DNA from: Candidatus Aenigmatarchaeota archaeon
Lineage (GTDB): Archaea; Aenigmatarchaeota; Aenigmatarchaeia; QMZS01
NCBI GenBank assembly: GCA_016932615.1
Contig: JAFGCN010000007.1
Location: 62,001-126,000 of the forward strand
Direction: 5' to 3'
Length of the DNA stretch: 64,000 nucleotides
The notes beneath the pieces are model-generated. The model was not told where the DNA came from. It was given only the letters and a program-made list of their open reading frames with translations, and searched no databases. Positions 1-64,000 of this stretch are shown here, piece by piece (the first letter of the stretch is position 1; the number at the start of each line of letters is the position of its first letter). The position numbers were made by a program, and so were the translations under genes.

Positions 1-1242
1 AGCCAGTGGATAAGCGAAAATTATGTAAATGTAACCGCCTACTGCTCAGACGGGTACGGCTCAGGATGCAAGAGAATTCTCTACTGCATAGACCGTTATG
101 GAAACTGCACTCCTGAAACAACCTACAAGGAACCGTTCAAGATAGAGCCGGACAAAAACCTGACCGAGCAAATATACCTCAGGTACTATAGCGTGGATAA
201 GGAAGACAACAACGAAACAATAAAGATTGCAATGATAAGAAGCTTGTCATCCAGCCAGAAAGTCGTGATATCAAGCCCGCTTGAAGGCGACCAGTTCAAC
301 TCAACAAACATAACCCTGTCGGGAACTGTCCTGAGGGAAAACGAGCACAACACAACCCAGATTAACATATACAATTCAAGCGGAAACGTTACGCGCACAG
401 TAACCATAACTGCAAACGGCACATTTGAACGTAACCTGACGCTACCCGGAGAAGGCACATACCTTGCAGAGGTAATTTTCAGAAGCATCTATGGCTTTAA
501 CACCACAGAAAGTGAATTCAGCATAATTGTAGACCTGACCCCTCCGACAATCAGCTTCAAGCTAAACAAGGAGAAGGTATTTGAAGGCGAAACAATAATC
601 GGAACGTGCAATGCGCAGGACAATTTTAAGGGGTCATTTCAGGGAACAATTACCGGGATAAATACCTCATCAGAAGGCGCAAAAAGCGCAACCTGCATAG
701 CAATCGATGATGCCGGAAACATAGCACGGGAAACGCTGGATTATCTGGTAGAAGAGAAAGTATGCACCAAGGGCGAGAAAAAATGCGCGTCAAATGTCCT
801 CTACCTATGCGAAGATAATGCCTGGACCGAAAAAGAAACCTGCGAGTACGGCTGCGATGCCAAGAACAAAGTATGCATCAGTGCTCCAAAGAATAATTCA
901 AAAAATGGAACCATTGACCCCAGAGATGATGACCCAAATCAGGATGATGGCGATAAAGAACTAAACCCCACCGTAGTTGCAACAAGCGCATTCCTTCTGC
1001 TGTTCATTGTCGGAGTTATGGCATTCCTTTACTTCAAGATTTTCCAAAAGCCGACCTATGACTTTGACAAGAAGCTTGCATTCCTTGAAGCAAGGGTGAG
1101 AGAAGCCGAAAGCAAGGGAAAAGACACAACAAATGTAAGAAGCGAACTAGAGATGGCCGAGCAGGAAGTCAGCATGGGGCTTTTCGAAATGGCAGGCCCA
1201 AGAATAAAAGCCCTTGAAAAAGACCTTAAACGGCTGAAGTAA
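1..1242 (+). CDS. Surface protein with Ig-like region, C-terminal TM and coiled coil (5' partial)
   Basis: The frame is open from base 1, so the gene begins before the window. The visible 413 residues are Asn/Thr-rich with many N-glycosylation sequons (NxS/T), as expected for an extracellular archaeal protein. A Cys cluster follows (CTKGEKKC ... CEYGCDAKNKVC), then an acidic linker. One transmembrane helix lies near residues 325-345 of the visible part. A charged helical tail (FDKKLAFLEARVREAESK...) is probably cytoplasmic and coiled coil. The layout is a type I surface protein with a beta-sandwich-like ectodomain. Function is unknown. It converges on the minus-strand pilin-like cluster. Confidence 0.75.
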   Translation, partial: SQWISENYVNVTAYCSDGYGSGCKRILYCIDRYGNCTPETTYKEPFKIEPDKNLTEQIYLRYYSVDKEDNNETIKIAMIRSLSSSQKVVISSPLEGDQFNSTNITLSGTVLRENEHNTTQINIYNSSGNVTRTVTITANGTFERNLTLPGEGTYLAEVIFRSIYGFNTTESEFSIIVDLTPPTISFKLNKEKVFEGETIIGTCNAQDNFKGSFQGTITGINTSSEGAKSATCIAIDDAGNIARETLDYLVEEKVCTKGEKKCASNVLYLCEDNAWTEKETCEYGCDAKNKVCISAPKNNSKNGTIDPRDDDPNQDDGDKELNPTVVATSAFLLLFIVGVMAFLYFKIFQKPTYDFDKKLAFLEARVREAESKGKDTTNVRSELEMAEQEVSMGLFEMAGPRIKALEKDLKRLK

Positions 1243-1275
1243 GCGCACCCTAAACAGACAAGCATTTCTCAGCTA

Positions 1276-1827
1276 TCACTTTATTAGTGTTTCTGCTGTA
1301 ACAAGCACTGAATGCTCACCGGTCTTGTTTATCGAAAGACGATAATTATATGTGGGATTGCTTCCCATTATGCGGGCAATCCTGCTGGAAAGAGTAGTCT
1401 TCATCGAGGGTGTCCCTATATACGTAAAGTTAAGGTCGCACCGCGATTCCCAACATTTCTTTGGAAGGTTTGTATCTGTATAAGCAAGTTGGTAGCAAAA
1501 AAAGTTTCCAATCGCGGACTTATTTTCCGAAATCATAACAGAAACTTTGTCTGGAGCAGGAATCATATCCGCCTTTGCGACATAAACCGCCTTGATATTT
1601 TCTGGAAGGGAGATATCGTATATCTCATAAGCGCCAGTTCCTTTACTAACACACATAGACCGGAGGCTATTCTGTAGGTTAGTGACCTCATCAAGAATGA
1701 GCCGGTCGGAAACACTCTGAATCTGGCCGCTTATGAGAACATATCCTGCAAAAAAAATCATCAGCCCGAACAAGACGCTCCCAACAACCCATATCCACGA
1801 AGCCATTCCTTTGGCAATGCCTTTCAT
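1276..1827 (-). CDS. Pilin-like membrane-anchored small protein
   Basis: 183 residues from ATG 1827. An alternative ATG at 1845 lies inside the upstream gene; the later start gives the N-terminus MKGIAKGMASW, which matches the MKG starts of neighbouring anchored proteins. One transmembrane helix spans about residues 9-32. The ectodomain has a cysteine after the first helix (RSMCVSKGTG) and then a strand ending in an LPENI-type motif, a pattern seen in archaeal pilin-like proteins. Last gene of the minus-strand cluster, 4 bases after the preceding stop. Function is inferred only from the architecture. Confidence 0.6.
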   Translation of the reverse strand: MKGIAKGMASWIWVVGSVLFGLMIFFAGYVLISGQIQSVSDRLILDEVTNLQNSLRSMCVSKGTGAYEIYDISLPENIKAVYVAKADMIPAPDKVSVMISENKSAIGNFFCYQLAYTDTNLPKKCWESRCDLNFTYIGTPSMKTTLSSRIARIMGSNPTYNYRLSINKTGEHSVLVTAETLIK

Positions 1828-1831
1828 GATG

Positions 1832-2509
1832 CTAGTAGCCACCATACTCGGGTGGGCTCGGTCCGGAAAAACTCTCTGCAGAAGGAGCAGAATCCTTTCT
1901 GCGCTTTAATCGCCACATTAGTAAAATAGCCAGGATTATTACTAGGAAGATTATTCCAATCACCCAATAATTGGTTTCCTGTGTTTCGCCATTCTCTATG
2001 TCTGGAGCGTCTTCACCACTCTCTGGACCGATCTCTAAAGATGACCCGGGGTTTTCAGAAACTATGCAGGCAGGAGAGTACATTGAAACGTCAAGATTCG
2101 CCAGAGTACTATTCTGCTCATCATAAATTTTTATCATGGAAGCGTCCCTAAAATAGGGCACAATAAGGGTCTTGTTGAAGCTTTCGACGAAATAAGGGCT
2201 TCCCGGGTCTTCGCCTTCCCTTGGCGGAGGCGGGAATATGATCTGATTAGTGCCATACCTGAAGGAATAAAGCACTTCCCCCGAGCAGGAGATGACTTCA
2301 CAGGTGTGCCCCGACTCCGGCTGAATAAGCCGTTCCGGGAAATACCCTCTGCCAAGCTTAACCGCTGAATAATCCAGCTCGCCCTGGCTGTAGTGAATAT
2401 CCACGACATAAATCGTCCCAAAAGCCCCCTGTACAGGGGCAAAACACACCAAAAAAGCAAATAAAGCCCCAAATATCCACGACCCCATAACCTTAAACTC
2501 AATTTCCAT
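1832..2509 (-). CDS. Secreted protein with signal peptide and C-terminal TM anchor
   Basis: 225 residues. The N-terminus is a signal peptide (hydrophobic about 10-27, ending PVQGAF). The ectodomain contains two cysteines (HTCEVISCSG). A transmembrane helix at about 182-200 is followed by a basic stop-transfer RLKRRK and a Ser/Pro/Gly tail. The start codon overlaps the end of the upstream peptidase gene by 11 bases, which suggests translational coupling. No family is recognised. Its position suggests an accessory to the M64-type peptidase. Confidence 0.6.
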   Translation of the reverse strand: MEIEFKVMGSWIFGALFAFLVCFAPVQGAFGTIYVVDIHYSQGELDYSAVKLGRGYFPERLIQPESGHTCEVISCSGEVLYSFRYGTNQIIFPPPPREGEDPGSPYFVESFNKTLIVPYFRDASMIKIYDEQNSTLANLDVSMYSPACIVSENPGSSLEIGPESGEDAPDIENGETQETNYWVIGIIFLVIILAILLMWRLKRRKDSAPSAESFSGPSPPEYGGY

Positions 2510-3938
2510 AGTAATCTAGCTGGCTCTCTATCTGAGCCAGGCAAACCGAACAAAAGCCATACCCTAGGTCCTTCATTATGCAGGAGTCGCTTGGCCGGTA
2601 CCAGTTCGTATAGGAACATTCCCTGATGCAATCCATGCCCTGCCCCTCCCAGTCAGTGCAGGAAGGGCTCTCGTCGCAGTTGGGCGCCTCTTCAGGCATG
2701 CTTGTCGGCTGCCCATAGGAGTACTCGTCATAAAGCTTTCCAAAAGCGTGCCCAAACTCATGCACTGCTGCTTTTGTCTCGCTTCTCGCGACCACAGAAA
2801 TTCCTTCCGTAATATATCCTCCCCCACCATAGGTCTCGCTGTCAAAGAGAACAATAATCTGGTCAGACGGACACCTCATGGCAAAAGTCTTTGTTTTTGG
2901 AACGTCACAGCAGATGAGCCGTGCAATGCCGGCGCAATTATAGTAGCACCCCAGGTCCCCGGAAAGATTGACCATATAGACATTTATCTTATTCACATTT
3001 TCCTTAAACGGGGAATATGAGAGCAGGGACTCAGTGTGGTTTTGGACATCGCTTCTGAATTTAGACAGGTCTACATAGCCATGCCCGACAAAAACCACAT
3101 TCAGGTTGCTTGATGAAGGACCTGTATGAATAAGGGGGATGCAATATTCCCCAACGGTTTCATTGCCTGCAGAATCTGCAACCCTGAACTCCACCCTTGC
3201 CTCAGAAGACCTGCCGAAAGCATCATCTACCTTCAAAGTTGCTGTGTGAATTCCCAGGTCCATGCTGGATACCTCAATGACCGATTTGTTTCCCAGGTGC
3301 TTTCCGTCCAGTTCCCAGCCATAATTGTAAGGTGCTTTTCCGCCAGAAATCCACGCCTTAAACGTAATCGTTTCGTCCATTCCATATTGCGTCCCATTCA
3401 CGGGAAGAGATATGAGGGCGGTCACATTTCCGGCACTGGAGGTATTTCCTCCGGTATTGCCGTTATCTGAAGAGAATACATTAAGGTCCCTTACCGATAT
3501 ATACCTTCCATCTGCAACGTAGGAGATTTCCACAAGCGCATCCTTCGCGCCTACAGACCACTTGAGCTTGTCCTGGTCATCATACGATTCTGATGTGCAA
3601 AAGCTGCAGTTGCCTGTGGAGCAGATATTATTCGGAATCTGCTTGCAATCAAGCTGCTGAGTAACAGTCCTTTCGGTGAAATTCCCTGTCGCATTGACGA
3701 TTATTTCTGCGCAAATGTCTGAGGAAGGGTCAAGCCCGCCGCGATGGTTTTCCCAGCAAAGCTCTATCTCTTCAGCAAGCCGTTTTGAGACATGGCTTGT
3801 GTCTCCAAACAAAACATCATCCGCACTCGTGTCAAAAACCCCGGAATACCTTGCGATGAAATAAAACATAATCGCCCCAATTACAAGCGCTATTATAAGG
3901 TACATATAATCCGTAAGCGTGTCCAGTGCGCCCTTCAT
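2499..3938 (-). CDS. M64 (IgA peptidase)-type metalloprotease on a pilin-like anchor
   Basis: 479 residues from ATG 3938; an upstream TTG at 3947 is less likely. Residues about 9-30 form a membrane anchor after MKGALDT. The next about 100 residues resemble the ectodomain of the small protein at 7314-7859 (CWEN, later CKQIPNN, then a Leu-x-Trp strand). About residues 165-250 form a PKD/Ig-like beta domain. The catalytic region carries HEFGHAFGKLYDEY near residue 393, which fits HExxHxxGxxxD zinc binding and the M64 consensus, followed by a Cys-rich C-terminus. It probably cleaves proteins outside the cell. The upstream gene's stop is 1 base before this start. Confidence 0.8.
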   Translation of the reverse strand: MKGALDTLTDYMYLIIALVIGAIMFYFIARYSGVFDTSADDVLFGDTSHVSKRLAEEIELCWENHRGGLDPSSDICAEIIVNATGNFTERTVTQQLDCKQIPNNICSTGNCSFCTSESYDDQDKLKWSVGAKDALVEISYVADGRYISVRDLNVFSSDNGNTGGNTSSAGNVTALISLPVNGTQYGMDETITFKAWISGGKAPYNYGWELDGKHLGNKSVIEVSSMDLGIHTATLKVDDAFGRSSEARVEFRVADSAGNETVGEYCIPLIHTGPSSSNLNVVFVGHGYVDLSKFRSDVQNHTESLLSYSPFKENVNKINVYMVNLSGDLGCYYNCAGIARLICCDVPKTKTFAMRCPSDQIIVLFDSETYGGGGYITEGISVVARSETKAAVHEFGHAFGKLYDEYSYGQPTSMPEEAPNCDESPSCTDWEGQGMDCIRECSYTNWYRPSDSCIMKDLGYGFCSVCLAQIESQLDYYGN

Positions 3939-3939
3939 C

Positions 3940-4758
3940 TTAGCCAATAAGGACTATCTCAGTCACGCTTTCGTCTTCAGCAACGCCAACGTGCCGGGCA
4001 ACCCCATCTCCAACAACTGTGACCTTAACAAGCTTAATCAGCTTTCCGTACGAAGATTTTACCCCCTCCACTTCGGTTGCTTCAATGTCAATGCCCTGGT
4101 CGACTATATACTGGCTTGCAAGCTCAATTGCCCGCTCATCCGACAAAGCCATTTCCGCATACTCACATGCGTGGCTTTCCTCATCGCATACCTCACCAGG
4201 CATGAAGCACTCACAGTCAAGGCAGCAGTTGTCAGGCCCCTCATAAAGCTCACACTTGCCGTTTCCGCAAACAGAGATCACGCAGTCCTTTTCCACATCA
4301 GAGCAGTAAGCTCCTTCGCTGCAGGTGCAGTCCCCCGGAGTATTTACGCAGTTTTCGCCAAAGGATTTCTCACAGATTCCGTTTACGGCTGCCTTCTTGG
4401 TCTCTGTGGCATTGGTCTGGACAACGGTATCGTTCTTCACAGGTTCCTGGGTCTGAGTGGATTCGTCCACGCAAAGCTTTTGCGCCTCAGAGCATATCTT
4501 GCTGCCTGTGCATTTACAGTCCTCAGAAGTAACGCAGTTTTCCCCATATTCTTTCTGGCAAATCCCATCACCCTCATGGCTTTCAGGAGAATCAGACCCG
4601 CCCGAGAAAAATATGAAATAAATCATGACCAGCACCACAAGGCCAATGACTACATAGATGACCTTGGTATAATCTTTCGAGCCGCTTTGGGCTTGACTAG
4701 ATGCCTCTGGAGTTGGCATTGAAGGATAATCTTCGTATTGATTTATCAAAGTACCCAT
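3940..4758 (-). CDS. Single-pass membrane protein with Cys-rich repeats and a possible PepSY-like C-terminus
   Basis: 272 residues from ATG 4758, which has an AT-rich TATA-like element (about 4779-4790) 25 bases upstream, so the transcript is probably leaderless. A Pro/Gln-rich N-terminus precedes a transmembrane helix at about 33-53. Three or more repeats with CxxxxGENC...DCKC-type spacing follow, together with a CGNGKCELYEGPDNCC unit. The last about 70 residues (RAIELASQYIVDQG ... VTVVGDGVARHVGV) look like a PepSY-like alpha/beta fold. PepSY domains are often linked to secreted peptidases, and genes for two peptidases flank this one. Confidence 0.6.
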   Translation of the reverse strand: MGTLINQYEDYPSMPTPEASSQAQSGSKDYTKVIYVVIGLVVLVMIYFIFFSGGSDSPESHEGDGICQKEYGENCVTSEDCKCTGSKICSEAQKLCVDESTQTQEPVKNDTVVQTNATETKKAAVNGICEKSFGENCVNTPGDCTCSEGAYCSDVEKDCVISVCGNGKCELYEGPDNCCLDCECFMPGEVCDEESHACEYAEMALSDERAIELASQYIVDQGIDIEATEVEGVKSSYGKLIKLVKVTVVGDGVARHVGVAEDESVTEIVLIG

Positions 4759-4869
4759 AATAGAGACCAAGGAATATATATTATATCTGACACTGCAGAA
4801 GTATATGGTAGCTCGTGCTCCAAGCAAGCACTATCTATAGCGCAAGTGCCAAAAACAGAAGCCGCCAGA

Positions 4870-7260
4870 TTATGCGCTAAACCCCTTCTTTATCTTCAGC
4901 GTTGGGTCTCCAAGCAGGCAGTTGATGTGGTAGTGGTACATCTGGCCATAAGGACAGTTATACTTTGGGAAATATGCGTTTTTGCCTTCCCTGTAGGCAT
5001 CCCCAATCCGGACGCCCTCCTTAAAGCGTAATGCAATCTCAACATACAAAGAGCCAATGGAATTGTCTCCACCCAAGACATAGCAACTTCCGAGGGAGCC
5101 CAGATTGTTATCTGTGCTTCCGAAAAAAACCGCGCCTCCATTCTTAAGGAAAGTCATTGCAATCGAGTCTGAAGTTGTTTGCTTCAGCGCAAGGTGCGCC
5201 CCGCCACAGGCCATAGTCATCCAGACTGTATTCTTGACACTTATGCCATTGACAAAGCTTGGGCCTACATTAAAGCCCCCTCCATAATAAAGATCCTCTC
5301 TCGCCGGGCCAGGACCATGTGCAAGAATCATGACAAAGCCCTTGTTGCTTGTGCTTGATGGGCCAAGATTTCCACAGCATCCGCTGCAGGCCTGGCATGA
5401 GGAGCCATAAACGGCCGAGCAAAAACACTTGCCGGAGTTCCATTGTCGATTGTCGAGACCACCACAACCCATAATCGGCGAAACCTTATTGGATAAGGAT
5501 ACGCCGCCAGACTTGTGAAGCCCTATTGCAGTATCAAGGGCATTCAGGATTACGTCCATATCTCCCTTCGCTGGATCAGGGAACCTTCCAACAGAAATAT
5601 CCATCAAGTACTTTCCGCCATCCCCATTGTCGCTTATGTCACCATATGGGGCGTCAGAGCCGGTCGAGGCAACTGAAGTCTGAGGGAACCTTGCATGGCC
5701 TCCAATAATTATCAGGTACTTCGAATCAAGCTGCTTTATCAGGGGAACCGTCGTCGCCCGGATGTTTCTCCAGTCCTTGGGGCTAGTGACTTTCTTTCCG
5801 CAGATATCTTCAACTTCATCGCTGTCAAGGTATAAAAACATTGAGCCGAGGCCATCTGAAGAAAGGGCGGACCGGAAGTCCTCAATCTTGTCCTCAAGCC
5901 GGCTTATGTCCCCTTCAGAATAAACCCCCATATTGGCCTTGATTGCGACAATCAGGACGTCCGCTCTGTCAACACATTCTCCCTCATCCTCGCTCCACAT
6001 GTAGCCCAATGGACAGCAGTGGCCTCCCGTACAGGAAAGACCTGAGGAATTATCACACTGGCTGGAGCAGGCGCACTTTTCTCCCTCCTTCAGCCCCATT
6101 TCCGTAGAGCATCCATAGGAATTTCCAAGTGAGGCATATGAAGGGCAGCATACCATCCCTAAGTTTTCGCAGGTCACTCCTTGTGCAGGGCAATCCTTGC
6201 TGCAGGTTTTGCAGTCCTCCATCGCTTCCACAGAACACTTTCCATTGCCGCAGCATTCCGTAAGGTTATTGAAGCCCTGAAAGCCCTTGGGGCAGTCGGA
6301 GTCATTGTCTTCCCTCTCACAACTCATAGAGCAAAATCCGTTGCACGTCTTGTCGCAGACATAGCAGGCACTCGACAAAAGGCCGCCGGGGTTTCCATCA
6401 GACTCGACGCCATCGCAGTCAGGGTCGCACATAGTCAGGTTCTCCGCGCAGTCCGGATCACAGACTCCGTCCACAACACCCATGCTGTCCGGGTCACAAA
6501 TCCCGTCAGGCGAATTCACGTTCTGCCAGGCGCAGTCCGGGTCGTATGCCCTCTGCGGGTCAAAAAAGTTATTGTAGCAGTCAAGGTCACAGATTCCGTC
6601 CATGTCGACGCCCGATATATTTCCATTCCCATCCGAGTCAACGCAGTCGATGTCACAGGGTGTGCCATCACCGGTGCCCTCCTGGTAGCAAAGGGGGTCG
6701 CATACCCCCTCCATATAAGAGCACATAACTTCACAATTGTCATCATAAGGGTCGCATCCTTCTTCAGTAACCGTAATTATAATATCACCCTGCGGCGCTC
6801 CCTCAAACTTAAGCTCAAGCTTGTCCCACATTTTTATCGGGTAATTTCCCGGATTGCCCCGGATTATTACTGCCCCAATTCCAATCGGCTCAAGGTCACG
6901 CCGGTAGAATATCTGGCTGGCATTTCGCCCAAGCTCCATGCTCTTCATAAGGACAGCTATATCCTCTTTGGTAAGCGAAAAGCTGGTCTGGACACTTGTC
7001 TGGTTTGATGAGCATTTTCCGTCATACATTGCCTGAAGAATCGCTTCCATATCCTTTTGCGCTACCAGTTTACCATTGTATTCCTGGCAAATATCATAGC
7101 TTTTCCCGAATGCTATCGAGCCAGCTGCCTCCCTAAAAACAGAAGCAAACTTTTCGATAGGGGATCCGATTGCTTCGGAGCCAACAGAAGTAAGAAATCC
7201 GATTGAAACCGCAATAGAAACAAGGACTATGAGCATCAAAGCAACAGACTCAAGCTCCAT
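4870..7260 (-). CDS. C25 (gingipain-type) cysteine peptidase on a pilin-like anchor
   Basis: 796 residues from ATG 7260 (a TTG 15 bases upstream is the alternative). Residues 1-25 (MELESVALMLIVLVSI) are a pilin-like membrane anchor. A long Cys/Asp-rich region at about 165-380 holds repeated CDPDC and DxDGxxxxxD motifs, probably calcium loops and disulfides. The C-terminal about 350 residues match the C25 fold: YLIIIGGHARFP, a VGRFP strand, ILAHGPG (likely catalytic His, about 645), MTMACGGAH (likely catalytic Cys, about 682), FFGSTDNN, and the terminal LLGDPTLKI typical of gingipain relatives. Predicted surface endopeptidase. Confidence 0.8.
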   Translation of the reverse strand: MELESVALMLIVLVSIAVSIGFLTSVGSEAIGSPIEKFASVFREAAGSIAFGKSYDICQEYNGKLVAQKDMEAILQAMYDGKCSSNQTSVQTSFSLTKEDIAVLMKSMELGRNASQIFYRRDLEPIGIGAVIIRGNPGNYPIKMWDKLELKFEGAPQGDIIITVTEEGCDPYDDNCEVMCSYMEGVCDPLCYQEGTGDGTPCDIDCVDSDGNGNISGVDMDGICDLDCYNNFFDPQRAYDPDCAWQNVNSPDGICDPDSMGVVDGVCDPDCAENLTMCDPDCDGVESDGNPGGLLSSACYVCDKTCNGFCSMSCEREDNDSDCPKGFQGFNNLTECCGNGKCSVEAMEDCKTCSKDCPAQGVTCENLGMVCCPSYASLGNSYGCSTEMGLKEGEKCACSSQCDNSSGLSCTGGHCCPLGYMWSEDEGECVDRADVLIVAIKANMGVYSEGDISRLEDKIEDFRSALSSDGLGSMFLYLDSDEVEDICGKKVTSPKDWRNIRATTVPLIKQLDSKYLIIIGGHARFPQTSVASTGSDAPYGDISDNGDGGKYLMDISVGRFPDPAKGDMDVILNALDTAIGLHKSGGVSLSNKVSPIMGCGGLDNRQWNSGKCFCSAVYGSSCQACSGCCGNLGPSSTSNKGFVMILAHGPGPAREDLYYGGGFNVGPSFVNGISVKNTVWMTMACGGAHLALKQTTSDSIAMTFLKNGGAVFFGSTDNNLGSLGSCYVLGGDNSIGSLYVEIALRFKEGVRIGDAYREGKNAYFPKYNCPYGQMYHYHINCLLGDPTLKIKKGFSA

Positions 7261-7313
7261 AATATATCGAACCAATATCCAAATATAAGTACTAGCAAGA
7301 CCTTAAGCCGGAC

Positions 7314-7859
7314 CTAAATAATCTCCAGGCGATGGTCAAATGCATTGTACTTGACAATTATTGTTACCTCTTCACCGGAAATGTCGCCAATCTTCCACAG
7401 GAGGCGATTTGAAGCTCCACAGTCCGTTCCCGACTTCTCCACATCCAAGAAATTGTTTGGGATTGTATCGCAAAGCCCCCTTTCCTCGAGAAGTGAAGTA
7501 AACGTTTCTTCCGTTATAGTTCCGCTTACCTCCCAGACAAAAAGCTCATAGCAGGTGTAAGTCATTCCGCCCATCCCCTCGTCATTATTTTCCCAGCACT
7601 CCTCTGCATACTGCAGGAGCGTGGCATCGTCAAGAGGGTACTGGAGTTCCTGCCTTGCCGAAGTGTGCTTAAGTCCGCACTGGTCAAGTGATGGCTTCAG
7701 GTGGTGAGGAATTGGAAGGGCTGAAATTGCATTGCCTATGCCGCAAAAAGTGTTTCCGGTTGCGCCCGGGAGCATGCCCTCTATTATCAGCAAAAAGAAA
7801 GCAACGGCAAACAGGGCAACGATAAGCTCAGCTATTGTTTTAAATGCAAGCTCCACCAT
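7314..7859 (-). CDS. Pilin-like anchored protein sharing the ectodomain of the M64 peptidase
   Basis: 181 residues. Transmembrane anchor at about 8-28. The ectodomain has CWEN, a Cys about 16 residues later, ITEETFTSLLEE, then CDTIPNN, a Cys and LLWKIG followed by a beta strand. The same order (CWEN, TERTVTQQ, CKQIPNN, LKWSVG) occurs after the anchor of the M64-type peptidase. It is therefore the free-standing form of that module. It lies in the same-strand cluster, 53 bases from the C25 gene. Function is unknown; a pseudopilin or assembly role is inferred. Confidence 0.6.
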   Translation of the reverse strand: MVELAFKTIAELIVALFAVAFFLLIIEGMLPGATGNTFCGIGNAISALPIPHHLKPSLDQCGLKHTSARQELQYPLDDATLLQYAEECWENNDEGMGGMTYTCYELFVWEVSGTITEETFTSLLEERGLCDTIPNNFLDVEKSGTDCGASNRLLWKIGDISGEEVTIIVKYNAFDHRLEII

Positions 7860-7895
7860 AACTTAACAGCATTTTATTAGTCTCTAGATTATCTG

Positions 7896-8330
7896 TCAGC
7901 TAACAAAAACCTGCCTTCCGGTGTTGAGATACTCTATCCTTAGGTGGTCTCTTGACAGGTTGGAAGGAAGGTAGACCTTCTCTTGGAGCTCAATCCGCAA
8001 GAGCTGCCTTATCTCAAGAGGGCTTGCAGAAAGTCCTATTTCAGAGCCAGATGTCAGAAGGTAGCAAACTGTATCCTCCCGCTGGCTTTCCGGAACCTTC
8101 AAAATAGCATCATAGCAGTTTTCAACATACCCTGCAATATCCCCGCTCGAAAAAGATTTCTCCTGAATAATTTTTGGAAATTCCTGGACTCTGCCAGAAG
8201 GGTTTAAAAGATTCTGAATGCGGCCCTTGAGGTCGTTATGCCCTACTATGAAATATGCATTCACTATACCTGCAACAGCAACAAGAACTAAAAAAAGAAT
8301 CACCGTTTCCCGGGTAAGTTCACACTTCAT
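7896..8330 (-). CDS. Pilin-like anchored protein, paralogue of the next gene
   Basis: 144 residues. N-terminus MKCELTRETV, then a transmembrane helix to about residue 30. The ectodomain carries FSSGDIAGYVENCYDA, then DTVCYLL, and ends with a beta strand of the form LRIEYLNTGRQVFVS. It aligns throughout with the protein encoded at 8334-8774, from which it is separated by 3 bases, so the pair is a tandem duplication. The CY...C spacing is related to the CWEN...C module of the nearby peptidase. No catalytic residues are visible. Confidence 0.65.
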   Translation of the reverse strand: MKCELTRETVILFLVLVAVAGIVNAYFIVGHNDLKGRIQNLLNPSGRVQEFPKIIQEKSFSSGDIAGYVENCYDAILKVPESQREDTVCYLLTSGSEIGLSASPLEIRQLLRIELQEKVYLPSNLSRDHLRIEYLNTGRQVFVS

Positions 8331-8333
8331 AGT

Positions 8334-8774
8334 TTAGCTTACAATTATTTCATCCCCCAATTCCTTGAACTCTATCTTAAGGTGTGTTTGCGTCAGGTCT
8401 GTTTTGAAGTGCAAGTCTTGCCTAATCTTTGCCGAAACTGCACTCCTTATCGCATCGACACTTGTAAAGCCGGAAAAATCGGAATCTGCCAGAAGGACAT
8501 AGCAAACAGTATCCTTTTGCTCAACCTCTTCTACCTCTGTCAGGGCATCATAGCAGCTTTCTATATACTGGGCGATGCCTCCTGGAGAAAAAGTGCTTTG
8601 CTCATATGTTTTTGGAAAGTCTGTCTGCAGCTTTTTCTTGTCGGGTCCAAAAAGGTCTTTTACCGCGTTTTTCGAGTCGCCAGAAAACCTCATGAAAAGC
8701 CCTATTACGATTGCCGCAACAACAAGTATTATCAGAAATTTGACAACCATGTCCAGCGCCAATTCGCCTTTCAT
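8334..8774 (-). CDS. Pilin-like anchored protein, paralogue of the preceding gene
   Basis: 146 residues. N-terminus MKGELALDMV and a transmembrane helix to about residue 27, very similar to the anchor of the M64-type peptidase (MKGALDT...). The ectodomain contains FSPGGIAQYIESCYDA and DTVCYVL, then LKIEFKELGDEIIVS. Its closest visible relative is the downstream gene. It has its own AT-rich promoter-like tract at about 8787-8802. Probably a minor pilin or pseudopilin; the role is inferred. Confidence 0.65.
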   Translation of the reverse strand: MKGELALDMVVKFLIILVVAAIVIGLFMRFSGDSKNAVKDLFGPDKKKLQTDFPKTYEQSTFSPGGIAQYIESCYDALTEVEEVEQKDTVCYVLLADSDFSGFTSVDAIRSAVSAKIRQDLHFKTDLTQTHLKIEFKELGDEIIVS

Positions 8775-8808
8775 AATCTAAAGGCCTTTTTTAAAATTAG
8801 TTTAGACA

Positions 8809-10161
8809 TCATTTGCCTGCAATGGCCTGGTTCGAGTAAACCGCCTTCCTGACGCCGCCTGCGTGATAAGTCACTTTAGCAATGTTAAACTGGTAAGTGC
8901 CGCCAAGCCCGACTTTTGGAACTATCGTGTAGGTAAATACTCTGGCTTCCCTCGGCTGGATGCTTGGAATCTTCCAGACAATCTTGATATCGTCGCCTTT
9001 CCTGTAAAAACCCACCGGCTCGACTCCCGAAAAGCGGCGCTTTATCCTGAAAATCGGCTGGACGAAGTCCTCAATGGTAAGGTCCCGGATTTCGCGCCAG
9101 GAACGGTTTGTAACCTCAAGGCAGATTCTTATCTCAGTGTCACTTTTTATGTGTACGATTTTTCCCATGACGCTTTTTTTGACCTCCACTTCAGTCCTGA
9201 GTATCATGGCAAGCAGCACAACTAGGCAGATAGCCACGAAAAAGCCGATAAAGATGAGGTGGTAATTGTACTGGTGGGTAAATGTCCTGGTCTGCCCTCC
9301 TGAGACGGAAAGTTCCCAGATATATTTTGTAACTCCGCCCTCCCGCACCTTTGTAAACGGCTCTGAAGAGCTTATAAGCGGCTCAAGGTAGCTTTCTGTC
9401 TCCAGCTCGTAAATTTTGGTTTCAGTGCCCCTTCCGTTGTTGACCAGTGTCACGGTTGTAACAGATGCGAGCAGGGAATCTTTGGTTTCCTCGTAGACCT
9501 GAAGCTTCGAGCCATATTGCCAGTAGTATGATTCCTGGCCAGAAAAAAGTGCAGTTTCATCCTTGCGGACAGCATAGCTCATCGAGTAGGTTCCTGTCCC
9601 CAGCCCCTCAAAATCCGGAAGGTTGCTAAAGGAATCCCTTCCCGGGCCAATAAGTTCAGTAAACTCTTCAATTGGGGTGTTATTCAGGGAAAGAACCGCT
9701 TCAAGGGCAAGCCCCTCTGTGGTGTAAACGTCCAGCTTAAAGCCATTCTGGTCAAACTTTGCCCCCAGAAGCTCGCTTTTCGGCTCTTCCGGGACATTAA
9801 GCTTAGTCACTTCCAAAAGAATATGGCGGCTCAAGTTGTCCAGCCGGGAAGTTGCCATGATATCGAGGGCATATATGTCAGGCGCCACACTAAGGTCGGG
9901 GGCAGCCACAATGCTAACCTCCCTCATTTCGCCCGGCTCAAGGACAACCTGGGAATCGGTTATAAATACCCATACAAACCAGCCCTTTACGAAAAGCGAG
10001 TAAACAACCGGAGAATCGGACGGATTTGCCAGAGTAACCTTGAAAGAGGTGCTCTTTAGAGGATCCACCTTTACCCAGCTTTCACTATCCTCAGCAATGC
10101 AAGGGACTATCAGGATGAAAGAAACCGCCAGCAAAAGTATAAGGTAAGCCCTAAACTCCAT
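8809..10161 (-). CDS. Membrane protein with NEW3-like beta domain and cytoplasmic beta domain
   Basis: 450 residues. A signal peptide (residues 1-23, ending PCIAED) precedes an Ig/NEW3-like region (FKVTLANPSDSPVVYSL ... VVLEPGEMREVSI). A second extracellular beta region follows. A transmembrane helix at about 300-322 is followed by another beta-rich domain (VTNRSWREIRDLTIEDF) that would face the cytoplasm unless the helix is re-entrant. It heads the minus-strand surface cluster. A TATA-like element (about 10179-10189) sits 25 bases before the start and its upstream side faces the 16S promoter. Function is unknown; a scaffold role for the cluster is possible. Confidence 0.65.
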   Translation of the reverse strand: MEFRAYLILLLAVSFILIVPCIAEDSESWVKVDPLKSTSFKVTLANPSDSPVVYSLFVKGWFVWVFITDSQVVLEPGEMREVSIVAAPDLSVAPDIYALDIMATSRLDNLSRHILLEVTKLNVPEEPKSELLGAKFDQNGFKLDVYTTEGLALEAVLSLNNTPIEEFTELIGPGRDSFSNLPDFEGLGTGTYSMSYAVRKDETALFSGQESYYWQYGSKLQVYEETKDSLLASVTTVTLVNNGRGTETKIYELETESYLEPLISSSEPFTKVREGGVTKYIWELSVSGGQTRTFTHQYNYHLIFIGFFVAICLVVLLAMILRTEVEVKKSVMGKIVHIKSDTEIRICLEVTNRSWREIRDLTIEDFVQPIFRIKRRFSGVEPVGFYRKGDDIKIVWKIPSIQPREARVFTYTIVPKVGLGGTYQFNIAKVTYHAGGVRKAVYSNQAIAGK

Positions 10162-10204
10162 TAATAATTATAGGCAAACGATATATATTTGGCAATCTGG
10201 CGCA

Positions 10205-10229
10205 TTTTTCCGGCAACTTCCCGGAAAAA
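10205..10229. promoter_or_regulatory. Perfect inverted repeat upstream of the 16S promoter
   Basis: Arms TTTTTCCGG (10205-10213) and CCGGAAAAA (10221-10229) are perfectly complementary with a 7-base spacer. The repeat ends about 12 bases before the 16S TATA-like element. Nothing is transcribed toward it from the left on the plus strand, so it is more likely an operator than a terminator. It could also act on the divergent gene at 10161. Confidence 0.4.
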
Positions 10230-10241
10230 GGTAATAATGCC

Positions 10242-10252
10242 TTATTAATTTT
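10242..10252 (+). promoter_or_regulatory. Candidate TATA box of the 16S rRNA gene
   Basis: An AT-rich element (TTATTAATTTT) preceding the leader. A start site 25 bases downstream would fall near 10270, which puts the leader hairpin and the 5' processing arm inside the transcript. Confidence 0.4.
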
Positions 10253-10276
10253 TGAATGCCCTATAATTTAATGAGA

Positions 10277-10298
10277 GCTTGAGTAACCTAACTCAAGC
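10277..10298 (+). other. 16S leader hairpin
   Basis: GCTTGAGT and ACTCAAGC form a perfect 8-bp stem with a 6-base loop. It lies between the predicted promoter and the 5' processing arm of pre-16S rRNA, so it is probably part of the transcribed leader. Confidence 0.5.
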
Positions 10299-10321
10299 AA
10301 TGAAGTAGCTAGAGTAAAATC

Positions 10322-10337
10322 AGCTATGGAACAGGAG
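10322..10337 (+). other. Pre-16S processing stem, 5' arm
   Basis: The 16 bases here are exactly complementary to 11868-11883. In archaea, sequences flanking 16S pair to form the processing stem cut by the tRNA-splicing endonuclease and other nucleases. The perfect match on both sides of the gene shows that this 16S is processed as an independent transcript. Confidence 0.8.
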
Positions 10338-10368
10338 GAGCAAAACGAGGAGCGATTAAACCCCGCAG

Positions 10369-11824
<1,456 letters not shown>

Positions 11825-11883
11825 TTTAAGTACAATGTGGTCACACAACAAGTGTGCACAGCTTAAACTCCTGTTCCATAGCT
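11825..11883 (+). other. 16S 3' trailer: hairpin plus 3' arm of the processing stem
   Basis: Immediately after the 16S end, TTTAAG (11825-11830) pairs with CTTAAA (11862-11867) around an inner stem CACAC/GTGTG. The 3' arm of the processing stem (11868-11883) follows directly and is a perfect complement of 10322-10337. Confidence 0.7.
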
Positions 11884-11932
11884 TTCTAGACTAATTGGCT
11901 TACTCGTAAGTATCTGCCGCTGGAAGTATATT

Positions 11933-12571
11933 ATGCCAACCTGGAATTCAATATTCAAAACCCAAAAAGACATCTTGAACGACCCAATTCCGGAAATGAA
12001 GAACGTTATTGAAATTCTGAAGAAAATGAATGCCAGAAAAGTCCTGGACCTTGGGTGTGGCTCAGGAAGGCACACCATCCTGCTGGCAAAGAAAGGCTTT
12101 GAGGTGTACGGGCTGGATAATGCTAAAGAAGGTCTGGCGCTTACCAGAAAGAAGCTAAAGGCGCTTGGCTTAAAGGCAAAGCTCAAAAATTGGGATTGCT
12201 ACAAACCCTTCCCCTACAGGGACGGATTCTTTGATGCAGTGGTTTCAACGCAAACGATAAACCACAACTACCGCAAAAAGGTGCAGGGCTGCATCTCTGA
12301 AATGAAGAGGGTCCTCAGTCCCGGAGGGCTTATCTTCGTGACAGTTGCCTCACGGCGCCGGCTATCTCCAAGGGCGGGCCTGCCTGGAAAGTTCAAGACC
12401 GTGGCGCCTAACACCTACATTCCGCTGGACGGCCACGAAAAGGGAATTCCCCACTTAATCTACACAAAGGCGCTTTTAAGGCAGGACTTTAAGGGCTTTG
12501 AAATACTTGAGGCCTGCAAAGACCTGGAAAGGAGAAAGTACTGCCTTTTTGGAAGAAAACCAAAGGAGTAA
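11933..12571 (+). CDS. Class I SAM-dependent methyltransferase
   Basis: 212 residues. Motif I is VLDLGCGSGRHTILLAKKG (about residues 36-54), followed by the acidic end of strand 2 (VYGLDNA), a motif IV-like FDAVVSTQTINHNY and the post-motif LSPGGLIFVTV. This is the methyltransferase_11/25 type. The substrate cannot be read from the sequence. It follows the 16S gene by about 100 bases, but nothing shows that it acts on rRNA. Confidence 0.8.
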   Translation: MPTWNSIFKTQKDILNDPIPEMKNVIEILKKMNARKVLDLGCGSGRHTILLAKKGFEVYGLDNAKEGLALTRKKLKALGLKAKLKNWDCYKPFPYRDGFFDAVVSTQTINHNYRKKVQGCISEMKRVLSPGGLIFVTVASRRRLSPRAGLPGKFKTVAPNTYIPLDGHEKGIPHLIYTKALLRQDFKGFEILEACKDLERRKYCLFGRKPKE

Positions 12572-12633
12572 GCGCATTACATATGTAACCGCCAGCCCTT
12601 TTAAAAAGTATATATCTATAAAGTTATAAAAAT

Positions 12634-13167
12634 ATGGCGAAAAAATACCTTGGCGGGCGTAAGGATATTCGTGGATTCCAGCCACATAAATGTGAAGATA
12701 AAAGCAGAGCTGGAAACCCAGAAGCAGGCGCGCCTCAGTGGAAAAAGAGGCCTGCCGGAAGGCCTGAACATGGAAGGATATGTTCCCAAATTATTGATGG
12801 AACCAACACTCTAGTATATGGTGTAACCTTGGATCGCCCATATAATGCCTCCAATGATCTTAGGAGAATCGCCACAGGCCCACTGAGAGCCAGCGTAATG
12901 CTTGCAAGACCTGCTAAAACCGATGAGGAAATGGTTTCTTATGCCCAGGTCTTGAAACCTGAATCAAAAACCCCTTACTGGACTCGGGCAGCTGTCGACT
13001 TTACTGGACGAGGTGCTAATGAAAAGGTTAGCATAAGACCGGATTACACCCAAGCGTTAGTATTGGAGGGGCCAAGAATCTATCTGGGAGACCTAGGTTC
13101 AGTTAACGTAGAGGGAGGCTCTTACAAACTCAATCCAAATGCAGGAGTTTGGGTAAGAACCATATAA
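12634..13167 (+). CDS. Uncharacterised 177-residue protein
   Basis: No family is recognised. The N-terminal 45 residues are basic and Gly/Pro-rich (KKYLGGRKDIRGFQPHK). The rest looks beta-rich with no transmembrane segment or signal peptide. A strong AT-rich promoter tract (TATATAT near 12609) lies about 25 bases before the ATG, which supports a real, leaderless gene. It converges on the ferritin-like gene. Confidence 0.55.
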   Translation: MAKKYLGGRKDIRGFQPHKCEDKSRAGNPEAGAPQWKKRPAGRPEHGRICSQIIDGTNTLVYGVTLDRPYNASNDLRRIATGPLRASVMLARPAKTDEEMVSYAQVLKPESKTPYWTRAAVDFTGRGANEKVSIRPDYTQALVLEGPRIYLGDLGSVNVEGGSYKLNPNAGVWVRTI

Positions 13168-13211
13168 GATAGCACTATAACGCCAAAAATAACCAAAAAC
13201 CAAAATAGCAA

Positions 13212-13496
13212 TTACTCCTCCTTTATCTCCTCGAATTCCTTTCTTCCTTCCTCAAGCTCCTTTTCCTGCTCCTTGTCTTTCTCGAGAAGAAGTGCCTGGA
13301 ATTCGCCTACATGCGTTTTTTCCTCCTTTGCGATGTCCAGGAGAAGCTTCTTCAATAGGGCGTCTTCAGCCATTGCCGCCATCTGCTCGTAAAGGTTTAT
13401 TGCATCGAGCTCGGCGATAACGCCTGCCCTGAGGATTTCCTTGTCAATTTCACTTCTCTTCGCCTTTGCCAAATCAATCGGGATTTGCGATAGCAT
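13212..13496 (-). CDS. Encapsulin-cargo-type ferritin-like protein
   Basis: 94 residues, two helices. The signature AELDAINLYEQMA (about 29-41) and EEKTHVGEFQALLLEKD (about 60-76) match the encapsulated-ferritin/rubrerythrin-like family, which in Thermococcales is fused to or located beside encapsulin shells. The Glu, Glu and His residues of the di-iron site are present. A two-helix protein of this length must dimerise to build the iron site. The acidic Lys/Glu tail is typical. No encapsulin shell gene is in this window. Likely roles are iron oxidation/storage or peroxide defence. Confidence 0.75.
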   Translation of the reverse strand: MLSQIPIDLAKAKRSEIDKEILRAGVIAELDAINLYEQMAAMAEDALLKKLLLDIAKEEKTHVGEFQALLLEKDKEQEKELEEGRKEFEEIKEE

Positions 13497-13686
13497 AACC
13501 TATTTTCTACTAGGAATATTAAGCAACACTGAAGAAAAGAAGAGTTTCAGATAATTTCATGATACCCCAAAGCAGAAGTAATCGTAAAAGGAGGCATACT
13601 CTTAAAAATCAAGGGCTCCCTTTTATGCACCTCAAAGCTTAAAAGAACTATCTTCCAGGTAACCGCTTGTGCCGATTTACCTCAAA

Positions 13687-14016
13687 TTACTTTCCTGTCG
13701 CCTTGAATGCGAAAAGAAGGCCAACGAGGACAATTCCCATCACAATCAGCGTGGAAAAGTAGTTCTGCGGGTTGTCTATCGTTATCGCGGCGATTGGCTG
13801 CACAGGGTACGTCACATAGAACAAAAGCGCAAAAATAAGCACGGTAAAGCCCATCACAGCGAAGTTATCCTTAGTTGTTATTGCAAGGAATGCTAGCCCA
13901 CCGACAAGAAGGAATATTGCAAGAGTGAGCGGCTCTGTGCCGACAATTGCGCCCAAAATGAATATAGAAAATAGTATCGCAAGAACGCCCATAAGCTGAT
14001 AGTTTGTTCCCTTCAT
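13687..14016 (-). CDS. Small multi-pass membrane protein
   Basis: 109 residues from ATG 14016 (a GTG at 14025 is an alternative). Four hydrophobic segments cover nearly the whole protein (for example LAILFSIFILGAIVG and FAVMGFTVLIFALLFYV). The start is preceded by AGGTGAC at 14021-14027, a ribosome binding site able to pair with the 16S tail UCACCU. No family is recognised. Confidence 0.6.
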   Translation of the reverse strand: MKGTNYQLMGVLAILFSIFILGAIVGTEPLTLAIFLLVGGLAFLAITTKDNFAVMGFTVLIFALLFYVTYPVQPIAAITIDNPQNYFSTLIVMGIVLVGLLFAFKATGK

Positions 14017-14020
14017 AGTT

Positions 14021-14027
14021 GTCACCT
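14021..14027 (-). promoter_or_regulatory. Ribosome binding site deciding the ATG 14016 start
   Basis: On the minus strand this reads AGGTGAC, ending 4 bases before ATG 14016. It complements the 16S 3' tail TCACCT. The upstream GTG would overlap it, so ATG 14016 is preferred. Confidence 0.6.
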
Positions 14028-14096
14028 AATTGTAATATCAATTAAAAGTATAAATAGTTTTATTCAAAATTACACCCAAAGCAAGGATAACCTCAA

Positions 14097-14501
14097 TTAG
14101 GGCCTTTCCAAGCCAACTTTTGCAATCATGTCTGCGCCCTTCTTGGTTAGAATCCTGCCCATCCTCTTTGTCTTGGACTTCTCGACAAGACCGCTGTTTT
14201 CGAGCTGTATCAGGATTGTCCTTATAAGCTTTCTTGAGCCGCGGAAAAATTTGTCTGTCCTCGAACCCCGGTTCTTCCTTCCGCCATAGTGGTTGGCCAG
14301 CCGCTCTGTCCCGATAGGGCCGTTTATGTAAACTTTCCTCAATATGGAGGCAGACCTTATGTACCACCAGCCGTCATCCTGGGGCACCCTTTCCCGGGAA
14401 ACTCCTGTCCTTATGAATCTTGCCCACTCTGGCATCTCGACAATCTTCTCACTCTTCAGTTTTTTCGACAATTCCGCCAGTTTCAGGTTCATTTCTTCCA
14501 T
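14097..14501 (-). CDS. rps19e: Ribosomal protein eS19
   Basis: 134 residues, the usual length for archaeal S19e. Diagnostic segments are WARFIRTGVSRERVP, WWYIRSASILRKVY, GPIGTERLANHYGGRKNRG and the C-terminal winged-helix-like LENSGLVEK...GRILTKKG. Small-subunit protein acting in 30S maturation. Its start overlaps the upstream RNase P gene by 53 bases, so the two are translated from one transcript; ATG 14492 would shorten the overlap. Confidence 0.95.
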   Translation of the reverse strand: MEEMNLKLAELSKKLKSEKIVEMPEWARFIRTGVSRERVPQDDGWWYIRSASILRKVYINGPIGTERLANHYGGRKNRGSRTDKFFRGSRKLIRTILIQLENSGLVEKSKTKRMGRILTKKGADMIAKVGLERP

Positions 14502-14799
14502 ATTTCTTATAAGGGTAACGCTTAATATTATTACACCTAAAACATTTTATAGCCATCATCCCGGTCTGGCTGGTTAACCTTATGCTGCTCGTAAGCCCGG
14601 GGATAAGGATGGAGTCACACTTCTTGCAGAATTTGCGCTTTAGGTCCCTTGGAATCGGCTCCTGGACCTTCATCGAGATTTTCCTTGCAATCCCTATATA
14701 CCGCCTGGAACGCTCAGGGTTTCCCCTCTTTGCCTCCTCTTCAGCCAAGCAAAAGAGGGTTTTTATCCTGGCAAGCGCGATTTCTTTTTTCGAGAGCAT
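14449..14799 (-). CDS. rnp4: RNase P protein component 4 (Rpp21/Rpr2)
   Basis: 116 residues. The N-terminal helices (ALARIKTLFCLAEEEAK, then YIGIARKISMKVQEPIP) precede a zinc ribbon CxxC...CxxC (FCKKCDSILIPG ... IKCFRCNNIKRYP). This is the archaeal Rpp21 family, a protein subunit of RNase P that processes the 5' ends of tRNA. Co-transcription with eS19 is common in archaea and is supported here by the coding overlap. The C-terminal acidic tail overlaps eS19. Confidence 0.93.
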   Translation of the reverse strand: MLSKKEIALARIKTLFCLAEEEAKRGNPERSRRYIGIARKISMKVQEPIPRDLKRKFCKKCDSILIPGLTSSIRLTSQTGMMAIKCFRCNNIKRYPYKKYGRNEPETGGIVEKTEE

Positions 14800-14847
14800 A
14801 ATTTAGTAAATCTCTAGCCATTAAGCATGGCCCGTTCTCCGTAAAGA

Positions 14848-15423
14848 TTAGCTCCAGGGACTGAACAACTGCTGATTCATCTCTCTATCAACAGCTTTTC
14901 GAACTGACGCATCTAGCACCTTAAGTTCGCTTATGAGGGGCTCTAGAGGTTTGACTATCCTTTGCTTATAGCCCATTCTTATTAATGCTTCCTCAGCAGA
15001 AAGCCCTTTTCCTCTTAATTCATAGTACTCGGGAAATCTTGAATACATAATCTCAGTCACAATTTCCCTGGAAACTGAATCTTTAGTGGGTAGAATCTTC
15101 CACGGTTCGGGCACACGGGTCTCACAAAGACAGCACCCCCCTCCATTAGAAACCATTCCCCGTGCAAGTTCAGCCGCAGTCCCTCTTATCAGCGGGTGAT
15201 GTACCTGCAATGCCTCGGTATGGCTCTCAAGACCATGATAGTGTTTTGCAGAGCAGGTTCCTCCTGCATTCTTGATTTCACCCGCCCTCAAGCCAGTGAT
15301 TGCTTCATAGATACTGGTTTTATAGGTCATCCTGCAGAGGGAAGGTCTATCTCCCCCATCACAGAGTTCCGTATATTTCGGAACATATACCCCCCGTTTA
15401 GCTGCCCAGCACCCAAGAGACAT
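14848..15423 (-). CDS. Uncharacterised 191-residue protein
   Basis: Starts at ATG 15423 (a TTG lies 6 bases upstream). A GGGGTGA ribosome binding site is present at 15431-15437. Several Cys and His residues (LGCWAAK, ELCDGG, GGTCSAKHYHG, GGGCCLCETRVPEP) could bind metal. The C-terminal half is helical. It follows a small membrane-protein gene by 18 bases, so the two are probably one operon. No family is recognised. Confidence 0.5.
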   Translation of the reverse strand: MSLGCWAAKRGVYVPKYTELCDGGDRPSLCRMTYKTSIYEAITGLRAGEIKNAGGTCSAKHYHGLESHTEALQVHHPLIRGTAAELARGMVSNGGGCCLCETRVPEPWKILPTKDSVSREIVTEIMYSRFPEYYELRGKGLSAEEALIRMGYKQRIVKPLEPLISELKVLDASVRKAVDREMNQQLFSPWS

Positions 15424-15430
15424 CTTCAAC

Positions 15431-15437
15431 TCACCCC
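15431..15437 (-). promoter_or_regulatory. Ribosome binding site for the gene starting at 15423
   Basis: Minus-strand GGGGTGA, 7 bases before ATG 15423. Its GGTGA core complements the 16S tail. It marks an internal operon gene rather than a leaderless one. Confidence 0.5.
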
Positions 15438-15441
15438 TAAG

Positions 15442-15816
15442 TCATACAGGAACACCCGACAGGGCTGCGACTTCAGGAACTATTGGAAGGGCTGCTAGGT
15501 CCGAAGAATATGGCCTTGGGCCTGCGGATTTAGGCGCTATGTTAAAGCCCTCAAGCCCCTCCCTTTTCCAGTGCCGGTACAGTATATAAATCATGCAGAT
15601 GTTTGTCAGCGCAAGAACCGGATCGTAGTAAGGAAGAGTTGAAGTTCCGGTCAATGCCACATCGGAAAGCCCCATAAATGAATAAGGAGCCCCGACAAGG
15701 GCTGTAGCTGCCGCTGCGTATTCTGCCTTGCCTCCGGGGGTTTCATTTCTAAAGCCCCTAGCGACATCGCCAATAAGCGATTTCGCGTCCGATACTAAGT
15801 TTTCTGCTTCCACCAT
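15442..15816 (-). CDS. Small membrane protein of unknown function
   Basis: 124 residues from ATG 15816 (a GTG at 15825 is an alternative). Hydrophobic stretches at about 35-52 and 65-85 (ALTNICMIYILYRHW) suggest one or two membrane helices, followed by a Pro/Ala-rich tail. TAGGTGG at 15822-15828 is a ribosome binding site. Probably co-transcribed with the next gene. Confidence 0.5.
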   Translation of the reverse strand: MVEAENLVSDAKSLIGDVARGFRNETPGGKAEYAAAATALVGAPYSFMGLSDVALTGTSTLPYYDPVLALTNICMIYILYRHWKREGLEGFNIAPKSAGPRPYSSDLAALPIVPEVAALSGVPV

Positions 15817-15821
15817 AGTTA

Positions 15822-15828
15822 CCACCTA
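15822..15828 (-). promoter_or_regulatory. Ribosome binding site for the gene starting at 15816
   Basis: Minus-strand TAGGTGG, ending 5 bases before ATG 15816; AGGTG pairs with CACCU of the 16S tail. It supports ATG 15816 over the GTG at 15825. Confidence 0.5.
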
Positions 15829-15907
15829 AATATAGTAGGTTATATGCCTATATATGCTTTTCTATTGTTAAGGATATATTGGAAACAATACCCTTTGGAG
15901 GGAAACC

Positions 15908-16483
15908 TTAGCGAATCGACTCCTTTAGCCCTTTTTCGAACTTCAAGCGAAAGTCCTTGTTTTTCTGGAGCTTCTCGTCAGCAAGCTTCAGGAGGTAAAC
16001 CAGGTATTCCTTTGGCACAAGAGGCCTGCCGCCCTCCATTACCGGAACCGCCATGGAGGGTGTCCCGTTAAGCTCAAGGACGTACCTTTCCGGCTTGAAG
16101 ACAAACACACCCGAGTGTTTCAGCCCACACTTTATGCCAAGGTCCAGCATCCTTGTCGCCTCGGTCAGGGTCCTTGATGCGATGTGTATTATGAAGGGCT
16201 CCTGCTTAAGCCACACCCTGCCGCCAAGGCCCTCCGGGCTTGCATTCAGGAAGTCGTCAGGGTTTACCTTCTCGTGCTCCTTTACTATAAACTCATTGTC
16301 CACCTTCCTCTTTCCAAACTCATGAAGGAAAATAACTCTTCCTGAGCAGCTTGAAGTCGTATAGTAGTCAGTGAGGGAATTTATGTAGTTAATCATCTCG
16401 ATAATGGGTCTATCCACCTTGCCCTCTTCAAGCGCCAGGGAATATTTTTTCATCGCCTTTAGCTTATCATTTCTAAATCCCAT
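15908..16483 (-). CDS. taw3: tRNA wybutosine-synthesizing protein 3 (Taw3)
   Basis: 191 residues. The TYW3 signature is clear: YINSLTDYYTTSSCSGR near residue 31, then EPFIIHIASRTLTEATRML and GLKHSGVFV. Taw3 is a SAM-dependent N4-methyltransferase in the wyosine pathway at G37 of tRNA-Phe. The N-terminal GFRNDKLKAMKKYSLALEEGKVD matches the family, so ATG 16483 is credible even though it leaves only 4 bases to the divergent neighbour. Trm5, which makes the m1G37 substrate, is encoded 1.4 kb away. Confidence 0.9.
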   Translation of the reverse strand: MGFRNDKLKAMKKYSLALEEGKVDRPIIEMINYINSLTDYYTTSSCSGRVIFLHEFGKRKVDNEFIVKEHEKVNPDDFLNASPEGLGGRVWLKQEPFIIHIASRTLTEATRMLDLGIKCGLKHSGVFVFKPERYVLELNGTPSMAVPVMEGGRPLVPKEYLVYLLKLADEKLQKNKDFRLKFEKGLKESIR

Positions 16484-16487
16484 AATT

Positions 16488-16970
16488 ATGGGAAAGGTTG
16501 CAAATATTATTTCAGTTTTGAACCTTTCTCTTGGCGTTCTCGCGATAAGGTTTGCCTTTTTTGGTGAACTCTACACCTCTGCAGTCCTGCTTCTCCTGGC
16601 CGTTGTTGCTGACGTTCTTGACGGAAAGGTCGCAAGAGGCGAAAAAAAGACGGAACTGGGAAAGCAGCTTGACTCTCTTTCCGATATGATATCGTTTGGT
16701 GCAGCCCCCGCAGTAATCCTCATGGCCTACCTTCCTTTCGAGCTGTTCTTTATCCCGCTTCTTATAGCAATTGCAGGAGAACTTCGGCTTGCAAGATACA
16801 ATGTGACAAACCAGAGCAAGGCCTTCATCGGCCTTCCGATTACCTTCAACGGGCTTTTTGTGCCCATCCTGATTTTTGGAGGGCTTACCAGCCCCCTTGC
16901 GGTAATCGCATACTCGCTAATTGTTTCTATACTGATGGTTTCGACGGTCAGGATTAAAAGGATAATTTAG
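16488..16970 (+). CDS. CDP-alcohol phosphatidyltransferase (phosphatidylserine synthase-like)
   Basis: 160 residues from ATG 16488. The CDP-alcohol phosphatidyltransferase motif DGxxARxxxxxxxxGxxxDxxxD is present (DGKVARGEKKTELGKQLDSL then SDM) near residues 45-68. About six transmembrane helices. The archaeal PssA subgroup transfers serine to CDP-archaeol. The Met at 16488 gives MGKVANIISVLNLSLG, matching family N-termini; longer in-frame starts would run into taw3. Confidence 0.85.
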   Translation: MGKVANIISVLNLSLGVLAIRFAFFGELYTSAVLLLLAVVADVLDGKVARGEKKTELGKQLDSLSDMISFGAAPAVILMAYLPFELFFIPLLIAIAGELRLARYNVTNQSKAFIGLPITFNGLFVPILIFGGLTSPLAVIAYSLIVSILMVSTVRIKRII

Positions 16971-17008
16971 CCGAAAAAACTGGTTCTCAAAATACAATCA
17001 AAGCTGAA

Positions 17009-17827
17009 CTATTTGCAGCCGCTAATCAAACCCGATATGCTTGAATTCCCGGTGAGGTTTATTGTCAGGTGGTCTCCCTTCAGGCAGTAAGTGTCTTCTA
17101 TCCTTGCAAAGCAGTTCTTGTTCGGAGTAAGGGCCTCAAGAGAAGCGCAGGCAGTGCCTGTTCCGCTCCAGTATGCGATAGTTTTGGGAGAGCCGGCAAC
17201 AGAGTACCTTATTGCGCTGAGGTTTAAGTCCCGCTTGTTCGAAACCGGGGTCTTTATCTGGAAGCATATGCCTGAGCCGCACTGGTAAACTGACGGTATT
17301 GCCAAATCAATCCCTGCATTTTCCTCTCCCGGTGCCACGCTTGTAGAAGTCCCTGTTGTTTGGGTCTGGTTGGTTTTGTTTTGCACAGTTTCCCCGTCAC
17401 CGGACGAAATTTCTCCACTTGCCCCAACATCCCTTAGGCAGTCAGACCTGAGCTGAGGCAGGAAGATCTTTTCACATAAAGCAGCGCTCTTCTTGTAAAT
17501 GCCTACCCGGAAATAACAGGCATCCTTTTTGGAAGAATCCGTCAATTGTTCGCAAACCGACTCCTCCATCAAAACCTTCGAAACCTCCTCATAGCAGGTT
17601 TCTGTATAAAAGTCTCCAGGAATCCGGTCACAGATTGAAGTGTCCTTATTCTTGACTGCAAGGTCTGTGTAACATCCCACTACAAAGGAAGTCTGCTGAA
17701 AGCTGTCGCACCGGCTGAAGTCTCCGCAGTCATGAAGGAAGTATCCAATAACAGCCCCAATCACCAGACATGCAACTGATGCTGCAATTATTGTTCCCCT
17801 GGACGAGTTTGGTGCCGATTTTGCCAT
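17009..17827 (-). CDS. Membrane-anchored Cys-repeat protein with pilin-like C-terminal domain
   Basis: 272 residues. Anchor helix at about 12-30. Four copies of a roughly 28-residue Cys repeat follow (for example KNKDTSICDRIPGDFYTETC), a type frequent in DPANN secreted proteins. After a Thr/Gln linker, the last about 95 residues (CGSGICFQIKTP ... ISGC) align with the ectodomains of the pilins at 18764 and 19315: CGS-ICF, a W near the middle, NPCF/SCYG-type Cys, DxxC and a terminal ISGC. It is thus a repeat protein fused to a pilin-type head. Confidence 0.7.
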   Translation of the reverse strand: MAKSAPNSSRGTIIAASVACLVIGAVIGYFLHDCGDFSRCDSFQQTSFVVGCYTDLAVKNKDTSICDRIPGDFYTETCYEEVSKVLMEESVCEQLTDSSKKDACYFRVGIYKKSAALCEKIFLPQLRSDCLRDVGASGEISSGDGETVQNKTNQTQTTGTSTSVAPGEENAGIDLAIPSVYQCGSGICFQIKTPVSNKRDLNLSAIRYSVAGSPKTIAYWSGTGTACASLEALTPNKNCFARIEDTYCLKGDHLTINLTGNSSISGLISGCK

Positions 17828-17912
17828 AATTAAAAGAGCAATGGTATTTAAGCGACTATTTTCCCCAAAAGCAGCTTTTTCTGAGAAACTTCAAGTCCGG
17901 ATTGGATATATG

Positions 17913-18707
17913 CTACCTGAATTTAAAATCCACGCAATACCTTGAGATTTTGGCAGAGTATGTGCCGCACTCGACAACATCCAGCACTTCAACATCCTCC
18001 TTAACCTTGCTTAATGCATCTTCCCTGGACTCCGCGAAAACATAGAGATGTATCACTGCGCCGTCTTGGGAAGCGCCCCTTGCCACATCGAGAAAAGTTT
18101 CTGCATCCTTTGGAAGAGGCATTATTATGCGGTCGAACCTCTCTTCAAGCTTTGGCACGACTTCCCGGACGTCACCGCAGAAAAAACGTACCCTCCGCCC
18201 GACCTTGTTAAGCCGCACGTTTTCTTCCATGTAGCGCACGGCCTCGGGATTTATTTCGACGGCATAGACCATTTCCGGCTTTGCGCGCTTTGCAATCTGG
18301 ATTGCGTATGGGCCGATTCCGGCAAACATAACCAGAACCTTTTCGCCTTCCTGCACAAGTCCCACAATCCGCTCCCGCTCGTTTCCAAGGCGAGGGGAAA
18401 AATAGGCCTTAGTGACATCAACCTTGTAGCGGCTTCCATACTCAACATATATCGTCTCTCTCTTGTCCTCCCCCGCAAGAAGAGAGTACCGCCTTACCCG
18501 GAACTCATCTTCAACAGCGCTCTCACGCTTCAGGACAGTCTTTAGGTTCTTGAAGGACAATAGCTTCTCCCCAATTTCCCTTTCCTTGCTTTTTAACTCA
18601 TCCGGAATCCAGATTATTGCAATGTCGCCGACCATGTCAAAGGCAGAAGGGGCAAACTTCATCTCCTCTTCAGTAAGCACACCAGCCAGCAGTTCTTTTA
18701 GTTTCAT
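17913..18707 (-). CDS. trm5: tRNA (guanine37-N1)-methyltransferase Trm5
   Basis: 264 residues. N-terminal half with FDMVGDIAIIWIP; SAM-binding VLVMFAGIGPYAIQIAK near residue 130; VYAVEINPEAVRYMEENV; and the catalytic loop IIMPLPK, which fits Trm5 rather than the Taw2 version. It makes m1G37 in tRNA, preventing frameshifting and supplying the wyosine precursor. It is sandwiched between pilin-type genes, so the local context says little. Confidence 0.9.
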   Translation of the reverse strand: MKLKELLAGVLTEEEMKFAPSAFDMVGDIAIIWIPDELKSKEREIGEKLLSFKNLKTVLKRESAVEDEFRVRRYSLLAGEDKRETIYVEYGSRYKVDVTKAYFSPRLGNERERIVGLVQEGEKVLVMFAGIGPYAIQIAKRAKPEMVYAVEINPEAVRYMEENVRLNKVGRRVRFFCGDVREVVPKLEERFDRIIMPLPKDAETFLDVARGASQDGAVIHLYVFAESREDALSKVKEDVEVLDVVECGTYSAKISRYCVDFKFR

Positions 18708-18763
18708 AAATGTTTATCTGAAAAAAACCAAAACTAAGAAGCCAGAAAAAGCAAACCTTACGG

Positions 18764-19264
18764 CTAGCACCCAGAGATGAACCTATAGTTTTCCATGCCC
18801 CAGGAAAGGGATATCTTCAATATGTTTCCGTCAGAGCAGTCTGCGTTGAGGCTTCCATAGCAGCTTTCTCCCGGCGAAAGAACGGGATTATCTGCGCAGT
18901 CGGGGCCGTCTATTTCTGGGCCATACCAAACTCTTGGCTCCATAGGGACATTGGACAAGTAGTAGCCCGCACCTTCCATAGGCAGGTCATAGTCATTTGT
19001 GCCAATTGCCTTTACCTCAAAACAAATCCTGGAGCCGCAAATATACGCAGTTGGAATACTGAATTTCTGGCTCATCATTTCGTTTTTAGCCATCTGCCTG
19101 TCAGTCCCTGCCTGAGCAGTCGTTATAAATTCCCTCAGGTAATCATTGACAAAAAAGACCAGAAAGACAGTTACCATCACCATGAGGATTGTAGCAATAA
19201 CCGGCGAAACACCTTTACGAAATCTTTTCGGCCTGACAAAAAGATTCTTTTCAAAAGAAGCCAT
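18764..19264 (-). CDS. Type IV pilin-like protein
   Basis: 166 residues from ATG 19264; a longer frame start at 19357 would run into the neighbouring pilin gene. The N-terminal signature RKGVSPVIATILMVMVTVFLVF is the archaeal type IV pilin N-terminal domain, cleaved by the prepilin peptidase before the hydrophobic helix. The ectodomain has CGSRICFEVKAIGTNDYDL, a W and a terminal FISGC. It is paralogous to the next gene. Confidence 0.85.
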   Translation of the reverse strand: MASFEKNLFVRPKRFRKGVSPVIATILMVMVTVFLVFFVNDYLREFITTAQAGTDRQMAKNEMMSQKFSIPTAYICGSRICFEVKAIGTNDYDLPMEGAGYYLSNVPMEPRVWYGPEIDGPDCADNPVLSPGESCYGSLNADCSDGNILKISLSWGMENYRFISGC

Positions 19265-19314
19265 AATATAAGTAGCTATTTGATATAAAAACAGCCCATA
19301 ACTCAGAAAAATCG

Positions 19315-19812
19315 TTAGCTGCAATTGGATATGCTCTTTGAGTCTTCTGCGCCCCATGCGATCGAAACCTTGAACACATCCCCAATTCCACAGTCCTCGT
19401 CAAGCATACCATAGCATTTCGCGCCTGGAGCCAGCATCAGGCCAGGGTCCATACAGGAAACACCGCCACTTATGCCCCCCGTCCAATCTTCCGGACCCTT
19501 TGGAACACCATTTATATAGTAGCTTGTTCCCGTCATGTTTACGCTATAAGAATTCGTGGTAAGCGCCTTAAGCTCAAAATAAATTGCCCCTCCATCCTGA
19601 TAAACCGTGGTGATTGCGACCTTCTGGTTCAGCTTTTCTGTGTTGGATATTACTTCACTGGTCCTTTGCTGGGAACCCTCCATTGTGCCCTGAAGCCAGG
19701 TATAGCTGAAGGCAATAAGAACAACGGTTATCATGACCATAAGAATTGTGGCCACTACTGGTGAAACACCCTTCCTAAAAGCGTTATTGCTATTTGAAGC
19801 TAAAAGGCCCAT
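19315..19812 (-). CDS. Type IV pilin-like protein
   Basis: 165 residues. RKGVSPVVATILMVMITVVLIAF after 12 residues is the archaeal pilin N-terminus. The ectodomain (GAIYFELKALTTNSYSV ... KCYGMLDEDCG ... SISNCS) parallels the pilin at 18764, but the first Cys pair is absent (DGGAIYF instead of CGSRICF). The ATG lies about 25 bases from a TATA element shared with the divergent methylthiotransferase gene. Confidence 0.85.
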   Translation of the reverse strand: MGLLASNSNNAFRKGVSPVVATILMVMITVVLIAFSYTWLQGTMEGSQQRTSEVISNTEKLNQKVAITTVYQDGGAIYFELKALTTNSYSVNMTGTSYYINGVPKGPEDWTGGISGGVSCMDPGLMLAPGAKCYGMLDEDCGIGDVFKVSIAWGAEDSKSISNCS

Positions 19813-19830
19813 ATATACTTATATTAAAGT

Positions 19831-19840
19831 ATATATAAAT
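19831..19840. promoter_or_regulatory. TATA element shared by two divergent leaderless genes
   Basis: ATATATAAAT lies 21-30 bases before ATG 19861 on the plus strand and 19-28 bases before ATG 19812 on the minus strand. It forms part of an inverted repeat, arms 19811-19820 and 19827-19836. One near-symmetrical element could drive both genes. Confidence 0.55.
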
Positions 19841-19860
19841 CCGCTTAGGAAAGAAATACT

Positions 19861-21690
19861 ATGAAACCTGTAAATCCAAGTGGGCACACCAGTACTTTTT
19901 TCTACATACAAACCCATGGCTGTTCCGCAAACCAGTCCGACAGTGAAATTATTGCGGGAATACTTCAGGAATCCGGATTTAAGATTTCAGAAAACATCGA
20001 GAATGCAAAGCTCATCATCATAAACACCTGCTACGTAAAGCAAACAACAGAGAACAGGATACTTGGCCGGTTGAAATATCTCTCGAAGAAATACCCCTCC
20101 AAAAAAATCCTGGTCTGCGGGTGCATGCCTGACGCAATCCGGGACAAACTGGCTAAGGCATCACCAAATGCAGGTCTTTTATCCACAAACCGCATCGGGG
20201 AGATAAAGAAAGCAGCATTGGCTTTGCTGGACGGAGGCCGACCCGAGCTTCTCGGAAGTTGCAGAAAAGAAAAAGCGGGTCTTCCAAGAAAGAGAAAAAA
20301 TCCTCTTGTAGGAATTGTCCAGATTTCATCGGGCTGCCTTGGAAACTGCTCTTACTGCGGGACAAAAATAGCAAAAGGGTCTATTCTGTCATACTGCCCT
20401 GAAAGCATTGTCCATGACGTAAAGGATGCCGTATCTTCCGGATGCACTGAGATATGGCTTACAAGCCAGGATAATGCCTGCTACGGATTTGACCTAGGAA
20501 CTGACCTTTCAGATCTTCTCAAAAACATCCTTCGGGCAAATGGAAAATACTATATCCGTATTGGAATGTTAAACCCTAACCAGCTTAAAAAAATAATAGG
20601 CCCTCTTCTTGAAGTCTGCTCTGATAAGCGGGTCTTTAAGTTCTTCCACATGCCGGTCCAGTCTGGCTCAGCCAAAGTCCTAAGTGACATGAATAGGCCT
20701 TACAAGCCAGAGGCGTTTGAAGAGCTTGTGCGGAAAATCAGAAAGAGTTTTCCGCTTTCCACGATAGGCACAGACCTTATCGTTGGCTACCCGACAGAAA
20801 CCAAGGAAGACTTTGAGATGACCCTTGAGCTCATGAGAAAAACCCGACCCGACTGGATAAATATCTCCAGGTATTCCGAAAGGCATGGAACTCCTGCAGA
20901 AAAGCTTAAGCCGCTGGATTCTTCAGTATTGAAAAAAAGAAGCGAAATTGCCCACATGCTTGCAAAAGAAATCGCCGAAGTGGAAACAAAAAAATGGATT
21001 GGCTGGACTGGCGAAGCGCTTATCACAGAAAAGCGAATTGGAAAAAACTTTGCCCATAGGGAGATTATTCTTGACAAGGTTTGCCCTCCAGGAAAATTTG
21101 TAATAGTCAGGGTAGAAAAAACCGAAGGGACAAAAATCTTTGGAAAAATTGATTTGCATAAAACTGCCGAAGAATATTATAATTATATATTCAAAGGAGA
21201 ACGGGAAGAAAATGAAGAACACGGGGATTTCTTTATTAGGTTCAATGAAAAGATTGTTGGATTTGAGGTGTATATGCCAGAAGAACCTCTTGCCCGTTCA
21301 ACAAAAGAACTCAAAAAGAATACCTTTGAGCGTAAAGTGGTCAGAGGACAGAAACTAAGTGTTATGGGCGGAGGGCTTGCACGGAATAGGCTGAATCGGG
21401 TTATTGAACGGGCGTTGAATGAAAAAAGCGACCAGTTTGAAGACAAAAGAGTGGAAAATTCTAAACTTCTCATAGTTTGCTGTCACTATCCCGGGGCATT
21501 TAGTTATTTAGACACTTTAACCAGTGAATATGATTCTCCCTTGGACGATAACCTACTCAAAAACAACCCTAATTGCTCTGCAATTCTGATAGATGGTGTC
21601 GAAAGAATAACGATTGTCAACAGTCATGCAAAACACCCCCTGGACGAAAAAATATTAGATCATCTCCAAGAGGTCTTTACAAGACAATAG
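19861..21690 (+). CDS. Radical SAM methylthiotransferase (MtaB/CDKAL1 type) with an extra C-terminal domain
   Basis: 609 residues; the family is usually about 420. The N-terminal UPF0004 domain holds Cys in HGCSANQSDSE, NTCYVK and VCGCMP (second cluster). The radical SAM CxxxCxxC is CLGNCSYC near residue 159. A TRAM domain (GWTGEALITEKR ... VIVRVEKTEG) ends near residue 430. It would convert t6A37 to ms2t6A37 in tRNA. Residues about 431-609 form an added domain of unknown fold (KLLIVCCHYPGAFSYLDTL, SAILIDGVERITIVNSHAKH). The frame is continuous, so this is a fusion as written. Confidence 0.85.
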   Translation: MKPVNPSGHTSTFFYIQTHGCSANQSDSEIIAGILQESGFKISENIENAKLIIINTCYVKQTTENRILGRLKYLSKKYPSKKILVCGCMPDAIRDKLAKASPNAGLLSTNRIGEIKKAALALLDGGRPELLGSCRKEKAGLPRKRKNPLVGIVQISSGCLGNCSYCGTKIAKGSILSYCPESIVHDVKDAVSSGCTEIWLTSQDNACYGFDLGTDLSDLLKNILRANGKYYIRIGMLNPNQLKKIIGPLLEVCSDKRVFKFFHMPVQSGSAKVLSDMNRPYKPEAFEELVRKIRKSFPLSTIGTDLIVGYPTETKEDFEMTLELMRKTRPDWINISRYSERHGTPAEKLKPLDSSVLKKRSEIAHMLAKEIAEVETKKWIGWTGEALITEKRIGKNFAHREIILDKVCPPGKFVIVRVEKTEGTKIFGKIDLHKTAEEYYNYIFKGEREENEEHGDFFIRFNEKIVGFEVYMPEEPLARSTKELKKNTFERKVVRGQKLSVMGGGLARNRLNRVIERALNEKSDQFEDKRVENSKLLIVCCHYPGAFSYLDTLTSEYDSPLDDNLLKNNPNCSAILIDGVERITIVNSHAKHPLDEKILDHLQEVFTRQ

Positions 21691-21712
21691 ACCTTTCATA
21701 AAACTAATCCTT

Positions 21713-22114
21713 CTAGTCAGGAAGTATCGCAGTCACTTCAATCTCAATATCTATCTTGTCTATTGGGGACAATGCCTGGACAGTTATTCTGGCAGGCTCT
21801 TCTCCTTTTTTGAAGTAGTTCCTATAGACTTCGTTCATGTCCCTGAAGTCCCGCTTGACATCCCTCATATAAATCACGACTTTGACAACATTATCCAGGC
21901 AAGAGCCAGATGATTCTAGCAGGAACTTAATATTCTCAAGCGCCTGGCGGGTCTGTTCCTGGATAGTTCCTCCAAGGATTTTATGCTCTGTCAGGTCGGC
22001 GGAAAGCTGGCTCGAAAGAAAGATAAAATTGCCTGCCTTGACTGCGTGATTGAATGGGCTTGGCGGAACAGCTATTCCGGGAATTCTGACAATCTCCTTT
22101 TTCATTTGAGGCAT
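21713..22114 (-). CDS. RidA/YjgF/UK114 family protein
   Basis: 133 residues from ATG 22114. Signature features are the N-terminal PGIAVPPSPFNHAVKAGNFIF, SSQLSADL, QALENIKFLLESSGS and the end VVKVVIYMRD ... ARITVQALSP. The Arg that binds the substrate carboxylate in active RidA is present in ARITVQ. It probably hydrolyses reactive enamine/imine intermediates, as a homotrimer. The usual IEVTAI tail is present. Confidence 0.92.
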   Translation of the reverse strand: MPQMKKEIVRIPGIAVPPSPFNHAVKAGNFIFLSSQLSADLTEHKILGGTIQEQTRQALENIKFLLESSGSCLDNVVKVVIYMRDVKRDFRDMNEVYRNYFKKGEEPARITVQALSPIDKIDIEIEVTAILPD

Positions 22115-22170
22115 AATACACGAGAAACAAAGAATAGAATAGCTCTTGACGAAAGTCAAAAAATCTGCAA

Positions 22171-22743
22171 TTACTTGCCCCTTCCCCTGTGAACTGCCTG
22201 TGAAGGCCGAAGCTTCTCGGCCCCTTTGCCTTTATTAAGAAGGCCTCTGGACTTCTTCCCGGAGCCGGTAAGACCTCTGAAGACCCTTCCCCTGTGCTGG
22301 GACTCGGCAATCCAGTTGATGGATTTGTCTGCCAGAATCTGGGGGTGGTTTTTATCCACAAGTATGACCTCATACCAGTGGTGCTTTCCGTCCTCGCCAA
22401 CCCAGTAAGAATTCAGAATCTCAAGGTTTTTGTACTTCCTTGCCACCCTTTCCTCAAGAATCCACTGCTTTGACTTCTTTGCAGGAATTTTGGTACCAAT
22501 TTTAAGCGGCTTTCGACCTTTTTTAACCCTTGGCCTGCGCCTTGTGCCCTTGTCAATTCTTGCCCTTACAAGGACAAATCCGGGTTTTGCCTTGTACCCA
22601 AGCGCGTGCGCCCTGTCAGGCCTTGTGGGGTCCTCGATCTTGACAAGCGCGCCCTGTGTTCTCCAGGTTATAAGCCGGTCTTTCCAGAAAGGGCTCTCTT
22701 TGGGTTTTTTCCACAACTTCGCCAGGATACTTGCTAGTGCCAT
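22171..22743 (-). CDS. rpl15e: Ribosomal protein eL15
   Basis: 190 residues from ATG 22743. Clear family blocks: [74 protein letters not shown] and the C-terminal [20 protein letters not shown]. Large-subunit protein. The frame is open for another 74 codons upstream, but that stretch overlaps the divergent NUDIX gene and is not conserved-looking. The start is set by family length. Confidence 0.96.
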
Positions 22744-22798
22744 AACTTTTGATAAAAATTTAATATTCTTAAGCACAATACCTAAGTATAAGTAATTT

Positions 22799-23248
22799 AT
22801 GCGCGAGGAGGGCACTGATAAGCTGGAAGTCCACGTGGCGGGAATCTGCTTTCTTGGGGATTCGGTCCTTATTGCCAAAAGGTCCGCTTCAAGAGCCATT
22901 TTTCCGGGGTTTTGGGAGTGCGGCGGCGGACAGGTCAAAAGCGGGGAAAGCTTTGAGGGGGCCATAAAAAGGCAGATTAGGGAAGAATTCGGGGCAGTTA
23001 TAAAGCCGCTCTTTGCCCTGGCTGCCTATGAGATACCTGCCCTGGGCGAGAAACAAGTGAAGATTCCGGGAGTCCGGTTTGCCTGCCAGGTGGAGAGCTT
23101 TCTGAATGGAAGGGGGCCGGAAATCAGCGAAGAGCACACTGAATGGAAAATCCAGAAGGCCACGGAGCTTGACGGGCTGAAATTCATACCCGGACTGAAG
23201 CAGGACATAGCCCGCGCACACCTTAGGATAAAGGAACTGACCGTTTAG
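22799..23248 (+). CDS. NUDIX hydrolase
   Basis: 149 residues. Nudix box [24 protein letters not shown]-type near residues 42-65. The consensus Arg-Glu is Arg-Gln here (KRQIREEFG), but the metal-binding Glu pair REEFG is kept. The N-terminus [19 protein letters not shown] is family-like. It would hydrolyse a nucleoside diphosphate derivative; the substrate is unknown. It is divergent from eL15 across 55 bases. Confidence 0.88.
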
Positions 23249-23299
23249 CCCTCAAAAATGCAAAGGCAAGGTATTTAACCTCTTAAGCCAATTATATCT

Positions 23300-23578
23300 A
23301 TGAACGCATGGGTAAAACTGATAATCGGCTTGCTTGTAACAGCGGCAGGGCTTGCCTGGTATGTCTGGGGGAGTGTGTTTGGGAGCTATATAAATGTTTC
23401 TGACGGGGTTTCCTCGTTTGACGCGCTCCTGATACTTTTAGCCGGCGGATTTGGGGCTTTTCTGGTCCTTATGGGGCTCTTGGTCACCTGGATTGAAATG
23501 GAAGACCTGAGGGACTCCAAAAGCCAGAAAAAGGAGCCCGAAGTCCAGGAAGAGAAAAAACCAAAGAAGAAGAGATAG
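23300..23578 (+). CDS. Small two-TM membrane protein
   Basis: 92 residues. Two transmembrane helices (about 5-26 and 42-64) are followed by a charged Lys/Glu tail of about 25 residues. A TATA-like TATTTAA sits about 25 bases before the ATG. No function is assigned. It precedes the DUF4013 gene by 48 bases. Confidence 0.65.
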   Translation: MNAWVKLIIGLLVTAAGLAWYVWGSVFGSYINVSDGVSSFDALLILLAGGFGAFLVLMGLLVTWIEMEDLRDSKSQKKEPEVQEEKKPKKKR

Positions 23579-23601
23579 CCTGCATGCAACGGGTTTTGTT
23601 T

Positions 23602-23609
23602 TTTATATA
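23602..23609 (+). promoter_or_regulatory. TATA box of the DUF4013 gene
   Basis: TTTATATA lies 18-25 bases before ATG 23627, implying a leaderless transcript. Confidence 0.5.
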
Positions 23610-23626
23610 GCTGGATACAATCACTT

Positions 23627-24259
23627 ATGGTAGATTTTACCAAAGCGATAAAGCGACCTTTTAGCGACTTCAACAAACTGCTTATTGGAATCGTCCTGAA
23701 CATAGTCCCGATTATAAACTTCATTGCTATCGGCTACCAATTGAACTGCGCAAAAAGCGCGATGGGAAGGAAGTTTGACCTGCCGGAGTGGAAGGACTGG
23801 GGAAACCTCTTCATAAAAGGCCTTCTGTCCCTGGCAATCGCCTTCATATACATGCTCATACCTCTTGGAATAATGGCAGTGGCCGGCGGTGCAATGCTCG
23901 TCTCAATTTTCACAAGCATCGCAACTGGCGCCAGCGTAAACTCGGGAGCGCTCCTTGGCGCAGGAATGGGAATGGCCTTCGGGGCAGTTCTGCTGCTCTT
24001 CGCCCTCTACATCCTTCCAATGGCAATAATGAAATATGTTGCAGCAGACCGTTTCGGCTCGGCTTTCGGCATTGGAGAGGTACTTAGAAAAGCGTTCAGC
24101 GTGAAATATCTTGTTTCATGGCTTGTGGCGAGTATATACGGGCTACTCATCGTGGGGGTACTTTCCCTGGTCCCTATAATCGGCCCATTCATCGGCTCGT
24201 TCATAGCAGGGCTTACGGCAATGACAATCTTTGGCCAGACTTACTCAGAACTCAAATAG
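23627..24259 (+). CDS. DUF4013-type membrane protein
   Basis: 210 residues. Typical DUF4013 start (DFTKAIKRPFSDFNKLLIGIVLNIVPIINF in two parts), the motif LPEWKDWGNLFIKGL, and about six hydrophobic segments. This family is widespread in archaea and its function is unknown. It has its own TATA box and is monocistronic. Confidence 0.75.
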   Translation: MVDFTKAIKRPFSDFNKLLIGIVLNIVPIINFIAIGYQLNCAKSAMGRKFDLPEWKDWGNLFIKGLLSLAIAFIYMLIPLGIMAVAGGAMLVSIFTSIATGASVNSGALLGAGMGMAFGAVLLLFALYILPMAIMKYVAADRFGSAFGIGEVLRKAFSVKYLVSWLVASIYGLLIVGVLSLVPIIGPFIGSFIAGLTAMTIFGQTYSELK

Positions 24260-24299
24260 ACCCTTATTTTTTGATTTTTAGCAAAATTGAATGCCTGGG

Positions 24300-25424
24300 C
24301 TATGGCTTGAGCATGAAATCCTCAACAAGGTCTCTTGCTGCCTCACGCCTCTTCTGGTGTTCTTCAAGGAAGGCATTAAGCTTGTCAATTAGAATCGCCT
24401 TAATCTCTCCGGTCAGCATTTTTCCGCTGCGGTAGTCGTCATGAATTGCCTTCAGCTTTTTGTCGTCCTCCTCAAAAAAGGTCAGCCACTGGTACGGAAC
24501 ATCGATGTCTGTGTTTCCCCCAATTTTCCTGTGCTCCTCGACTGTCGGCTGCCCGCCAGAAAAAGCATACTTGTTTACCTTGTTCTTTACGGTTTTCGGG
24601 TCGTCAGTCGTGTAGATTGCAGTCTTTGCGTCTGAGGCAGACATCTTGCCATCTGACCCCATTCCAGCAAGTCCCGGCAGGAACCTGCACTGGATTGACG
24701 CGGGCTTGTAGTAGCCCAGCTTTGGAATGACATCTCTTGACACCCTAAAATGCGGGTCCTGGTCTATCGCATGAGGTATCAGGCAGGGGAGGTTTTTCTT
24801 CTTCAGGACGGATGGCAAAAAAGCAGGAACCGCCTGCATGGAGGTGTAGAAAATTGCCCCAATATTGGTCTCGTTTGTGAACCCAAAAGACGCCTTTGCT
24901 GTCGAGAAGGTTATCCTCTTTGCAACCTTCAGGGCTTCGGGATACATAAGGTTTGCATGGCGCGTGTTTACGATAAAGTGAGTCTTCTTTTTGTCAAAGC
25001 CAAGTGCTATAACATCAAGCATGTTTTCGTAAGTGTACTTTTTCGTGTCATCAAGCGTCATCTCGTACTTGAACAGGAACTTCTCATCATCGGGAAACTG
25101 GAAATAAAGCTCTACTCCAAACTTGTCCTGGAGCCACTTCGTGAAAATCCACGGGACAAGGTGGCCTATGTGGGTGTTTCCTGAAGGAGACCTTCCTGTG
25201 TAAAGAAAAAACTTGTTTCCCTTTTCATACTCGTCCAGAATCCAGCCCAAGTCCCTGTGGGCAAAGAAAATCCCCCTCCTCAGGAAGTGGTGAAGCGCTC
25301 CTGTGCGCTTCTGTATCCTCTCAAGCATCTTGCCATCTATTTTCGAAACGCCAAACTCCCTTATAAGCGCATCATAGTCTATGTTTCCCTTCACCTCCCA
25401 CGGAGTCACAACTGCTTTTTCCAT
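24300..25424 (-). CDS. trpS: Tryptophanyl-tRNA synthetase
   Basis: 374 residues, archaeal/eukaryal-type TrpRS. The HIGH-like motif is GRSPSGNTHIGHL near residue 80, and KMSAS (GKMSASDAKTAI) is near residue 260. Residues YTSMQAVPAF and PHAIDQDPHFRVSRD match the amino-acid pocket segment of TrpRS. Class I enzyme that charges tRNA-Trp in the cytoplasm. It has no operon partner. Confidence 0.95.
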   Translation of the reverse strand: MEKAVVTPWEVKGNIDYDALIREFGVSKIDGKMLERIQKRTGALHHFLRRGIFFAHRDLGWILDEYEKGNKFFLYTGRSPSGNTHIGHLVPWIFTKWLQDKFGVELYFQFPDDEKFLFKYEMTLDDTKKYTYENMLDVIALGFDKKKTHFIVNTRHANLMYPEALKVAKRITFSTAKASFGFTNETNIGAIFYTSMQAVPAFLPSVLKKKNLPCLIPHAIDQDPHFRVSRDVIPKLGYYKPASIQCRFLPGLAGMGSDGKMSASDAKTAIYTTDDPKTVKNKVNKYAFSGGQPTVEEHRKIGGNTDIDVPYQWLTFFEEDDKKLKAIHDDYRSGKMLTGEIKAILIDKLNAFLEEHQKRREAARDLVEDFMLKP

Positions 25425-25472
25425 AATTTGGCTTTTCAGATAATTTAAGAAACAGCACTAGGTCCTGCGGCG

Positions 25473-28400
25473 CTAGTCCGTGAAATAATTCTCGAAATAG
25501 ATGTTGTTTGGCCAGTAGCCCTCCTGCTTCTCTTCGGACACTGCCTGTTCGCCGTACCACATTATGAAGTTTCCTGCCATGCAGCTTACAAACCCGCCGA
25601 TGCCGCTTGCGGCACCGCTTCCCGCGGTCGTGATGTCAATTGCCACTTCAAGCCCCATATCTATGACTGTTGCAGCCAGAACCCAACCACCCGCCTTTAC
25701 ATCCGCCCAGGCAGTTGGGGAAGAATAGCAAAAGCCGGTCGCTGCATTTCCAGCGCCCATTTCATCAGTAGCATAGTACTTTATCTTGATGCATGGGGTT
25801 TTCTCACCCTGCTCAAAAACCAGAGGAAGGTTGTACCAGTAAAGCTTTCCAATTTCTCCGTTAGGGTCTATGTCCTGTCCCCCATCGGACTTTTTTGGCA
25901 GGATTATCTTACCGGACTGGGAAAGCTGGTTTTGTATCCTGTGGGCATTTGAGTCCAAAAATAGGTTTGCTTTGGCTTCCGTGTCAAAGCCCCATTCGAT
26001 GGAGTCCACTGTCGAAACAATGTAAAACGCCTTCTTGCCGCCATACTGGACATCTATCCTGCAAGCCCCTTCACCGGTAGCCAGGTACGTTCCAATGTCA
26101 TTTGTGCTTGTCCTCTGGCAGACGCCGGCTGTGCCTTCAGACCAGACAAGCCCTGAAGTAACCTCATTTCCGTCTTCGCCATAAGCCCTAAAAGCCCTTG
26201 ATGTCCCGCCGCGAAAAGTGCCCTCAACTTCTGGCTCTATATAAATTTCACCCCCTATGGGCGCAAAGTCAAGACCCATCACTGAGCCAAGGTTATTTCG
26301 AACCAAGGGAAAGGTAAGCGTGCTATACTCCTCACAGGAATCGAAGTGCAGAACCTCGCCCTGAATCGGGCTGGACGAGCCGTCTTCCTTTGAAAGAACC
26401 CATGATAGGCAACACCACTCATTTGCCTTGATGTTTTCCTTTCCGTCCAGCGTGTCCTTCACCAGGTTTGAAGCGCCGATATTTTCCCAATGCGCGCACT
26501 TGAGCCAAAGCTGGCTTTCGTCTATGCAGGTGTGGTACTTGAAGGGAACTGATGGCAAAACTATCGGGTCAAAGGATATTTCCTTGCCTTTGGCCTCGTC
26601 CAGGTTGTTTACGATTGATGCTTCGAGTGGAAGGACAAAGTCCCACTCTCCAAGAGTATCCATTAGCTTATCCACCTTAGAAAGCTCATCCTCACGGGTA
26701 CCATCTCCCGAAGGCCATTGGTCACCCTTGGTATCCTTAATTTGATTTATTCTGTCACGTGTTTTTTCGGAAAGGTCTGCATAATACTCCCCAAAGTAGT
26801 CATCCCACCTTCCGACGCTGAAGGTAACCATTCCCGAGTCAGTCAGGTCAAAAGAAAGGTCGCACCTTCCAAGGTCATCCTTGCAGATAAGAGGCACAAG
26901 CACTCGCAGGTTTTCGTCAAGGACTTCCGCTTCCCCGGAAAAGCTTGCATACGACCTCTTCTTAGTAAGCGTGCATTTCAGGCGCACCTCATCTCCAATA
27001 AAGTCTTCGATGGTGCACTTGACCTCAAAGATGTCCGGCGAAGAAGTGTCAATATAATACTGCTCCTGCATTATGCAGTCGCATGCAGTCCTCTCAATTT
27101 TCACCTTTCCTGAGCATGGGCTTGCGGTGTAGAACTTAGAGGTGGTCTTTCCGCCAAAAAGCTTTGTGCCAAAACTGTTTAGCGTTGCAATGCTCCAGGA
27201 GCTGGAACTTCCAGATATAAGTGCTGCGTCCGCAGGGGTCTTGTCAAGCTCGATGTAGTCTATGCCAACTGCCTTGCAGTCATCAAGCGGAAGAATGCTT
27301 ATCGAAGGGTTAACTGCAGACTTCAGGCAGAGCGCGTTTCCTGAGCAGGGATAAAACTTGTACTGCGCCTGGTCAAAAAGCGAAACCTCGAGCGTGTTGA
27401 ACATAAACGAAGCCCCGTACGACGTAGTTGCCCAACGGCCTTCTCTTATAAGCCCCGACTTTGCAATCTGCCCAAGCCGCTCGACTCCCATGACGCTTGA
27501 ATATGCAGCTATTGCGGGAAGCCCAAAGCGCCTTGTTTCTATCGCATCAAGATAGACGCGGGAATATTCTATCGGCTGAGGCCCCGCCTTTATTGTCGTG
27601 CCGCGAATATCAACTTCTGTGGTGGGTAATTTGTTATCGTCCAGGAGATGCCTTGACAAAGATTCCATCTGGCGGAAGTTTTCGTTTATCGCCTGAGTGT
27701 CCTGAAATACCTCCACAAAATTCTGCCACTCGCCGTCTATCTCGCCCTTTGAATCGGTAAATATCCTTTTTACAACCCGGACGTCTGCTTTGCTTATCTC
27801 ATCACCTGCCCCAACCCGCCTCACAAGCCCCCCTAAGAACTCTTCTTCGGCGTCACTGAGAGTATTTCCATCCGGCCCAAGTATACGGCGGTTTACAAGC
27901 GGGTTTGAGCCGGACCCAAGAATTTGCGTGTGCTTTTCTATGTCTTTGGCAAGTATATCTGAAGATGCGCTGTAAAGCTGCTTAGCATCATCTGAATTTT
28001 TGAGCTGAGAAACAATGTTCTTGTAGCCGCCTTCCGTAAGCTCCTTATTGGTTTTGAGGCCATCAAGCTGCTTTATCAGCCTATTTGCAGCAGAAGTGTC
28101 ACCTCCTTCCCTTGCCAAGACTGACTTAAGGGAATTGATTCCCGTAGAGCTGTCGGAAATAATTTCCTCAGTCTTGCTGAAAGCCGTCAAATGGCGACCA
28201 ACAGGCGAGACCATTGGCGGGTCCACTGCAACCGAAAGGGCTTTTTTCGGGAAAAACCTGTTGAAAACTTTTCCAAGACTCTGGTCATAAGCCCCCTTGC
28301 CTTTAGACAAAACATTCCTGCCATTTCTGACAAGCCAGGTTTTTTCGACAGTTTCCCTAACAGTCCCGCCAGCGACGCGGGCAGTAATATAAATAGAATC

Positions 28401-29003
28401 ATAATCCCTGAGCAGCCGGTCAAGCGCGCGGTTTTTCTGGTAAATCTCGGTCATGTCGTCCACGCTTCCTGCTTTTCTTGCAATTCTTGCCCCCAGGTTC
28501 TTCATGTCTCCAAGAACCGGAACTGCAGAAGTGCTAAGGCATATCGCGGCATCGGAAAATTTCATGGCCTGGCTGGTCGTCCTTTCTGCCGCAACACTGC
28601 TCCAGCCCGTCCAACCGGAATCCTCGCCGACAGGAAAGTCCTCATAATACAGCACATACCAGGGGTCGCCAAAAGAGTCGAGAGCTGCCATATACCTGAG
28701 CGCATCCGAGGTCGCGGCAAAGTCCCCACTTGCAATCGAGCCCATCAGGGAAAGCGGATGCTTTGAAATCCCGCTCGATGAAAGGCGCTGTGGAAAATTG
28801 ACAGAAACCTCCTGTGTGGCTCCAGTAACGCAGACCTGGTTTATCGCAGTCTGCATATTCCGGGCAGTTATCTCCGCCTGCTGCTCATACTGAAAAGCCC
28901 CTGCCTGCCCAAGAACCTTAAAGACCGCCATGAAAATCACGACCGAGACTACAAGCCCAAAGAGAATCAGAAGCGGCGGATAAGCCCCTTTCAGTTCATT
29001 CAT
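25473..29003 (-). CDS. Giant pilin-like surface protein (1,176 residues)
   Basis: A transmembrane helix at about 9-34 follows MNELKGAYPP. The next segment (MQTAINQVCVTG ... VSVNFPQRL) resembles the post-helix Cys/strand pattern of archaeal pilin-like proteins. About residues 150-480 are mostly helical with charged repeats. The later half has many Cys (CSGKVKIERTACDC, CLSWVLSKEDG) and beta-rich stretches. A Gly/Ala-rich hydrophobic segment lies near the C-terminus. It is divergent from the FlaI-type ATPase gene across 39 bases. Function is unknown; a pilus-tip or adhesin role is inferred. Confidence 0.65.
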   Translation of the reverse strand: MNELKGAYPPLLILFGLVVSVVIFMAVFKVLGQAGAFQYEQQAEITARNMQTAINQVCVTGATQEVSVNFPQRLSSSGISKHPLSLMGSIASGDFAATSDALRYMAALDSFGDPWYVLYYEDFPVGEDSGWTGWSSVAAERTTSQAMKFSDAAICLSTSAVPVLGDMKNLGARIARKAGSVDDMTEIYQKNRALDRLLRDYDSIYITARVAGGTVRETVEKTWLVRNGRNVLSKGKGAYDQSLGKVFNRFFPKKALSVAVDPPMVSPVGRHLTAFSKTEEIISDSSTGINSLKSVLAREGGDTSAANRLIKQLDGLKTNKELTEGGYKNIVSQLKNSDDAKQLYSASSDILAKDIEKHTQILGSGSNPLVNRRILGPDGNTLSDAEEEFLGGLVRRVGAGDEISKADVRVVKRIFTDSKGEIDGEWQNFVEVFQDTQAINENFRQMESLSRHLLDDNKLPTTEVDIRGTTIKAGPQPIEYSRVYLDAIETRRFGLPAIAAYSSVMGVERLGQIAKSGLIREGRWATTSYGASFMFNTLEVSLFDQAQYKFYPCSGNALCLKSAVNPSISILPLDDCKAVGIDYIELDKTPADAALISGSSSSWSIATLNSFGTKLFGGKTTSKFYTASPCSGKVKIERTACDCIMQEQYYIDTSSPDIFEVKCTIEDFIGDEVRLKCTLTKKRSYASFSGEAEVLDENLRVLVPLICKDDLGRCDLSFDLTDSGMVTFSVGRWDDYFGEYYADLSEKTRDRINQIKDTKGDQWPSGDGTREDELSKVDKLMDTLGEWDFVLPLEASIVNNLDEAKGKEISFDPIVLPSVPFKYHTCIDESQLWLKCAHWENIGASNLVKDTLDGKENIKANEWCCLSWVLSKEDGSSSPIQGEVLHFDSCEEYSTLTFPLVRNNLGSVMGLDFAPIGGEIYIEPEVEGTFRGGTSRAFRAYGEDGNEVTSGLVWSEGTAGVCQRTSTNDIGTYLATGEGACRIDVQYGGKKAFYIVSTVDSIEWGFDTEAKANLFLDSNAHRIQNQLSQSGKIILPKKSDGGQDIDPNGEIGKLYWYNLPLVFEQGEKTPCIKIKYYATDEMGAGNAATGFCYSSPTAWADVKAGGWVLAATVIDMGLEVAIDITTAGSGAASGIGGFVSCMAGNFIMWYGEQAVSEEKQEGYWPNNIYFENYFTD

Positions 29004-29042
29004 AAAAATAGGTCTTAATTATAGATTATACCCTATCTAATT

Positions 29043-30524
29043 ATGTTCAGGCCAGAGGAATCGCCGCAGCTTGTCGAATTTCCAAAAGACTTGCAAAAAA
29101 CGGATACGACTTACCTTCTCTTAAGGCCTTTTGCAAAAGCGCATTTATTTTACAGAAACGGGGAAATTCATTACGAGATTATTGAGCCGGAGCTTACCCG
29201 GGATGATGAAGTGATGCTTGAAAAGCTTCACCAAGGGCTTTTGCAGACCATAGACATTTCACCGGAAGAAGTAAAAGACCCGGATGAGCTTATGAAATAC
29301 CTTAACGAAAAAATAAAGCGCCTGCTGGAAGAATACGGAATCTCAATTTCTGAAAAGCACTTTGAAAAGCTCATGTACTATATCTACCGCAACTTTGTGG
29401 GGCTTAACGAAATCGAAGCCGTGATGCATGACGAGTACATCGAGGACATAAACTGCAACGGCACGAAAACTCCTCTCTATGTAAAGCACAGAATTCTTGG
29501 AAACCTCAGGTCAAACATCTGCTTTACTGAAAACGAAAAGCTGAAGAACTTCATAATCAAGCTTGCCCAGAGGTGCGACAAATATATTACCTACTCGGAC
29601 CCCTTCCTGGAGGGAAGCCTGCCTGACGGAAGCCGAGTCCAGGGAACCATATCCGACGAGGTTTCCCCAAGAGGCCCAAACTTTTCCATAAGGAAATTCA
29701 GGCATACCCCTTTTTCGCCGACAGAACTTCTTCACTCAAAAACAATTTCCCCACAGGCAATGGCATACCTCTGGTACCTCATCGAGAAGGGCTCAAATAT
29801 ACTCATCATAGGCGGCTCAGGCGCCGGAAAGACAACGCTCCTGAACGTGATTGCAACTTTTATCCCGGAAAAGTCTAAAGTGGTTTCTATAGAGGACACG
29901 CGCGAGATAAAGCTTTTCCATGAAAACTGGACCGCTACAGTTGCAAGAGCTTCCATTGGAGGAATGCGCCTCGGGGAAGTCGGGCTTGAGGAGCTTTTGA
30001 GGGAAAGCTTCAGGGAAAACCCCGACCATGTCCTGGTTGGCGAAGTGAGGGGAAAAGAAACCTACATAATGTTCCAGGGCATGGCTTCAGGACACCCCAC
30101 AATGGCAACATTTCACTCTGAGGACATCGACTCAGTCTTAAACCGCCTCAAAACGCCGCCCATAAACCTTCCCGGCTCCCTAATCGAGCTTCTTGACGTA
30201 GTCGTGACAATTGACCGGATTGAATCCCAAAACCACCTTCAGAGAAGAGTTTCAAAAATAGAGGAATTCCGGCAGATTGATGAAAGGACCGGAAAGGCGG
30301 TAACTACCGTGGTTTCCTCCTGGAACAGCAAAGATGATTCTTTTGAAGACGGGCTTGAGAGCTTTGCCCTCGCGGCACTTGCAAAAAAATCAGGCCTGGA
30401 TATAAAAGATGTCAGGAGAGAAATCGAAAAAAGAAAGGCCTTCCTTGAAAAGCTGTCAAAGGAAATGGTGCTCGATATTGGCCAGGTGCACAGGGAGATA
30501 CAAACTTATTATTCGAAAAGTTAA
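29043..30524 (+). CDS. Type II/IV secretion system ATPase (FlaI/VirB11/TadA type)
   Basis: 493 residues. N-terminal domain with YRNFVGLNEIEAVMHD, then Walker A GGSGAGKTT near residue 257, an Asp box (VSIEDTREIKLFHENW), Walker B-like PDHVLVGEVRGKE and a His box (GHPTMATFHSED). Hexameric ATPase that powers pilus or archaellum assembly. The partner membrane protein (TadC/FlaJ) is not encoded next to it. Pilins are encoded 10 kb away and a giant pilin-like protein is divergent. Confidence 0.9.
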   Translation: MFRPEESPQLVEFPKDLQKTDTTYLLLRPFAKAHLFYRNGEIHYEIIEPELTRDDEVMLEKLHQGLLQTIDISPEEVKDPDELMKYLNEKIKRLLEEYGISISEKHFEKLMYYIYRNFVGLNEIEAVMHDEYIEDINCNGTKTPLYVKHRILGNLRSNICFTENEKLKNFIIKLAQRCDKYITYSDPFLEGSLPDGSRVQGTISDEVSPRGPNFSIRKFRHTPFSPTELLHSKTISPQAMAYLWYLIEKGSNILIIGGSGAGKTTLLNVIATFIPEKSKVVSIEDTREIKLFHENWTATVARASIGGMRLGEVGLEELLRESFRENPDHVLVGEVRGKETYIMFQGMASGHPTMATFHSEDIDSVLNRLKTPPINLPGSLIELLDVVVTIDRIESQNHLQRRVSKIEEFRQIDERTGKAVTTVVSSWNSKDDSFEDGLESFALAALAKKSGLDIKDVRREIEKRKAFLEKLSKEMVLDIGQVHREIQTYYSKS

Positions 30525-30527
30525 ATT

Positions 30528-30839
30528 ATGGCTGGCTTTAAGACCGAGCCCTCAGTATGGAGGCGGGTATCAGAAATAAATCCAAATCTTGACACCAGAG
30601 TGAGAATCTTAGGAAAAATTATCGATCCCCAGGAGGGGTTTTTCGTGATGGACGATGGAAGCGGGAACATCACGGTCTCCTATTCTGACGAGTCCCCAAA
30701 GCCGGAAGAGCTAAAGCAGGGGCTGCTTGTAAGGGTAATCGGTTTTGTAATACCCAGCGAACCCATAGAGCTTCAGGCAGAAATCATACACGACATGAGC
30801 AAGTTGAACACCAAGTACCTGGACATTCTGAGAAGCTGA
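30528..30839 (+). CDS. OB-fold protein (RPA-small-subunit-like)
   Basis: 103 residues, 3 bases after the ATPase gene. The core TRVRILGKIIDPQEGFFVMDDGSGNITVSY and LVRVIGFVIPS matches a single OB fold of the tRNA_anti/RPA32 kind. No zinc finger or winged helix is visible. It probably binds single-stranded nucleic acid. Co-transcription with a secretion ATPase is unusual and may be fortuitous. Confidence 0.7.
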   Translation: MAGFKTEPSVWRRVSEINPNLDTRVRILGKIIDPQEGFFVMDDGSGNITVSYSDESPKPEELKQGLLVRVIGFVIPSEPIELQAEIIHDMSKLNTKYLDILRS

Positions 30840-30873
30840 TATTGGGTGCTGAAACCTATATATTGATGTGTAA

Positions 30874-31497
30874 CTAATGCTTCTTAAGTTTTTTACGAAG
30901 CTCTGCAAAAATCTTTTTCTCGTCCTTCTCGTTGAACGGGAGAAGGCATATAAATGTCAGATAGCCCTCAAAGGCCCCTTTTTGCCAGACAATCGGCCGC
31001 TGGAAGAACTTCTCTGACAAGTAGCCGCAGTCTATTCCAAGCGCGCAGGTGCAGTGGCGAAGCAGGTCCGGGTTCTTGCAGGGCTTTCCCTGCGCCCTCC
31101 TGCAGGGCGAACAGATGCGGCACGACCTCGCAGAAATGTATTTTGAGCCGGAAAACTCCTCTAAAGACCGCATAAGCTTATCTATCCGGGCTTCCGAGAC
31201 GCTTTCAAGTTCCCGGTATGCAGGAATTTCTGCGGTTTTAAGGCCTTCAGCGGGCTTTACGCAAAAGCTGATGGCAAGAATGTGGCTGAATTTGCGCGTG
31301 TACTTGTTAAAACTAGTGCCATGGGGCGGGCAACTGTGGTTTTTCCCGTAATTTGAGCAACCCTTGCGGCAGGCCTCCTCAAATAATTCCTTTAGGATAA
31401 AAACCTCGTCCTTTGATATCTTCCTTCCAAGAACGCTCGCCTCCACCCCATTCCCGGCATCACCCAAGAGTAATGTGCCTTTAACGTCAAACCTCAT
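30874..31497 (-). CDS. DUF2284 predicted metal-binding protein
   Basis: 207 residues. Cys pattern C(x)3C..Y(G)...SCPPHG (CRKGCSNYGKNHSCPPHG) near residues 42-60, then CRICSPCRRAQGKPCKNPD near residues 120-140 and CTCALGIDCGY. These match DUF2284, which is thought to bind metal or an Fe-S cluster. The reaction is unknown. It converges on the OB-fold gene. Confidence 0.8.
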   Translation of the reverse strand: MRFDVKGTLLLGDAGNGVEASVLGRKISKDEVFILKELFEEACRKGCSNYGKNHSCPPHGTSFNKYTRKFSHILAISFCVKPAEGLKTAEIPAYRELESVSEARIDKLMRSLEEFSGSKYISARSCRICSPCRRAQGKPCKNPDLLRHCTCALGIDCGYLSEKFFQRPIVWQKGAFEGYLTFICLLPFNEKDEKKIFAELRKKLKKH

Positions 31498-31530
31498 AGA
31501 ATTACACTATTTTAAAGCTTATCTAATTAT

Positions 31531-32538
31531 ATGTCCTACCTCCTGATAGCCACCCTGCTTGTTTTCTCAGGAGTGTTTTCGGGGCTCACACTTGGGTTTT
31601 TCAGCTTAAACAAGGCAGATTTGGAGCGAAAGGCCCAGCTCGGCGACAAGCAGGCAAAAAAGATATACTCTGTGCGCAAAAACGGAAACCTTCTTCTTTG
31701 CACCCTTATTGTGGCAAATGTGGCGGTAAACACCACATTATCCATACTTCTTGGAAACCTGCTCTTTGGTATGCTTGCAAACATAACCGCAACAGCCCTT
31801 ATAGTCATATTTGGCGAGATAATACCCCAGGCGCTATTTTCAAGGCACGCCCTGCATATCGGCTCGAAATTTGCCTGGTTTGTACAGATTTTCATGTACT
31901 TTCTCTACCCCATATGCTGGCCAATTTCAAAAGTGCTTGATCGGTATCTGGGAGATGAAATGCCGACCATCTATTCCAAAAAGGAACTGATGAAAATTAT
32001 CGAGGAGCACGAAAACGCAGATGAAAAAATTATCGATGCCGATGAAGAGAAAATACTAAAAGGCGCCCTCTCGTTTTCGGAAAAGATTGCCCGAAACATT
32101 ATGACTCCAAGAACCGCGGTAAAAATGCTGGACTTTGGCCAAAAGCTCGACAAATCCACGCTCCTTTGGATTAAAAACTCCGGCTACTCGAGGGTGCCGG
32201 TTTACAAAAAAGACAAGGATAACATTGTAGGGATTCTCTACACAAGGGACATTCTTGGGAAGGATACTAGAAAGCTGACTGCCGGAAAAGTGGCAAGAAA
32301 AAACGTGTTTTTTGTTGAGGGCGACAAGCCCCTCGACGACCTGTTCAATGCCTTCAAGAAAACAAAGTGCCACCTTTTTGTCGTGCTTAATGAATTCAGC
32401 GAATTTGCAGGCATTGTCACCATAGAAGATGTCATAGAAGAAATAGTCGGGGAGAGAATACCTGACGAGTTCAAGGGGGAATCCAAACCTGAGGCCATAC
32501 CTTCCAAAAAGACCAGTAGAAATCTAAGGCGAGTCTGA
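31531..32538 (+). CDS. CNNM/CorC-type membrane protein (DUF21 plus CBS pair)
   Basis: 335 residues. The N-terminal DUF21 domain with about four membrane helices (VFSGLTLGFFSLNKADLE, NLLLCTLIVANVAVNT, EIIPQALFSRHA) is followed by two CBS domains (about 185-310; IMTPRTAVKMLDF, GYSRVPVYKKDKDNIVG, FVVLNEFSEFAGIVTIED). No CorC C-terminal domain follows the CBS pair. Related proteins export Mg2+ or regulate its flux. Its stop overlaps the start of the nuclease gene by one base. Confidence 0.88.
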   Translation: MSYLLIATLLVFSGVFSGLTLGFFSLNKADLERKAQLGDKQAKKIYSVRKNGNLLLCTLIVANVAVNTTLSILLGNLLFGMLANITATALIVIFGEIIPQALFSRHALHIGSKFAWFVQIFMYFLYPICWPISKVLDRYLGDEMPTIYSKKELMKIIEEHENADEKIIDADEEKILKGALSFSEKIARNIMTPRTAVKMLDFGQKLDKSTLLWIKNSGYSRVPVYKKDKDNIVGILYTRDILGKDTRKLTAGKVARKNVFFVEGDKPLDDLFNAFKKTKCHLFVVLNEFSEFAGIVTIEDVIEEIVGERIPDEFKGESKPEAIPSKKTSRNLRRV

Positions 32539-33293
32539 TGCTAGAGACGGAAAAGTGCAGGGTGAAAGTCGACAAGAGGGAAATAAAAAGCGGAATTGTG
32601 GACTACCTCAAGACAAACAACTGCATCGTCGAGGAAGAGCAGCTTCAGATTGCGGACTATATCGTTTCGGACAGGGTAGCAATAGAAAGAAAGACCTACT
32701 CCGACCTCATTTCTTCAATAATGGACGGGCGAATCTTTCCACAGGCGCGCGAACTCGCAAACAATTTTGAAAAGCCCCTTCTCCTTGTCGAAGGTTTCGA
32801 GTGCTATATCGGATTTAATGAAAATGTAGTTTTTGGCGCCATTTCCGCAATAGCCGTCGACTTTGGAATATCAACAGTCTGGACAAAAAACAAGATAGAA
32901 AGCGCTAAATTCATACAGACGGTTGCCAAAAGAGAGCAGCTGGACAGGAAGAGGTCATTTCCCCTGCGCATCAAGAAAAAGCCAAAGAACCTTCGAGAAG
33001 AGCAGGAAATTCTGGTTGCAGGCCTCCCTTGCGTTAACTCTGTCCTGTCAAAGCGGCTGCTTGACAAGTTTGGAAATCCCCGGAAAGTGTTTACGGCAAC
33101 AAAAGAGGAGCTTATGGAAATTGAATGCTTGGGCGAAAAGAAAGCAACCAAGTTTTTGGAGATTCTGGAAGGCAGAAGAGAAGGAGCAAATTGTGAAGGC
33201 AGCAGGGAGGAAAAACTCAAAGAAACGGAAGAATCTACACCGCAGGATGCGGAAAGCAAAAACCCAAAAAAGACAGAAACTTCTGTCACATGA
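32538..33293 (+). CDS. XPF/ERCC4-type nuclease with helix-hairpin-helix
   Basis: 251 residues. ERCC4 motifs: VDKRE near residue 10, ADYIVSDRVAIERKT (canonical GDY becomes ADY) and QARELANNFEKPLLLVEG. A tandem HhH region (LVAGLPCVNSVLSKRLLDKFG, KEELMEIECLGEKKATKFLE) lies at about 155-210. The highly charged tail is unusual. No helicase domain is present, so this is the short, crenarchaeal-like XPF form. It would cut 3' flap or branched DNA. It is coupled to the CNNM gene (TGATG). Confidence 0.88.
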   Translation: MLETEKCRVKVDKREIKSGIVDYLKTNNCIVEEEQLQIADYIVSDRVAIERKTYSDLISSIMDGRIFPQARELANNFEKPLLLVEGFECYIGFNENVVFGAISAIAVDFGISTVWTKNKIESAKFIQTVAKREQLDRKRSFPLRIKKKPKNLREEQEILVAGLPCVNSVLSKRLLDKFGNPRKVFTATKEELMEIECLGEKKATKFLEILEGRREGANCEGSREEKLKETEESTPQDAESKNPKKTETSVT

Positions 33294-34503
33294 AAAGCGC
33301 CGCCACCTCGTCCTTTGGATAAACATACTCGTAGGCAAGAACTTTATCAAGGCGCTTTAGCTTGTTGTTGTAAAGCGTATCCTGCACTACAAGCTCAACT
33401 CCAATCGAACTTGGCGGAGCGGTGTCGACAATATTGTCTATCTCTGCCAGGACTTTTTCATAGTTTTCAACACCTTTCAGCTTTTCCTTGTTTCGTGTGA
33501 TTATCCACTCTCCGCCCTCAGAAGAGCCCTTCCTGCTTCCCACAACGGTTATCGCGTCGACTTTAGGGTTACTTGCGTTCGTGCCGCAGCCAGCATAAAT
33601 AAGGATTGCGTCAGGCAGGTCCACATCATATGCAGGGACCTTGCCGCACTCGTAGAAGACACGGGTCTCCTTTGTCTCGGGGTCATACTCCAGGACGCTC
33701 CACTGGAACGGGCCTTCGAAAATCGGCTCCTTGAGAGGCTTTCCCAATGGGTCCTTGTTAAGCATGTTCTGCCAGGTAAGGCCAGTTATGTCACCCACTT
33801 TTTCCATTGCAGCTTCGGGGTAGTTGAAAAAATAGTGCTTGTGCGGCTTTATGCCCGGAGGCGCCTTTTCTCTTGCCGTCAGCATGTCAGAAAGCCGATA
33901 AGGATAATCAAACTCGCTTCCAGGGTGCTGGTTTATCATGGAATATGCGTCCGGTATTCCGCCAGCGTTAACCTTTCTGAGGTTCTTTGCCGACCGACCG
34001 TAAACCGCTTCGCCGTTTTCACCCTCAAATGCAGACTCGGCATCACGCTCACTGCGCGCCTTGCCTGGCGCAATAAGCTGCGCATAGGTCTGCGTGTTCT
34101 TCCAGAGATTTCCCACATCAAAAAAGATCTCGTGAAGCTCAAAATCCTTGCCTTCTGAAGCCTCCTTGAAGTACCTGCAAAGCTCTTTACTTATTCCCAT
34201 CGAATCATCGGGAAATGACCCTTCGGTCTTCACACCAGCGGTGTAAAGTATGGGCAGTTCAGGCCACCTTGAAAAAAACCGCTCTGCCAAAGGGTTTGGG
34301 CAATATTTGCTGCCAGAAACGGGCTTTTCCCGCCCCCCAGAGAGGTTTTCCCTGGATTGGCTTTTTTGGCCCAGATTATGCTCTCCTGAGAAGGGGGCAT
34401 ATTTTGAAGAGCCCTTGCCTAAACGGGAAAATATAGTCTCAGAAACATACTTTTCAGCGTTGCCTAAAGCGTTCCCGATTTTCTCCAAATAGCCCCTTTG
34501 CAT
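33286..34503 (-). CDS. Uncharacterised 405-residue protein
   Basis: No family is recognised. No signal peptide or transmembrane segment. The N-terminal 70 residues are basic, and the remainder is rich in aromatic and acidic residues with motifs HKHYFFNYPEAAMEKVGD and PDAILIYAGCGTNASNPK. The C-terminal block (VGSRKGSSEGGEW ... SIGVELVVQDTLYNNK) is beta-like. It converges with and overlaps the nuclease gene by 8 bases. The 144 bases upstream are AT-rich. Confidence rests on codon structure and length. Confidence 0.6.
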   Translation of the reverse strand: MQRGYLEKIGNALGNAEKYVSETIFSRLGKGSSKYAPFSGEHNLGQKSQSRENLSGGREKPVSGSKYCPNPLAERFFSRWPELPILYTAGVKTEGSFPDDSMGISKELCRYFKEASEGKDFELHEIFFDVGNLWKNTQTYAQLIAPGKARSERDAESAFEGENGEAVYGRSAKNLRKVNAGGIPDAYSMINQHPGSEFDYPYRLSDMLTAREKAPPGIKPHKHYFFNYPEAAMEKVGDITGLTWQNMLNKDPLGKPLKEPIFEGPFQWSVLEYDPETKETRVFYECGKVPAYDVDLPDAILIYAGCGTNASNPKVDAITVVGSRKGSSEGGEWIITRNKEKLKGVENYEKVLAEIDNIVDTAPPSSIGVELVVQDTLYNNKLKRLDKVLAYEYVYPKDEVAALFM

Positions 34504-34647
34504 ATACTATCCTAGATTTTATGCTATTTATAGTTTTTTTGTTTCTTGATAGTGACAACTAAAACCCAAAAATAGGAAACTTTCAAAAATAAAATACCTG
34601 GCTGATGCAAGCATTGGGGTATTGAAAAAATAAATTTCCCTTTTCTT

Positions 34648-35343
34648 TTAGGACGCAACGCCAAACTTCCTATATAGCTCTTCAAGCTCCTTCTTGAATG
34701 CTTCCCGGTTTGCCTTGTTGCCTCTATATTCTCCAGGAACCTTGAATATCTTGTCAAGGATTTCCCTTGCCCAGAAAGGCGGCTCCGCGATGAACGGCTG
34801 CACATTCTCGTAGTGGCTCTTTTCACTGTAGGAATCCTTGCTCGGCACTCCTGCGATAATAAGGTCTGAGCCTTCCGGCTTCTCGTATGCCCAGTCCCTC
34901 ACCACTCTTGAAGCATGGTCCTTGCTTGTGACCGGAAGCAGGGTTCTTACACCCAATTGGTCCGCCATCTTGACCATCTTCTTTACGTTCTCGCTTGTCT
35001 TCAGGGATTCCTCCTCAAGGATAAGGTAGTCCTTTATCTCATGGTAAAGGTCAGGAAGGTATTTCTGGAGCCAGCTTTTCATGGCCTGCGCCTCAGTTAC
35101 GCCGTTTTTCTTGGTGCCGCCGGAAATCACGAAGTAGGTGTCAATATCGTGGTCTTCAAGGTAATCTACCACCTTTTGGGCCATTTTAAGCCGGTCCTCG
35201 ACTACCTCTGCCCATGGCATGTATCCCGAAGGCACGTTCTCGCTATATCCATGCACAAGCACCATTGTGTCGGCCTTGCTGTTTATTGGGTTATATGCCA
35301 CAAACTGCATGGTGCCTGCCTCTTTCTTTTCTGTTTTGCTCAT
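34648..35343 (-). CDS. DUF218/YdcF-SanA-like protein
   Basis: 231 residues from ATG 35343. Signs of DUF218 are the N-terminal MVLVHGYSENVP, TYFVISGGTKKNGVTEAQAM, LILEEESLKTSENVKKM and VTSKDHASRVV, matching the core of that alpha/beta fold. There is no transmembrane helix, unlike bacterial SanA. The family is linked to envelope or cofactor roles, but the reaction here is unknown. An AT-rich tract precedes the ATG. Confidence 0.7.
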   Translation of the reverse strand: MSKTEKKEAGTMQFVAYNPINSKADTMVLVHGYSENVPSGYMPWAEVVEDRLKMAQKVVDYLEDHDIDTYFVISGGTKKNGVTEAQAMKSWLQKYLPDLYHEIKDYLILEEESLKTSENVKKMVKMADQLGVRTLLPVTSKDHASRVVRDWAYEKPEGSDLIIAGVPSKDSYSEKSHYENVQPFIAEPPFWAREILDKIFKVPGEYRGNKANREAFKKELEELYRKFGVAS

Positions 35344-35392
35344 TAGTTTATACCTCGTTAAACAATATATTATTTTTGGGTGGTATTTATTC

Positions 35393-35983
35393 TCAAATCT
35401 TGGGCGGCTTTGTGGCCTTAGAGTTATATCTGCCAACCTCTACACCATATCCCTGCTCCCTGAAAAAAGCCGCAGTTTCATCGCTGTTGGTAAAGTCTGA
35501 CCTCATAATCCTGCCTTCATTAAGCCCTTCAAAGACCCCAAGCATAGCCGAGCCCACCCCCTTTTTTCTGGCACCCGGCTCTACCAGCATTCCAAACGAT
35601 ACCTCGCCGCTGCTGGAATCGGTTCTTATCGAATATATGGCCCCTATAGTAGCCCCAGCGCCCCCCTCACCATCCACTACATAAACATGAAATGGGTTGC
35701 GATAAGCAGTCTTCACATGAGCCAAATCCTCGCAGGAGTGGACATTGTGCAAAGCCAGAAAACTCCTTGCCGGCTCAGGCAATCTTCTGGGAACGCCTTC
35801 AGGGTCGGTAAGGTCAAGTATGGTTGTGCATGTGTTTGCCCCTGCCAGCAAGGCATTTAGCCCACGGTAGGTTTCAGTAAGGGCATTAAATGCCCGGTAT
35901 GTGCCCCCAGGAAACTTAGGCGTTGGGAGCGGCTCGACATGATAGGCCGACAGTTCTGGAGGCCGAGAAACTCCTTTTTTCAT
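35393..35983 (-). CDS. GNAT-family acetyltransferase
   Basis: 196 residues from ATG 35983. The C-terminal half has the GNAT pattern: a strand (GATIGAIYSIRTDSS), FGMLVEPGARKKGVGSAMLGVFE (Q/RxxGxG/A acetyl-CoA loop) and a final VGRYNSK. The N-terminal about 100 residues are not typical and may confer substrate binding. Substrate unknown. It is divergent from the glycogen synthase-like gene. Confidence 0.75.
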   Translation of the reverse strand: MKKGVSRPPELSAYHVEPLPTPKFPGGTYRAFNALTETYRGLNALLAGANTCTTILDLTDPEGVPRRLPEPARSFLALHNVHSCEDLAHVKTAYRNPFHVYVVDGEGGAGATIGAIYSIRTDSSSGEVSFGMLVEPGARKKGVGSAMLGVFEGLNEGRIMRSDFTNSDETAAFFREQGYGVEVGRYNSKATKPPKI

Positions 35984-36143
35984 ATTACCACAAATAAGAA
36001 AGCCCAGTCTTAAATAATCCCCTCCAAGTGCCCCCAAAGCAGCAAATTAATTGGGCAAATAATAAGCAACTCCCAAAATCCACTTTTGGCGGGAAAGTCA
36101 CCATCCTGCTACGGTTACAATAAAAATACTTTTGTAGTTTATT

Positions 36144-37985
36144 ATGGGTACGCAAGGAGTTCTAAGCGACTCTGGCGAGGAAAATTATATCCCCCTGAAA
36201 ACTTCTGCAAACTACCTGTTCGAGGTTTCCTGGGAAGTCTGCAACAAGGTGGGTGGGATATACACGGTAATAATGTCCAAAGTAGGGCCTATGAAAGAAT
36301 ATTATGGGAACCGATACTTCACGGTAGGCCCATTTTTCCCCAAGAAAATAGCAGGGGTTTTCGAGGAAAGGGCTCCCCCGGAAGAATTCAAGAGGGTCTT
36401 TGAAAAGCTTGAGCGGGAGGGCATAAAATGCTATTACGGCCGCTGGCTCATATCCGGAGAGCCAAACACAATACTCATAGATTATAGCGGGTTTACTGCA
36501 AAAACAAATGACATAAAAAACCAACTCTGGCAAAACTTCAGGATAGACTCCCTGGGAACCCAGTTCCATGATTTTGACGAGCCGATGGTATGGTCTTACG
36601 CCGCCGGAAAGCTTATCGAAACATTCAAAAACGAAGTGGACAGCAGCGTTGTAGTGGCACAGTTCCATGAGTGGCTGTCGGGAGGGGGACTCTTATACCT
36701 GAAGCAAAGGGGAGCGCCGGTAGCAACAGTATTTACGACGCACGCAACGATGCTTGGCAGATCCCTTAGCGGACACGACATCAGCATCTATGACAAGCTT
36801 GACGAGCTTGAGCCGGACAGGAAGGCATTCGAGTTTGGAATACAGGCAAAGCACCTTACAGAAAAGCAGTGCGCAATGAACGCCGACGCCTTTACTACAG
36901 TGAGCGAAACTACTGGGACGGAGGCAAGCTACCTTCTGGGCAAAAAGCCAGACATAATCCTCCCAAACGGGCTTGACATCAGCAAGTTCCCTACCTTTGA
37001 AGAGGGCTCCATAAAGCACAAGCTATACAAAGACAGGATGAAGGAATTCCTGCTCTACTACTTTTTCCCTTACCAATCGTTTGACCTCGAGCAGACGCTA
37101 TTTTACTTTCTCTGCAGCAGGTACGAGTTTCACGTAAAGGGGATGGACATTTACATAGAGGCCCTTGGAAGGGTAAATGAATGGCTCAAGAAAGAGGAAT
37201 CTGAAAAAACAATAGTGGCCTTCTTCTGGGTCCCTGGCAATGTCCGGGGCATAAAGCAGGAGCTTCTTGAAAACAAAACGCTTTTTGAGGATGTAAAGGA
37301 TGAAGTGGATGACCGGGCAAACGACATAAAAAACCGGGTGATAACTCTTCTGGTGTCCCAAAAGGAAGTAAACGAAAAAACCCTGTTCGAGCAGGACTTT
37401 TTGGAAAAGACCAAAAGAAGCGTCCTTAGCTTAATGAAAAGCGGGGTTCCCTCCCTTACAACTCACGACCTGTATGACGAACAGAGCGACACGATACTAA
37501 ACTCATTCAAAAATGCAGGATTGTTGAACCGCAAAGAAGATAGGGTAAAAGCAATATTCTATCCCATCTACCTATCCGGGGCAGACGGTCTCCTGGACCT
37601 GAGCTATTATGAAGCCATTCAGGGAGCGCACCTTGGAGTATTCCCTTCATTTTACGAGCCATGGGGATACACGCCCCTTGAAGCAGCAGCGCTTGGAGTG
37701 CCATCGGTTACAACTGACCTTTCCGGATTTGGAAGGTACATTAAAGAGAAGGGAAAGCGCAGCAAATACCCCGGAATTTATATACTCGAGAGGATGAACA
37801 AGAAAAGGGAGGAAGAAATCAGCGCGCTTTCCAGGATACTTTACGAGTACAGCCAGCTTTCAAAATCAGACCGGACCAAAAACAAGATAGAGGCAAAACG
37901 TCTTTCACTTCTGGCAGACTGGCAAAAGCTGGTGAGGCATTATATCGAAGCGCATAACCTTGCAGTCGGAAGGAGATTTTCCTGA
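36144..37985 (+). CDS. Eukaryote-type glycogen synthase (GT3 family)
   Basis: 613 residues. N-terminal ANYLFEVSWEVCNKVGGIYTVI is the GT3 glycogen synthase signature. Further GT3 blocks are VVAQFHEWLSGGGLLYLK, TVFTTHATMLGRSL, FTTVSETTGTEASYLLGKKP, ILPNGLDISKF and PSFYEPWGYTPLEAAALGVPS, followed by LSGFGRYI. It uses UDP-glucose to extend alpha-1,4-glucan. GT3 enzymes are typical of animals and fungi and patchy in prokaryotes. It has a TATA-like AATAAAAATAC about 28 bases before the ATG. No branching enzyme is nearby. Confidence 0.9.
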   Translation: MGTQGVLSDSGEENYIPLKTSANYLFEVSWEVCNKVGGIYTVIMSKVGPMKEYYGNRYFTVGPFFPKKIAGVFEERAPPEEFKRVFEKLEREGIKCYYGRWLISGEPNTILIDYSGFTAKTNDIKNQLWQNFRIDSLGTQFHDFDEPMVWSYAAGKLIETFKNEVDSSVVVAQFHEWLSGGGLLYLKQRGAPVATVFTTHATMLGRSLSGHDISIYDKLDELEPDRKAFEFGIQAKHLTEKQCAMNADAFTTVSETTGTEASYLLGKKPDIILPNGLDISKFPTFEEGSIKHKLYKDRMKEFLLYYFFPYQSFDLEQTLFYFLCSRYEFHVKGMDIYIEALGRVNEWLKKEESEKTIVAFFWVPGNVRGIKQELLENKTLFEDVKDEVDDRANDIKNRVITLLVSQKEVNEKTLFEQDFLEKTKRSVLSLMKSGVPSLTTHDLYDEQSDTILNSFKNAGLLNRKEDRVKAIFYPIYLSGADGLLDLSYYEAIQGAHLGVFPSFYEPWGYTPLEAAALGVPSVTTDLSGFGRYIKEKGKRSKYPGIYILERMNKKREEEISALSRILYEYSQLSKSDRTKNKIEAKRLSLLADWQKLVRHYIEAHNLAVGRRFS

Positions 37986-38025
37986 GCGAGAGCATTTTTC
38001 TTTGGTTTTTCCAAGCAAATTCAAA

Positions 38026-39384
38026 TTAAGACCTTTTTCTGTATTTCTCTCTATGTAACGGGCCATTGTTTTTGTCCCCGTCAACAAGGTTTCCTGACTC
38101 ATCAAAGATTGCATATGAGATCCTCTTTCCCGCCTCGAAAAGAGCGTCATATGGGCCTGCTTGTTTTGGAGAATATCGGTAATTCTTTGGCGCAAAAGCA
38201 ATCCTGCGGCTTTCCCTTATCAGCACCTCAGACTCGTCTATGAAGTACTCAAAGAATTTTATCCAGAAAGGCCCTATAATAAGAGAAATTGCGATAACCT
38301 GAATTACGAGCTGATAGCTGCTCTGGGTAATGAGCTGGTTTCCAAGCCCAATTGCTGCCAGGACAAAACTGAATTCCCCAATCTGCGCAAGAAGAGAGCC
38401 GCCGTACAAGCTCGTGCGCCAGGACTCACCGCTCCACTTGAAAATCAGGGCATTAAGGAAACTGTTGGTAAAAAACACCAGCATGAGCATAATCACCACT
38501 GTAGGAAACTCTGAGGCAAGAAACTTCAGGTCGATAAGAAGCCCGATGGACATGAAGAAAATTGCGATAAACAGAATCTTGAACGGCTCCAAACTCTGCT
38601 GAACCCAGCGGGTTTCCCTGGTCGAAGCGATGAAAATTCCTGCGACAAAAGCGCCAAGGGCCGCAGAAAGGTGAAAAAATTCGCTAAGAGACGCTATGCC
38701 TAAACTGAACACGATTGAAGCAAGAACCTGCATCTCCGGGTCGCCCTTAAACCTATCGCTGAAAGGCAGAACCACTTCCCTCTTTCTCATTATCCAAAGG
38801 ACAAATGCAAGCGCAAAAAGGCACCCGAAAATCTGCAAGCTCAAAATTCCCCTGCTTACCGCCTCACCAGTCATCAGGGAAAGGACAATTATCATAGGTA
38901 TTACCGCCAGGTCCTGGACAATCAATATGCTTAAAACGTCCTGCCCGATTTTGCTGTCAACCTCTTTTCTTGCCTCCAGAATCTTCACGACAACTGCAGT
39001 GCTGCTCAAGCTTATGACAAAGCCAAGCAGGATAATCATGCCCATCGGCCAGCCAAGAATAAGCCCGAAAAACCAGACCACCAGAACGCTCAGGAGAATC
39101 TGGAAAAAGGTGCCAAGTATTGCTATCCTCCAGCGCGTCACAAGCTCTGAAGGAGAAACGCTGAGCCCTATGAAAAAAAGTAGGAAGACAACACCAATGT
39201 TTCCAAGACTCGTTACCGCCTCTGTGTCGGTGATTACCTTAAGCCCAAAAGGCCCAAGGATAAGCCCTGTAAGGATGTAGGCAATTACCGACGGCTGCCT
39301 GAAGTACCTCAGGATAGCGCCCAGCACCAATGCAAGGAAGCTAAGCGTTACTAGAACGAGAAGATACGCGTCTCCGCCGACCAT
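38026..39384 (-). CDS. CPA2-family cation:proton antiporter
   Basis: 452 residues with 12-13 transmembrane segments. Family features: GAILRYFRQPSVIAYILTG, VVFLLFFIGLSVSPSEL, LSSTAVVVKILEARKEV, QDLAVIPMIIVLS and ALGAFVAGIFIAST. This is the Na+/K+:H+ (KefB/NhaS-like) class. There is no RCK/TrkA-N domain; instead, a short cytoplasmic tail of about 65 residues (SPKQAGPYDALF). It would exchange monovalent cations for protons. Confidence 0.9.
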   Translation of the reverse strand: MVGGDAYLLVLVTLSFLALVLGAILRYFRQPSVIAYILTGLILGPFGLKVITDTEAVTSLGNIGVVFLLFFIGLSVSPSELVTRWRIAILGTFFQILLSVLVVWFFGLILGWPMGMIILLGFVISLSSTAVVVKILEARKEVDSKIGQDVLSILIVQDLAVIPMIIVLSLMTGEAVSRGILSLQIFGCLFALAFVLWIMRKREVVLPFSDRFKGDPEMQVLASIVFSLGIASLSEFFHLSAALGAFVAGIFIASTRETRWVQQSLEPFKILFIAIFFMSIGLLIDLKFLASEFPTVVIMLMLVFFTNSFLNALIFKWSGESWRTSLYGGSLLAQIGEFSFVLAAIGLGNQLITQSSYQLVIQVIAISLIIGPFWIKFFEYFIDESEVLIRESRRIAFAPKNYRYSPKQAGPYDALFEAGKRISYAIFDESGNLVDGDKNNGPLHREKYRKRS

Positions 39385-39423
39385 TCATATACTTCTTAGT
39401 AAACTTTAGGTTTTCCTACTATT

Positions 39424-40461
39424 ATGGACATAAAGACAAGAAAAGACGACCACATAAGAATCTGCCTTGAAGAGGAAGTAGAGCATAGATATAATTACTG
39501 GGACGATATAATCCTGAAGCACCACGCACTTCCTGACTTTGATTTTGTTGAGGTTTCAAGCGAAACAACGTTCCTTGGAAAAAAGCTTGGCGCGCCCATC
39601 CTGATTGGCGCCATAAGCGGCGGAATCGAAAAGGCGGGGGGGCTTAACGAGATGCTTGCAAAAAGCGCGTGTGAAAGGAAAATCGGGCTTTGCATCGGCT
39701 CGCAAAGGCCGCTTTTGAAGCTCAGGGGAGATAAAGATGCTCTCAAAAGCTACAGTGTCGTTAAAAATTATGATTTGCCGCTTGTAATCGGAAATATCGG
39801 GGCGCCACAGCTTCCCGCGCTTTGCGCGCCCGACACAGACCTGCTCTTTGAAAGCATCGGGGCGGATTTCCTGGCAGTTCACCTGAACTACCCTCAGGAA
39901 ATTGCCCAACCCGAAGGCGACCTTAATGCGCGCGGCGTTCTTGAAAAAATCTGCGAGATTGCAAAGTCCTACCCCGTCATCGTAAAGGAAGTCGGCTTTG
40001 GCATATCGGGGGAGGTTGCGCTCAAGCTGAAAGACGCAGGAGTAAAAGCAATCGATGTTTCGGGAACATCGGGCACAAACTGGGTCATGGTCGAGTACTA
40101 CCGGTCAAAAAGCGTAAAGTCCAAAAGGAAAATGAAAATTGCCGAAACTTTCAGAAACTGGGGAATTCCTGCACCCATCTGCCTGACGGAATGCAGAAAA
40201 ACAGGCCTGCCACTTATTGCTTCATCCGGCATAAGAAACGGGCTGGATGCTGCCAAAGCGCTTACAGTTGGCGCATCCGCAGTCTCAATTGCACGGCCAA
40301 TCCTGAAAGCGGCTATGGCCGGAAAAGACGCGCTGGACGAGTATCTTGACGCCACAATCGAGGAGCTGAAAATCGCAATGTTTCTTACGAACTCTGTCGG
40401 CGTGAAGGATTTGAGAAAGGCAAAGTTCTGGACGGTTGGAAAACTCAAAGAAATTATTTAG
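39424..40461 (+). CDS. fni: Isopentenyl-diphosphate delta-isomerase, type 2
   Basis: 345 residues. Type 2 (FMN-dependent) motifs: RKDDHIRICLEEEVEHR, PILIGAISGGI, GLCIGSQRPLL, VIGNIGAPQL, LAVHLNYPQEIAQPEGD, VKEVGFGIS, IDVSGTSGTNW and SSGIRNGLDAAKAL. It interconverts isopentenyl and dimethylallyl diphosphate for archaeal lipids. Together with HMG-CoA reductase at 53.5 kb it shows a mevalonate-based isoprenoid route. Confidence 0.95.
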   Translation: MDIKTRKDDHIRICLEEEVEHRYNYWDDIILKHHALPDFDFVEVSSETTFLGKKLGAPILIGAISGGIEKAGGLNEMLAKSACERKIGLCIGSQRPLLKLRGDKDALKSYSVVKNYDLPLVIGNIGAPQLPALCAPDTDLLFESIGADFLAVHLNYPQEIAQPEGDLNARGVLEKICEIAKSYPVIVKEVGFGISGEVALKLKDAGVKAIDVSGTSGTNWVMVEYYRSKSVKSKRKMKIAETFRNWGIPAPICLTECRKTGLPLIASSGIRNGLDAAKALTVGASAVSIARPILKAAMAGKDALDEYLDATIEELKIAMFLTNSVGVKDLRKAKFWTVGKLKEII

Positions 40462-40488
40462 TAGCTACTCCTTTCAGGCAAACCCTTG

Positions 40489-40499
40489 AAATATATAAT
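40489..40499 (+). promoter_or_regulatory. TATA element for the 47-residue peptide gene
   Basis: AAATATATAAT lies 16-26 bases before ATG 40515. It marks the small gene as independently transcribed and probably leaderless. Confidence 0.45.
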
Positions 40500-40514
40500 C
40501 TCAGTAGCCAGATT

Positions 40515-40658
40515 ATGGAACCAACTGGCAAGAAATACCCTGGAAAAAGCAATAAGCACTTAATACTGGCCATTGCGGGTTTAGCAATTTTGACCTTGGT
40601 AATTGTTTACCTAAGTTACAGCCCATATGCAGAATATCTTTGGTTTTTGCCAAAGTAA
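40515..40658 (+). CDS. 47-residue single-TM membrane peptide
   Basis: ATG 40515 to TAA 40656-40658. A basic N-terminus (MEPTGKKYPGKSNKH) is followed by one transmembrane helix (LILAIAGLAILTLVIVYLSY) and a short aromatic tail ending PK. A TATA-like element lies at the leaderless distance. The basic-in orientation suggests the N-terminus is cytoplasmic. No family is recognised. Confidence 0.55.
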   Translation: MEPTGKKYPGKSNKHLILAIAGLAILTLVIVYLSYSPYAEYLWFLPK

Positions 40659-40731
40659 ATACTTGACTAAAGCAAGTGGAGGGCTATTCTTAGAGCTACT
40701 TTTCAATAAGATCCTTCAACAAAATGCAATG

Positions 40732-41358
40732 CTAGGACTTAGACGCAAAAACGCTGATCCAGGTTCCATTGTTTTTGTTTTTTACCAAAACCTTCTCCAC
40801 CTTAAATCCCGCTGAACCTAGCAACGCTTCAAATTCTTCCCGTGTGTAGAACGCAAAGAATTTCGCGCTTCCGTTGTAATAATCCTTCCTTACGAACTTT
40901 TCTCCCTCTCCCTGCTTTACTGAAATAAACATGAGGCCGCCCGACTTTAGAATTCTGCTAAATCCCTCCAGGGTGGATTTTGCCTGGTTTTTTGGTATGT
41001 GCAGAAAAGAAGCGGTCGCCCATAATCCGTCAAAGGAACTGCCCGGAAAATCCATATGCCTCATGTCCATGAAAATAACCTTGGCCTGGGGCACATTTTT
41101 CCGGGCAATCTCAAGAAATGCTTTCGACAGTTCTATTGCCGTTACATCAAGCCCTTTTTCAGAAAAATACTTTGCGTCCCGTCCGGGACCGCACCCAATG
41201 TCAAGAACTCTTTTTCCGGGAACGCGCGCCACAAACTCGTCCATAATCTCCCTGAACTCTTCAAGCCCCGACCAGCCCTCACCATATATTTCATCGTAGG
41301 TTTCGGCGTAGCCGTCATAAGTTTTTATCGTATCCGGTACAGGGTCTTTTGGTTCCAT
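40732..41358 (-). CDS. Class I SAM-dependent methyltransferase
   Basis: 208 residues. N-terminal YDGYAETYDEIYG, motif I VLDIGCGPGRDAKYFSEKG, then AIELSKAFL, VIFMDMRHMDFPGSSFDGL, and LKSGGLMFISVKQGEGE with a C-terminal YTREEFEALLGSAGF. Small-molecule methyltransferase of the UbiE/type-11 class. The substrate is unknown. It is transcribed away from the HerA-like gene. Confidence 0.85.
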   Translation of the reverse strand: MEPKDPVPDTIKTYDGYAETYDEIYGEGWSGLEEFREIMDEFVARVPGKRVLDIGCGPGRDAKYFSEKGLDVTAIELSKAFLEIARKNVPQAKVIFMDMRHMDFPGSSFDGLWATASFLHIPKNQAKSTLEGFSRILKSGGLMFISVKQGEGEKFVRKDYYNGSAKFFAFYTREEFEALLGSAGFKVEKVLVKNKNNGTWISVFASKS

Positions 41359-41402
41359 ATAGAAGGTAGAGTTTCTTTTCCTAAAAAGAAAAAGATTCAG
41401 TT

Positions 41403-42659
41403 ATGCCAGAGATTATTGCCGGCAGAGACTGGGAAGACCTTAAGAAGTATGGAACCAAGGGGACGATTACTATTGGGAAAAACATTGTAGGCACCGGAGC
41501 TGAAGTTCACCTTACCACACCCATCATGGTCGATGTCCTTCGGCCACACGTCGTAGTCATTGTCGGCAAAAGGGGAACCGGAAAGTCCTATACTAGCCAG
41601 ATTTTTGCAGAGGAAATGACAAAGCTTCCTGACGAAGTCCGGCTGAACCTGTGCGTCATCTCAATAGACACGCAGGGAATCTTCTGGACAATGCGCTACC
41701 CCAACCACAAGCAAAGGGACCTCCTCTATGAATGGGGGCTGAAGCCCGAAAGCTTCGAGGCCTTCGAGTACGTACCTGTCGGCCATGTTAAAAAGTTCGA
41801 GGAAATGGGCGTAATTGTCGATGGCGGGTTTTCCTTCCGACCTAATGACCTCAACGCAAACGACTGGTGTTATACCTTCGGTCTTGCGGAAAACGACCTC
41901 GACGGAATCCTGCTTTCAAGGGTCGTAAACAAGATGCAGGGCAGCTACTCGATAACTGACATTGTCGAGCAGATAAGAAAAGAAGAGTTTGACGATAAGA
42001 TCCGGGTAAAGCTCGAGAACATGTTCCTTAACGCAAACGACTGGGGAATTTTCTCACAGGACGGGATGGACATCTATGAATTCCTCAAGCCCGGAAAAGT
42101 TGTCATCTTTGATGTTTCCATGTTTGGCGGCGGAGTCGGCTGGAACGTAAAGAGTCTTGTCGTCGGGCTTCTTATGAAAAAAGTTTATGAAGCAAGGGTT
42201 CTTGCAAGAAGGGAGGAAGAGCTTGCGACAATAGAGGACTCTGAAGACAAGAAGAGAAAAGTGCCGCTCTGCTGGCTTATGACTGACGAGGCGCATAACT
42301 TCATACCTTCCGAAGGCTCGACTGCGTCTTCCGACATAATACTTACAATCATCAGGCAGGGCCGTCAGCCGGGAATCTCCCAGTTGTTCATCACCCAGAT
42401 GCCCGACAAGCTTCACCCCGATGTGCTTGCCCAGGCAGATGTTGTTATTTCCCACCGGCTTACCTCCCAAAGAGACATTGACGCGCTAAAAGCAATAATG
42501 CAGACCTACATGCTCTACTCGATTGAAAAATACCTTGACGAACTCCCTAAACTAAAGGGGGTTGCGCTGATCCTTGACGATAACTCAGAGAGGATGTACA
42601 AGATAAGGGTCCGGCCAAGGCAGTCCTGGCACGGCGGAGAAAGCCCTGTTGCGCTCTAG
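41403..42659 (+). CDS. HerA-like ATPase (FtsK/HerA superfamily)
   Basis: 418 residues. An N-terminal beta-barrel-like piece (GTITIGKNIVGTGAEVHLT) is followed by Walker A VIVGKRGTGKSYTSQIFAEE near residue 54, a Walker B-like CWLMTDEAHNFIP, and IIRQGRQPGISQLFITQMP with SHRLTSQRDIDAL. This is the HerA/DUF87 pattern. Archaeal HerA acts with NurA in DNA end resection, but no NurA gene is adjacent and the protein is shorter than typical HerA, so a translocase of another role is possible. Confidence 0.82.
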   Translation: MPEIIAGRDWEDLKKYGTKGTITIGKNIVGTGAEVHLTTPIMVDVLRPHVVVIVGKRGTGKSYTSQIFAEEMTKLPDEVRLNLCVISIDTQGIFWTMRYPNHKQRDLLYEWGLKPESFEAFEYVPVGHVKKFEEMGVIVDGGFSFRPNDLNANDWCYTFGLAENDLDGILLSRVVNKMQGSYSITDIVEQIRKEEFDDKIRVKLENMFLNANDWGIFSQDGMDIYEFLKPGKVVIFDVSMFGGGVGWNVKSLVVGLLMKKVYEARVLARREEELATIEDSEDKKRKVPLCWLMTDEAHNFIPSEGSTASSDIILTIIRQGRQPGISQLFITQMPDKLHPDVLAQADVVISHRLTSQRDIDALKAIMQTYMLYSIEKYLDELPKLKGVALILDDNSERMYKIRVRPRQSWHGGESPVAL

Positions 42660-42707
42660 AGGGCAATTACAAGCAATACTAACTATATTATAAATACCAG
42701 CTAGTTT

Positions 42708-43364
42708 ATGGACTGGAAGATTCCTGCCACAATAATGATACTCTTGGTGATACTTGGCATTGGGGCAATACCTCTCTTTTCACCCGACTTTGGGACAAGC
42801 TTTGGCAGAAGCTTTTCCTCAATAGATGACATTGCCGGCTCCTTTTTTGAAAAGCAGCTTGAGTTCGAGGACAATGTCGCTTTCTCTATGAGCGCAAAAG
42901 AAGTCCCAAAAATAAACACGCTTCTCCCGACGACGCTTTATCTGGACTCGAGCAAAAGCTATGAAATCCTGACCGACGGCAAAAATCTTACGCTGAAGGG
43001 CCTCCTCACAATCAACGGCTTCAAGGGGGACATAGACTTCAATGAAGGAAAAATCCTCGGAACATGCGACGGGATTGAAACCGAGTTTTTCGGCCTTGAC
43101 GGCAAAATGGGAATCTCCATAGAAGGCCAGAGCTTCGACGAAATAGCAGTAAGCGATATCAAGATTACCCAGATTGACGTTAATGACGGCACGATAAGTA
43201 CCACAAGGCCGCAGGTTATGGAGGCAAAGGTCGATACGGGTGCAAAAATCTACGGCTTTGTCGGAAAAATCACCTACAGCAAGGGAACTGCGCAGCTTGA
43301 AGGCATAAGCTCCCTCATAAAGGCAAACAGCTTAACCATTGGGCTAAATGAGGCAAAGAAATAG
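42708..43364 (+). CDS. Membrane-anchored or secreted beta-rich protein of unknown function
   Basis: 218 residues. A signal-anchor helix at about 5-25 is followed by a long beta-rich region with no Cys pairs (one Cys). The segment LTINGFKGDIDFNEGKILG followed by related strands suggests a beta-solenoid-like fold. It follows the HerA-like gene by 48 bases on the same strand but has its own TATA-like tract (TATTATAAATA). Confidence 0.55.
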   Translation: MDWKIPATIMILLVILGIGAIPLFSPDFGTSFGRSFSSIDDIAGSFFEKQLEFEDNVAFSMSAKEVPKINTLLPTTLYLDSSKSYEILTDGKNLTLKGLLTINGFKGDIDFNEGKILGTCDGIETEFFGLDGKMGISIEGQSFDEIAVSDIKITQIDVNDGTISTTRPQVMEAKVDTGAKIYGFVGKITYSKGTAQLEGISSLIKANSLTIGLNEAKK

Positions 43365-43393
43365 CGGGTTGACTTTCAGCGAGCAGTGCCGGG

Positions 43394-43765
43394 CTAAACC
43401 CTCAGGACGCGATAATGCACTTTTCCCTCCCTTACAAGCCCCCTTACCATCTTTTCCCTTTCAGTGAGTTTTGCCTCCCCCGACTTCACTTCAAGCAGGA
43501 CAATGCCCCGCGGCGAGTTTTCCGCAAGCCCATCAAAAACCACAAAGTCCACAGGAGAGCCAAGAAAACGGACATCCGTAGGGTTATAGCCAAAATCGGG
43601 CAAAACAGGCGCAAGCTGCTCTCGGAACTTGCCTTCCAGGACCGCCCTGCTCTTTTCGATAGCATCCTGCCTTATTTCGCGCTCCTTCATGAGCCGGCTG
43701 GCGAGAATAGCCAAAAGGAAGAGGTTTGAAAGCCCCAAAAGGGCTATAAGCCCCCATTCGTTCAT
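43394..43765 (-). CDS. Membrane-tethered Holliday-junction-resolvase-related endonuclease
   Basis: 123 residues. An N-terminal membrane helix (LIALLGLSNLFLLAILA) precedes a PD-(D/E)XK core: GSPVDFVVFDGL (Asp), then GIVLLEVKSGEAKL (E-x-K). This fits the family described as endonuclease related to archaeal Holliday junction resolvase. The membrane anchor is typical of that family. Substrate unknown. Only 25 bases separate its start from the divergent eL42 gene. Confidence 0.8.
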   Translation of the reverse strand: MNEWGLIALLGLSNLFLLAILASRLMKEREIRQDAIEKSRAVLEGKFREQLAPVLPDFGYNPTDVRFLGSPVDFVVFDGLAENSPRGIVLLEVKSGEAKLTEREKMVRGLVREGKVHYRVLRV

Positions 43766-43790
43766 AATTTATATTTTGCTTCAGTATTTT

Positions 43791-44069
43791 ATGAAAATAC
43801 CGAAAGTCCAGCGCAGGTACTGCAAAAAATGCAAGAAATACACCGAACAAAAGGTAAAGAGAGTTAAAAACAAGCCCAGGCGAACCCTGGCCATAGGGCA
43901 GAGGAGATACCTTCGAAAAATGGTAGGTTACGGCGGCTTTCCAAAGAAGAACCCCAAGGGAAGGGGAAAACCCACTACAAAACTGGACCTAAGGTACGAG
44001 TGCAAGGAGTGCAAAAAGCAGAACATTATCGGCTCCGGCTTTAGGATCAAGAAGGTTGAATTCGTATAG
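43791..44069 (+). CDS. rpl44e: Ribosomal protein eL42 (L44e)
   Basis: 92 residues from ATG 43791. Zinc-binding pattern RRYCKKCKKYTEQKV near residue 10 and LRYECKECKKQNI near residue 70, with GQRRYLRKMVGYGGFPKKNP between them. Large-subunit protein near the E site. eS27, which often follows in archaea, is absent here; a winged-helix-like gene follows instead. Confidence 0.95.
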   Translation: MKIPKVQRRYCKKCKKYTEQKVKRVKNKPRRTLAIGQRRYLRKMVGYGGFPKKNPKGRGKPTTKLDLRYECKECKKQNIIGSGFRIKKVEFV

Positions 44070-44091
44070 TTTTCTTAAAGAGGTTTGAAAT

Positions 44092-44376
44092 ATGGGAGGT
44101 CGTAATGGTGGAAAACTAACCGCAGACAACAACCCAACAGCTCTCTTAAGAGACCCTCTTGCAAGAGAGGTACTTGGCAGAGTTATAGATGGCGATAAGG
44201 GAATACCACGAGTAGACATTTATAAAAGCTTTCCTGGCAAAGGCCATGACCAAATAGATAGCTACCTGAGAAGACTGAAGGGTGCTGGTTATATCGGGTT
44301 TGATGGAGATTCTGTTTATGCCGAAAACTCGGCCTTGACCTACTTCAGAAGATATCGTGAGAAATTCGACAGGTGA
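44092..44376 (+). CDS. Small winged-helix-like protein
   Basis: 94 residues. The middle (GIPRVDIYKSFPGKGHDQIDSYLRRLK plus GAGYIGFDGD) looks like a helix-turn-helix followed by a wing. A GAGGT ribosome binding site at 44080-44084 and a 22-base gap show it is translated from the eL42 transcript. Likely a small DNA-binding regulator; the target is unknown. Confidence 0.55.
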   Translation: MGGRNGGKLTADNNPTALLRDPLAREVLGRVIDGDKGIPRVDIYKSFPGKGHDQIDSYLRRLKGAGYIGFDGDSVYAENSALTYFRRYREKFDR

Positions 44377-44386
44377 GTATCCCAAA

Positions 44387-45259
44387 TCACACCTTCAAAA
44401 CAACCTCGTAAGTCCTTCCAATCCGCTTTCTCTCTATAAGCCCCCTGGATTCGAGATTCTTTGCAATCCGGCTGACGTGCGCCTTTGAAAAGCCGGTTTC
44501 CCTTGCGATTTTCTTCTGGGAAATCCTGTTTTCCTTCAAAAGAACGTCCAAAACCTTTCTTTCGTCTTCATTCAGGCCATATTCCTTCAGCGTGGGCTTT
44601 CTCCTGAGGTACTGCATCACCACAAGCAGCACTGCAAGCCCTATAAGGAAAAACATCAAAGCAGAGTAGTCCCTAGTTTCAGAAACGTTCTCGTAGCTCA
44701 CGTAAAAGGAAAAAATCTCGCCGATTTTCGGCTCGCGCTTCCAGGTAAGGGATATTCGCCGCCCATCGGTTCCCTGTATCGCGTCAGTGGGATTATATGA
44801 TTCAGATTCCTGCTCAAGAAATCCCTCATCAGACACCACATAGCCCTCGGGAAGCATAATTCTGATGTAAAACTCATCTGTTGGCGTGGAAAAGACATAC
44901 TGGTCTGAAACCACGTAGAACGGCCCGTTCTGCTTTACAAGCCCTGCAAACTCATAGTATAGCTGAATTGAGGAAACGCTTATATTTTCGCAGCTTATCT
45001 CCATACCCGGAGAAACCCTTTTGGCGGTGCAGTCTATTGCAAGCCCTTCTGATAAGATGGTAAGGTTTCCCGCTGGGTGCAGTAGATAATAGTTAAAGGA
45101 GTCCACCACTTCAGGGAAGGTAAGGTTTACTGTCTCATAAACCCGGTTATTTTCCTGGACATCCAGATAAACTTCATACTCCAGGTACTTTGCAGGCCCT
45201 GCCCCCATTACGGGGCAAAGCACGAAAAGAAGGGCAACGAGCGCAAGGGCTTTTTCCAT
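44387..45259 (-). CDS. Membrane-bound winged-helix one-component regulator
   Basis: 290 residues. Signal peptide (1-20), an extracellular beta-rich domain with one Cys pair (AIDCTAK ... EISCENI), a transmembrane helix at about 203-222, then a cytoplasmic winged helix (LNEDERKVLDVLLKENRISQ, IARETGFSKAHVSRIAKNL). This matches archaeal membrane-tethered HTH regulators, in which an outside signal controls a DNA-binding domain. Signal and targets are unknown. Confidence 0.82.
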   Translation of the reverse strand: MEKALALVALLFVLCPVMGAGPAKYLEYEVYLDVQENNRVYETVNLTFPEVVDSFNYYLLHPAGNLTILSEGLAIDCTAKRVSPGMEISCENISVSSIQLYYEFAGLVKQNGPFYVVSDQYVFSTPTDEFYIRIMLPEGYVVSDEGFLEQESESYNPTDAIQGTDGRRISLTWKREPKIGEIFSFYVSYENVSETRDYSALMFFLIGLAVLLVVMQYLRRKPTLKEYGLNEDERKVLDVLLKENRISQKKIARETGFSKAHVSRIAKNLESRGLIERKRIGRTYEVVLKV

Positions 45260-45305
45260 AAGATTATGGGAGAATTCAAGTATTTAGCCAAAAAGGGCTG
45301 AAACA

Positions 45306-47285
45306 TTACTCTACAATTACAGGCAGACGCTGGGAAATTCCCCTCAAAAGCCGTTTTAGCTCCAAAAGGTCGTCTTCAAGGCAGACTATTCTTGCCTCAA
45401 GCGGCTTTAGTTCAGGAGTCCTTACCTGCTCTATCCTGAGCCGAAGCTCGTCCCGGATTTTATCGAACTCGTCCCTTGTAGTAAGGTTCTTTAGCTTCTC
45501 ATTTAGAATTATCAAAAGCTTATTCATCTCCTCATCGATTGTCTTTTCGACAACATCTCTCTTTATTCGCGCATATTCCTCTCCGAGCCGGTTTACCTGC
45601 TCGCCAAACATGTGAATCTTCTTTGACTGGGAAGCAAAATTATCCTGAAGCAGATTTTTAAGTTCTGCCTCAAGCTGCTCTCTCTGAAGCTTGTCTTCTT
45701 TGTGAAGCTCCTCGAGGGCATCGGCAAGAAAGCTCTCAATTCTCTTCGAGCGGTCCTCAAGCTTGTCTGCCTCTTCTTTTATGTTTTCCCTCAGGGCCTT
45801 ATTGTGGCTGGCAGCTGCAATTTCAAGCTTGTGGCTTTCCGCTTCAAGCCGGGTTATTTCGTCTTTCATTTCCTCCCGAAGCTCGCCCCTGACTTGCTCA
45901 AGGTTCTTTTGAATGCAGTCTGACTCATCTTTGAGGTCTTTAGCCACCTTGGCTTTTGCCTCCTCAAGCGCTTGCTCAATCTTCGCCCCCCGCTCGCTAA
46001 GCCGCACTAGCTCCTGCTTGTTTTGCTTGAGTGTCTCCTCATTAAGCTGTCGTGTGGACTCGACATTTCTGCCTAGCTCAGTAAGCTCTTCAAGGTGCTT
46101 TGAGAAGTCTTTTTCAAGCGCATCAAACTTTTCAATTGAGGCCAGGACAGCGGACCGAAGCTCCCGGTAAAGCTCTTTATCCTGGGCAAGCTCCTTTCTA
46201 ACCATCTCAAGCTCCTCAATGTCAGTTCTTATCTGCTTGAGCTGGTCCTCCCAATCCAGGTCGATATCCTCCGGCTTCATGCCTGCCTTTTCCAAAAGTT
46301 CCATTTTTTTGCGGCTTTCTAAAAGACCTGCCCTAAGCGAATTAATCTCCTCCCGTATCCTGCCAGCATCCGCCCCTCCGGCATCTTTCTCCAAAAGCTC
46401 CTTTTCGAGCTTTTCAAATGCCGACCGGTTGTGGGCAAGCTCATCCTTAAGCCCTATGACTGCACCCTTTACCTCTTCAAGCTCCCTATCCAACTTGTCT
46501 TTTTCAGGCAAGCTACCTACAGCTTTTTCAAGAGAGGCCTTGCCTTTGGAGAGTTCTGACTTTAGGGCATCGATTTCCTTTCTGAGCACATCAATTTCAG
46601 GAACGGACCCAGCCACAGCTTTTTCCTGGAGCTTTTTTTCGAAGCCGTCAAGAGCCAAGCGGTTCTGGGAGAGCTCATCCTTAAGCCCTCCAAGCTCTTT
46701 TTTAAGGGAAACAACTTCCCCGGAAAGCTTTTCCTTTTCAGAAAGCTTTTTTTCAAAGTCATCCAAAGCAGGATGGACTTTTGAAAGCTCTAACCTCATT
46801 TCACCGAGTTCCTTTTTTATTGGCTCAGAATCCAGCTGGCCTGCTTCCTGCACGCCCTTACTTTCCTTAACCTTCTCCAGAAGTTTTTTTTCAAGAGCCG
46901 CCATGCCCGACTTGTTTTTGGAAATTTCATCTTTCAACACTTCGATTTCTCCTTGCAGGTTGCCCTCTGCCTTACTGGCCTTCTCCTTTGAAGATAGGTC
47001 TTTCTCTAGCTTGCTAAGAGAGGACCAGTTTCTTGAAAGCTCATCCTTGAGTGAGCAGATTGACTTCTCAAGCTGCGCTACCTCTGCAGGCGTGCTGTAG
47101 CTTCCAGAAGCCCCTTTTTCTATTTTCTCGAGCGTTTTCTTTATGCCCTTGAGGGCTTTTATCTCCTTTTCGATGCCATCCAGCCGGATATCGCCTTCAG
47201 CAAGGCGCTTTTCAATCTGAAAAAAATTGAGCTTCAGCCGCTCCTTCAATCTCTCCATGTCATCTGGGAGGGTCGCAGAATCCAT
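45306..47285 (-). CDS. Long coiled-coil protein with internal repeats
   Basis: 659 residues, almost entirely heptad-like helix with no membrane segment. A degenerate core of about 22 residues recurs about seven times between residues 75 and 330, of the form LKDELSxNxxxLxxLEKxL(x)EK (for example LKDELSRNWSSLSKLEKDL, LKDELSQNRLALDGFEKKL, LKDELAHNRSAFEKLEKEL). The C-terminal 300 residues are a non-repetitive coiled coil. No ATPase heads are present, so it is not an SMC. It is divergent from ftsZ across 84 bases. Confidence 0.75.
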   Translation of the reverse strand: MDSATLPDDMERLKERLKLNFFQIEKRLAEGDIRLDGIEKEIKALKGIKKTLEKIEKGASGSYSTPAEVAQLEKSICSLKDELSRNWSSLSKLEKDLSSKEKASKAEGNLQGEIEVLKDEISKNKSGMAALEKKLLEKVKESKGVQEAGQLDSEPIKKELGEMRLELSKVHPALDDFEKKLSEKEKLSGEVVSLKKELGGLKDELSQNRLALDGFEKKLQEKAVAGSVPEIDVLRKEIDALKSELSKGKASLEKAVGSLPEKDKLDRELEEVKGAVIGLKDELAHNRSAFEKLEKELLEKDAGGADAGRIREEINSLRAGLLESRKKMELLEKAGMKPEDIDLDWEDQLKQIRTDIEELEMVRKELAQDKELYRELRSAVLASIEKFDALEKDFSKHLEELTELGRNVESTRQLNEETLKQNKQELVRLSERGAKIEQALEEAKAKVAKDLKDESDCIQKNLEQVRGELREEMKDEITRLEAESHKLEIAAASHNKALRENIKEEADKLEDRSKRIESFLADALEELHKEDKLQREQLEAELKNLLQDNFASQSKKIHMFGEQVNRLGEEYARIKRDVVEKTIDEEMNKLLIILNEKLKNLTTRDEFDKIRDELRLRIEQVRTPELKPLEARIVCLEDDLLELKRLLRGISQRLPVIVE

Positions 47286-47341
47286 AAATAATATTAAAGA
47301 GGATTTAATACTAGAGAATATAATTTCCAGCCGCCCAGAAG

Positions 47342-47352
47342 AATATAAATAT
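47342..47352 (+). promoter_or_regulatory. TATA box of ftsZ
   Basis: AATATAAATAT lies 18-28 bases before ATG 47370, so the ftsZ mRNA is probably leaderless. Confidence 0.55.
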
Positions 47353-47369
47353 GTTTACATATAGGTATT

Positions 47370-48452
47370 ATGGTTGCCAAGAAGAACGACACAGTTATCA
47401 AAAAAACGCAGGAAGAAACCGACCTTGAGACAATACTTGAGCAGCGGAAAGCAAGGATCAAGGTGGTTGGCGCTGGCGGGGCAGGAAACAACACTGCAAC
47501 CCGGCTTGTCGAAAGCGGAGCCCCAAAGGTCGAAGTAATTGCAATTAATACTGACGCTCAGCAGCTTCTCTACAGCAAAGCTGACAAAAAGATCCTTATA
47601 GGAAAAGTCCTTACGAGAGGCCTTGGCGCAGGAGCCGACCCTCTTGTGGGCGAGGAAGCGGCAAAAGAAAGCCGCGAAGACATCAAAAAGGCGCTTACCG
47701 GCGCAGACATGGTTTTTGTCACCTGCGGGCTTGGCGGCGGAACCGGAACCGGCTCGGCGCCTGTGGTGGCTGAAACCGCAAAGAAGCTTGGAGCCCTGAC
47801 CGTGGGCGTTGTCACAATGCCCTTTACCATGGAAGGCCGGCACAGGATGAATAATGCCCTTGGAGGCCTAAGCAAGCTCCAAAAGCACGTAGATACCCTT
47901 ATAATTATCCCTAACGACAAGCTCCTTGAGATTGTCCCTGAAGTTTCTATTACGACCGCATTCAAGATTGCAGACGAAATTCTGGTTAACGCCGTAAGGG
48001 GGGTTACCGACCTCATAATGCAGCCAGGTCTCGTAAACCTTGACTTTGCAGATGTAAAAGCGGTCATGACTGACGGCGGGCTTGCCATGATTGGCCTGGG
48101 AAGCTCCGACACCGAAAACCGGGCAATAGAGGCCGTTGAAAGGGCCATAAACAATCCTCTTCTTGATGTTGACGTTGAAGGTGCCAGAGGCGCATTGATA
48201 AACATATGCGGCGGCTCGAGCATTACAATTAAGGAATGCCAGGAAATTGTTGAAAGAGTGTCCTCAGTCCTGGACCCCAATGCAAAGGTAATATGGGGGG
48301 CTGTCGTTGACAAGTCCCTTGGAGAAGCGGTAAACACGCTTGTAATAGTAACTGGGGTCAAGACGCTCGACAGATTTGAGGAAAAAGAGGTTATTCGCCA
48401 GACCAAGAAGAGGGAAATCGAAAACACCCTTGGTGTTGATGTGGTGGAATAA
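47370..48452 (+). CDS. ftsZ: Cell division protein FtsZ
   Basis: 360 residues. Tubulin/FtsZ GTPase: KVVGAGGAGNNTATRL, INTDAQQLLYSKADKKILIG, the signature GGGTGTGSAPVV near residue 122, MNNALGGLSKLQKHVDTLIIIPNDKLL and NPLLDVDVEGARGALINI. The GTP-binding and T7 loops are intact. It forms the division ring. The N-terminal 28 residues are a charged extension typical of archaeal FtsZ. The following NifU-like gene starts directly after the stop codon. Confidence 0.97.
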   Translation: MVAKKNDTVIKKTQEETDLETILEQRKARIKVVGAGGAGNNTATRLVESGAPKVEVIAINTDAQQLLYSKADKKILIGKVLTRGLGAGADPLVGEEAAKESREDIKKALTGADMVFVTCGLGGGTGTGSAPVVAETAKKLGALTVGVVTMPFTMEGRHRMNNALGGLSKLQKHVDTLIIIPNDKLLEIVPEVSITTAFKIADEILVNAVRGVTDLIMQPGLVNLDFADVKAVMTDGGLAMIGLGSSDTENRAIEAVERAINNPLLDVDVEGARGALINICGGSSITIKECQEIVERVSSVLDPNAKVIWGAVVDKSLGEAVNTLVIVTGVKTLDRFEEKEVIRQTKKREIENTLGVDVVE

Positions 48453-48680
48453 ATGGAACTCGAAAATAAAATCCAGGAAATAAGAGAAGTACTAGTCGAA
48501 AATGGAAGTGATTTAGAGTTACTCCACTTTGATGAAAACGTTGGTGTCATCAAAATTGCGCTTAAGGGTGCCTGCTCATATTCTCCTTTCTCAAGGATTA
48601 CCGCAACCGAGTTCATTGAAAAGAAATTGATGGAAGACCCAAAGATAAGCAAGGTCTACTTCCAGAACAGCCCATATTGA
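48453..48680 (+). CDS. NifU-like domain protein lacking the second cysteine
   Basis: 75 residues, starting immediately after the ftsZ TAA. The alpha/beta fold resembles the NifU C-terminal domain (IQEIREVLVENGSDLELLHF, then VIKIALKGACS, then FIEKKLMEDPKISKVYF). The family's GACSGCP with CxxC reads GACSYSP, so only one Cys remains. It cannot bind a cluster in the usual way. Co-translation with FtsZ is likely. Confidence 0.7.
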   Translation: MELENKIQEIREVLVENGSDLELLHFDENVGVIKIALKGACSYSPFSRITATEFIEKKLMEDPKISKVYFQNSPY

Positions 48681-48730
48681 AAGGAATTATCTATCCGACG
48701 CCTATTAAACAAAATCAGACATATCTAAGC

Positions 48731-49747
48731 ATGTCAAAAATACAGGAGCTTCTGTCAGGTCGAAATGAGAAGATAGATTATGACAAACTGATTACAGATT
48801 ACCCCTGGATCGTGGAAAATGGGCATAGCTGTGTCCTAAGCCCTGACAGTGATGGGCTGCTGTGCGGGCTCCTGATGTCTGACTTTCTGGACTGGAAAAT
48901 CAAGGGCTTCTACGACGGAAAAATAATGCTCCTAGAAAATGGAACCTCTGCAAAAGATTGCATATATTTGGATATGGAAATATTCAGAAAATATATCCGA
49001 AGCTTTGGCCACCATATGGTGCGCTTTAACAAGAGGGAATGCCCTGTCAATTGGGACAATTTCAGAAACTGCATACAACCAAACAACTTGAGAAACTATG
49101 ATGGCTTGCATGATTTTAGAGTGAAGTACCCGCTTGGCACAATCCACATGCTCCTAGGAATATTGGGCCACAGATTTAAGATAAGTGTGCCTGAAACTGC
49201 AACCGCACCCCTATTGTTTACGGACGGAACCTTCAACGTACTATTCAAGTATCCTGAAAACGTGCTTAACTGGTTAGCATACCTAAGAGCAGACGAACCT
49301 GAAAGCCCCCTGAAAACAGTATTTATGAACGAAAAATGCACTGTTCACGCACTGATGCAGGAAATGGATAAATTTTTCAGGGAGAGGGATAACCTCAGCG
49401 TACACAATGAGCGAGGCGACCGTATGAGAATATCCTTGAAAGATGGAAGTCCCTTCAACATAGAGCTTGAAGACAAAACCGCCAACCTCTCCAAAGAAGC
49501 GGTAGAGAGGATAATAAAATTCATTCAACTGCTCTCCAAATACACGGGATGGAACTTCAAGGAATCCGCCTGGACTTGGGAGGGATTTTCACTCTACAAA
49601 TTCACAAAAAGAGATTTCTCAAGAGACGGGCTAAGCGTCAATGGAAAGAACTTTAAAGGGCTCATGGAAAAAGAGCCCCTCTCATGGGCGATGACAAGCG
49701 GTCAGAACATAGAATACACGCTTGAAAACCCAAGCAAGCTACCTTAA
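48731..49747 (+). CDS. DHH-like protein of unknown function
   Basis: 338 residues from ATG 48731; a TTG at 48677 would extend it. No family match is certain, but three elements fit the DHH phosphoesterase order: SPDSDGLLCGLLMSDF (DxDG) near residue 37, YLDMEIF (second Asp) near residue 78, and SFGHHMVRFN (GHH in place of DHH) near residue 92. Later segments are YPLGTIHMLLGILGH and a C-terminal YTGWNFKESAW. It converges with and overlaps by 9 bases a DNA methyltransferase gene. Confidence 0.55.
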   Translation: MSKIQELLSGRNEKIDYDKLITDYPWIVENGHSCVLSPDSDGLLCGLLMSDFLDWKIKGFYDGKIMLLENGTSAKDCIYLDMEIFRKYIRSFGHHMVRFNKRECPVNWDNFRNCIQPNNLRNYDGLHDFRVKYPLGTIHMLLGILGHRFKISVPETATAPLLFTDGTFNVLFKYPENVLNWLAYLRADEPESPLKTVFMNEKCTVHALMQEMDKFFRERDNLSVHNERGDRMRISLKDGSPFNIELEDKTANLSKEAVERIIKFIQLLSKYTGWNFKESAWTWEGFSLYKFTKRDFSRDGLSVNGKNFKGLMEKEPLSWAMTSGQNIEYTLENPSKLP

Positions 49748-50581
49748 CTCCAGCTTTTTCTGGGAGTCATCAAATTCTTCCTTCAACCTCCTGTGTGCAA
49801 GGTCGCAATACTCCTGGACAGAATCAAACCCCAAAAAATTCCGCCCAAGCCGCTTTGCCGCAACAGCCGTCGAGCCGCAGCCCATGAACGGATCCAGAAC
49901 AATGCCCTTGGGCGGGCAAAACACCTTGATGCAGTCACACGGAATTTTATCAGGAAAAACCGCAGGGTGTTGGCGCTTCAGGGGATTCTTGTCGCCAGCC
50001 ATAAGATATTCCCACACTGTGCCAGGGCATTTCATCCCATTTATTGGGCGCTTCACTGTGCAGGTTGTAGTGCCATCCGTTCTCCTGTTGCCGCTTCCCT
50101 TCATTACCTTTCCGCCGTGCTTGGAAGGAATCTTAATTGGCTCCTTGTCAAAGTACTGTGGCTTTTTTCCCTTCAGAAAAACAGGCATGTACTCATGGTC
50201 AACCCTAAATCTTTGTTTCCACCATGCACCTTCAACGCCATGCTTCCGGTAAATCAGGCACTCAAAGAGCTTAAAGCCAAGGTTGTCGCACCAGTCCAGC
50301 ACGGTCTTAAAAGTTGTGAGGGATTTTCCAAAATCCTTCGTCTGGTCCTGAATAACCATTACTGCAACTCCCCCCTCCTTAAGCACGCGATAAATCTGCT
50401 CCCCTGTCGCGTGCAAGTCAAAAGTCAGGTTCCCTTTGTAAACCCTCACACCATCATACGGCGGCGAAGTTACCACAAGGTCAACGGAATTCTTGGGGAG
50501 AAGCTTCATACCTTCGACACAATCCATACAATGCACTTTTCCAAGCTCCAAACCCCCCAGAAGGTTAGTTTTAACAGCCAT
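49739..50581 (-). CDS. DNA methyltransferase (TSPPY type)
   Basis: 280 residues from ATG 50581 (GTG at 50587 is an alternative). Motif IV TSPPYDGVRVY near residue 38 precedes motif I DPFMGCGSTAVAAKRLGR near residue 228, the order of beta-class N4-cytosine or N6-adenine methyltransferases. The C-terminal FLGFDSVQEYCDLA completes the SAM pocket. No target-recognition domain is obvious beyond the central variable part. Its start overlaps the end of the RHH gene by 11 bases. Confidence 0.88.
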   Translation of the reverse strand: MAVKTNLLGGLELGKVHCMDCVEGMKLLPKNSVDLVVTSPPYDGVRVYKGNLTFDLHATGEQIYRVLKEGGVAVMVIQDQTKDFGKSLTTFKTVLDWCDNLGFKLFECLIYRKHGVEGAWWKQRFRVDHEYMPVFLKGKKPQYFDKEPIKIPSKHGGKVMKGSGNRRTDGTTTCTVKRPINGMKCPGTVWEYLMAGDKNPLKRQHPAVFPDKIPCDCIKVFCPPKGIVLDPFMGCGSTAVAAKRLGRNFLGFDSVQEYCDLAHRRLKEEFDDSQKKLELR

Positions 50582-50711
50582 TTTCACTCAACTCCTTTCT
50601 CATAAACTCCTCGATTTTTCTGGATAAAATCAAGCAATTGGCTTTGCAATAATCCTGGTACTTGTCATAAACCAAGCCATCTATGCTTAGGGCAACCGTT
50701 TTTCGTACCAT
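50571..50711 (-). CDS. 46-residue ribbon-helix-helix regulator
   Basis: ATG 50711. The protein has the RHH layout: VRKTVALSIDGLVYDKYQDY (strand then helix), then a second helix CLILSRKIEEFMRKEL. It heads the methyltransferase operon with an 11-base overlap. A 20-bp palindrome lies just upstream of its start. It likely represses its own operon. Confidence 0.65.
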   Translation of the reverse strand: MVRKTVALSIDGLVYDKYQDYCKANCLILSRKIEEFMRKELSENGC

Positions 50712-50716
50712 ATAAA

Positions 50717-50736
50717 TATATATGAGTTCATATATA
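50717..50736. promoter_or_regulatory. 20-bp palindrome upstream of the RHH gene
   Basis: TATATATGA, GT, TCATATATA: perfect 9-bp arms with a 2-base centre, 5 bases from ATG 50711 and overlapping the minus-strand TATA region. A natural operator for the dimeric RHH protein. Confidence 0.5.
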
Positions 50737-50796
50737 AAAGCTTGACCCTTGTTCAAAAGCCAAATGATTATATACTTCCCCGGAGAAGAGTGATTT

Positions 50797-51429
50797 ATGC
50801 TGGTCAGCACTCTTGTAAGCTCCGGGTGCCTGCGGACGCCCCGGATAATCGATGCCTTTCGCAAAATAAGGCGGGAGGATTTTCTGCCGCCCGAGATTAA
50901 GCATTTGTCGCCGCTAAATGCCCCGCTTCCAATCGGGGAAGGCCAGACCATCTCACAGCCCCTGACAGTCGCATTTATGTTCGAGCTTCTGGCGCCTGGT
51001 GCTGGGGACAGGATTCTGGATGTCGGGTCGGGTTCCGGATGGACTGCCGCGCTTTTGTCTGAAATCGTTGGCAAAAGCGGAAAAGTCTATGCCATCGAAA
51101 TACTCCCGAAAATCAAGGATTTTGGCGAGAAAAACGCAGCCAAATACGGCTTTGCCAAAAAGGGAATCCTGAAGTTCCACCTTGGAGACGGCACAGCGGG
51201 GATTAAGGAAAAAGCGCCTTTCGACAAAATTCTAGTTTCCGCTTCCGCGCCTAATGTGCCCGGCTCCCTGAAAGACCAGCTTAAAATCGGGGGAGTGATG
51301 GTGATACCTGTGAAAAACAGTATCTTAAGGATTACAAAAAAGGAAGAAAATTGCTTTCTCCGGGAAGAATACCCGGGGTTTGTTTTTGTGCCCTTAATCA
51401 GTAAAAGTCAAGCCCCAAAAACTTCCTGA
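50797..51429 (+). CDS. pcm: Protein-L-isoaspartate O-methyltransferase
   Basis: 210 residues. PCMT blocks: IIDAFRKIRREDFLPPEI, NAPLPIGEGQTISQPLTVAFM, LDVGSGSGWTAALLSEIVG, VYAIEILPKI and FDKILVSASAPNVPGSLKDQL. It methylates isoaspartate in damaged proteins. A TATA element (GATTATATAC, about 50768-50777) lies 20-29 bases upstream, giving a leaderless message. Its 3' end overlaps the convergent EMC3-like gene by 32 bases. Confidence 0.93.
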   Translation: MLVSTLVSSGCLRTPRIIDAFRKIRREDFLPPEIKHLSPLNAPLPIGEGQTISQPLTVAFMFELLAPGAGDRILDVGSGSGWTAALLSEIVGKSGKVYAIEILPKIKDFGEKNAAKYGFAKKGILKFHLGDGTAGIKEKAPFDKILVSASAPNVPGSLKDQLKIGGVMVIPVKNSILRITKKEENCFLREEYPGFVFVPLISKSQAPKTS

Positions 51430-51817
51430 AAACAAGCGTCGAAAGTACTGAGACCATTATGAAGACCCCAAACCAGCCGATTTGCGCCCCAATAAACGGC
51501 AAAGCGACAGGCAGGGTGACTACAAGCGCCTCAAAAGCGCTGGACAAAAACACCACTGCAAGGAGCACAGGAAGCGAGGAAAGCATCATTGGCTTCATAG
51601 TCAGACCAAGCATCTTCTTTTGAAGATCTATCTGCTTTGAAAGCTTTGACAATTTCTTTTCCTCGGACTTTGTTTCTTTTATCTCCTTTTCAAGCTTCTT
51701 GATGTCTGCTTTTATTGACCTGACGAGATCAAGGTCTACCAGGCGTTTCTGTATAAGCAAAGTCAAAAGCGAAAGCCCTGACGTGCCCAAAACAAGCATC
51801 CAAAGTTCCGTAACCAT
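51398..51817 (-). CDS. EMC3/TMCO1-type (DUF106) membrane protein insertase
   Basis: 139 residues. Membrane helices at about 4-25, 72-98 and 108-130 around a cytoplasmic coiled coil (IKKLEKEIKETKSEEKKLS), with KKMLGLTMKPMMLSSLPV, the layout of archaeal DUF106. These belong to the Oxa1/YidC/EMC3 superfamily, which inserts membrane proteins. Usually near secY, but here it stands beside pcm and a tRNA. Confidence 0.88.
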   Translation of the reverse strand: MVTELWMLVLGTSGLSLLTLLIQKRLVDLDLVRSIKADIKKLEKEIKETKSEEKKLSKLSKQIDLQKKMLGLTMKPMMLSSLPVLLAVVFLSSAFEALVVTLPVALPFIGAQIGWFGVFIMVSVLSTLVFRKFLGLDFY

Positions 51818-51931
51818 AACTTAAAAACCAAATATATATACCACACACAACCAATTAAAACAGCTAAAAAGATTATTTTCCAATCTACTTATGGGCTCGT
51901 AGTCCAGCTCGGTTAAGACGTCTCCTTGACA

Positions 51932-52019
51932 TGAAGCTTTTCTTTTCAAAGAAAAGCCCCAGGCGCAAAAGAAACCGAATTCCTGCTTCGCAGGGATAAT
52001 TTCCGCGCATGGCTCAAAA
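51932..52019 (+). other. tRNA-Val intron 1, between positions 37 and 38
   Basis: 88 bases. Bulge-helix-bulge: anticodon stem TCTCC/GGAGA, central helix TTGA (51926-51929) with TCAA (52014-52017), 3-base bulges CAT and AAT around the cuts. Begins TGAAGC and carries a GCTTTTCTTT/AAAGAAAAGC hairpin (51936-51957). The canonical intron site. Confidence 0.88.
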
Positions 52020-52041
52020 TGGAGAAGATCCCCAGTTCAAA

Positions 52042-52117
52042 TGAAGCTTTTTCTTGCAAGAAAAAGCTCCATGACCAAAAAGAAGCAGATTCGTGCTTCA
52101 CACAATAAAAATGAAAA
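52042..52117 (+). other. tRNA-Val intron 2, between positions 59 and 60 in the T-loop
   Basis: 76 bases. Bulge-helix-bulge: T-stem CCCAG/CTGGG, central helix TTCA (52036-52039) with TGAA (52112-52115), 3-base bulges AAT on both strands. Begins TGAAGC like intron 1 and carries a 24-base palindrome (52045-52068). Confidence 0.88.
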
Positions 52118-52166
52118 TCTGGGCGGGCCCATATATTCAAAATATTTTGGAACTGTTTTCTTGAGG

Positions 52167-52190
52167 GGGCCTGACGGCGGCCCATTTTTC
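52167..52190 (+). terminator. Possible terminator after tRNA-Val
   Basis: GGGCC (52167-52171) and GGCCC (52179-52183) form a stem followed by ATTTTT. Archaeal termination usually needs only the T-run, so the hairpin may be incidental. Confidence 0.35.
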
Positions 52191-52218
52191 TTAAATTTTT
52201 GATAAATTCAACTGAGTT

Positions 52219-52860
52219 ATGGACCAAAAAGAGCTTGACAAAAAAATCTCACAAATTGCCGAAGAATCGGAAAAGATTATGGTTTCCTGCCCGAGAGCGG
52301 CCCACCATTTCGAGCACATAAAACGGGTGCTGAAGCTTGGCCTGGAGATTGGAAAAGAGGAAGGCGCAGACATGGCAATACTCAAGCCGGCGATATTGAT
52401 GCATGACCTTGGCAGAACATGCGAAGACGGAAAGACCCACCACTCAAAATTCTCAGTAGACGTCGCAAAAAAAGTACTTGAAAAGGTGGACTACCCCAAA
52501 GAATACTGGGGGCCAATACTGTACGCAATCGAAAACCATTCCTGGAGAAGCACTGCCGAGAGAAAGGAGGCGCAAATACTGCAGGACGCTGACAAGCTGG
52601 ATGCAATCGGAGCGATTGGCCTGGCACGCGGCTTTGCCTTCGGCGGCTCGAACAACTGGCCTGAGTATAACCCAGAGGACCCATTTCTCAAACAGGACCG
52701 GCCGATGGAAAACTATACGGTAGACCATATATACTGGAAGATACTGAGGCTGAAGCGAAAAATGCACACCAAAAAAGGAAAGGAACTCGCAGAAGAAAGG
52801 GAAAAATTCGTCAGGGAATTTCTCGACAGGATGGAAAAAGAACTCAATGGAGAACTATAA
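52219..52860 (+). CDS. HD-domain phosphohydrolase
   Basis: 213 residues. HD pattern: HHFEHIKRVLKLGLEIG (first His), ILMHDLGRTCEDG (HD), then YAIENHSWRSTAERKE and QDADKLDAIGAIG (Asp). This is the YedJ/DUF-type HD subgroup of metal-dependent phosphohydrolases. The substrate, possibly a nucleotide, is unknown. It is preceded by a TATA-like tract about 25 bases from ATG. Confidence 0.88.
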   Translation: MDQKELDKKISQIAEESEKIMVSCPRAAHHFEHIKRVLKLGLEIGKEEGADMAILKPAILMHDLGRTCEDGKTHHSKFSVDVAKKVLEKVDYPKEYWGPILYAIENHSWRSTAERKEAQILQDADKLDAIGAIGLARGFAFGGSNNWPEYNPEDPFLKQDRPMENYTVDHIYWKILRLKRKMHTKKGKELAEEREKFVREFLDRMEKELNGEL

Positions 52861-52886
52861 AACCCACCAAAATGCTTGCCGGAGAC

Positions 52887-53132
52887 CTAAATCTGCTTCA
52901 AAAGCTTGTCACAGTCCTTTATTATCGAGTCGCAGGCATCCTCTATCGCCTTTTTATTGTTTTTGCCTTCAACCAACATCTCCGCTTTTCCCAAAAAAGG
53001 GTGCTTTGTGCCGTAAGCGGCCCTTTCTACGCCTTTCTGCTCCCAAATCCTCTCGACGAGAAGGTTCAGAATGGTTGCAGATTCGTCGGTCTCGAGGACT
53101 ACCTTTCCCTCCTTACTCTCAACAATTCTCAT
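52887..53132 (-). CDS. rpoL: RNA polymerase subunit Rpo11 (RpoL)
   Basis: 81 residues from ATG 53132. Alpha-like dimerisation domain: TILNLLVERIWEQKGVERAAYGTKHPFLGKAEMLVEG in two parts, then a C-terminal helix (IEDACDSIIKDCDKLLKQI). It heterodimerises with Rpo3 (RpoD) in RNA polymerase assembly. A longer reading frame exists upstream but overlaps the divergent gene and is not family-like. Divergent from the L11-like gene by 29 bases. Confidence 0.9.
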   Translation of the reverse strand: MRIVESKEGKVVLETDESATILNLLVERIWEQKGVERAAYGTKHPFLGKAEMLVEGKNNKKAIEDACDSIIKDCDKLLKQI

Positions 53133-53161
53133 AAAGTATTTTAAAAAATTAAAGCTATATA

Positions 53162-53410
53162 ATGGCAACGGTTTCAGAATTGGTGAAAAAGGAAGCAAAG
53201 CTTCAAAAACTTGCAAGTAAAGAGACTCCACAGAACATAATGGGAAATATCCCTTTCGAGAAGATAAAGGAGATTGCAAAGAACAGGGAAATGCCAGGAA
53301 ATACGCTTGAAGCCAAAATCCGGCAGATTGTCGGAACGTGCATGTCTTACAGGATAACCATCGACGGAAAAGACCCGAGGGAATTCAAGCATTACGGGCT
53401 TAAGGAGTAA
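53162..53410 (+). CDS. Stand-alone L11 C-terminal-domain protein
   Basis: 82 residues. The sequence IPFEKIKEIAKNREM ... LEAKIRQIVGTCMSYRI, then TIDGKDPREF, matches the C-terminal RNA-binding domain of archaeal ribosomal protein uL11, and the start (SELVKKEAKLQK) corresponds to the linker of full-length L11. The N-terminal domain of about 65 residues is missing, and only 29 bases separate the ATG from the divergent rpoL start, so it cannot lie directly upstream. Either L11 is reduced in this lineage or this is a paralogue. Confidence 0.7.
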   Translation: MATVSELVKKEAKLQKLASKETPQNIMGNIPFEKIKEIAKNREMPGNTLEAKIRQIVGTCMSYRITIDGKDPREFKHYGLKE

Positions 53411-53482
53411 TTTTAAGGTTTTGGCAGGTTTAAAGCGCCAGGGGTTGCCCTAGGGCTCTTAGAGGATCAGCCAAATACAGAA

Positions 53483-53493
53483 AAAAAGATATA
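53483..53493 (+). promoter_or_regulatory. TATA element of the HMG-CoA reductase gene
   Basis: AAAAAGATATA lies 21-31 bases before ATG 53514, giving a leaderless transcript. Confidence 0.45.
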
Positions 53494-53513
53494 GGATTCT
53501 TACAAGTAACATA

Positions 53514-54665
53514 ATGCGCACTTCAGCAATAAGCGGATTCAGCCGGATGCCGCTTGAGGAAAAGATAAGGGTAGTTGAGAAGTTTTCGGGGCTTGACAGC
53601 GAAGACCTCAAAATCCTGGAAACTTACAGAAAGCTCCCCGACTACTCGGAGCTTGAAAACAATATCGGGCCATTCAAGATTGCGACAAACTTCCTTGTAA
53701 ACGGAAGGGACATTCTTGTCCCCATGGAAACTGAAGAGCCCTCAGTTGTCGCTGCTGCTTCGAGAGGGGCAAAGCTTGCGCGGCAGGGGGGCGGGTTTAC
53801 CGGCGGCTACCTGGAATCAAAAACCGTCGGTATTGTGCAGCTGATTGATATCCCGGAGCTGGAAGAAGCAATAAGGAACATTTCCCGGAAAAAGCAGGAA
53901 ATCCTGAGAGATGCTAACCGGACAAATGCTTTCATTTTTGAAAGGGGCGGAGGGGCAAAAGACCTGGAGGTAAAAACAGTTGAGACCGAAAAAGGAAAGC
54001 ACCTTGTTGCATACCTAACCGTCGACACGCTTGACGCGATGGGGGCAAACATCATAAACACTATGCTTGAGGAAATCGCGCCTTATCTGTCGGAGCTTTC
54101 GGGAGGAAGGCCCAACCTGAAAATTGTGTCAAACTTTGCGCCAAGGCGCGTTGTGAAAATGTGCTGCAAAATCCCAATCGAAAAGCTCGCAATAGAGGAT
54201 TTTCCGGGCGAAGAGGTTGCAAAAAGAATTGTCCAGGCAACGGCCCTTGCAAAGGTGGACGTTTACCGGGGCTCAACACATAACAAGGGGGCAATGAATG
54301 GAATAGATGCCGTAGTTCTTGCAACCGGAAATGACTTTAGGGCCGTTGAGGCGGGAGTTCATAGCTACGCCGCAAGAAACGGAAAATATACCGCCATAAC
54401 CGACTGGTGGCTTGACGGAAATTACATTAACGGAAAAATAGAAGTGCCCCTTGTCATTGGAACCGTGGGCGGCGCGACAGGGACAAAGAAGGGGCGGCTT
54501 GCTCTAAAGATACTTGGAATTAAAAAGGCAGAAGAGCTTGGCGCAATATGCGCGTCAGTCGGCCTTTCCAATAACTTTGCGGCAACTTCCGCCATAGTTT
54601 CTGTTGGAATACAGAAGGGGCACATGAAGATTCACCGTAAGTTTCTTGAAGGGAAGCCAAAATAA
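53514..54665 (+). CDS. hmgA: HMG-CoA reductase, class II type
   Basis: 383 residues. RMPLEEKIRVVEKFSGL, ETEEPSVVAAASRGAKLARQGGG, DAMGANIINTMLEEIAP near residue 178, THNKGAMNGIDAVVLATGND near residue 262 and GTVGGATGTKKGR. The N-terminal and central segments match the class II (bacterial/Archaeoglobus-like) group. Reduces HMG-CoA to mevalonate for isoprenoid lipids. The downstream histidine phosphatase-like gene overlaps its stop (TAATG). Confidence 0.93.
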   Translation: MRTSAISGFSRMPLEEKIRVVEKFSGLDSEDLKILETYRKLPDYSELENNIGPFKIATNFLVNGRDILVPMETEEPSVVAAASRGAKLARQGGGFTGGYLESKTVGIVQLIDIPELEEAIRNISRKKQEILRDANRTNAFIFERGGGAKDLEVKTVETEKGKHLVAYLTVDTLDAMGANIINTMLEEIAPYLSELSGGRPNLKIVSNFAPRRVVKMCCKIPIEKLAIEDFPGEEVAKRIVQATALAKVDVYRGSTHNKGAMNGIDAVVLATGNDFRAVEAGVHSYAARNGKYTAITDWWLDGNYINGKIEVPLVIGTVGGATGTKKGRLALKILGIKKAEELGAICASVGLSNNFAATSAIVSVGIQKGHMKIHRKFLEGKPK

Positions 54666-55207
54666 TGACTGAACTGACCTTCTTTGCCCACGGAACAACA
54701 ACCGACAATGAAGCGGGGCTTGCTACGGGCTGGAACGGTGGGGAATTGTCTGAACTCGGCAAAAGGCAGTCCGAAGACCTGGAAAAAGCAATAGCTGAAA
54801 AGTTTGATTTAGTTTTCTGCTCGGACCTCAAAAGGGCCATTGATTCTGCCGAAATTGCTTTTGGAAAAAAATACCAAGTAATCCCTGACAGGCGGCTGAG
54901 AGAGGTTAATTATGGCAATCTTACCGGAACAGAGTTTTCTGCTTTCAGCGAAAAGCTTGCTGACTTTATAGATGCCAAATTTCCCGGGGGTGAAAGCTAC
55001 AAGGACGTTGAAAAAAGGGTTTCAGAGTTTTTGGGAGTTCTGAAAACAAATTATCCTGGAAAGAAAATCGCGATTGTTTCCCACCAGGGGCCGCAGCTTG
55101 CCCTTGAAGTCCTGATAAACAAAAAGAGCTGGAAAGAGGCACTCAGTGAAGATTGGAGAAGGAAAAAAGACTGGAAGCCCGGATGGAAATATGTCCTTTC
55201 AGACTGA
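54665..55207 (+). CDS. Histidine phosphatase-like protein with altered RHG motif
   Basis: 180 residues. Phosphoglycerate mutase fold: FFAHGTTTDNEAG (RHG becomes AHG), WNGGELSELGKRQSEDLEKAI, FCSDLKRAIDSAEIA, REVNYGNLTG, FPGGESYKDVEKRV and IVSHQGPQLA. The catalytic His is kept but the phosphate-binding Arg of RHG is Ala. It may act on a different substrate or be inactive. Translationally coupled to hmgA (TAATG). Confidence 0.78.
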   Translation: MTELTFFAHGTTTDNEAGLATGWNGGELSELGKRQSEDLEKAIAEKFDLVFCSDLKRAIDSAEIAFGKKYQVIPDRRLREVNYGNLTGTEFSAFSEKLADFIDAKFPGGESYKDVEKRVSEFLGVLKTNYPGKKIAIVSHQGPQLALEVLINKKSWKEALSEDWRRKKDWKPGWKYVLSD

Positions 55208-55221
55208 TTAAAGCAAAACGG

Positions 55222-55611
55222 TCATTTAAACCTTTTGACAATGTTTACATGCCCGTCCTCATCCCAGGAGCCAAGGCCAACAGTATTCAGTGCGGGGATA
55301 ATCTTTATATCAGGATATAGTTTCCTAAGCGCATGAATGCTTGCGTCGCAGCCAAGAACAACCGCGACATCTCCGCCAAGCATCACTTCTCCAAGGTGCT
55401 TTATTCCACAGGGCATTCCTACGAGCGCCTGGCATACAATATTGTAGCCCTCCTGCTGAAGCTTGAAGGAAATTGCTTCCATCCCTTCTTTTCCCCCAGT
55501 TTCGCATTTTCTGGCGCATGTGTTGCAGGACACCACACAAATCCTATCATCTTTTCCAAGCTCATCTGTGATTGTGTCAAAGGGTTTTAATTCTGTAACA
55601 ATCATAAACAT
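55222..55611 (-). CDS. Cys-rich protein similar to MTHFR C-terminal/MetV
   Basis: 129 residues. The N-terminal CVVSCNTCARKCETGGKEGM (CxxxCxxCxxxC) near residues 25-40, followed by GYNIVCQALVGMPCGIKHLG, suggests an Fe-S or zinc site, with a Rossmann-like VAVVLGCDASIHALRKLYPD. This resembles the C-terminal MetV-type domain linked to methylene-H4folate reductases in acetogens. No MetF partner is nearby. An alternative ATG at 55605 exists. Confidence 0.55.
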   Translation of the reverse strand: MFMIVTELKPFDTITDELGKDDRICVVSCNTCARKCETGGKEGMEAISFKLQQEGYNIVCQALVGMPCGIKHLGEVMLGGDVAVVLGCDASIHALRKLYPDIKIIPALNTVGLGSWDEDGHVNIVKRFK

Positions 55612-55695
55612 TAACGATTTATATTAGCTTTAAGTACTCTGCTATAAGTCAATTGTCTAAGTCTGCCAAAATAGGTTATTTTGTTCTCTAAACTT

Positions 55696-56415
55696 ATGCT
55701 GATAAGAAAGGAAGAGTCAGTTCCAAAAAAGGCCGGAGAAAGACATACTGTGTGGGAATATGAATTTCCGTATAAAGACCTGGGATTCGCAACCGCCTAT
55801 ATGGACGGCAGGTACCCCGAGCAGAATCAAATAGTAAATTCTAAGTGCGACGAAGTCTATTTTGTGTTGGATGGAAATGCCCATGTAAGTTATGGGGGTA
55901 AAGAATCCGGATTAGAGCAGGGAGACTTGTTTTTCTTTGAAAAAGGCAACCCCTGCTCAGTGGATGCCCGAAACATGACGCTGATACTGGTCACTGCCCC
56001 CGCATGGTTTCCTGAGCAGTCTAAGTTGGAATCCTCACCAGGAAACTTCCTGCCTGGAAAATCCCAAAATCTGGTCAAAAAATCCAACGCAGTTGAAATA
56101 AAAAATGGGCCAAACTGCACAGTCCATGAGCACTACTTTCCATCAAAAGACCTGGGATTTGCAACTGCCGATATGGAGGGAAGGTACCCCGACAAGGGCT
56201 TCGCTACAAACACCGCCTGCAGCCAGATTTATTACGTGCTTGAAGGGCAGGCAAAAGTTCACTACGAAGGAAAGGAATACCCGATGAAAGCAGGTGACGC
56301 ATTCTTCTTTGAAAAAGGAAAGCCCTACTCCCTAGAATGCAGGGGTCTAAAAGTCGCAGTTGCAAATGCGCCTGCCTGGTACGCAGACCAATACAAAATT
56401 GTGCCTGAAGAGTAA
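55696..56415 (+). CDS. Two-cupin protein
   Basis: 239 residues from ATG 55696. It is an internal duplication: FPYKDLGFATAYMDGRYPE ... CDEVYFVLDGNAHVSYGGK ... GDLFFFEKGNPCSV and FPSKDLGFATADMEGRYPD ... CSQIYYVLEGQAKVHYEGK ... GDAFFFEKGKPYSL. Each half is a small cupin barrel; canonical His-His-Glu metal ligands are mostly absent. Function is unknown. Confidence 0.8.
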   Translation: MLIRKEESVPKKAGERHTVWEYEFPYKDLGFATAYMDGRYPEQNQIVNSKCDEVYFVLDGNAHVSYGGKESGLEQGDLFFFEKGNPCSVDARNMTLILVTAPAWFPEQSKLESSPGNFLPGKSQNLVKKSNAVEIKNGPNCTVHEHYFPSKDLGFATADMEGRYPDKGFATNTACSQIYYVLEGQAKVHYEGKEYPMKAGDAFFFEKGKPYSLECRGLKVAVANAPAWYADQYKIVPEE

Positions 56416-56435
56416 ACGGCACTACAGTTATGCCG

Positions 56436-57065
56436 CTAGTCAAACATGCTAGCTGAAAACATAGGCATGCCTCGCCTTGGCGGGCCGTGCCCTGGAAGCA
56501 ATGCATCCACATCAAGCTGCGCAAGCTTTTTCAGGGATGCCTTAAGCTCGTCTATGTTTCCGCTTGGAAGGTCTGTTCTTCCAAATCCGTCAGAAAAAAG
56601 CGTGTCTCCGGAAATTAAAATTCTCTTGTTTTTTTCGTAAAGGCAGATGCTCCCTCTTGTGTGGCCTGGAGTATGCAAAACCCTAAACCGGTAGGAAGGA
56701 GTTTTTATCTCTATTCCTTCTTCCAGCAGCATGTCCGGCTCTAGCTTTATGGGGGGGCTTCCAAATAAATCTGCGCATGAGCCGATTCCAGACTTTAGCT
56801 TCTCTGCATCAAACTCATGGACACATATTAGGGCCTTTGTGTTTTGGCTGAACCATTCAGTTCCTCCAATGTGGTCAAAGTGGCCGTGAGTGCAGACAAC
56901 TCGCTTCACCTTGCCAGGGCTTATTCCCTGCATTTTCATCTGCTCGAGTATTGCCGGAAAGTCGCTTTTAGTTCCGGTATCCACCAAAAGCTCTCCCTCA
57001 ATCAAGTAGACATTGCTTGAAGAGCCAAATCCCCCAAACTGGAATATGCCACCCGGAATGTTCAT
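56436..57065 (-). CDS. Metallo-beta-lactamase-fold hydrolase
   Basis: 209 residues. Motifs THGHFDHIGG near residue 60, HTPGHTRGSICLY near residue 130, GDTLFSDGFGRTDLP near residue 151 and LLPGHGPPRRG near residue 195 supply the usual di-metal ligands. This is the glyoxalase II-like class; thioester or related substrate is unknown. It converges on the two-cupin gene. Confidence 0.9.
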   Translation of the reverse strand: MNIPGGIFQFGGFGSSSNVYLIEGELLVDTGTKSDFPAILEQMKMQGISPGKVKRVVCTHGHFDHIGGTEWFSQNTKALICVHEFDAEKLKSGIGSCADLFGSPPIKLEPDMLLEEGIEIKTPSYRFRVLHTPGHTRGSICLYEKNKRILISGDTLFSDGFGRTDLPSGNIDELKASLKKLAQLDVDALLPGHGPPRRGMPMFSASMFD

Positions 57066-57099
57066 TAAATTACTTGCCTAAAATCTAGGTAAGTTTATC

Positions 57100-57681
57100 A
57101 TGGAAAACAGGAAATACATCCCCCTTATCCAAAAGCCGGACTGCTGCTCTGCTGCATGCCTTCAGATGATTCTTTTCAAAAGAGGATTCACTCGATTCAC
57201 TCAGGAGAAAATTGCTAAAGAGCTGGGGCTGTATATAGGCCCTAAAAACAAAGATGCTTTTTCTGAAAAGCTGAAAGTCCGGTCAAAGAAGTCAGACATA
57301 AACGAGACCGTCAAAAGCGCCAGGAAGATAAATGAATTCTTCAGGAAGAATAGAATTCCACTTTCTGCCAGGGGATTCAAAATATCGCAGATTGAAAACC
57401 CTGAAGAGTTCATAAGGCAAGCCCTCGACAAAGATTATGACTTGTGGGCAGAGTTTTCAAATATGCCTATTTACGGAACTAGTGGAGGGCATGACTGCCT
57501 TATATCCGGGCTGAAAAAGAAAGGGCGCCAATGCTTTGCTGAATTGGTTGACCCATATTGGGGGCATAAGCAGGTATACCTTGTGCCGCTTGACAGATTA
57601 ATCAAAGCGATGCAAAAAGAAAACTCTCCGCCTCCTGCCAGGGAAAGAGGCATAGTAGTTATCACAGGAAGGCCGTCCTAA
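57100..57681 (+). CDS. Peptidase C39-like protein
   Basis: 193 residues. YIPLIQKPDCCSAACLQMIL places a Cys at the C39-like catalytic position; SGGHDCLISGLKKKG supplies the His and VDPYWGH the Asp region. No ABC transporter or leader-peptide gene is adjacent, so it is not a bacteriocin exporter. Probably a cytosolic cysteine peptidase-like protein. It overlaps the convergent MFS gene by 4 bases. Confidence 0.7.
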   Translation: MENRKYIPLIQKPDCCSAACLQMILFKRGFTRFTQEKIAKELGLYIGPKNKDAFSEKLKVRSKKSDINETVKSARKINEFFRKNRIPLSARGFKISQIENPEEFIRQALDKDYDLWAEFSNMPIYGTSGGHDCLISGLKKKGRQCFAELVDPYWGHKQVYLVPLDRLIKAMQKENSPPPARERGIVVITGRPS

Positions 57682-58847
57682 GCAGACTTTTGAAACTTCC
57701 TGGCAAAGCATATCATCAGGAGGGCGCATATGATAAACAGCACCACCCTGACAGCAAATATCCAGGAAAATCCCAGATGCTCCATGATAAGCCCTCCTGA
57801 AAACGAGCCTATTACACTGGCGATAAATGCATTATTGGTGACGAAGGCAATGTCACGGCCATTATTCTTTCCAGCAGAATCGAAAATCATCTTCGTGACG
57901 GCAGTGGAGCCAAGCCCAAATGCTGCTGCCTGAAGAAAGAGAACACCTGCCGCAGCGAATGGGCTTTGATTAAATACCAAAAATACATTGACCGGAATTA
58001 TCAAAGCAAACGTGGAAGCGTATAAAAGCCCGGGGTGGAATCGGTCAGCAAATTTTCCAAAAAAGAGCTGGGATAGGTAATAGCCGCACCACATAAAGCC
58101 AATCAAAAATCCGATAAGCCCTGCATCAGCTCCAAGATGCTTGAAATAAAGCGGAAAGCCAAAAGCAGTAATGGTCTGCCCTGCAATGTTCGAGATAAGA
58201 AGCACCAGGAAGAGGAACTTTATTTTCCAGGGAATACTTCCAAAGTCAAAGGCCTTCGAGATGCCTGAAGGCCTGCCACCGGATTTCGGTTTGGGCTTCT
58301 TAACCGTTTCCCTAAAGCCCATCGCCAAGAGAACAGAAAACATGCCAAAAAGGGCGCAGACAAGAAAAAGGTTTCGGTAGCCAAGCCATAGCAGAAGAAC
58401 ACCCCCCAAAGCCATAGCAGCGACTACGGCCATGCCAGCAATCCCATTGTAACGGCCAGCAAGCTGCCCACGCTTGTTTTTCGGCATGATGTCCGACAGG
58501 TATGCCCCAGAAGACGCACTTGATATCGCAAGGTATGACGACCAGAGGAGAGACGCAATTGTAAACTCCCAGGATTTAGTGAAAAAGGCAATTGCAATAA
58601 AATATGCCGAAAAGAGCACCGAGGAAAGTACGAGGTACGCCTTCCGCCCAACCGCATCCGAATGGGTGCCCACAAAATAATTGAGAACAAGCCCCAGAAC
58701 CGGACCGATTGCAAAGATGGCGCCAATCTCCGCGTAGCTTATCCCAAGCCCCTGAAGATAAAGCGGAAAAGTTACCGAAGCGATTCCCGCTGGAATAGAA
58801 AGCACAATCCCCCAGACAAGAAACTTTTGGAAATCGCCATTTGCCAT
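57678..58847 (-). CDS. MFS transporter
   Basis: 389 residues, 12 transmembrane segments. N-terminal GIVLSIPAGIASVTFPLYLQGLG, an MFS loop (VGTHSDAVGRKAYLVL, variant of the GxxxDxxGRK signature) and a charged middle loop (KKPKPKSGGRPSG). It is paralogous to the next gene. Substrate unknown. The ATG lies close to the preceding gene's end (23 bases). Confidence 0.88.
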   Translation of the reverse strand: MANGDFQKFLVWGIVLSIPAGIASVTFPLYLQGLGISYAEIGAIFAIGPVLGLVLNYFVGTHSDAVGRKAYLVLSSVLFSAYFIAIAFFTKSWEFTIASLLWSSYLAISSASSGAYLSDIMPKNKRGQLAGRYNGIAGMAVVAAMALGGVLLLWLGYRNLFLVCALFGMFSVLLAMGFRETVKKPKPKSGGRPSGISKAFDFGSIPWKIKFLFLVLLISNIAGQTITAFGFPLYFKHLGADAGLIGFLIGFMWCGYYLSQLFFGKFADRFHPGLLYASTFALIIPVNVFLVFNQSPFAAAGVLFLQAAAFGLGSTAVTKMIFDSAGKNNGRDIAFVTNNAFIASVIGSFSGGLIMEHLGFSWIFAVRVVLFIICALLMICFARKFQKSA

Positions 58848-58870
58848 AATATGCCAATCAAGAAAAGAAA

Positions 58871-60012
58871 TCAGCCCCGTTGCAGATAATATGCCGCCAT
58901 AATCATGCAGGAGAAAAACCCAATAACCCTGAATATGAAGATGCCCGAAAAGCCAAAATTGGACATTATGATGCCAGCAATAAATGAGCCAGCAATTGTT
59001 GCAAGGTAATAAGCATTTGATATGAATGCCATGTCACGCCCATTATTTCTTCCGACCGAGTCAAACTGCATCCTCATAATGGACACGTTATAAAACCCAA
59101 AAAAACCTGACTGAATTACCATCAGCAAAAAAACAAGGTAGAGGTTATTCACAAAAACCAGCACAAGATTAATAGGAACGATGATAAGCAGCGACCGGAT
59201 AAATATCCTGCGCGGGTCATTGGAATCGGCAACCTTTCCAAATACAATCTGGGAACCGTAATTTACTGCCCAGGCGATGCCTATGAAAACACCCACCAAG
59301 CTCACGCTTGCGCCAAGGCTCTTGTAGAGGAGAGGGTAGCCAAACACGGTCAGGACATAGGTAGAAGTCATCCCAATAAACTGAAGCAAGAACATAAACT
59401 TTACCTCAAAAGGTATCTCCCTAAGATTGGAAATATTGTCCAAAAATCCTGTCTGGGCCTTCCTCCTTGTTTTTTTCTCTGAAAGCTTAAGTGACAGGAA
59501 AAAGCCGATGACTGAAAGGAGGGCACACGCAAAGAAAATATTCCGGTAGCTTAGGTAGGCAAGCAAAAACCCTGAGGAAAAGATTCCCAGTGCGTAGAAA
59601 GAGCCGGAAATGCCGCTCCAAAGGCCCATGTAATGGCCCCTCCGTTTTTTAGGCAGCTTGTCTGAAAGGTAAGACTGAGTGGAAGACGAGGAGAGGGCTG
59701 CCCCTGCAGAGTTTGCAAATGATGCAAAGACAAAATGCCAGACCTTTGAAGCAAATACCAGGATTGTATAATAGGCCAATTCTATTACCGAAGAAAGTGC
59801 TATATATGGCTTCCTGCCGACAAAATCCGAGTGAGCCCCGACCAGATAATTTATTATGAGGCCAAATATTGCCCCTGCCCGAATATAAAACCCATTCCCG
59901 AATAATCAATCCCAAGCTCTGCCAGGTAGAGCGGAAGAAGTACAGAAACAAGCCCAGCCGGGATAGAAGCAAGAACATTCCAGAACAAAAGTTTCCTGAA
60001 GTCGCCTTCCAT
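58871..60012 (-). pseudogene. MFS transporter with a frameshift near its N-terminus
   Basis: From ATG 60012 the frame reads MEGDFRKLLFWNVLASIPAG ... LGIDYSGMGFIF, then shifts and stops; the second frame continues AGAIFGLIINYLVGAHSDFVGRK to TGA/stop 58871. Together they match the paralogue throughout. One base is missing near 59880, where a run of three C (TGCCCG on the plus strand) would restore the frame if four. It may be a sequencing error, a recent mutation or a recoded site. The second frame alone encodes 11 of 12 helices. Confidence 0.7.
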
Positions 60013-60315
60013 AAATTACCTGCGAGAAAAAATGCCTGGCCAAAAGCCCATTAGAGAACCAAAAAGCCAAAAAAAGCATTCAAAGAATCTATCTGGGCAC
60101 GTATGTGGGATATCTTGCCCCTGCCATTCCAACATTCTGGCACCTAAGCACCAGATTGCATCCAGAATCATATACTGGCCCGGTTTCTATGGCAGCGGAA
60201 AGCCCAAAAGAGCCCTGTGTTAAGTCCCTTCTCATAAATAAATCTTGCGCCAGAAGATATTCCCTAAAAACTGAATCGGCATTTGCCTAAAAAAGCGCTG
60301 AAATATGCAGGAATT
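60013..60315. other. 303-base region without a clear gene; possible 48-residue ORF on the minus strand
   Basis: Lies between the MFS gene and the end of rpoB1. On the minus strand ATG 60235 opens a 48-codon frame to TAG 60089 (MRRDLTQGSFGLSAAIETG...) with an AT-rich tract upstream. I do not recognise the product, and the region might equally be decayed sequence. No rRNA, tRNA or known small RNA was seen. Confidence 0.3.
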
Positions 60316-62118
60316 CTACAATTCCTCTTCGACCTTAAGCTTGGGGTAGATTCCCATGGACATCATCTCATCCATGACGAGCTTGAAAGCGTAGCTCATC
60401 TTTACCCTCAGGATGTGGTCTGGCTTTCCGCAAAGAGGGCACTGAATGATTCCTTTTGGCTTGTTTTCGATTGCAACTGTCCCGCACTTCCTGCATACGG
60501 GTATCTCGGTTTCGTCAGAAGAGAACCTTTCCTTAAGCGCAAGCGCCGCTCCGTGAGCAAGAAGGCAATCTTTTTCCATCTCACCAAACCTGAGGCCGCC
60601 TTCCCTTGCCTTTCCTTCTGTCGGCTGCCTCGTGAGGATGGTTGTAGGGCCTCTCGCCCTCATGAAATACTTGTCTGTAACCATGTGGTAAAGCCGTTGG
60701 TAATAGCACGGGCCGATAAGGACTTTGGCGTGCATCTTCTCTCCAGTTTCACCATTATATAGTTCCTCAACTCCAGTCGGGTCAAAGCCGGCTCCCTGAA
60801 GAACCTTAATTACCCCCTCTTCAGGGGCTTCATTGAACGGGCTTCCATCCATTACCTGGCCCGAAAGCGCTCCTGCTTTTCCATACATAAGCTCAAGAAG
60901 CTGGCCGATAGTCATACGGGAAGGAATACCCAGCGGGTTGACAATAACATCGGGCACAATCCCTTCGGCCGTAAATGGCATGTCCTCTTCAGGGATAATC
61001 GCCCCGACGACACCCTTCTGCCCGTAACGGGAAGCAAACTTGTCGCCGATTTCAGGGATTCTTGTCTCCCTTACAACCGACTTTACGAGCCGGTCTCCGC
61101 TGTCAGTCTGGGTGACAAAAACCCTATCGACGATTCCGCGCTCGCCGAACTTTACTGTTGTTGAGGTGTCTCTCCTGTTTTCCGCCTCAAGAAGGAAACT
61201 CTCCATAGGGCCGTAAAACCTAAGTGGGGAAACCTTTCCGACAATAACCGCCCCGCCCTCAACCTCTGTTTCAGGAGAGGCAATGCCATCCTCGCCAAGG
61301 TGCTTGTACTCCGCCTTTGACCGGAAGTTCTTGACTCCCTCGTCGGGGATGCAAATCTGGTCGCTTTCTATGCCCCAGTATTTCTTTTCTGCGGTAACGT
61401 AAGTCCTGAAGAACACCGACCTGAATATTCCCCTCTCGACGGAGGCCTTGTTCAGGATTACCGCATCCTCCATGTTGTATCCCTTGAACGGCATTATGGC
61501 AATAACAACATTCTGGCCCTGGGGGTGCTTTTCAAGAAGCTTTGACCTAAAGGTAATTGTGTCTGCAATCGGGTGCTGAGGGTAAACAAGAAGGTACGCC
61601 TTAGTGTCGGGACGAAGCAGGTAATTTCTTGAGTAAAGACCAAGAGACTGCCCCATCATCTTAGCGCCGTAGTTTACACGGTCTGCACGATTGTGCTGCG
61701 TGAAAGGCACCATGGAAGCAGAAATTCCCAGGACGACCATAGGGTTAAACTCAAGGTGCGTGTGCTCCTCGTTCAAATCCTCCATAGTAAGCGCAATATA
61801 GGCATTTTCCTCCTCCTCTGCGTCAAGGTACTCGATAACACCTTCCCTTACAAGGTCGTCCAAAACAATTTCCCCGGCGAGTATGCTCTTTATGTGTTCC
61901 TCGGTCAAAAGAGGCGCGCCCTTCCTGACAATTATAAGCGGCCTCCTAAGCCGGCTCTCGTCAATGTTCACCCTTATCTCATCAATATCATCCAGATGGA
62001 CAATATTCATCTCGTTTGCAACAAGCCCTTTTCTCCTGAGCTCCTTAAGCTCCTTTACAAAAGTCTTTGCTTTTGTCGTCTCGCCTACGAGCCGCCCTTC
62101 AAAATAAACAGTTGTCAT
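60316..62118 (-). CDS. rpoB1: RNA polymerase subunit B' (Rpo2C)
   Basis: 600 residues, the C-terminal half of Rpo2. VVLGISASMVPFTQHNRADRVNYG, MPFKGYNMEDAVILNKASVERG, GDKFASRYGQKGVVG and the zinc site CRKCGTVAIENKPKG ... CPLCGKPDH near the C-terminus are diagnostic. The split from rpoB2 is the euryarchaeal/DPANN state. Its ATG overlaps the rpoB2 end by 4 bases. The usual rpoA1 does not follow; MFS transporter genes do. Confidence 0.97.
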   Translation of the reverse strand: MTTVYFEGRLVGETTKAKTFVKELKELRRKGLVANEMNIVHLDDIDEIRVNIDESRLRRPLIIVRKGAPLLTEEHIKSILAGEIVLDDLVREGVIEYLDAEEEENAYIALTMEDLNEEHTHLEFNPMVVLGISASMVPFTQHNRADRVNYGAKMMGQSLGLYSRNYLLRPDTKAYLLVYPQHPIADTITFRSKLLEKHPQGQNVVIAIMPFKGYNMEDAVILNKASVERGIFRSVFFRTYVTAEKKYWGIESDQICIPDEGVKNFRSKAEYKHLGEDGIASPETEVEGGAVIVGKVSPLRFYGPMESFLLEAENRRDTSTTVKFGERGIVDRVFVTQTDSGDRLVKSVVRETRIPEIGDKFASRYGQKGVVGAIIPEEDMPFTAEGIVPDVIVNPLGIPSRMTIGQLLELMYGKAGALSGQVMDGSPFNEAPEEGVIKVLQGAGFDPTGVEELYNGETGEKMHAKVLIGPCYYQRLYHMVTDKYFMRARGPTTILTRQPTEGKAREGGLRFGEMEKDCLLAHGAALALKERFSSDETEIPVCRKCGTVAIENKPKGIIQCPLCGKPDHILRVKMSYAFKLVMDEMMSMGIYPKLKVEEEL

Positions 62119-63593
62119 TTTTCAACCCTCTCAAGAACGGCATTCATTAATGTCTCTTTTTCTTCTTTACTGAGCCCTTCTGAAATTGTAACCATGCACG
62201 CAAGGTGCTTTCTAAGCCCGATTTTGACTCCTTCAGGGGTTTCCTGGGTGCAGTATTTTGCCCAGTGGGTTCCATGAAGCTCACGCGCCTCCGGGTGCTC
62301 CTGTGATGATGAAAGCATTGAAATAACAGCCCTCATGTTTGAAAGCCGGCGCACATAATTTACCCTGTCAAGCCGCTGAGCGACTCCAGCCCTTCCTCCG
62401 ACCCACTGTCCGGTGGCCAGGGACGAAACAATCCTCCTTGTGATGTAGTTTGACTCGAACAATGCCTGGATTACAGGGTATTTCTTTCTCTTGGTAAGCC
62501 GCTGGTAATTGTACCTTACCCTGCTTGAAAGCCCATTCTTTCCAAGGAAAAGAGACCTCAGCAAAACGTCCATAAAGTAGCCGGAAAGCCGGATTCTCTT
62601 GTTTGCAAGGTGGTCTATGTCATCGCCCCTCTGGCTTTCCATGCCAATTTTTATGAGCCGCCTTGCGACATGAGCCAAATATTTTGCCTTTATCTGCTGG
62701 TCTTTTGGCTCGGTTCCAAGGTGGTGGAGCAAGAAGTTGTTAAGAAGGTTCTGGACCCTCTCCTCGGGGGTTTCCTTTCCCATGCCTTTGACGAACTTCT
62801 GAAGGAACGTAAGCGCGTCTTCCCTGGACTTTACCTCCTCGAACTCGTAGATGTTTGTAAGGACTTCATCCTCCATCTTGGGGGCCACTGCCAGACTCTG
62901 GATTATCTGCTGGTCGGTTTCGAGCCCCAGCGCCCTTATTACAACAATAAGCGGCACGTTTCTGAGGTTTGAAAAGTTCATGTAGAGGATTTTGTCTTTT
63001 CTTTCAATCATGTGCCTCTGGATGTACTGGTCCTTTTCGGAGTTAATCCTTGCCATCTCGTTCTTTTTCTCCTTTGTTGCTACAAGCCGGTTATTTGCAA
63101 CCTCCTCGACGCCGATAATGACCTTTTCTGTTCCGTTGATTATAAAGTAGCCGCCAGGGTCCTGAGGGTCTTCGCCGATTTCGACCAATTCTTCAGGAGT
63201 GAGCTTGGAAATGGGGTCAAGTGACGACTTGACCATTATTGGAAAGTCGCAAAGCTTGATTTTTTCCGGCTCCTGTGGGATTTCATTTGCGACCAAAACA
63301 GTCGTTACATAAAGAGGGCAGGAGTAGTTGAGGTTTCGGATTATCGCCTCCATAGGGGTAATCTTTCTCTCATAGCCGTCCGCCTCCTTTATGACCGGCT
63401 CTCCAAAGGATACTTTCCACAAAACAAGCTTTAAGTTGTCTTCAAGAGGAATCTGGCCAATAGAGTCGATAATCTGCTGGATTCCGCCAGTAACAAACTG
63501 GTTGTATGACCTTAAGTGGTGCTTTACGGCGATGTCTGAGAGCTCATTTTCAATAACGTGCCTGAAACCCTCAAAAAGCATCTTATCGTTCAT
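62115..63593 (-). CDS. rpoB2: RNA polymerase subunit B'' (Rpo2N)
   Basis: 492 residues, the N-terminal half of Rpo2. Blocks include HLRSYNQFVTGGIQQIIDSIG, NLNYSCPLYVTTVLV, YFIINGTEKVIIGVEE, DDIDHLANKRIRLSGYFMDV, ALFESNYITRRIVSSLATGQW and HGTHWAKYCTQETPEGVKIG. It overlaps rpoH by 4 bases (ATGA) and rpoB1 by 4, so the three form one operon. Confidence 0.97.
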   Translation of the reverse strand: MNDKMLFEGFRHVIENELSDIAVKHHLRSYNQFVTGGIQQIIDSIGQIPLEDNLKLVLWKVSFGEPVIKEADGYERKITPMEAIIRNLNYSCPLYVTTVLVANEIPQEPEKIKLCDFPIMVKSSLDPISKLTPEELVEIGEDPQDPGGYFIINGTEKVIIGVEEVANNRLVATKEKKNEMARINSEKDQYIQRHMIERKDKILYMNFSNLRNVPLIVVIRALGLETDQQIIQSLAVAPKMEDEVLTNIYEFEEVKSREDALTFLQKFVKGMGKETPEERVQNLLNNFLLHHLGTEPKDQQIKAKYLAHVARRLIKIGMESQRGDDIDHLANKRIRLSGYFMDVLLRSLFLGKNGLSSRVRYNYQRLTKRKKYPVIQALFESNYITRRIVSSLATGQWVGGRAGVAQRLDRVNYVRRLSNMRAVISMLSSSQEHPEARELHGTHWAKYCTQETPEGVKIGLRKHLACMVTISEGLSKEEKETLMNAVLERVEK

Positions 63594-63832
63594 ACGGCCA
63601 CCCTGTAATAAAGGTAAGTGCCCTCATCATCAAGGACATTCCTCCTTATTTCAAATAAATCCCCTACTTTTGGGTCAAAAACCCTGATTGCGGGGTCTTT
63701 AACGCTGATTTTAGGCATGTTTTTCTCGGTCGCGCTGAACTTCTCAAAAATTGCCTGCTTTTCCTCCTCAGTGAGTTTCCTGTGCTCAGGAACCAGAAAA
63801 TGCTCGTTAACCGGAATTTCTTTTTTTACCAT
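63590..63832 (-). CDS. rpoH: RNA polymerase subunit Rpo5 (RpoH)
   Basis: 80 residues from ATG 63832, the usual archaeal length. Rpb5 C-terminal core: NEHFLVPEHRKLTEEEKQAIFEKF, then LPKISVKDPAIRVFDPKVGDLFEI-type segment and YLYYRVAV at the end. A GTG at 63958 in the same frame could add 42 basic residues; a TATA element at 63983-63993 fits a leaderless start there. The extension does not resemble Rpo5, so ATG 63832 is preferred but not proven. Confidence 0.9.
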   Translation of the reverse strand: MVKKEIPVNEHFLVPEHRKLTEEEKQAIFEKFSATEKNMPKISVKDPAIRVFDPKVGDLFEIRRNVLDDEGTYLYYRVAV

Positions 63833-63982
63833 GGTATGTTTTTTGGGCCCGACGCGATTTTCGGTGGCGTCTTTTCGGACATCCTTATTCGAATTCGCGG
63901 ACAAGCACCCCTTTTTGGGAGATGTTTTCTCGCGCGACACCCGGATATCTTTGTGCACCGTTTTTACCTGTCGTCATAGGGC

Positions 63983-63993
63983 ATTATATTAAT
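63983..63993 (-). promoter_or_regulatory. Candidate TATA box of the rpoH-rpoB2-rpoB1 operon
   Basis: On the minus strand this reads AATATTATGC-like AT-rich sequence (TTAATATAAT). It lies 25-35 bases before GTG 63958 and about 150 bases before ATG 63832, so either rpoH has a 5' leader of about 125 bases or its start is further upstream. Confidence 0.4.
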
Positions 63994-64000
63994 ACCCTCA

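What the first reader, a model, noticed from the sequence alone, without database searches (positions are those of the whole stretch)
51893..52131. tRNA-Val(GAC) with two bulge-helix-bulge introns, one inside the T-loop, that look related
Seen directly: both introns begin TGAAGC, both have a long purine/pyrimidine hairpin next to the 5' splice site, and both 3' ends are AAAA before T. Each site forms a 4-bp central helix (TTGA/TCAA and TTCA/TGAA) flanked by 3-base bulges, stacked on the anticodon stem and T-stem respectively. Intron 1 is at the canonical 37/38 site, intron 2 at 59/60. Known: multiple and non-canonical introns occur in some Thermoproteota and DPANN tRNAs, and intron spread has been proposed. 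Inference: one intron arose by copying the other into a second loop of the same gene.
Basis: partly seen in the sequence, partly recalled or inferred. Interest (0 to 1): 0.8.

Follow-up and report, generated by a model that had tools for sequence, protein, structure and literature searches.

The report
Triplex-type introns spread through archaeal tRNAs
The two insertions in this archaeal valine-tRNA gene are two copies out of dozens of a dispersed intron that interrupts almost every tRNA gene of the genome, and all copies share a sequence pattern in which a pyrimidine stretch, its complement and a mirror-image third strand change together, suggesting a mobile element built around a three-stranded nucleic-acid structure.

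Summary
Window 51893-52131 is a tRNA-Val(GAC) with two bulge-helix-bulge (BHB) introns, at 37/38 (51932-52019) and 59/60 (52042-52117), related over about 60 nt. The inference that one was copied from the other within this gene is not supported: each has closer relatives in other tRNA genes, and sister-genus orthologues have the 59/60 intron but not the 37/38 one.

The larger finding is genome-wide. In this Aenigmatarchaeota-related genome I reconstructed 37 tRNA genes; all are interrupted, by 65 introns, and 54 of 65 show a full BHB core. In 44 of 65 the same module lies 3-10 nt after the 5' splice site: pyrimidine tract Y1, hairpin partner R1, linker, and purine tract R2, the mirror of R1 (parallel complement of Y1). 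Y1 and R2 lengths covary within the genome and across 40 genomes of the class (140+34 matched, 6 mismatched), a three-strand relation that base pairing cannot explain. Formally it is a class II intrastrand-triplex motif. Some copies lie outside tRNAs, several between 15-42 bp direct repeats.

Best reading: an archaeal introner-like mobile element. Dispersed tRNA introns, intron saturation and triplex motifs are each known; their combination appears new. The mobilising enzyme and the triplex itself are unproven.

The parts
51893..51931 (+). tRNA-Val(GAC) exon 1 (nt 1-37)
51926..51929 (+). BHB core 1, exon side (TTGA), pairs with 52014-52017 (TCAA)
51932..52019 (+). intron 1, 37/38, 88 nt
51938..51945 (+). 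intron 1 Y1 tract TTTTCTTT
51948..51955 (+). intron 1 R1 tract AAAGAAAA, Watson-Crick partner of Y1
51967..51974 (+). intron 1 R2 tract AAAAGAAA, mirror of R1
52014..52017 (+). BHB core 1, intron side (TCAA)
52020..52041 (+). tRNA-Val(GAC) exon 2
52036..52039 (+). BHB core 2, exon side (TTCA), pairs with 52112-52115 (TGAA)
52042..52117 (+). intron 2, 59/60 in the T-loop, 76 nt
52048..52055 (+). intron 2 Y1 tract TTTTTCTT
52058..52065 (+). intron 2 R1 tract AAGAAAAA
52077..52084 (+). intron 2 R2 tract AAAAAGAA, mirror of R1
52112..52115 (+). BHB core 2, intron side (TGAA)
52118..52131 (+). tRNA-Val(GAC) exon 3
52155..52185 (-). degenerate reverse-oriented relative of the element 3' of the gene; a fuller copy lies 3' of Val-TAC (C11:13404-)
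   Evidence: read from the sequence

Best explanation
The gene makes a tRNA-Val(GAC) precursor whose two introns are copies of one dispersed intron family. Splicing (inferred from structure): the tRNA splicing endonuclease EndA cuts at the two BHB motifs and the exons are joined. Origin (inferred from comparison): the family is an introner-like mobile element that has invaded almost every tRNA gene of this Aenigmatarchaeota-related genome at the anticodon loop, T-arm and D-loop, plus a few non-tRNA sites; intron 2 is older and shared by the Val genes, intron 1 is a later, separate gain. The shared module Y1-loop-R1-linker-R2, 3-10 nt after the 5' splice site, is under three-strand constraint (shown by covariation): R2 is the mirror of R1. 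The rule that A stands opposite U/T-A and G opposite C-G, with R2 antiparallel to R1, is that of a purine-motif (class II) intrastrand triplex. Because that motif is reported not to form in RNA, and because the constraint also holds in non-tRNA copies, I favour a fold of the element's single-stranded DNA that serves its own mobility (about 50%) over an RNA tertiary fold that aids splicing (about 35%).
For: 37 tRNA genes on 13 contigs, all recognised with the expected isotype after splicing, 65 introns, 44 with an exact module; 54/65 full BHB cores against 9.3% when intron ends are swapped. Whole-stem parallel complement found downstream in 46/55 hairpins defined without R2 (permutation mean 22.7, maximum 34 of 5000); T-count equals A-count in 45/55 (mean 13.8, maximum 24); asymmetric stems: mirror 34, direct copy 6. 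Class-wide exact patterns, T-count of Y1 by A-count of R2: 4/4 140, 5/5 34, 5/4 1, 4/5 5 (Fisher p 3e-30, not corrected for relatedness); direct-copy control 0 of 156 genomes. 44 sense against 2 antisense copies in introns, Y1 at a nearly fixed offset. 10 of 150 elements lie between direct repeats of at least 12 bp (null 0.5%), up to 42 bp in L242. Reverse-oriented copies in the Trp and Leu-CAA introns and 3' of Val-TAC and Gln-TTG. Sister-genus Val-GAC lacks intron 1. EndA present with a loop like that of Nanoarchaeum, a broad-specificity enzyme.
Against: No RNA data: splicing is not shown. No mobilising enzyme found; Y1 transposase PF01797 is absent from this genome and from G032, the genome with 15 near-identical copies. 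Long direct repeats flank only a minority of copies and none of the clear tRNA introns. [quoted passage not shown] The nearly fixed offset from the 5' splice site and the sense orientation also suit an RNA role. About 9 of 55 copies break the mirror rule (three of these are register artefacts of my stem finder).
Confidence: 0.72

Rival explanations
1. RNA-level version: the module is a tertiary fold of the intron RNA in which the A-rich R2 strand docks in the groove of the Y1:R1 hairpin (topology of loop 3 of an H-type pseudoknot). It compacts the intron and presents the 5' splice site to EndA; spread of the introns is secondary.
For: 44 sense against 2 antisense; Y1 starts mostly 6-7 nt from the 5' splice site; Y1:R1 pairs with mean probability 0.82 while R2 is mostly unpaired (0.34); topology allows it.
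Against: A minor-groove A-rich strand would not need G exactly opposite C-G; the reverse-Hoogsteen version is reported not to form in RNA (PMC4666352); the covariation also holds in copies between protein genes.
Confidence: 0.35
2. One reading: one intron arose by copying the other within this gene.
For: The two introns are related.
Against: The sister intron ranks 12th/13th of 54; closer relatives lie in other tRNAs; the sister genus has only the 59/60 intron.
Confidence: 0.04
3. Ordinary vertical history: old tRNA introns spread by tRNA gene duplication and conversion, with low-complexity purine tracts that look alike by composition.
For: The Val-TAC and Val-GAC T-loop introns are 59/61 identical and their 3' flanks are alike.
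Against: Nearly identical modules occur in unrelated tRNAs and in different loops; mirror beats direct copy 140 to 0 class-wide; copies occur outside tRNAs, some in reverse orientation.
Confidence: 0.08
4. H-DNA in the double-stranded gene: R1 and R2 form a homopurine mirror repeat that makes intramolecular H-DNA and affects transcription or replication; Y1 only gives the hairpin.
For: R1-linker-R2 is a homopurine mirror repeat in every exact copy.
Against: H-DNA needs no Y1 on the same strand; arms of 6-11 nt, with non-mirror linkers of 5-17 nt, are short for H-DNA (own knowledge).
Confidence: 0.12

Closest known systems
Transposed tRNA introns of Thermoproteales (Fujishima et al. 2010, as described in PMC4090602 and PMC4033280)
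   Same: [quoted passage not shown] inferred spread at DNA level; several introns per gene.
   Different: Other phylum. Here a covarying three-strand module, copies outside tRNAs, direct repeats around some copies, reverse-oriented copies, and one gene with four introns (PMC4033280 gives three as the maximum there). Sequence homology to those introns was not tested.
Intron-saturated tRNAs of Asgard Atabeyarchaeia and Freyarchaeia (PMC11291895)
   Same: 92-95% of tRNA genes interrupted, many non-canonical positions, 228 introns in three genomes; similar density to this genome (37/37 recovered, 65 introns).
   Different: Other phylum. The passages I read report no shared intron family or triplex module; whether they have one was not tested.
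Class II intrastrand triplex motifs (PIT elements, BoxC/TM; Holder et al. 2015, PMC4666352)
   Same: Order pyrimidine-purine-reverse-Hoogsteen purine on one strand; dispersed repeats; linked there to genome instability.
   Different: Those studied in detail are G/C-rich, with short loops, and were not reported in introns (the words tRNA and intron do not occur in the main text searched). Ours are A/T-rich with linkers of 5-17 nt and sit in BHB introns.
Introners of eukaryotes (PMC9860276)
   Same: Non-autonomous repeats that create many introns of similar sequence; target duplications in some families.
   Different: Spliceosomal introns in protein genes, 3-9 bp duplications or inverted ends; here BHB tRNA introns, no inverted ends found, direct repeats of 15-42 bp around non-intron copies only.
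tRNA-Thr intron gain in Caldiarchaeum by integration of a mobile element (PMC3293823)
   Same: Intron gain tied to mobile DNA.
   Different: A single locus with an integrase-type element; no dispersed family.

Membership tests
Archaeal BHB tRNA intron | 4-bp core with two 3-nt bulges at the splice sites | tested here: met
   Both Val-GAC introns 4/4 pairs; 54/65 genome-wide against 9.3% in swapped controls
Archaeal BHB tRNA intron | Removal restores a canonical tRNA | tested here: met
   ARAGORN recognises all 37 spliced sequences with the expected isotype
Archaeal BHB tRNA intron | Genome encodes the splicing endonuclease | tested here: met
   One EndA gene, G000:C18:45567-45839; no second subunit found, so the subunit type is open
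Archaeal BHB tRNA intron | Splicing in the cell | not testable with these tools
   Needs RNA
Dispersed (transposed) tRNA intron family | Near-identical introns in unrelated tRNAs and in different loops | tested here: met
Class II intrastrand triplex motif | Y-R-R order with R2 the mirror of R1, stem 6-15 nt | tested here: met
   44/65 introns, cores of 5-10 nt; 140+34 class-wide matches against 6 mismatched
Class II intrastrand triplex motif | Both loops short (ITxF search: 1-6 nt) | tested here: not met
   Second loop 11 nt in both window introns, up to 17 elsewhere; hence 'triplex-type', not filed as a member by the published search rule
Class II intrastrand triplex motif | Triplex forms in vitro | not testable with these tools
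   CD, NMR or probing needed
Introner / non-autonomous transposon | Target-site duplication | tested here: inconclusive
   Present for a minority (10/150 at 12 bp or more; null 0.5%), mainly non-tRNA copies
Introner / non-autonomous transposon | Matching transposase in the genome | tested here: not met
   Only PF01797 was tested; absent from G000 and G032. Other enzymes not tested
Group I intron or other Rfam family | Rfam match over the element | tested here: not met
   only tRNA matches and one weak chance match (RFPL3-AS1_2, 21.9 bits against a cut-off of 40)

The most novel reading that the evidence does not exclude
The family is a new kind of archaeal mobile element, the counterpart of eukaryotic introners: a non-autonomous element recognised through a single-strand DNA triplex, which inserts with variable target duplications and is tolerated in tRNA genes because it is removed as a BHB intron. 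It would explain bursts of tRNA intron gain in a whole class of DPANN archaea.
Probability: 0.4. Interest if true: 0.92.

Novelty: new variant of a known kind. Interest (0 to 1): 0.77.

Why it matters
How archaeal tRNA introns are gained has stayed open since their transposition was inferred in Thermoproteales. A family with a clear sequence signature, present at high copy in many genomes of one class, with young copies, apparent target duplications and non-tRNA insertions, makes the question testable. The three-strand covariation is also unusual: it implies natural selection on a triple-strand relation in dozens of genomes, in a motif whose purine-purine-pyrimidine form is thought impossible in RNA. 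Finally, tRNA genes broken at two to four places are missed by standard tools: ARAGORN found none in this window, so tRNA counts of such genomes will be wrong.

Tried and rejected
ARAGORN on the raw window and on 12 loci finds no tRNA; RF00005 finds only 6 over its cut-off in the genome, all with introns on inspection. Within-gene copying rejected. Direct duplication of R1 rejected (0 class-wide matches). Template switching or hairpin correction cannot make a mirror strand (reasoning). Rfam has no matching family. Viral contigs: 7 exact mirror matches, none by a tRNA, at least two inside coding sequence; direct-copy control 0. Y1 transposase absent from G000 and G032. A search of another phylum failed for a formal reason, and the phylum and class searches covered the same 156 genomes, so presence outside this class is untested. 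Three D-loop or anticodon boundaries (Ile, Leu-TAA, iMet) remain uncertain. Pro, Lys-CTT, Gly-GCC and some Arg and Leu tRNAs were not found. The class table is not corrected for relatedness of genomes.

Full report
What was checked. The sequence shows exactly that. Removing 51932-52019 and 52042-52117 leaves a 75-nt tRNA that ARAGORN calls Val(gac). Both 5' splice sites are followed by TGAAGC, both 3' ends read AAAA before T, and the cores are TTGA/TCAA and TTCA/TGAA. ARAGORN on the raw window finds no tRNA at all. The closest named genome by RNA polymerase subunit is Candidatus Aenigmatarchaeota CSMAG_2865 (74% identity); the genome held is 1.26 Mb in 29 contigs, 97% complete.

A family, not a pair. 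Intron 2 used as a query hits at least 18 places of the genome, and a covariance model of 18 first members gives 85 matches up to E 10, of which the strong ones are separate intron copies. From the loci I reconstructed 37 tRNA genes on 13 contigs. All 37 are interrupted; none without an intron reaches the tRNA model's cut-off. They hold 65 introns of 25-219 nt (median 80): 31 in the T-arm (one printed under 'acceptor' because that sequence lacks its last base), 23 at 37/38, 10 in the D-loop, 1 in the variable arm. Sixteen genes have one intron, 15 two, five three, and Leu-TAG four. Every spliced sequence is recognised with the expected isotype. The BHB core is complete in 54 of 65; with intron 3' ends swapped between genes it is complete in 9.3%. 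These controls make the reconstruction solid, though splicing itself is inferred.

The shared module. Forty-four of the 65 introns carry, 3-10 nt after the 5' splice site (mostly 6-7), a pyrimidine tract Y1, a short loop, its complement R1, a linker, and a purine tract R2. R2 is not a copy of R1 but its mirror, i.e. the complement of Y1 read in the same direction. For hairpins defined without looking at R2, the mirror of the whole stem is found within 30 nt in 46 of 55 (permutation mean 22.7, maximum 34), and the T-count of Y1 equals the A-count of R2 in 45 of 55 (mean 13.8, maximum 24); among asymmetric stems the mirror is present 34 times, a direct copy 6 times. Stems such as TTCTTTCTT are matched by AAGAAAGAA.

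The rule holds across the class. Over 156 genomes the exact pattern with four T and four A matches 140 times in 40 genomes and 27 genera, the direct-copy control 0 times. With five and five there are 34 matches; with five and four 1; with four and five 5. Fisher's p is 3e-30, uncorrected for relatedness, but the same linker types occur with both lengths, always matched, in several genera (for example GGCCCTTGGGTT with 4/4 and 5/5). Watson-Crick pairing cannot make this link, because Y1 and R2 are parallel. It is the sequence rule of a purine-motif intrastrand triplex of class II (pyrimidine, purine, reverse-Hoogsteen purine), as defined in PMC4666352. The published search rule asks for loops of 1-6 nt, which our linkers exceed, so I call the module triplex-type and do not file it as a member.

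Mobility. Near-identical modules sit in unrelated tRNAs and different loops. Two T-loop introns (Trp, Leu-CAA) hold a reverse-oriented copy, and reverse copies lie 3' of Val-TAC and Gln-TTG. Copies also occur outside tRNAs, for example between genes at C11:42455, right after stop codons in G098 and G099, and at gene starts in G032, which has 15 near-identical copies. Of 150 elements, 10 lie between direct repeats of at least 12 bp where random pairings give 0.5%: 42 bp at a gene start (L242), 16-21 bp in L248, L249 and L251, 19 bp of a tRNA 3' end (L236), 15 bp of a tRNA 5' end (L226); in the home genome 16 bp of Val-CAC are repeated on both sides of a copy. This looks like insertion with variable target duplication. 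No mobilising enzyme was found; only the Y1 transposase family was tested.

History of the two Val introns. The T-loop intron of Val-GAC is 59/61 identical to that of Val-TAC, and both genes share their 3' flank, so intron 2 came with gene duplication. The orthologous gene in four genomes of the sister genus has an intron at 59/60, some with the module, but none at 37/38; a Val gene of another family (G012) has none. Intron 1 is therefore most simply a later gain of a copy of another subfamily (linker GCCCCAGGCGC, shared with Glu-CTC and Leu-AAG).

How it most likely works. Shown: BHB geometry, restored tRNAs, three-strand covariation, dispersal, non-tRNA copies. Inferred: splicing by EndA, whose single gene carries the loop insertion also present in the aligned Nanoarchaeum subunit; loops of this kind are tied to broad specificity in reviewed work (PMC6379350). 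Inferred: mobility. For the triplex, the base rule fits DNA chemistry, and PMC4666352 states that purine-motif triplexes cannot form in RNA; the constraint persists in copies that are not tRNA introns. I therefore give a single-strand DNA fold used by the element about 50%, an RNA fold about 35%, something else the rest. The fixed offset from the 5' splice site suits either: one-ended recognition and cutting, or presentation of the splice site.

Comparison with what is known. Spread of similar introns among tRNAs is known from Thermoproteales (Fujishima 2010, described in PMC4090602 and PMC4033280), saturation of tRNAs with introns from Asgard archaea (PMC11291895), triplex repeats from bacteria (PMC4666352), intron-making transposons from eukaryotes (PMC9860276), and intron gain by integration of a mobile element at one tRNA locus from Caldiarchaeum (PMC3293823). 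I found no paper in the searched library that joins tRNA introns with a triplex motif; subscription journals are largely missing from it. The finding is thus a new variant of a known kind, with a real chance of being a new kind of mobile element.

Noticed in passing
G000:C7:125844-126088 (-), i.e. window 63844-64000 and beyond: tRNA-Lys(TTT) runs off the window's end. It has introns at 37/38, 53/54 and 59/60 without the module, leaving a 6-nt microexon TTCGAA between the last two.
   Followed up: partly
G000:C10:41841-42073 (-): A tRNA-Leu whose spliced anticodon loop reads CTAAGGA, i.e. anticodon AAG, unusual for an archaeon.
   Followed up: no
G000:C17:42150-42227 (+): A tRNA-like sequence with a long variable arm and no intron, just under the tRNA model's cut-off (28.2 bits).
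   Followed up: no
window 41340-41395 (-): Degenerate relative of the element (TGAATCTTTTTCTTTTTAGGAAAAG) between divergent genes, next to a start codon; similar placement to the intact intergenic copy at C11:42455.
   Followed up: partly
L262, L264, L265 (viral contigs): The same mirror architecture (GGCTACCTTTTCTTTT..GAAAGAAAAGGTAGACCAAAAGAAAACAGG) in three viral contigs, two of which carry a Flavo-1 RNA, suggesting a Bacteroidota source.
   Followed up: partly
L276 (EndA, G000:C18:45567): The conserved RKx of the catalytic lysine region reads RAK/RAR/RAS in EndA of this family and several relatives, and the protein has a long acidic N-terminal extension.
   Followed up: partly
G000:C11:11646-11834: tRNA-His has a G encoded before position 1, opposite C73, as expected for G-1.
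   Followed up: no
L212 and L217: Copies of the mirror element, or relatives of it, lie directly beside 16S rRNA gene ends in two relatives, a possible link to pre-rRNA processing.
   Followed up: no
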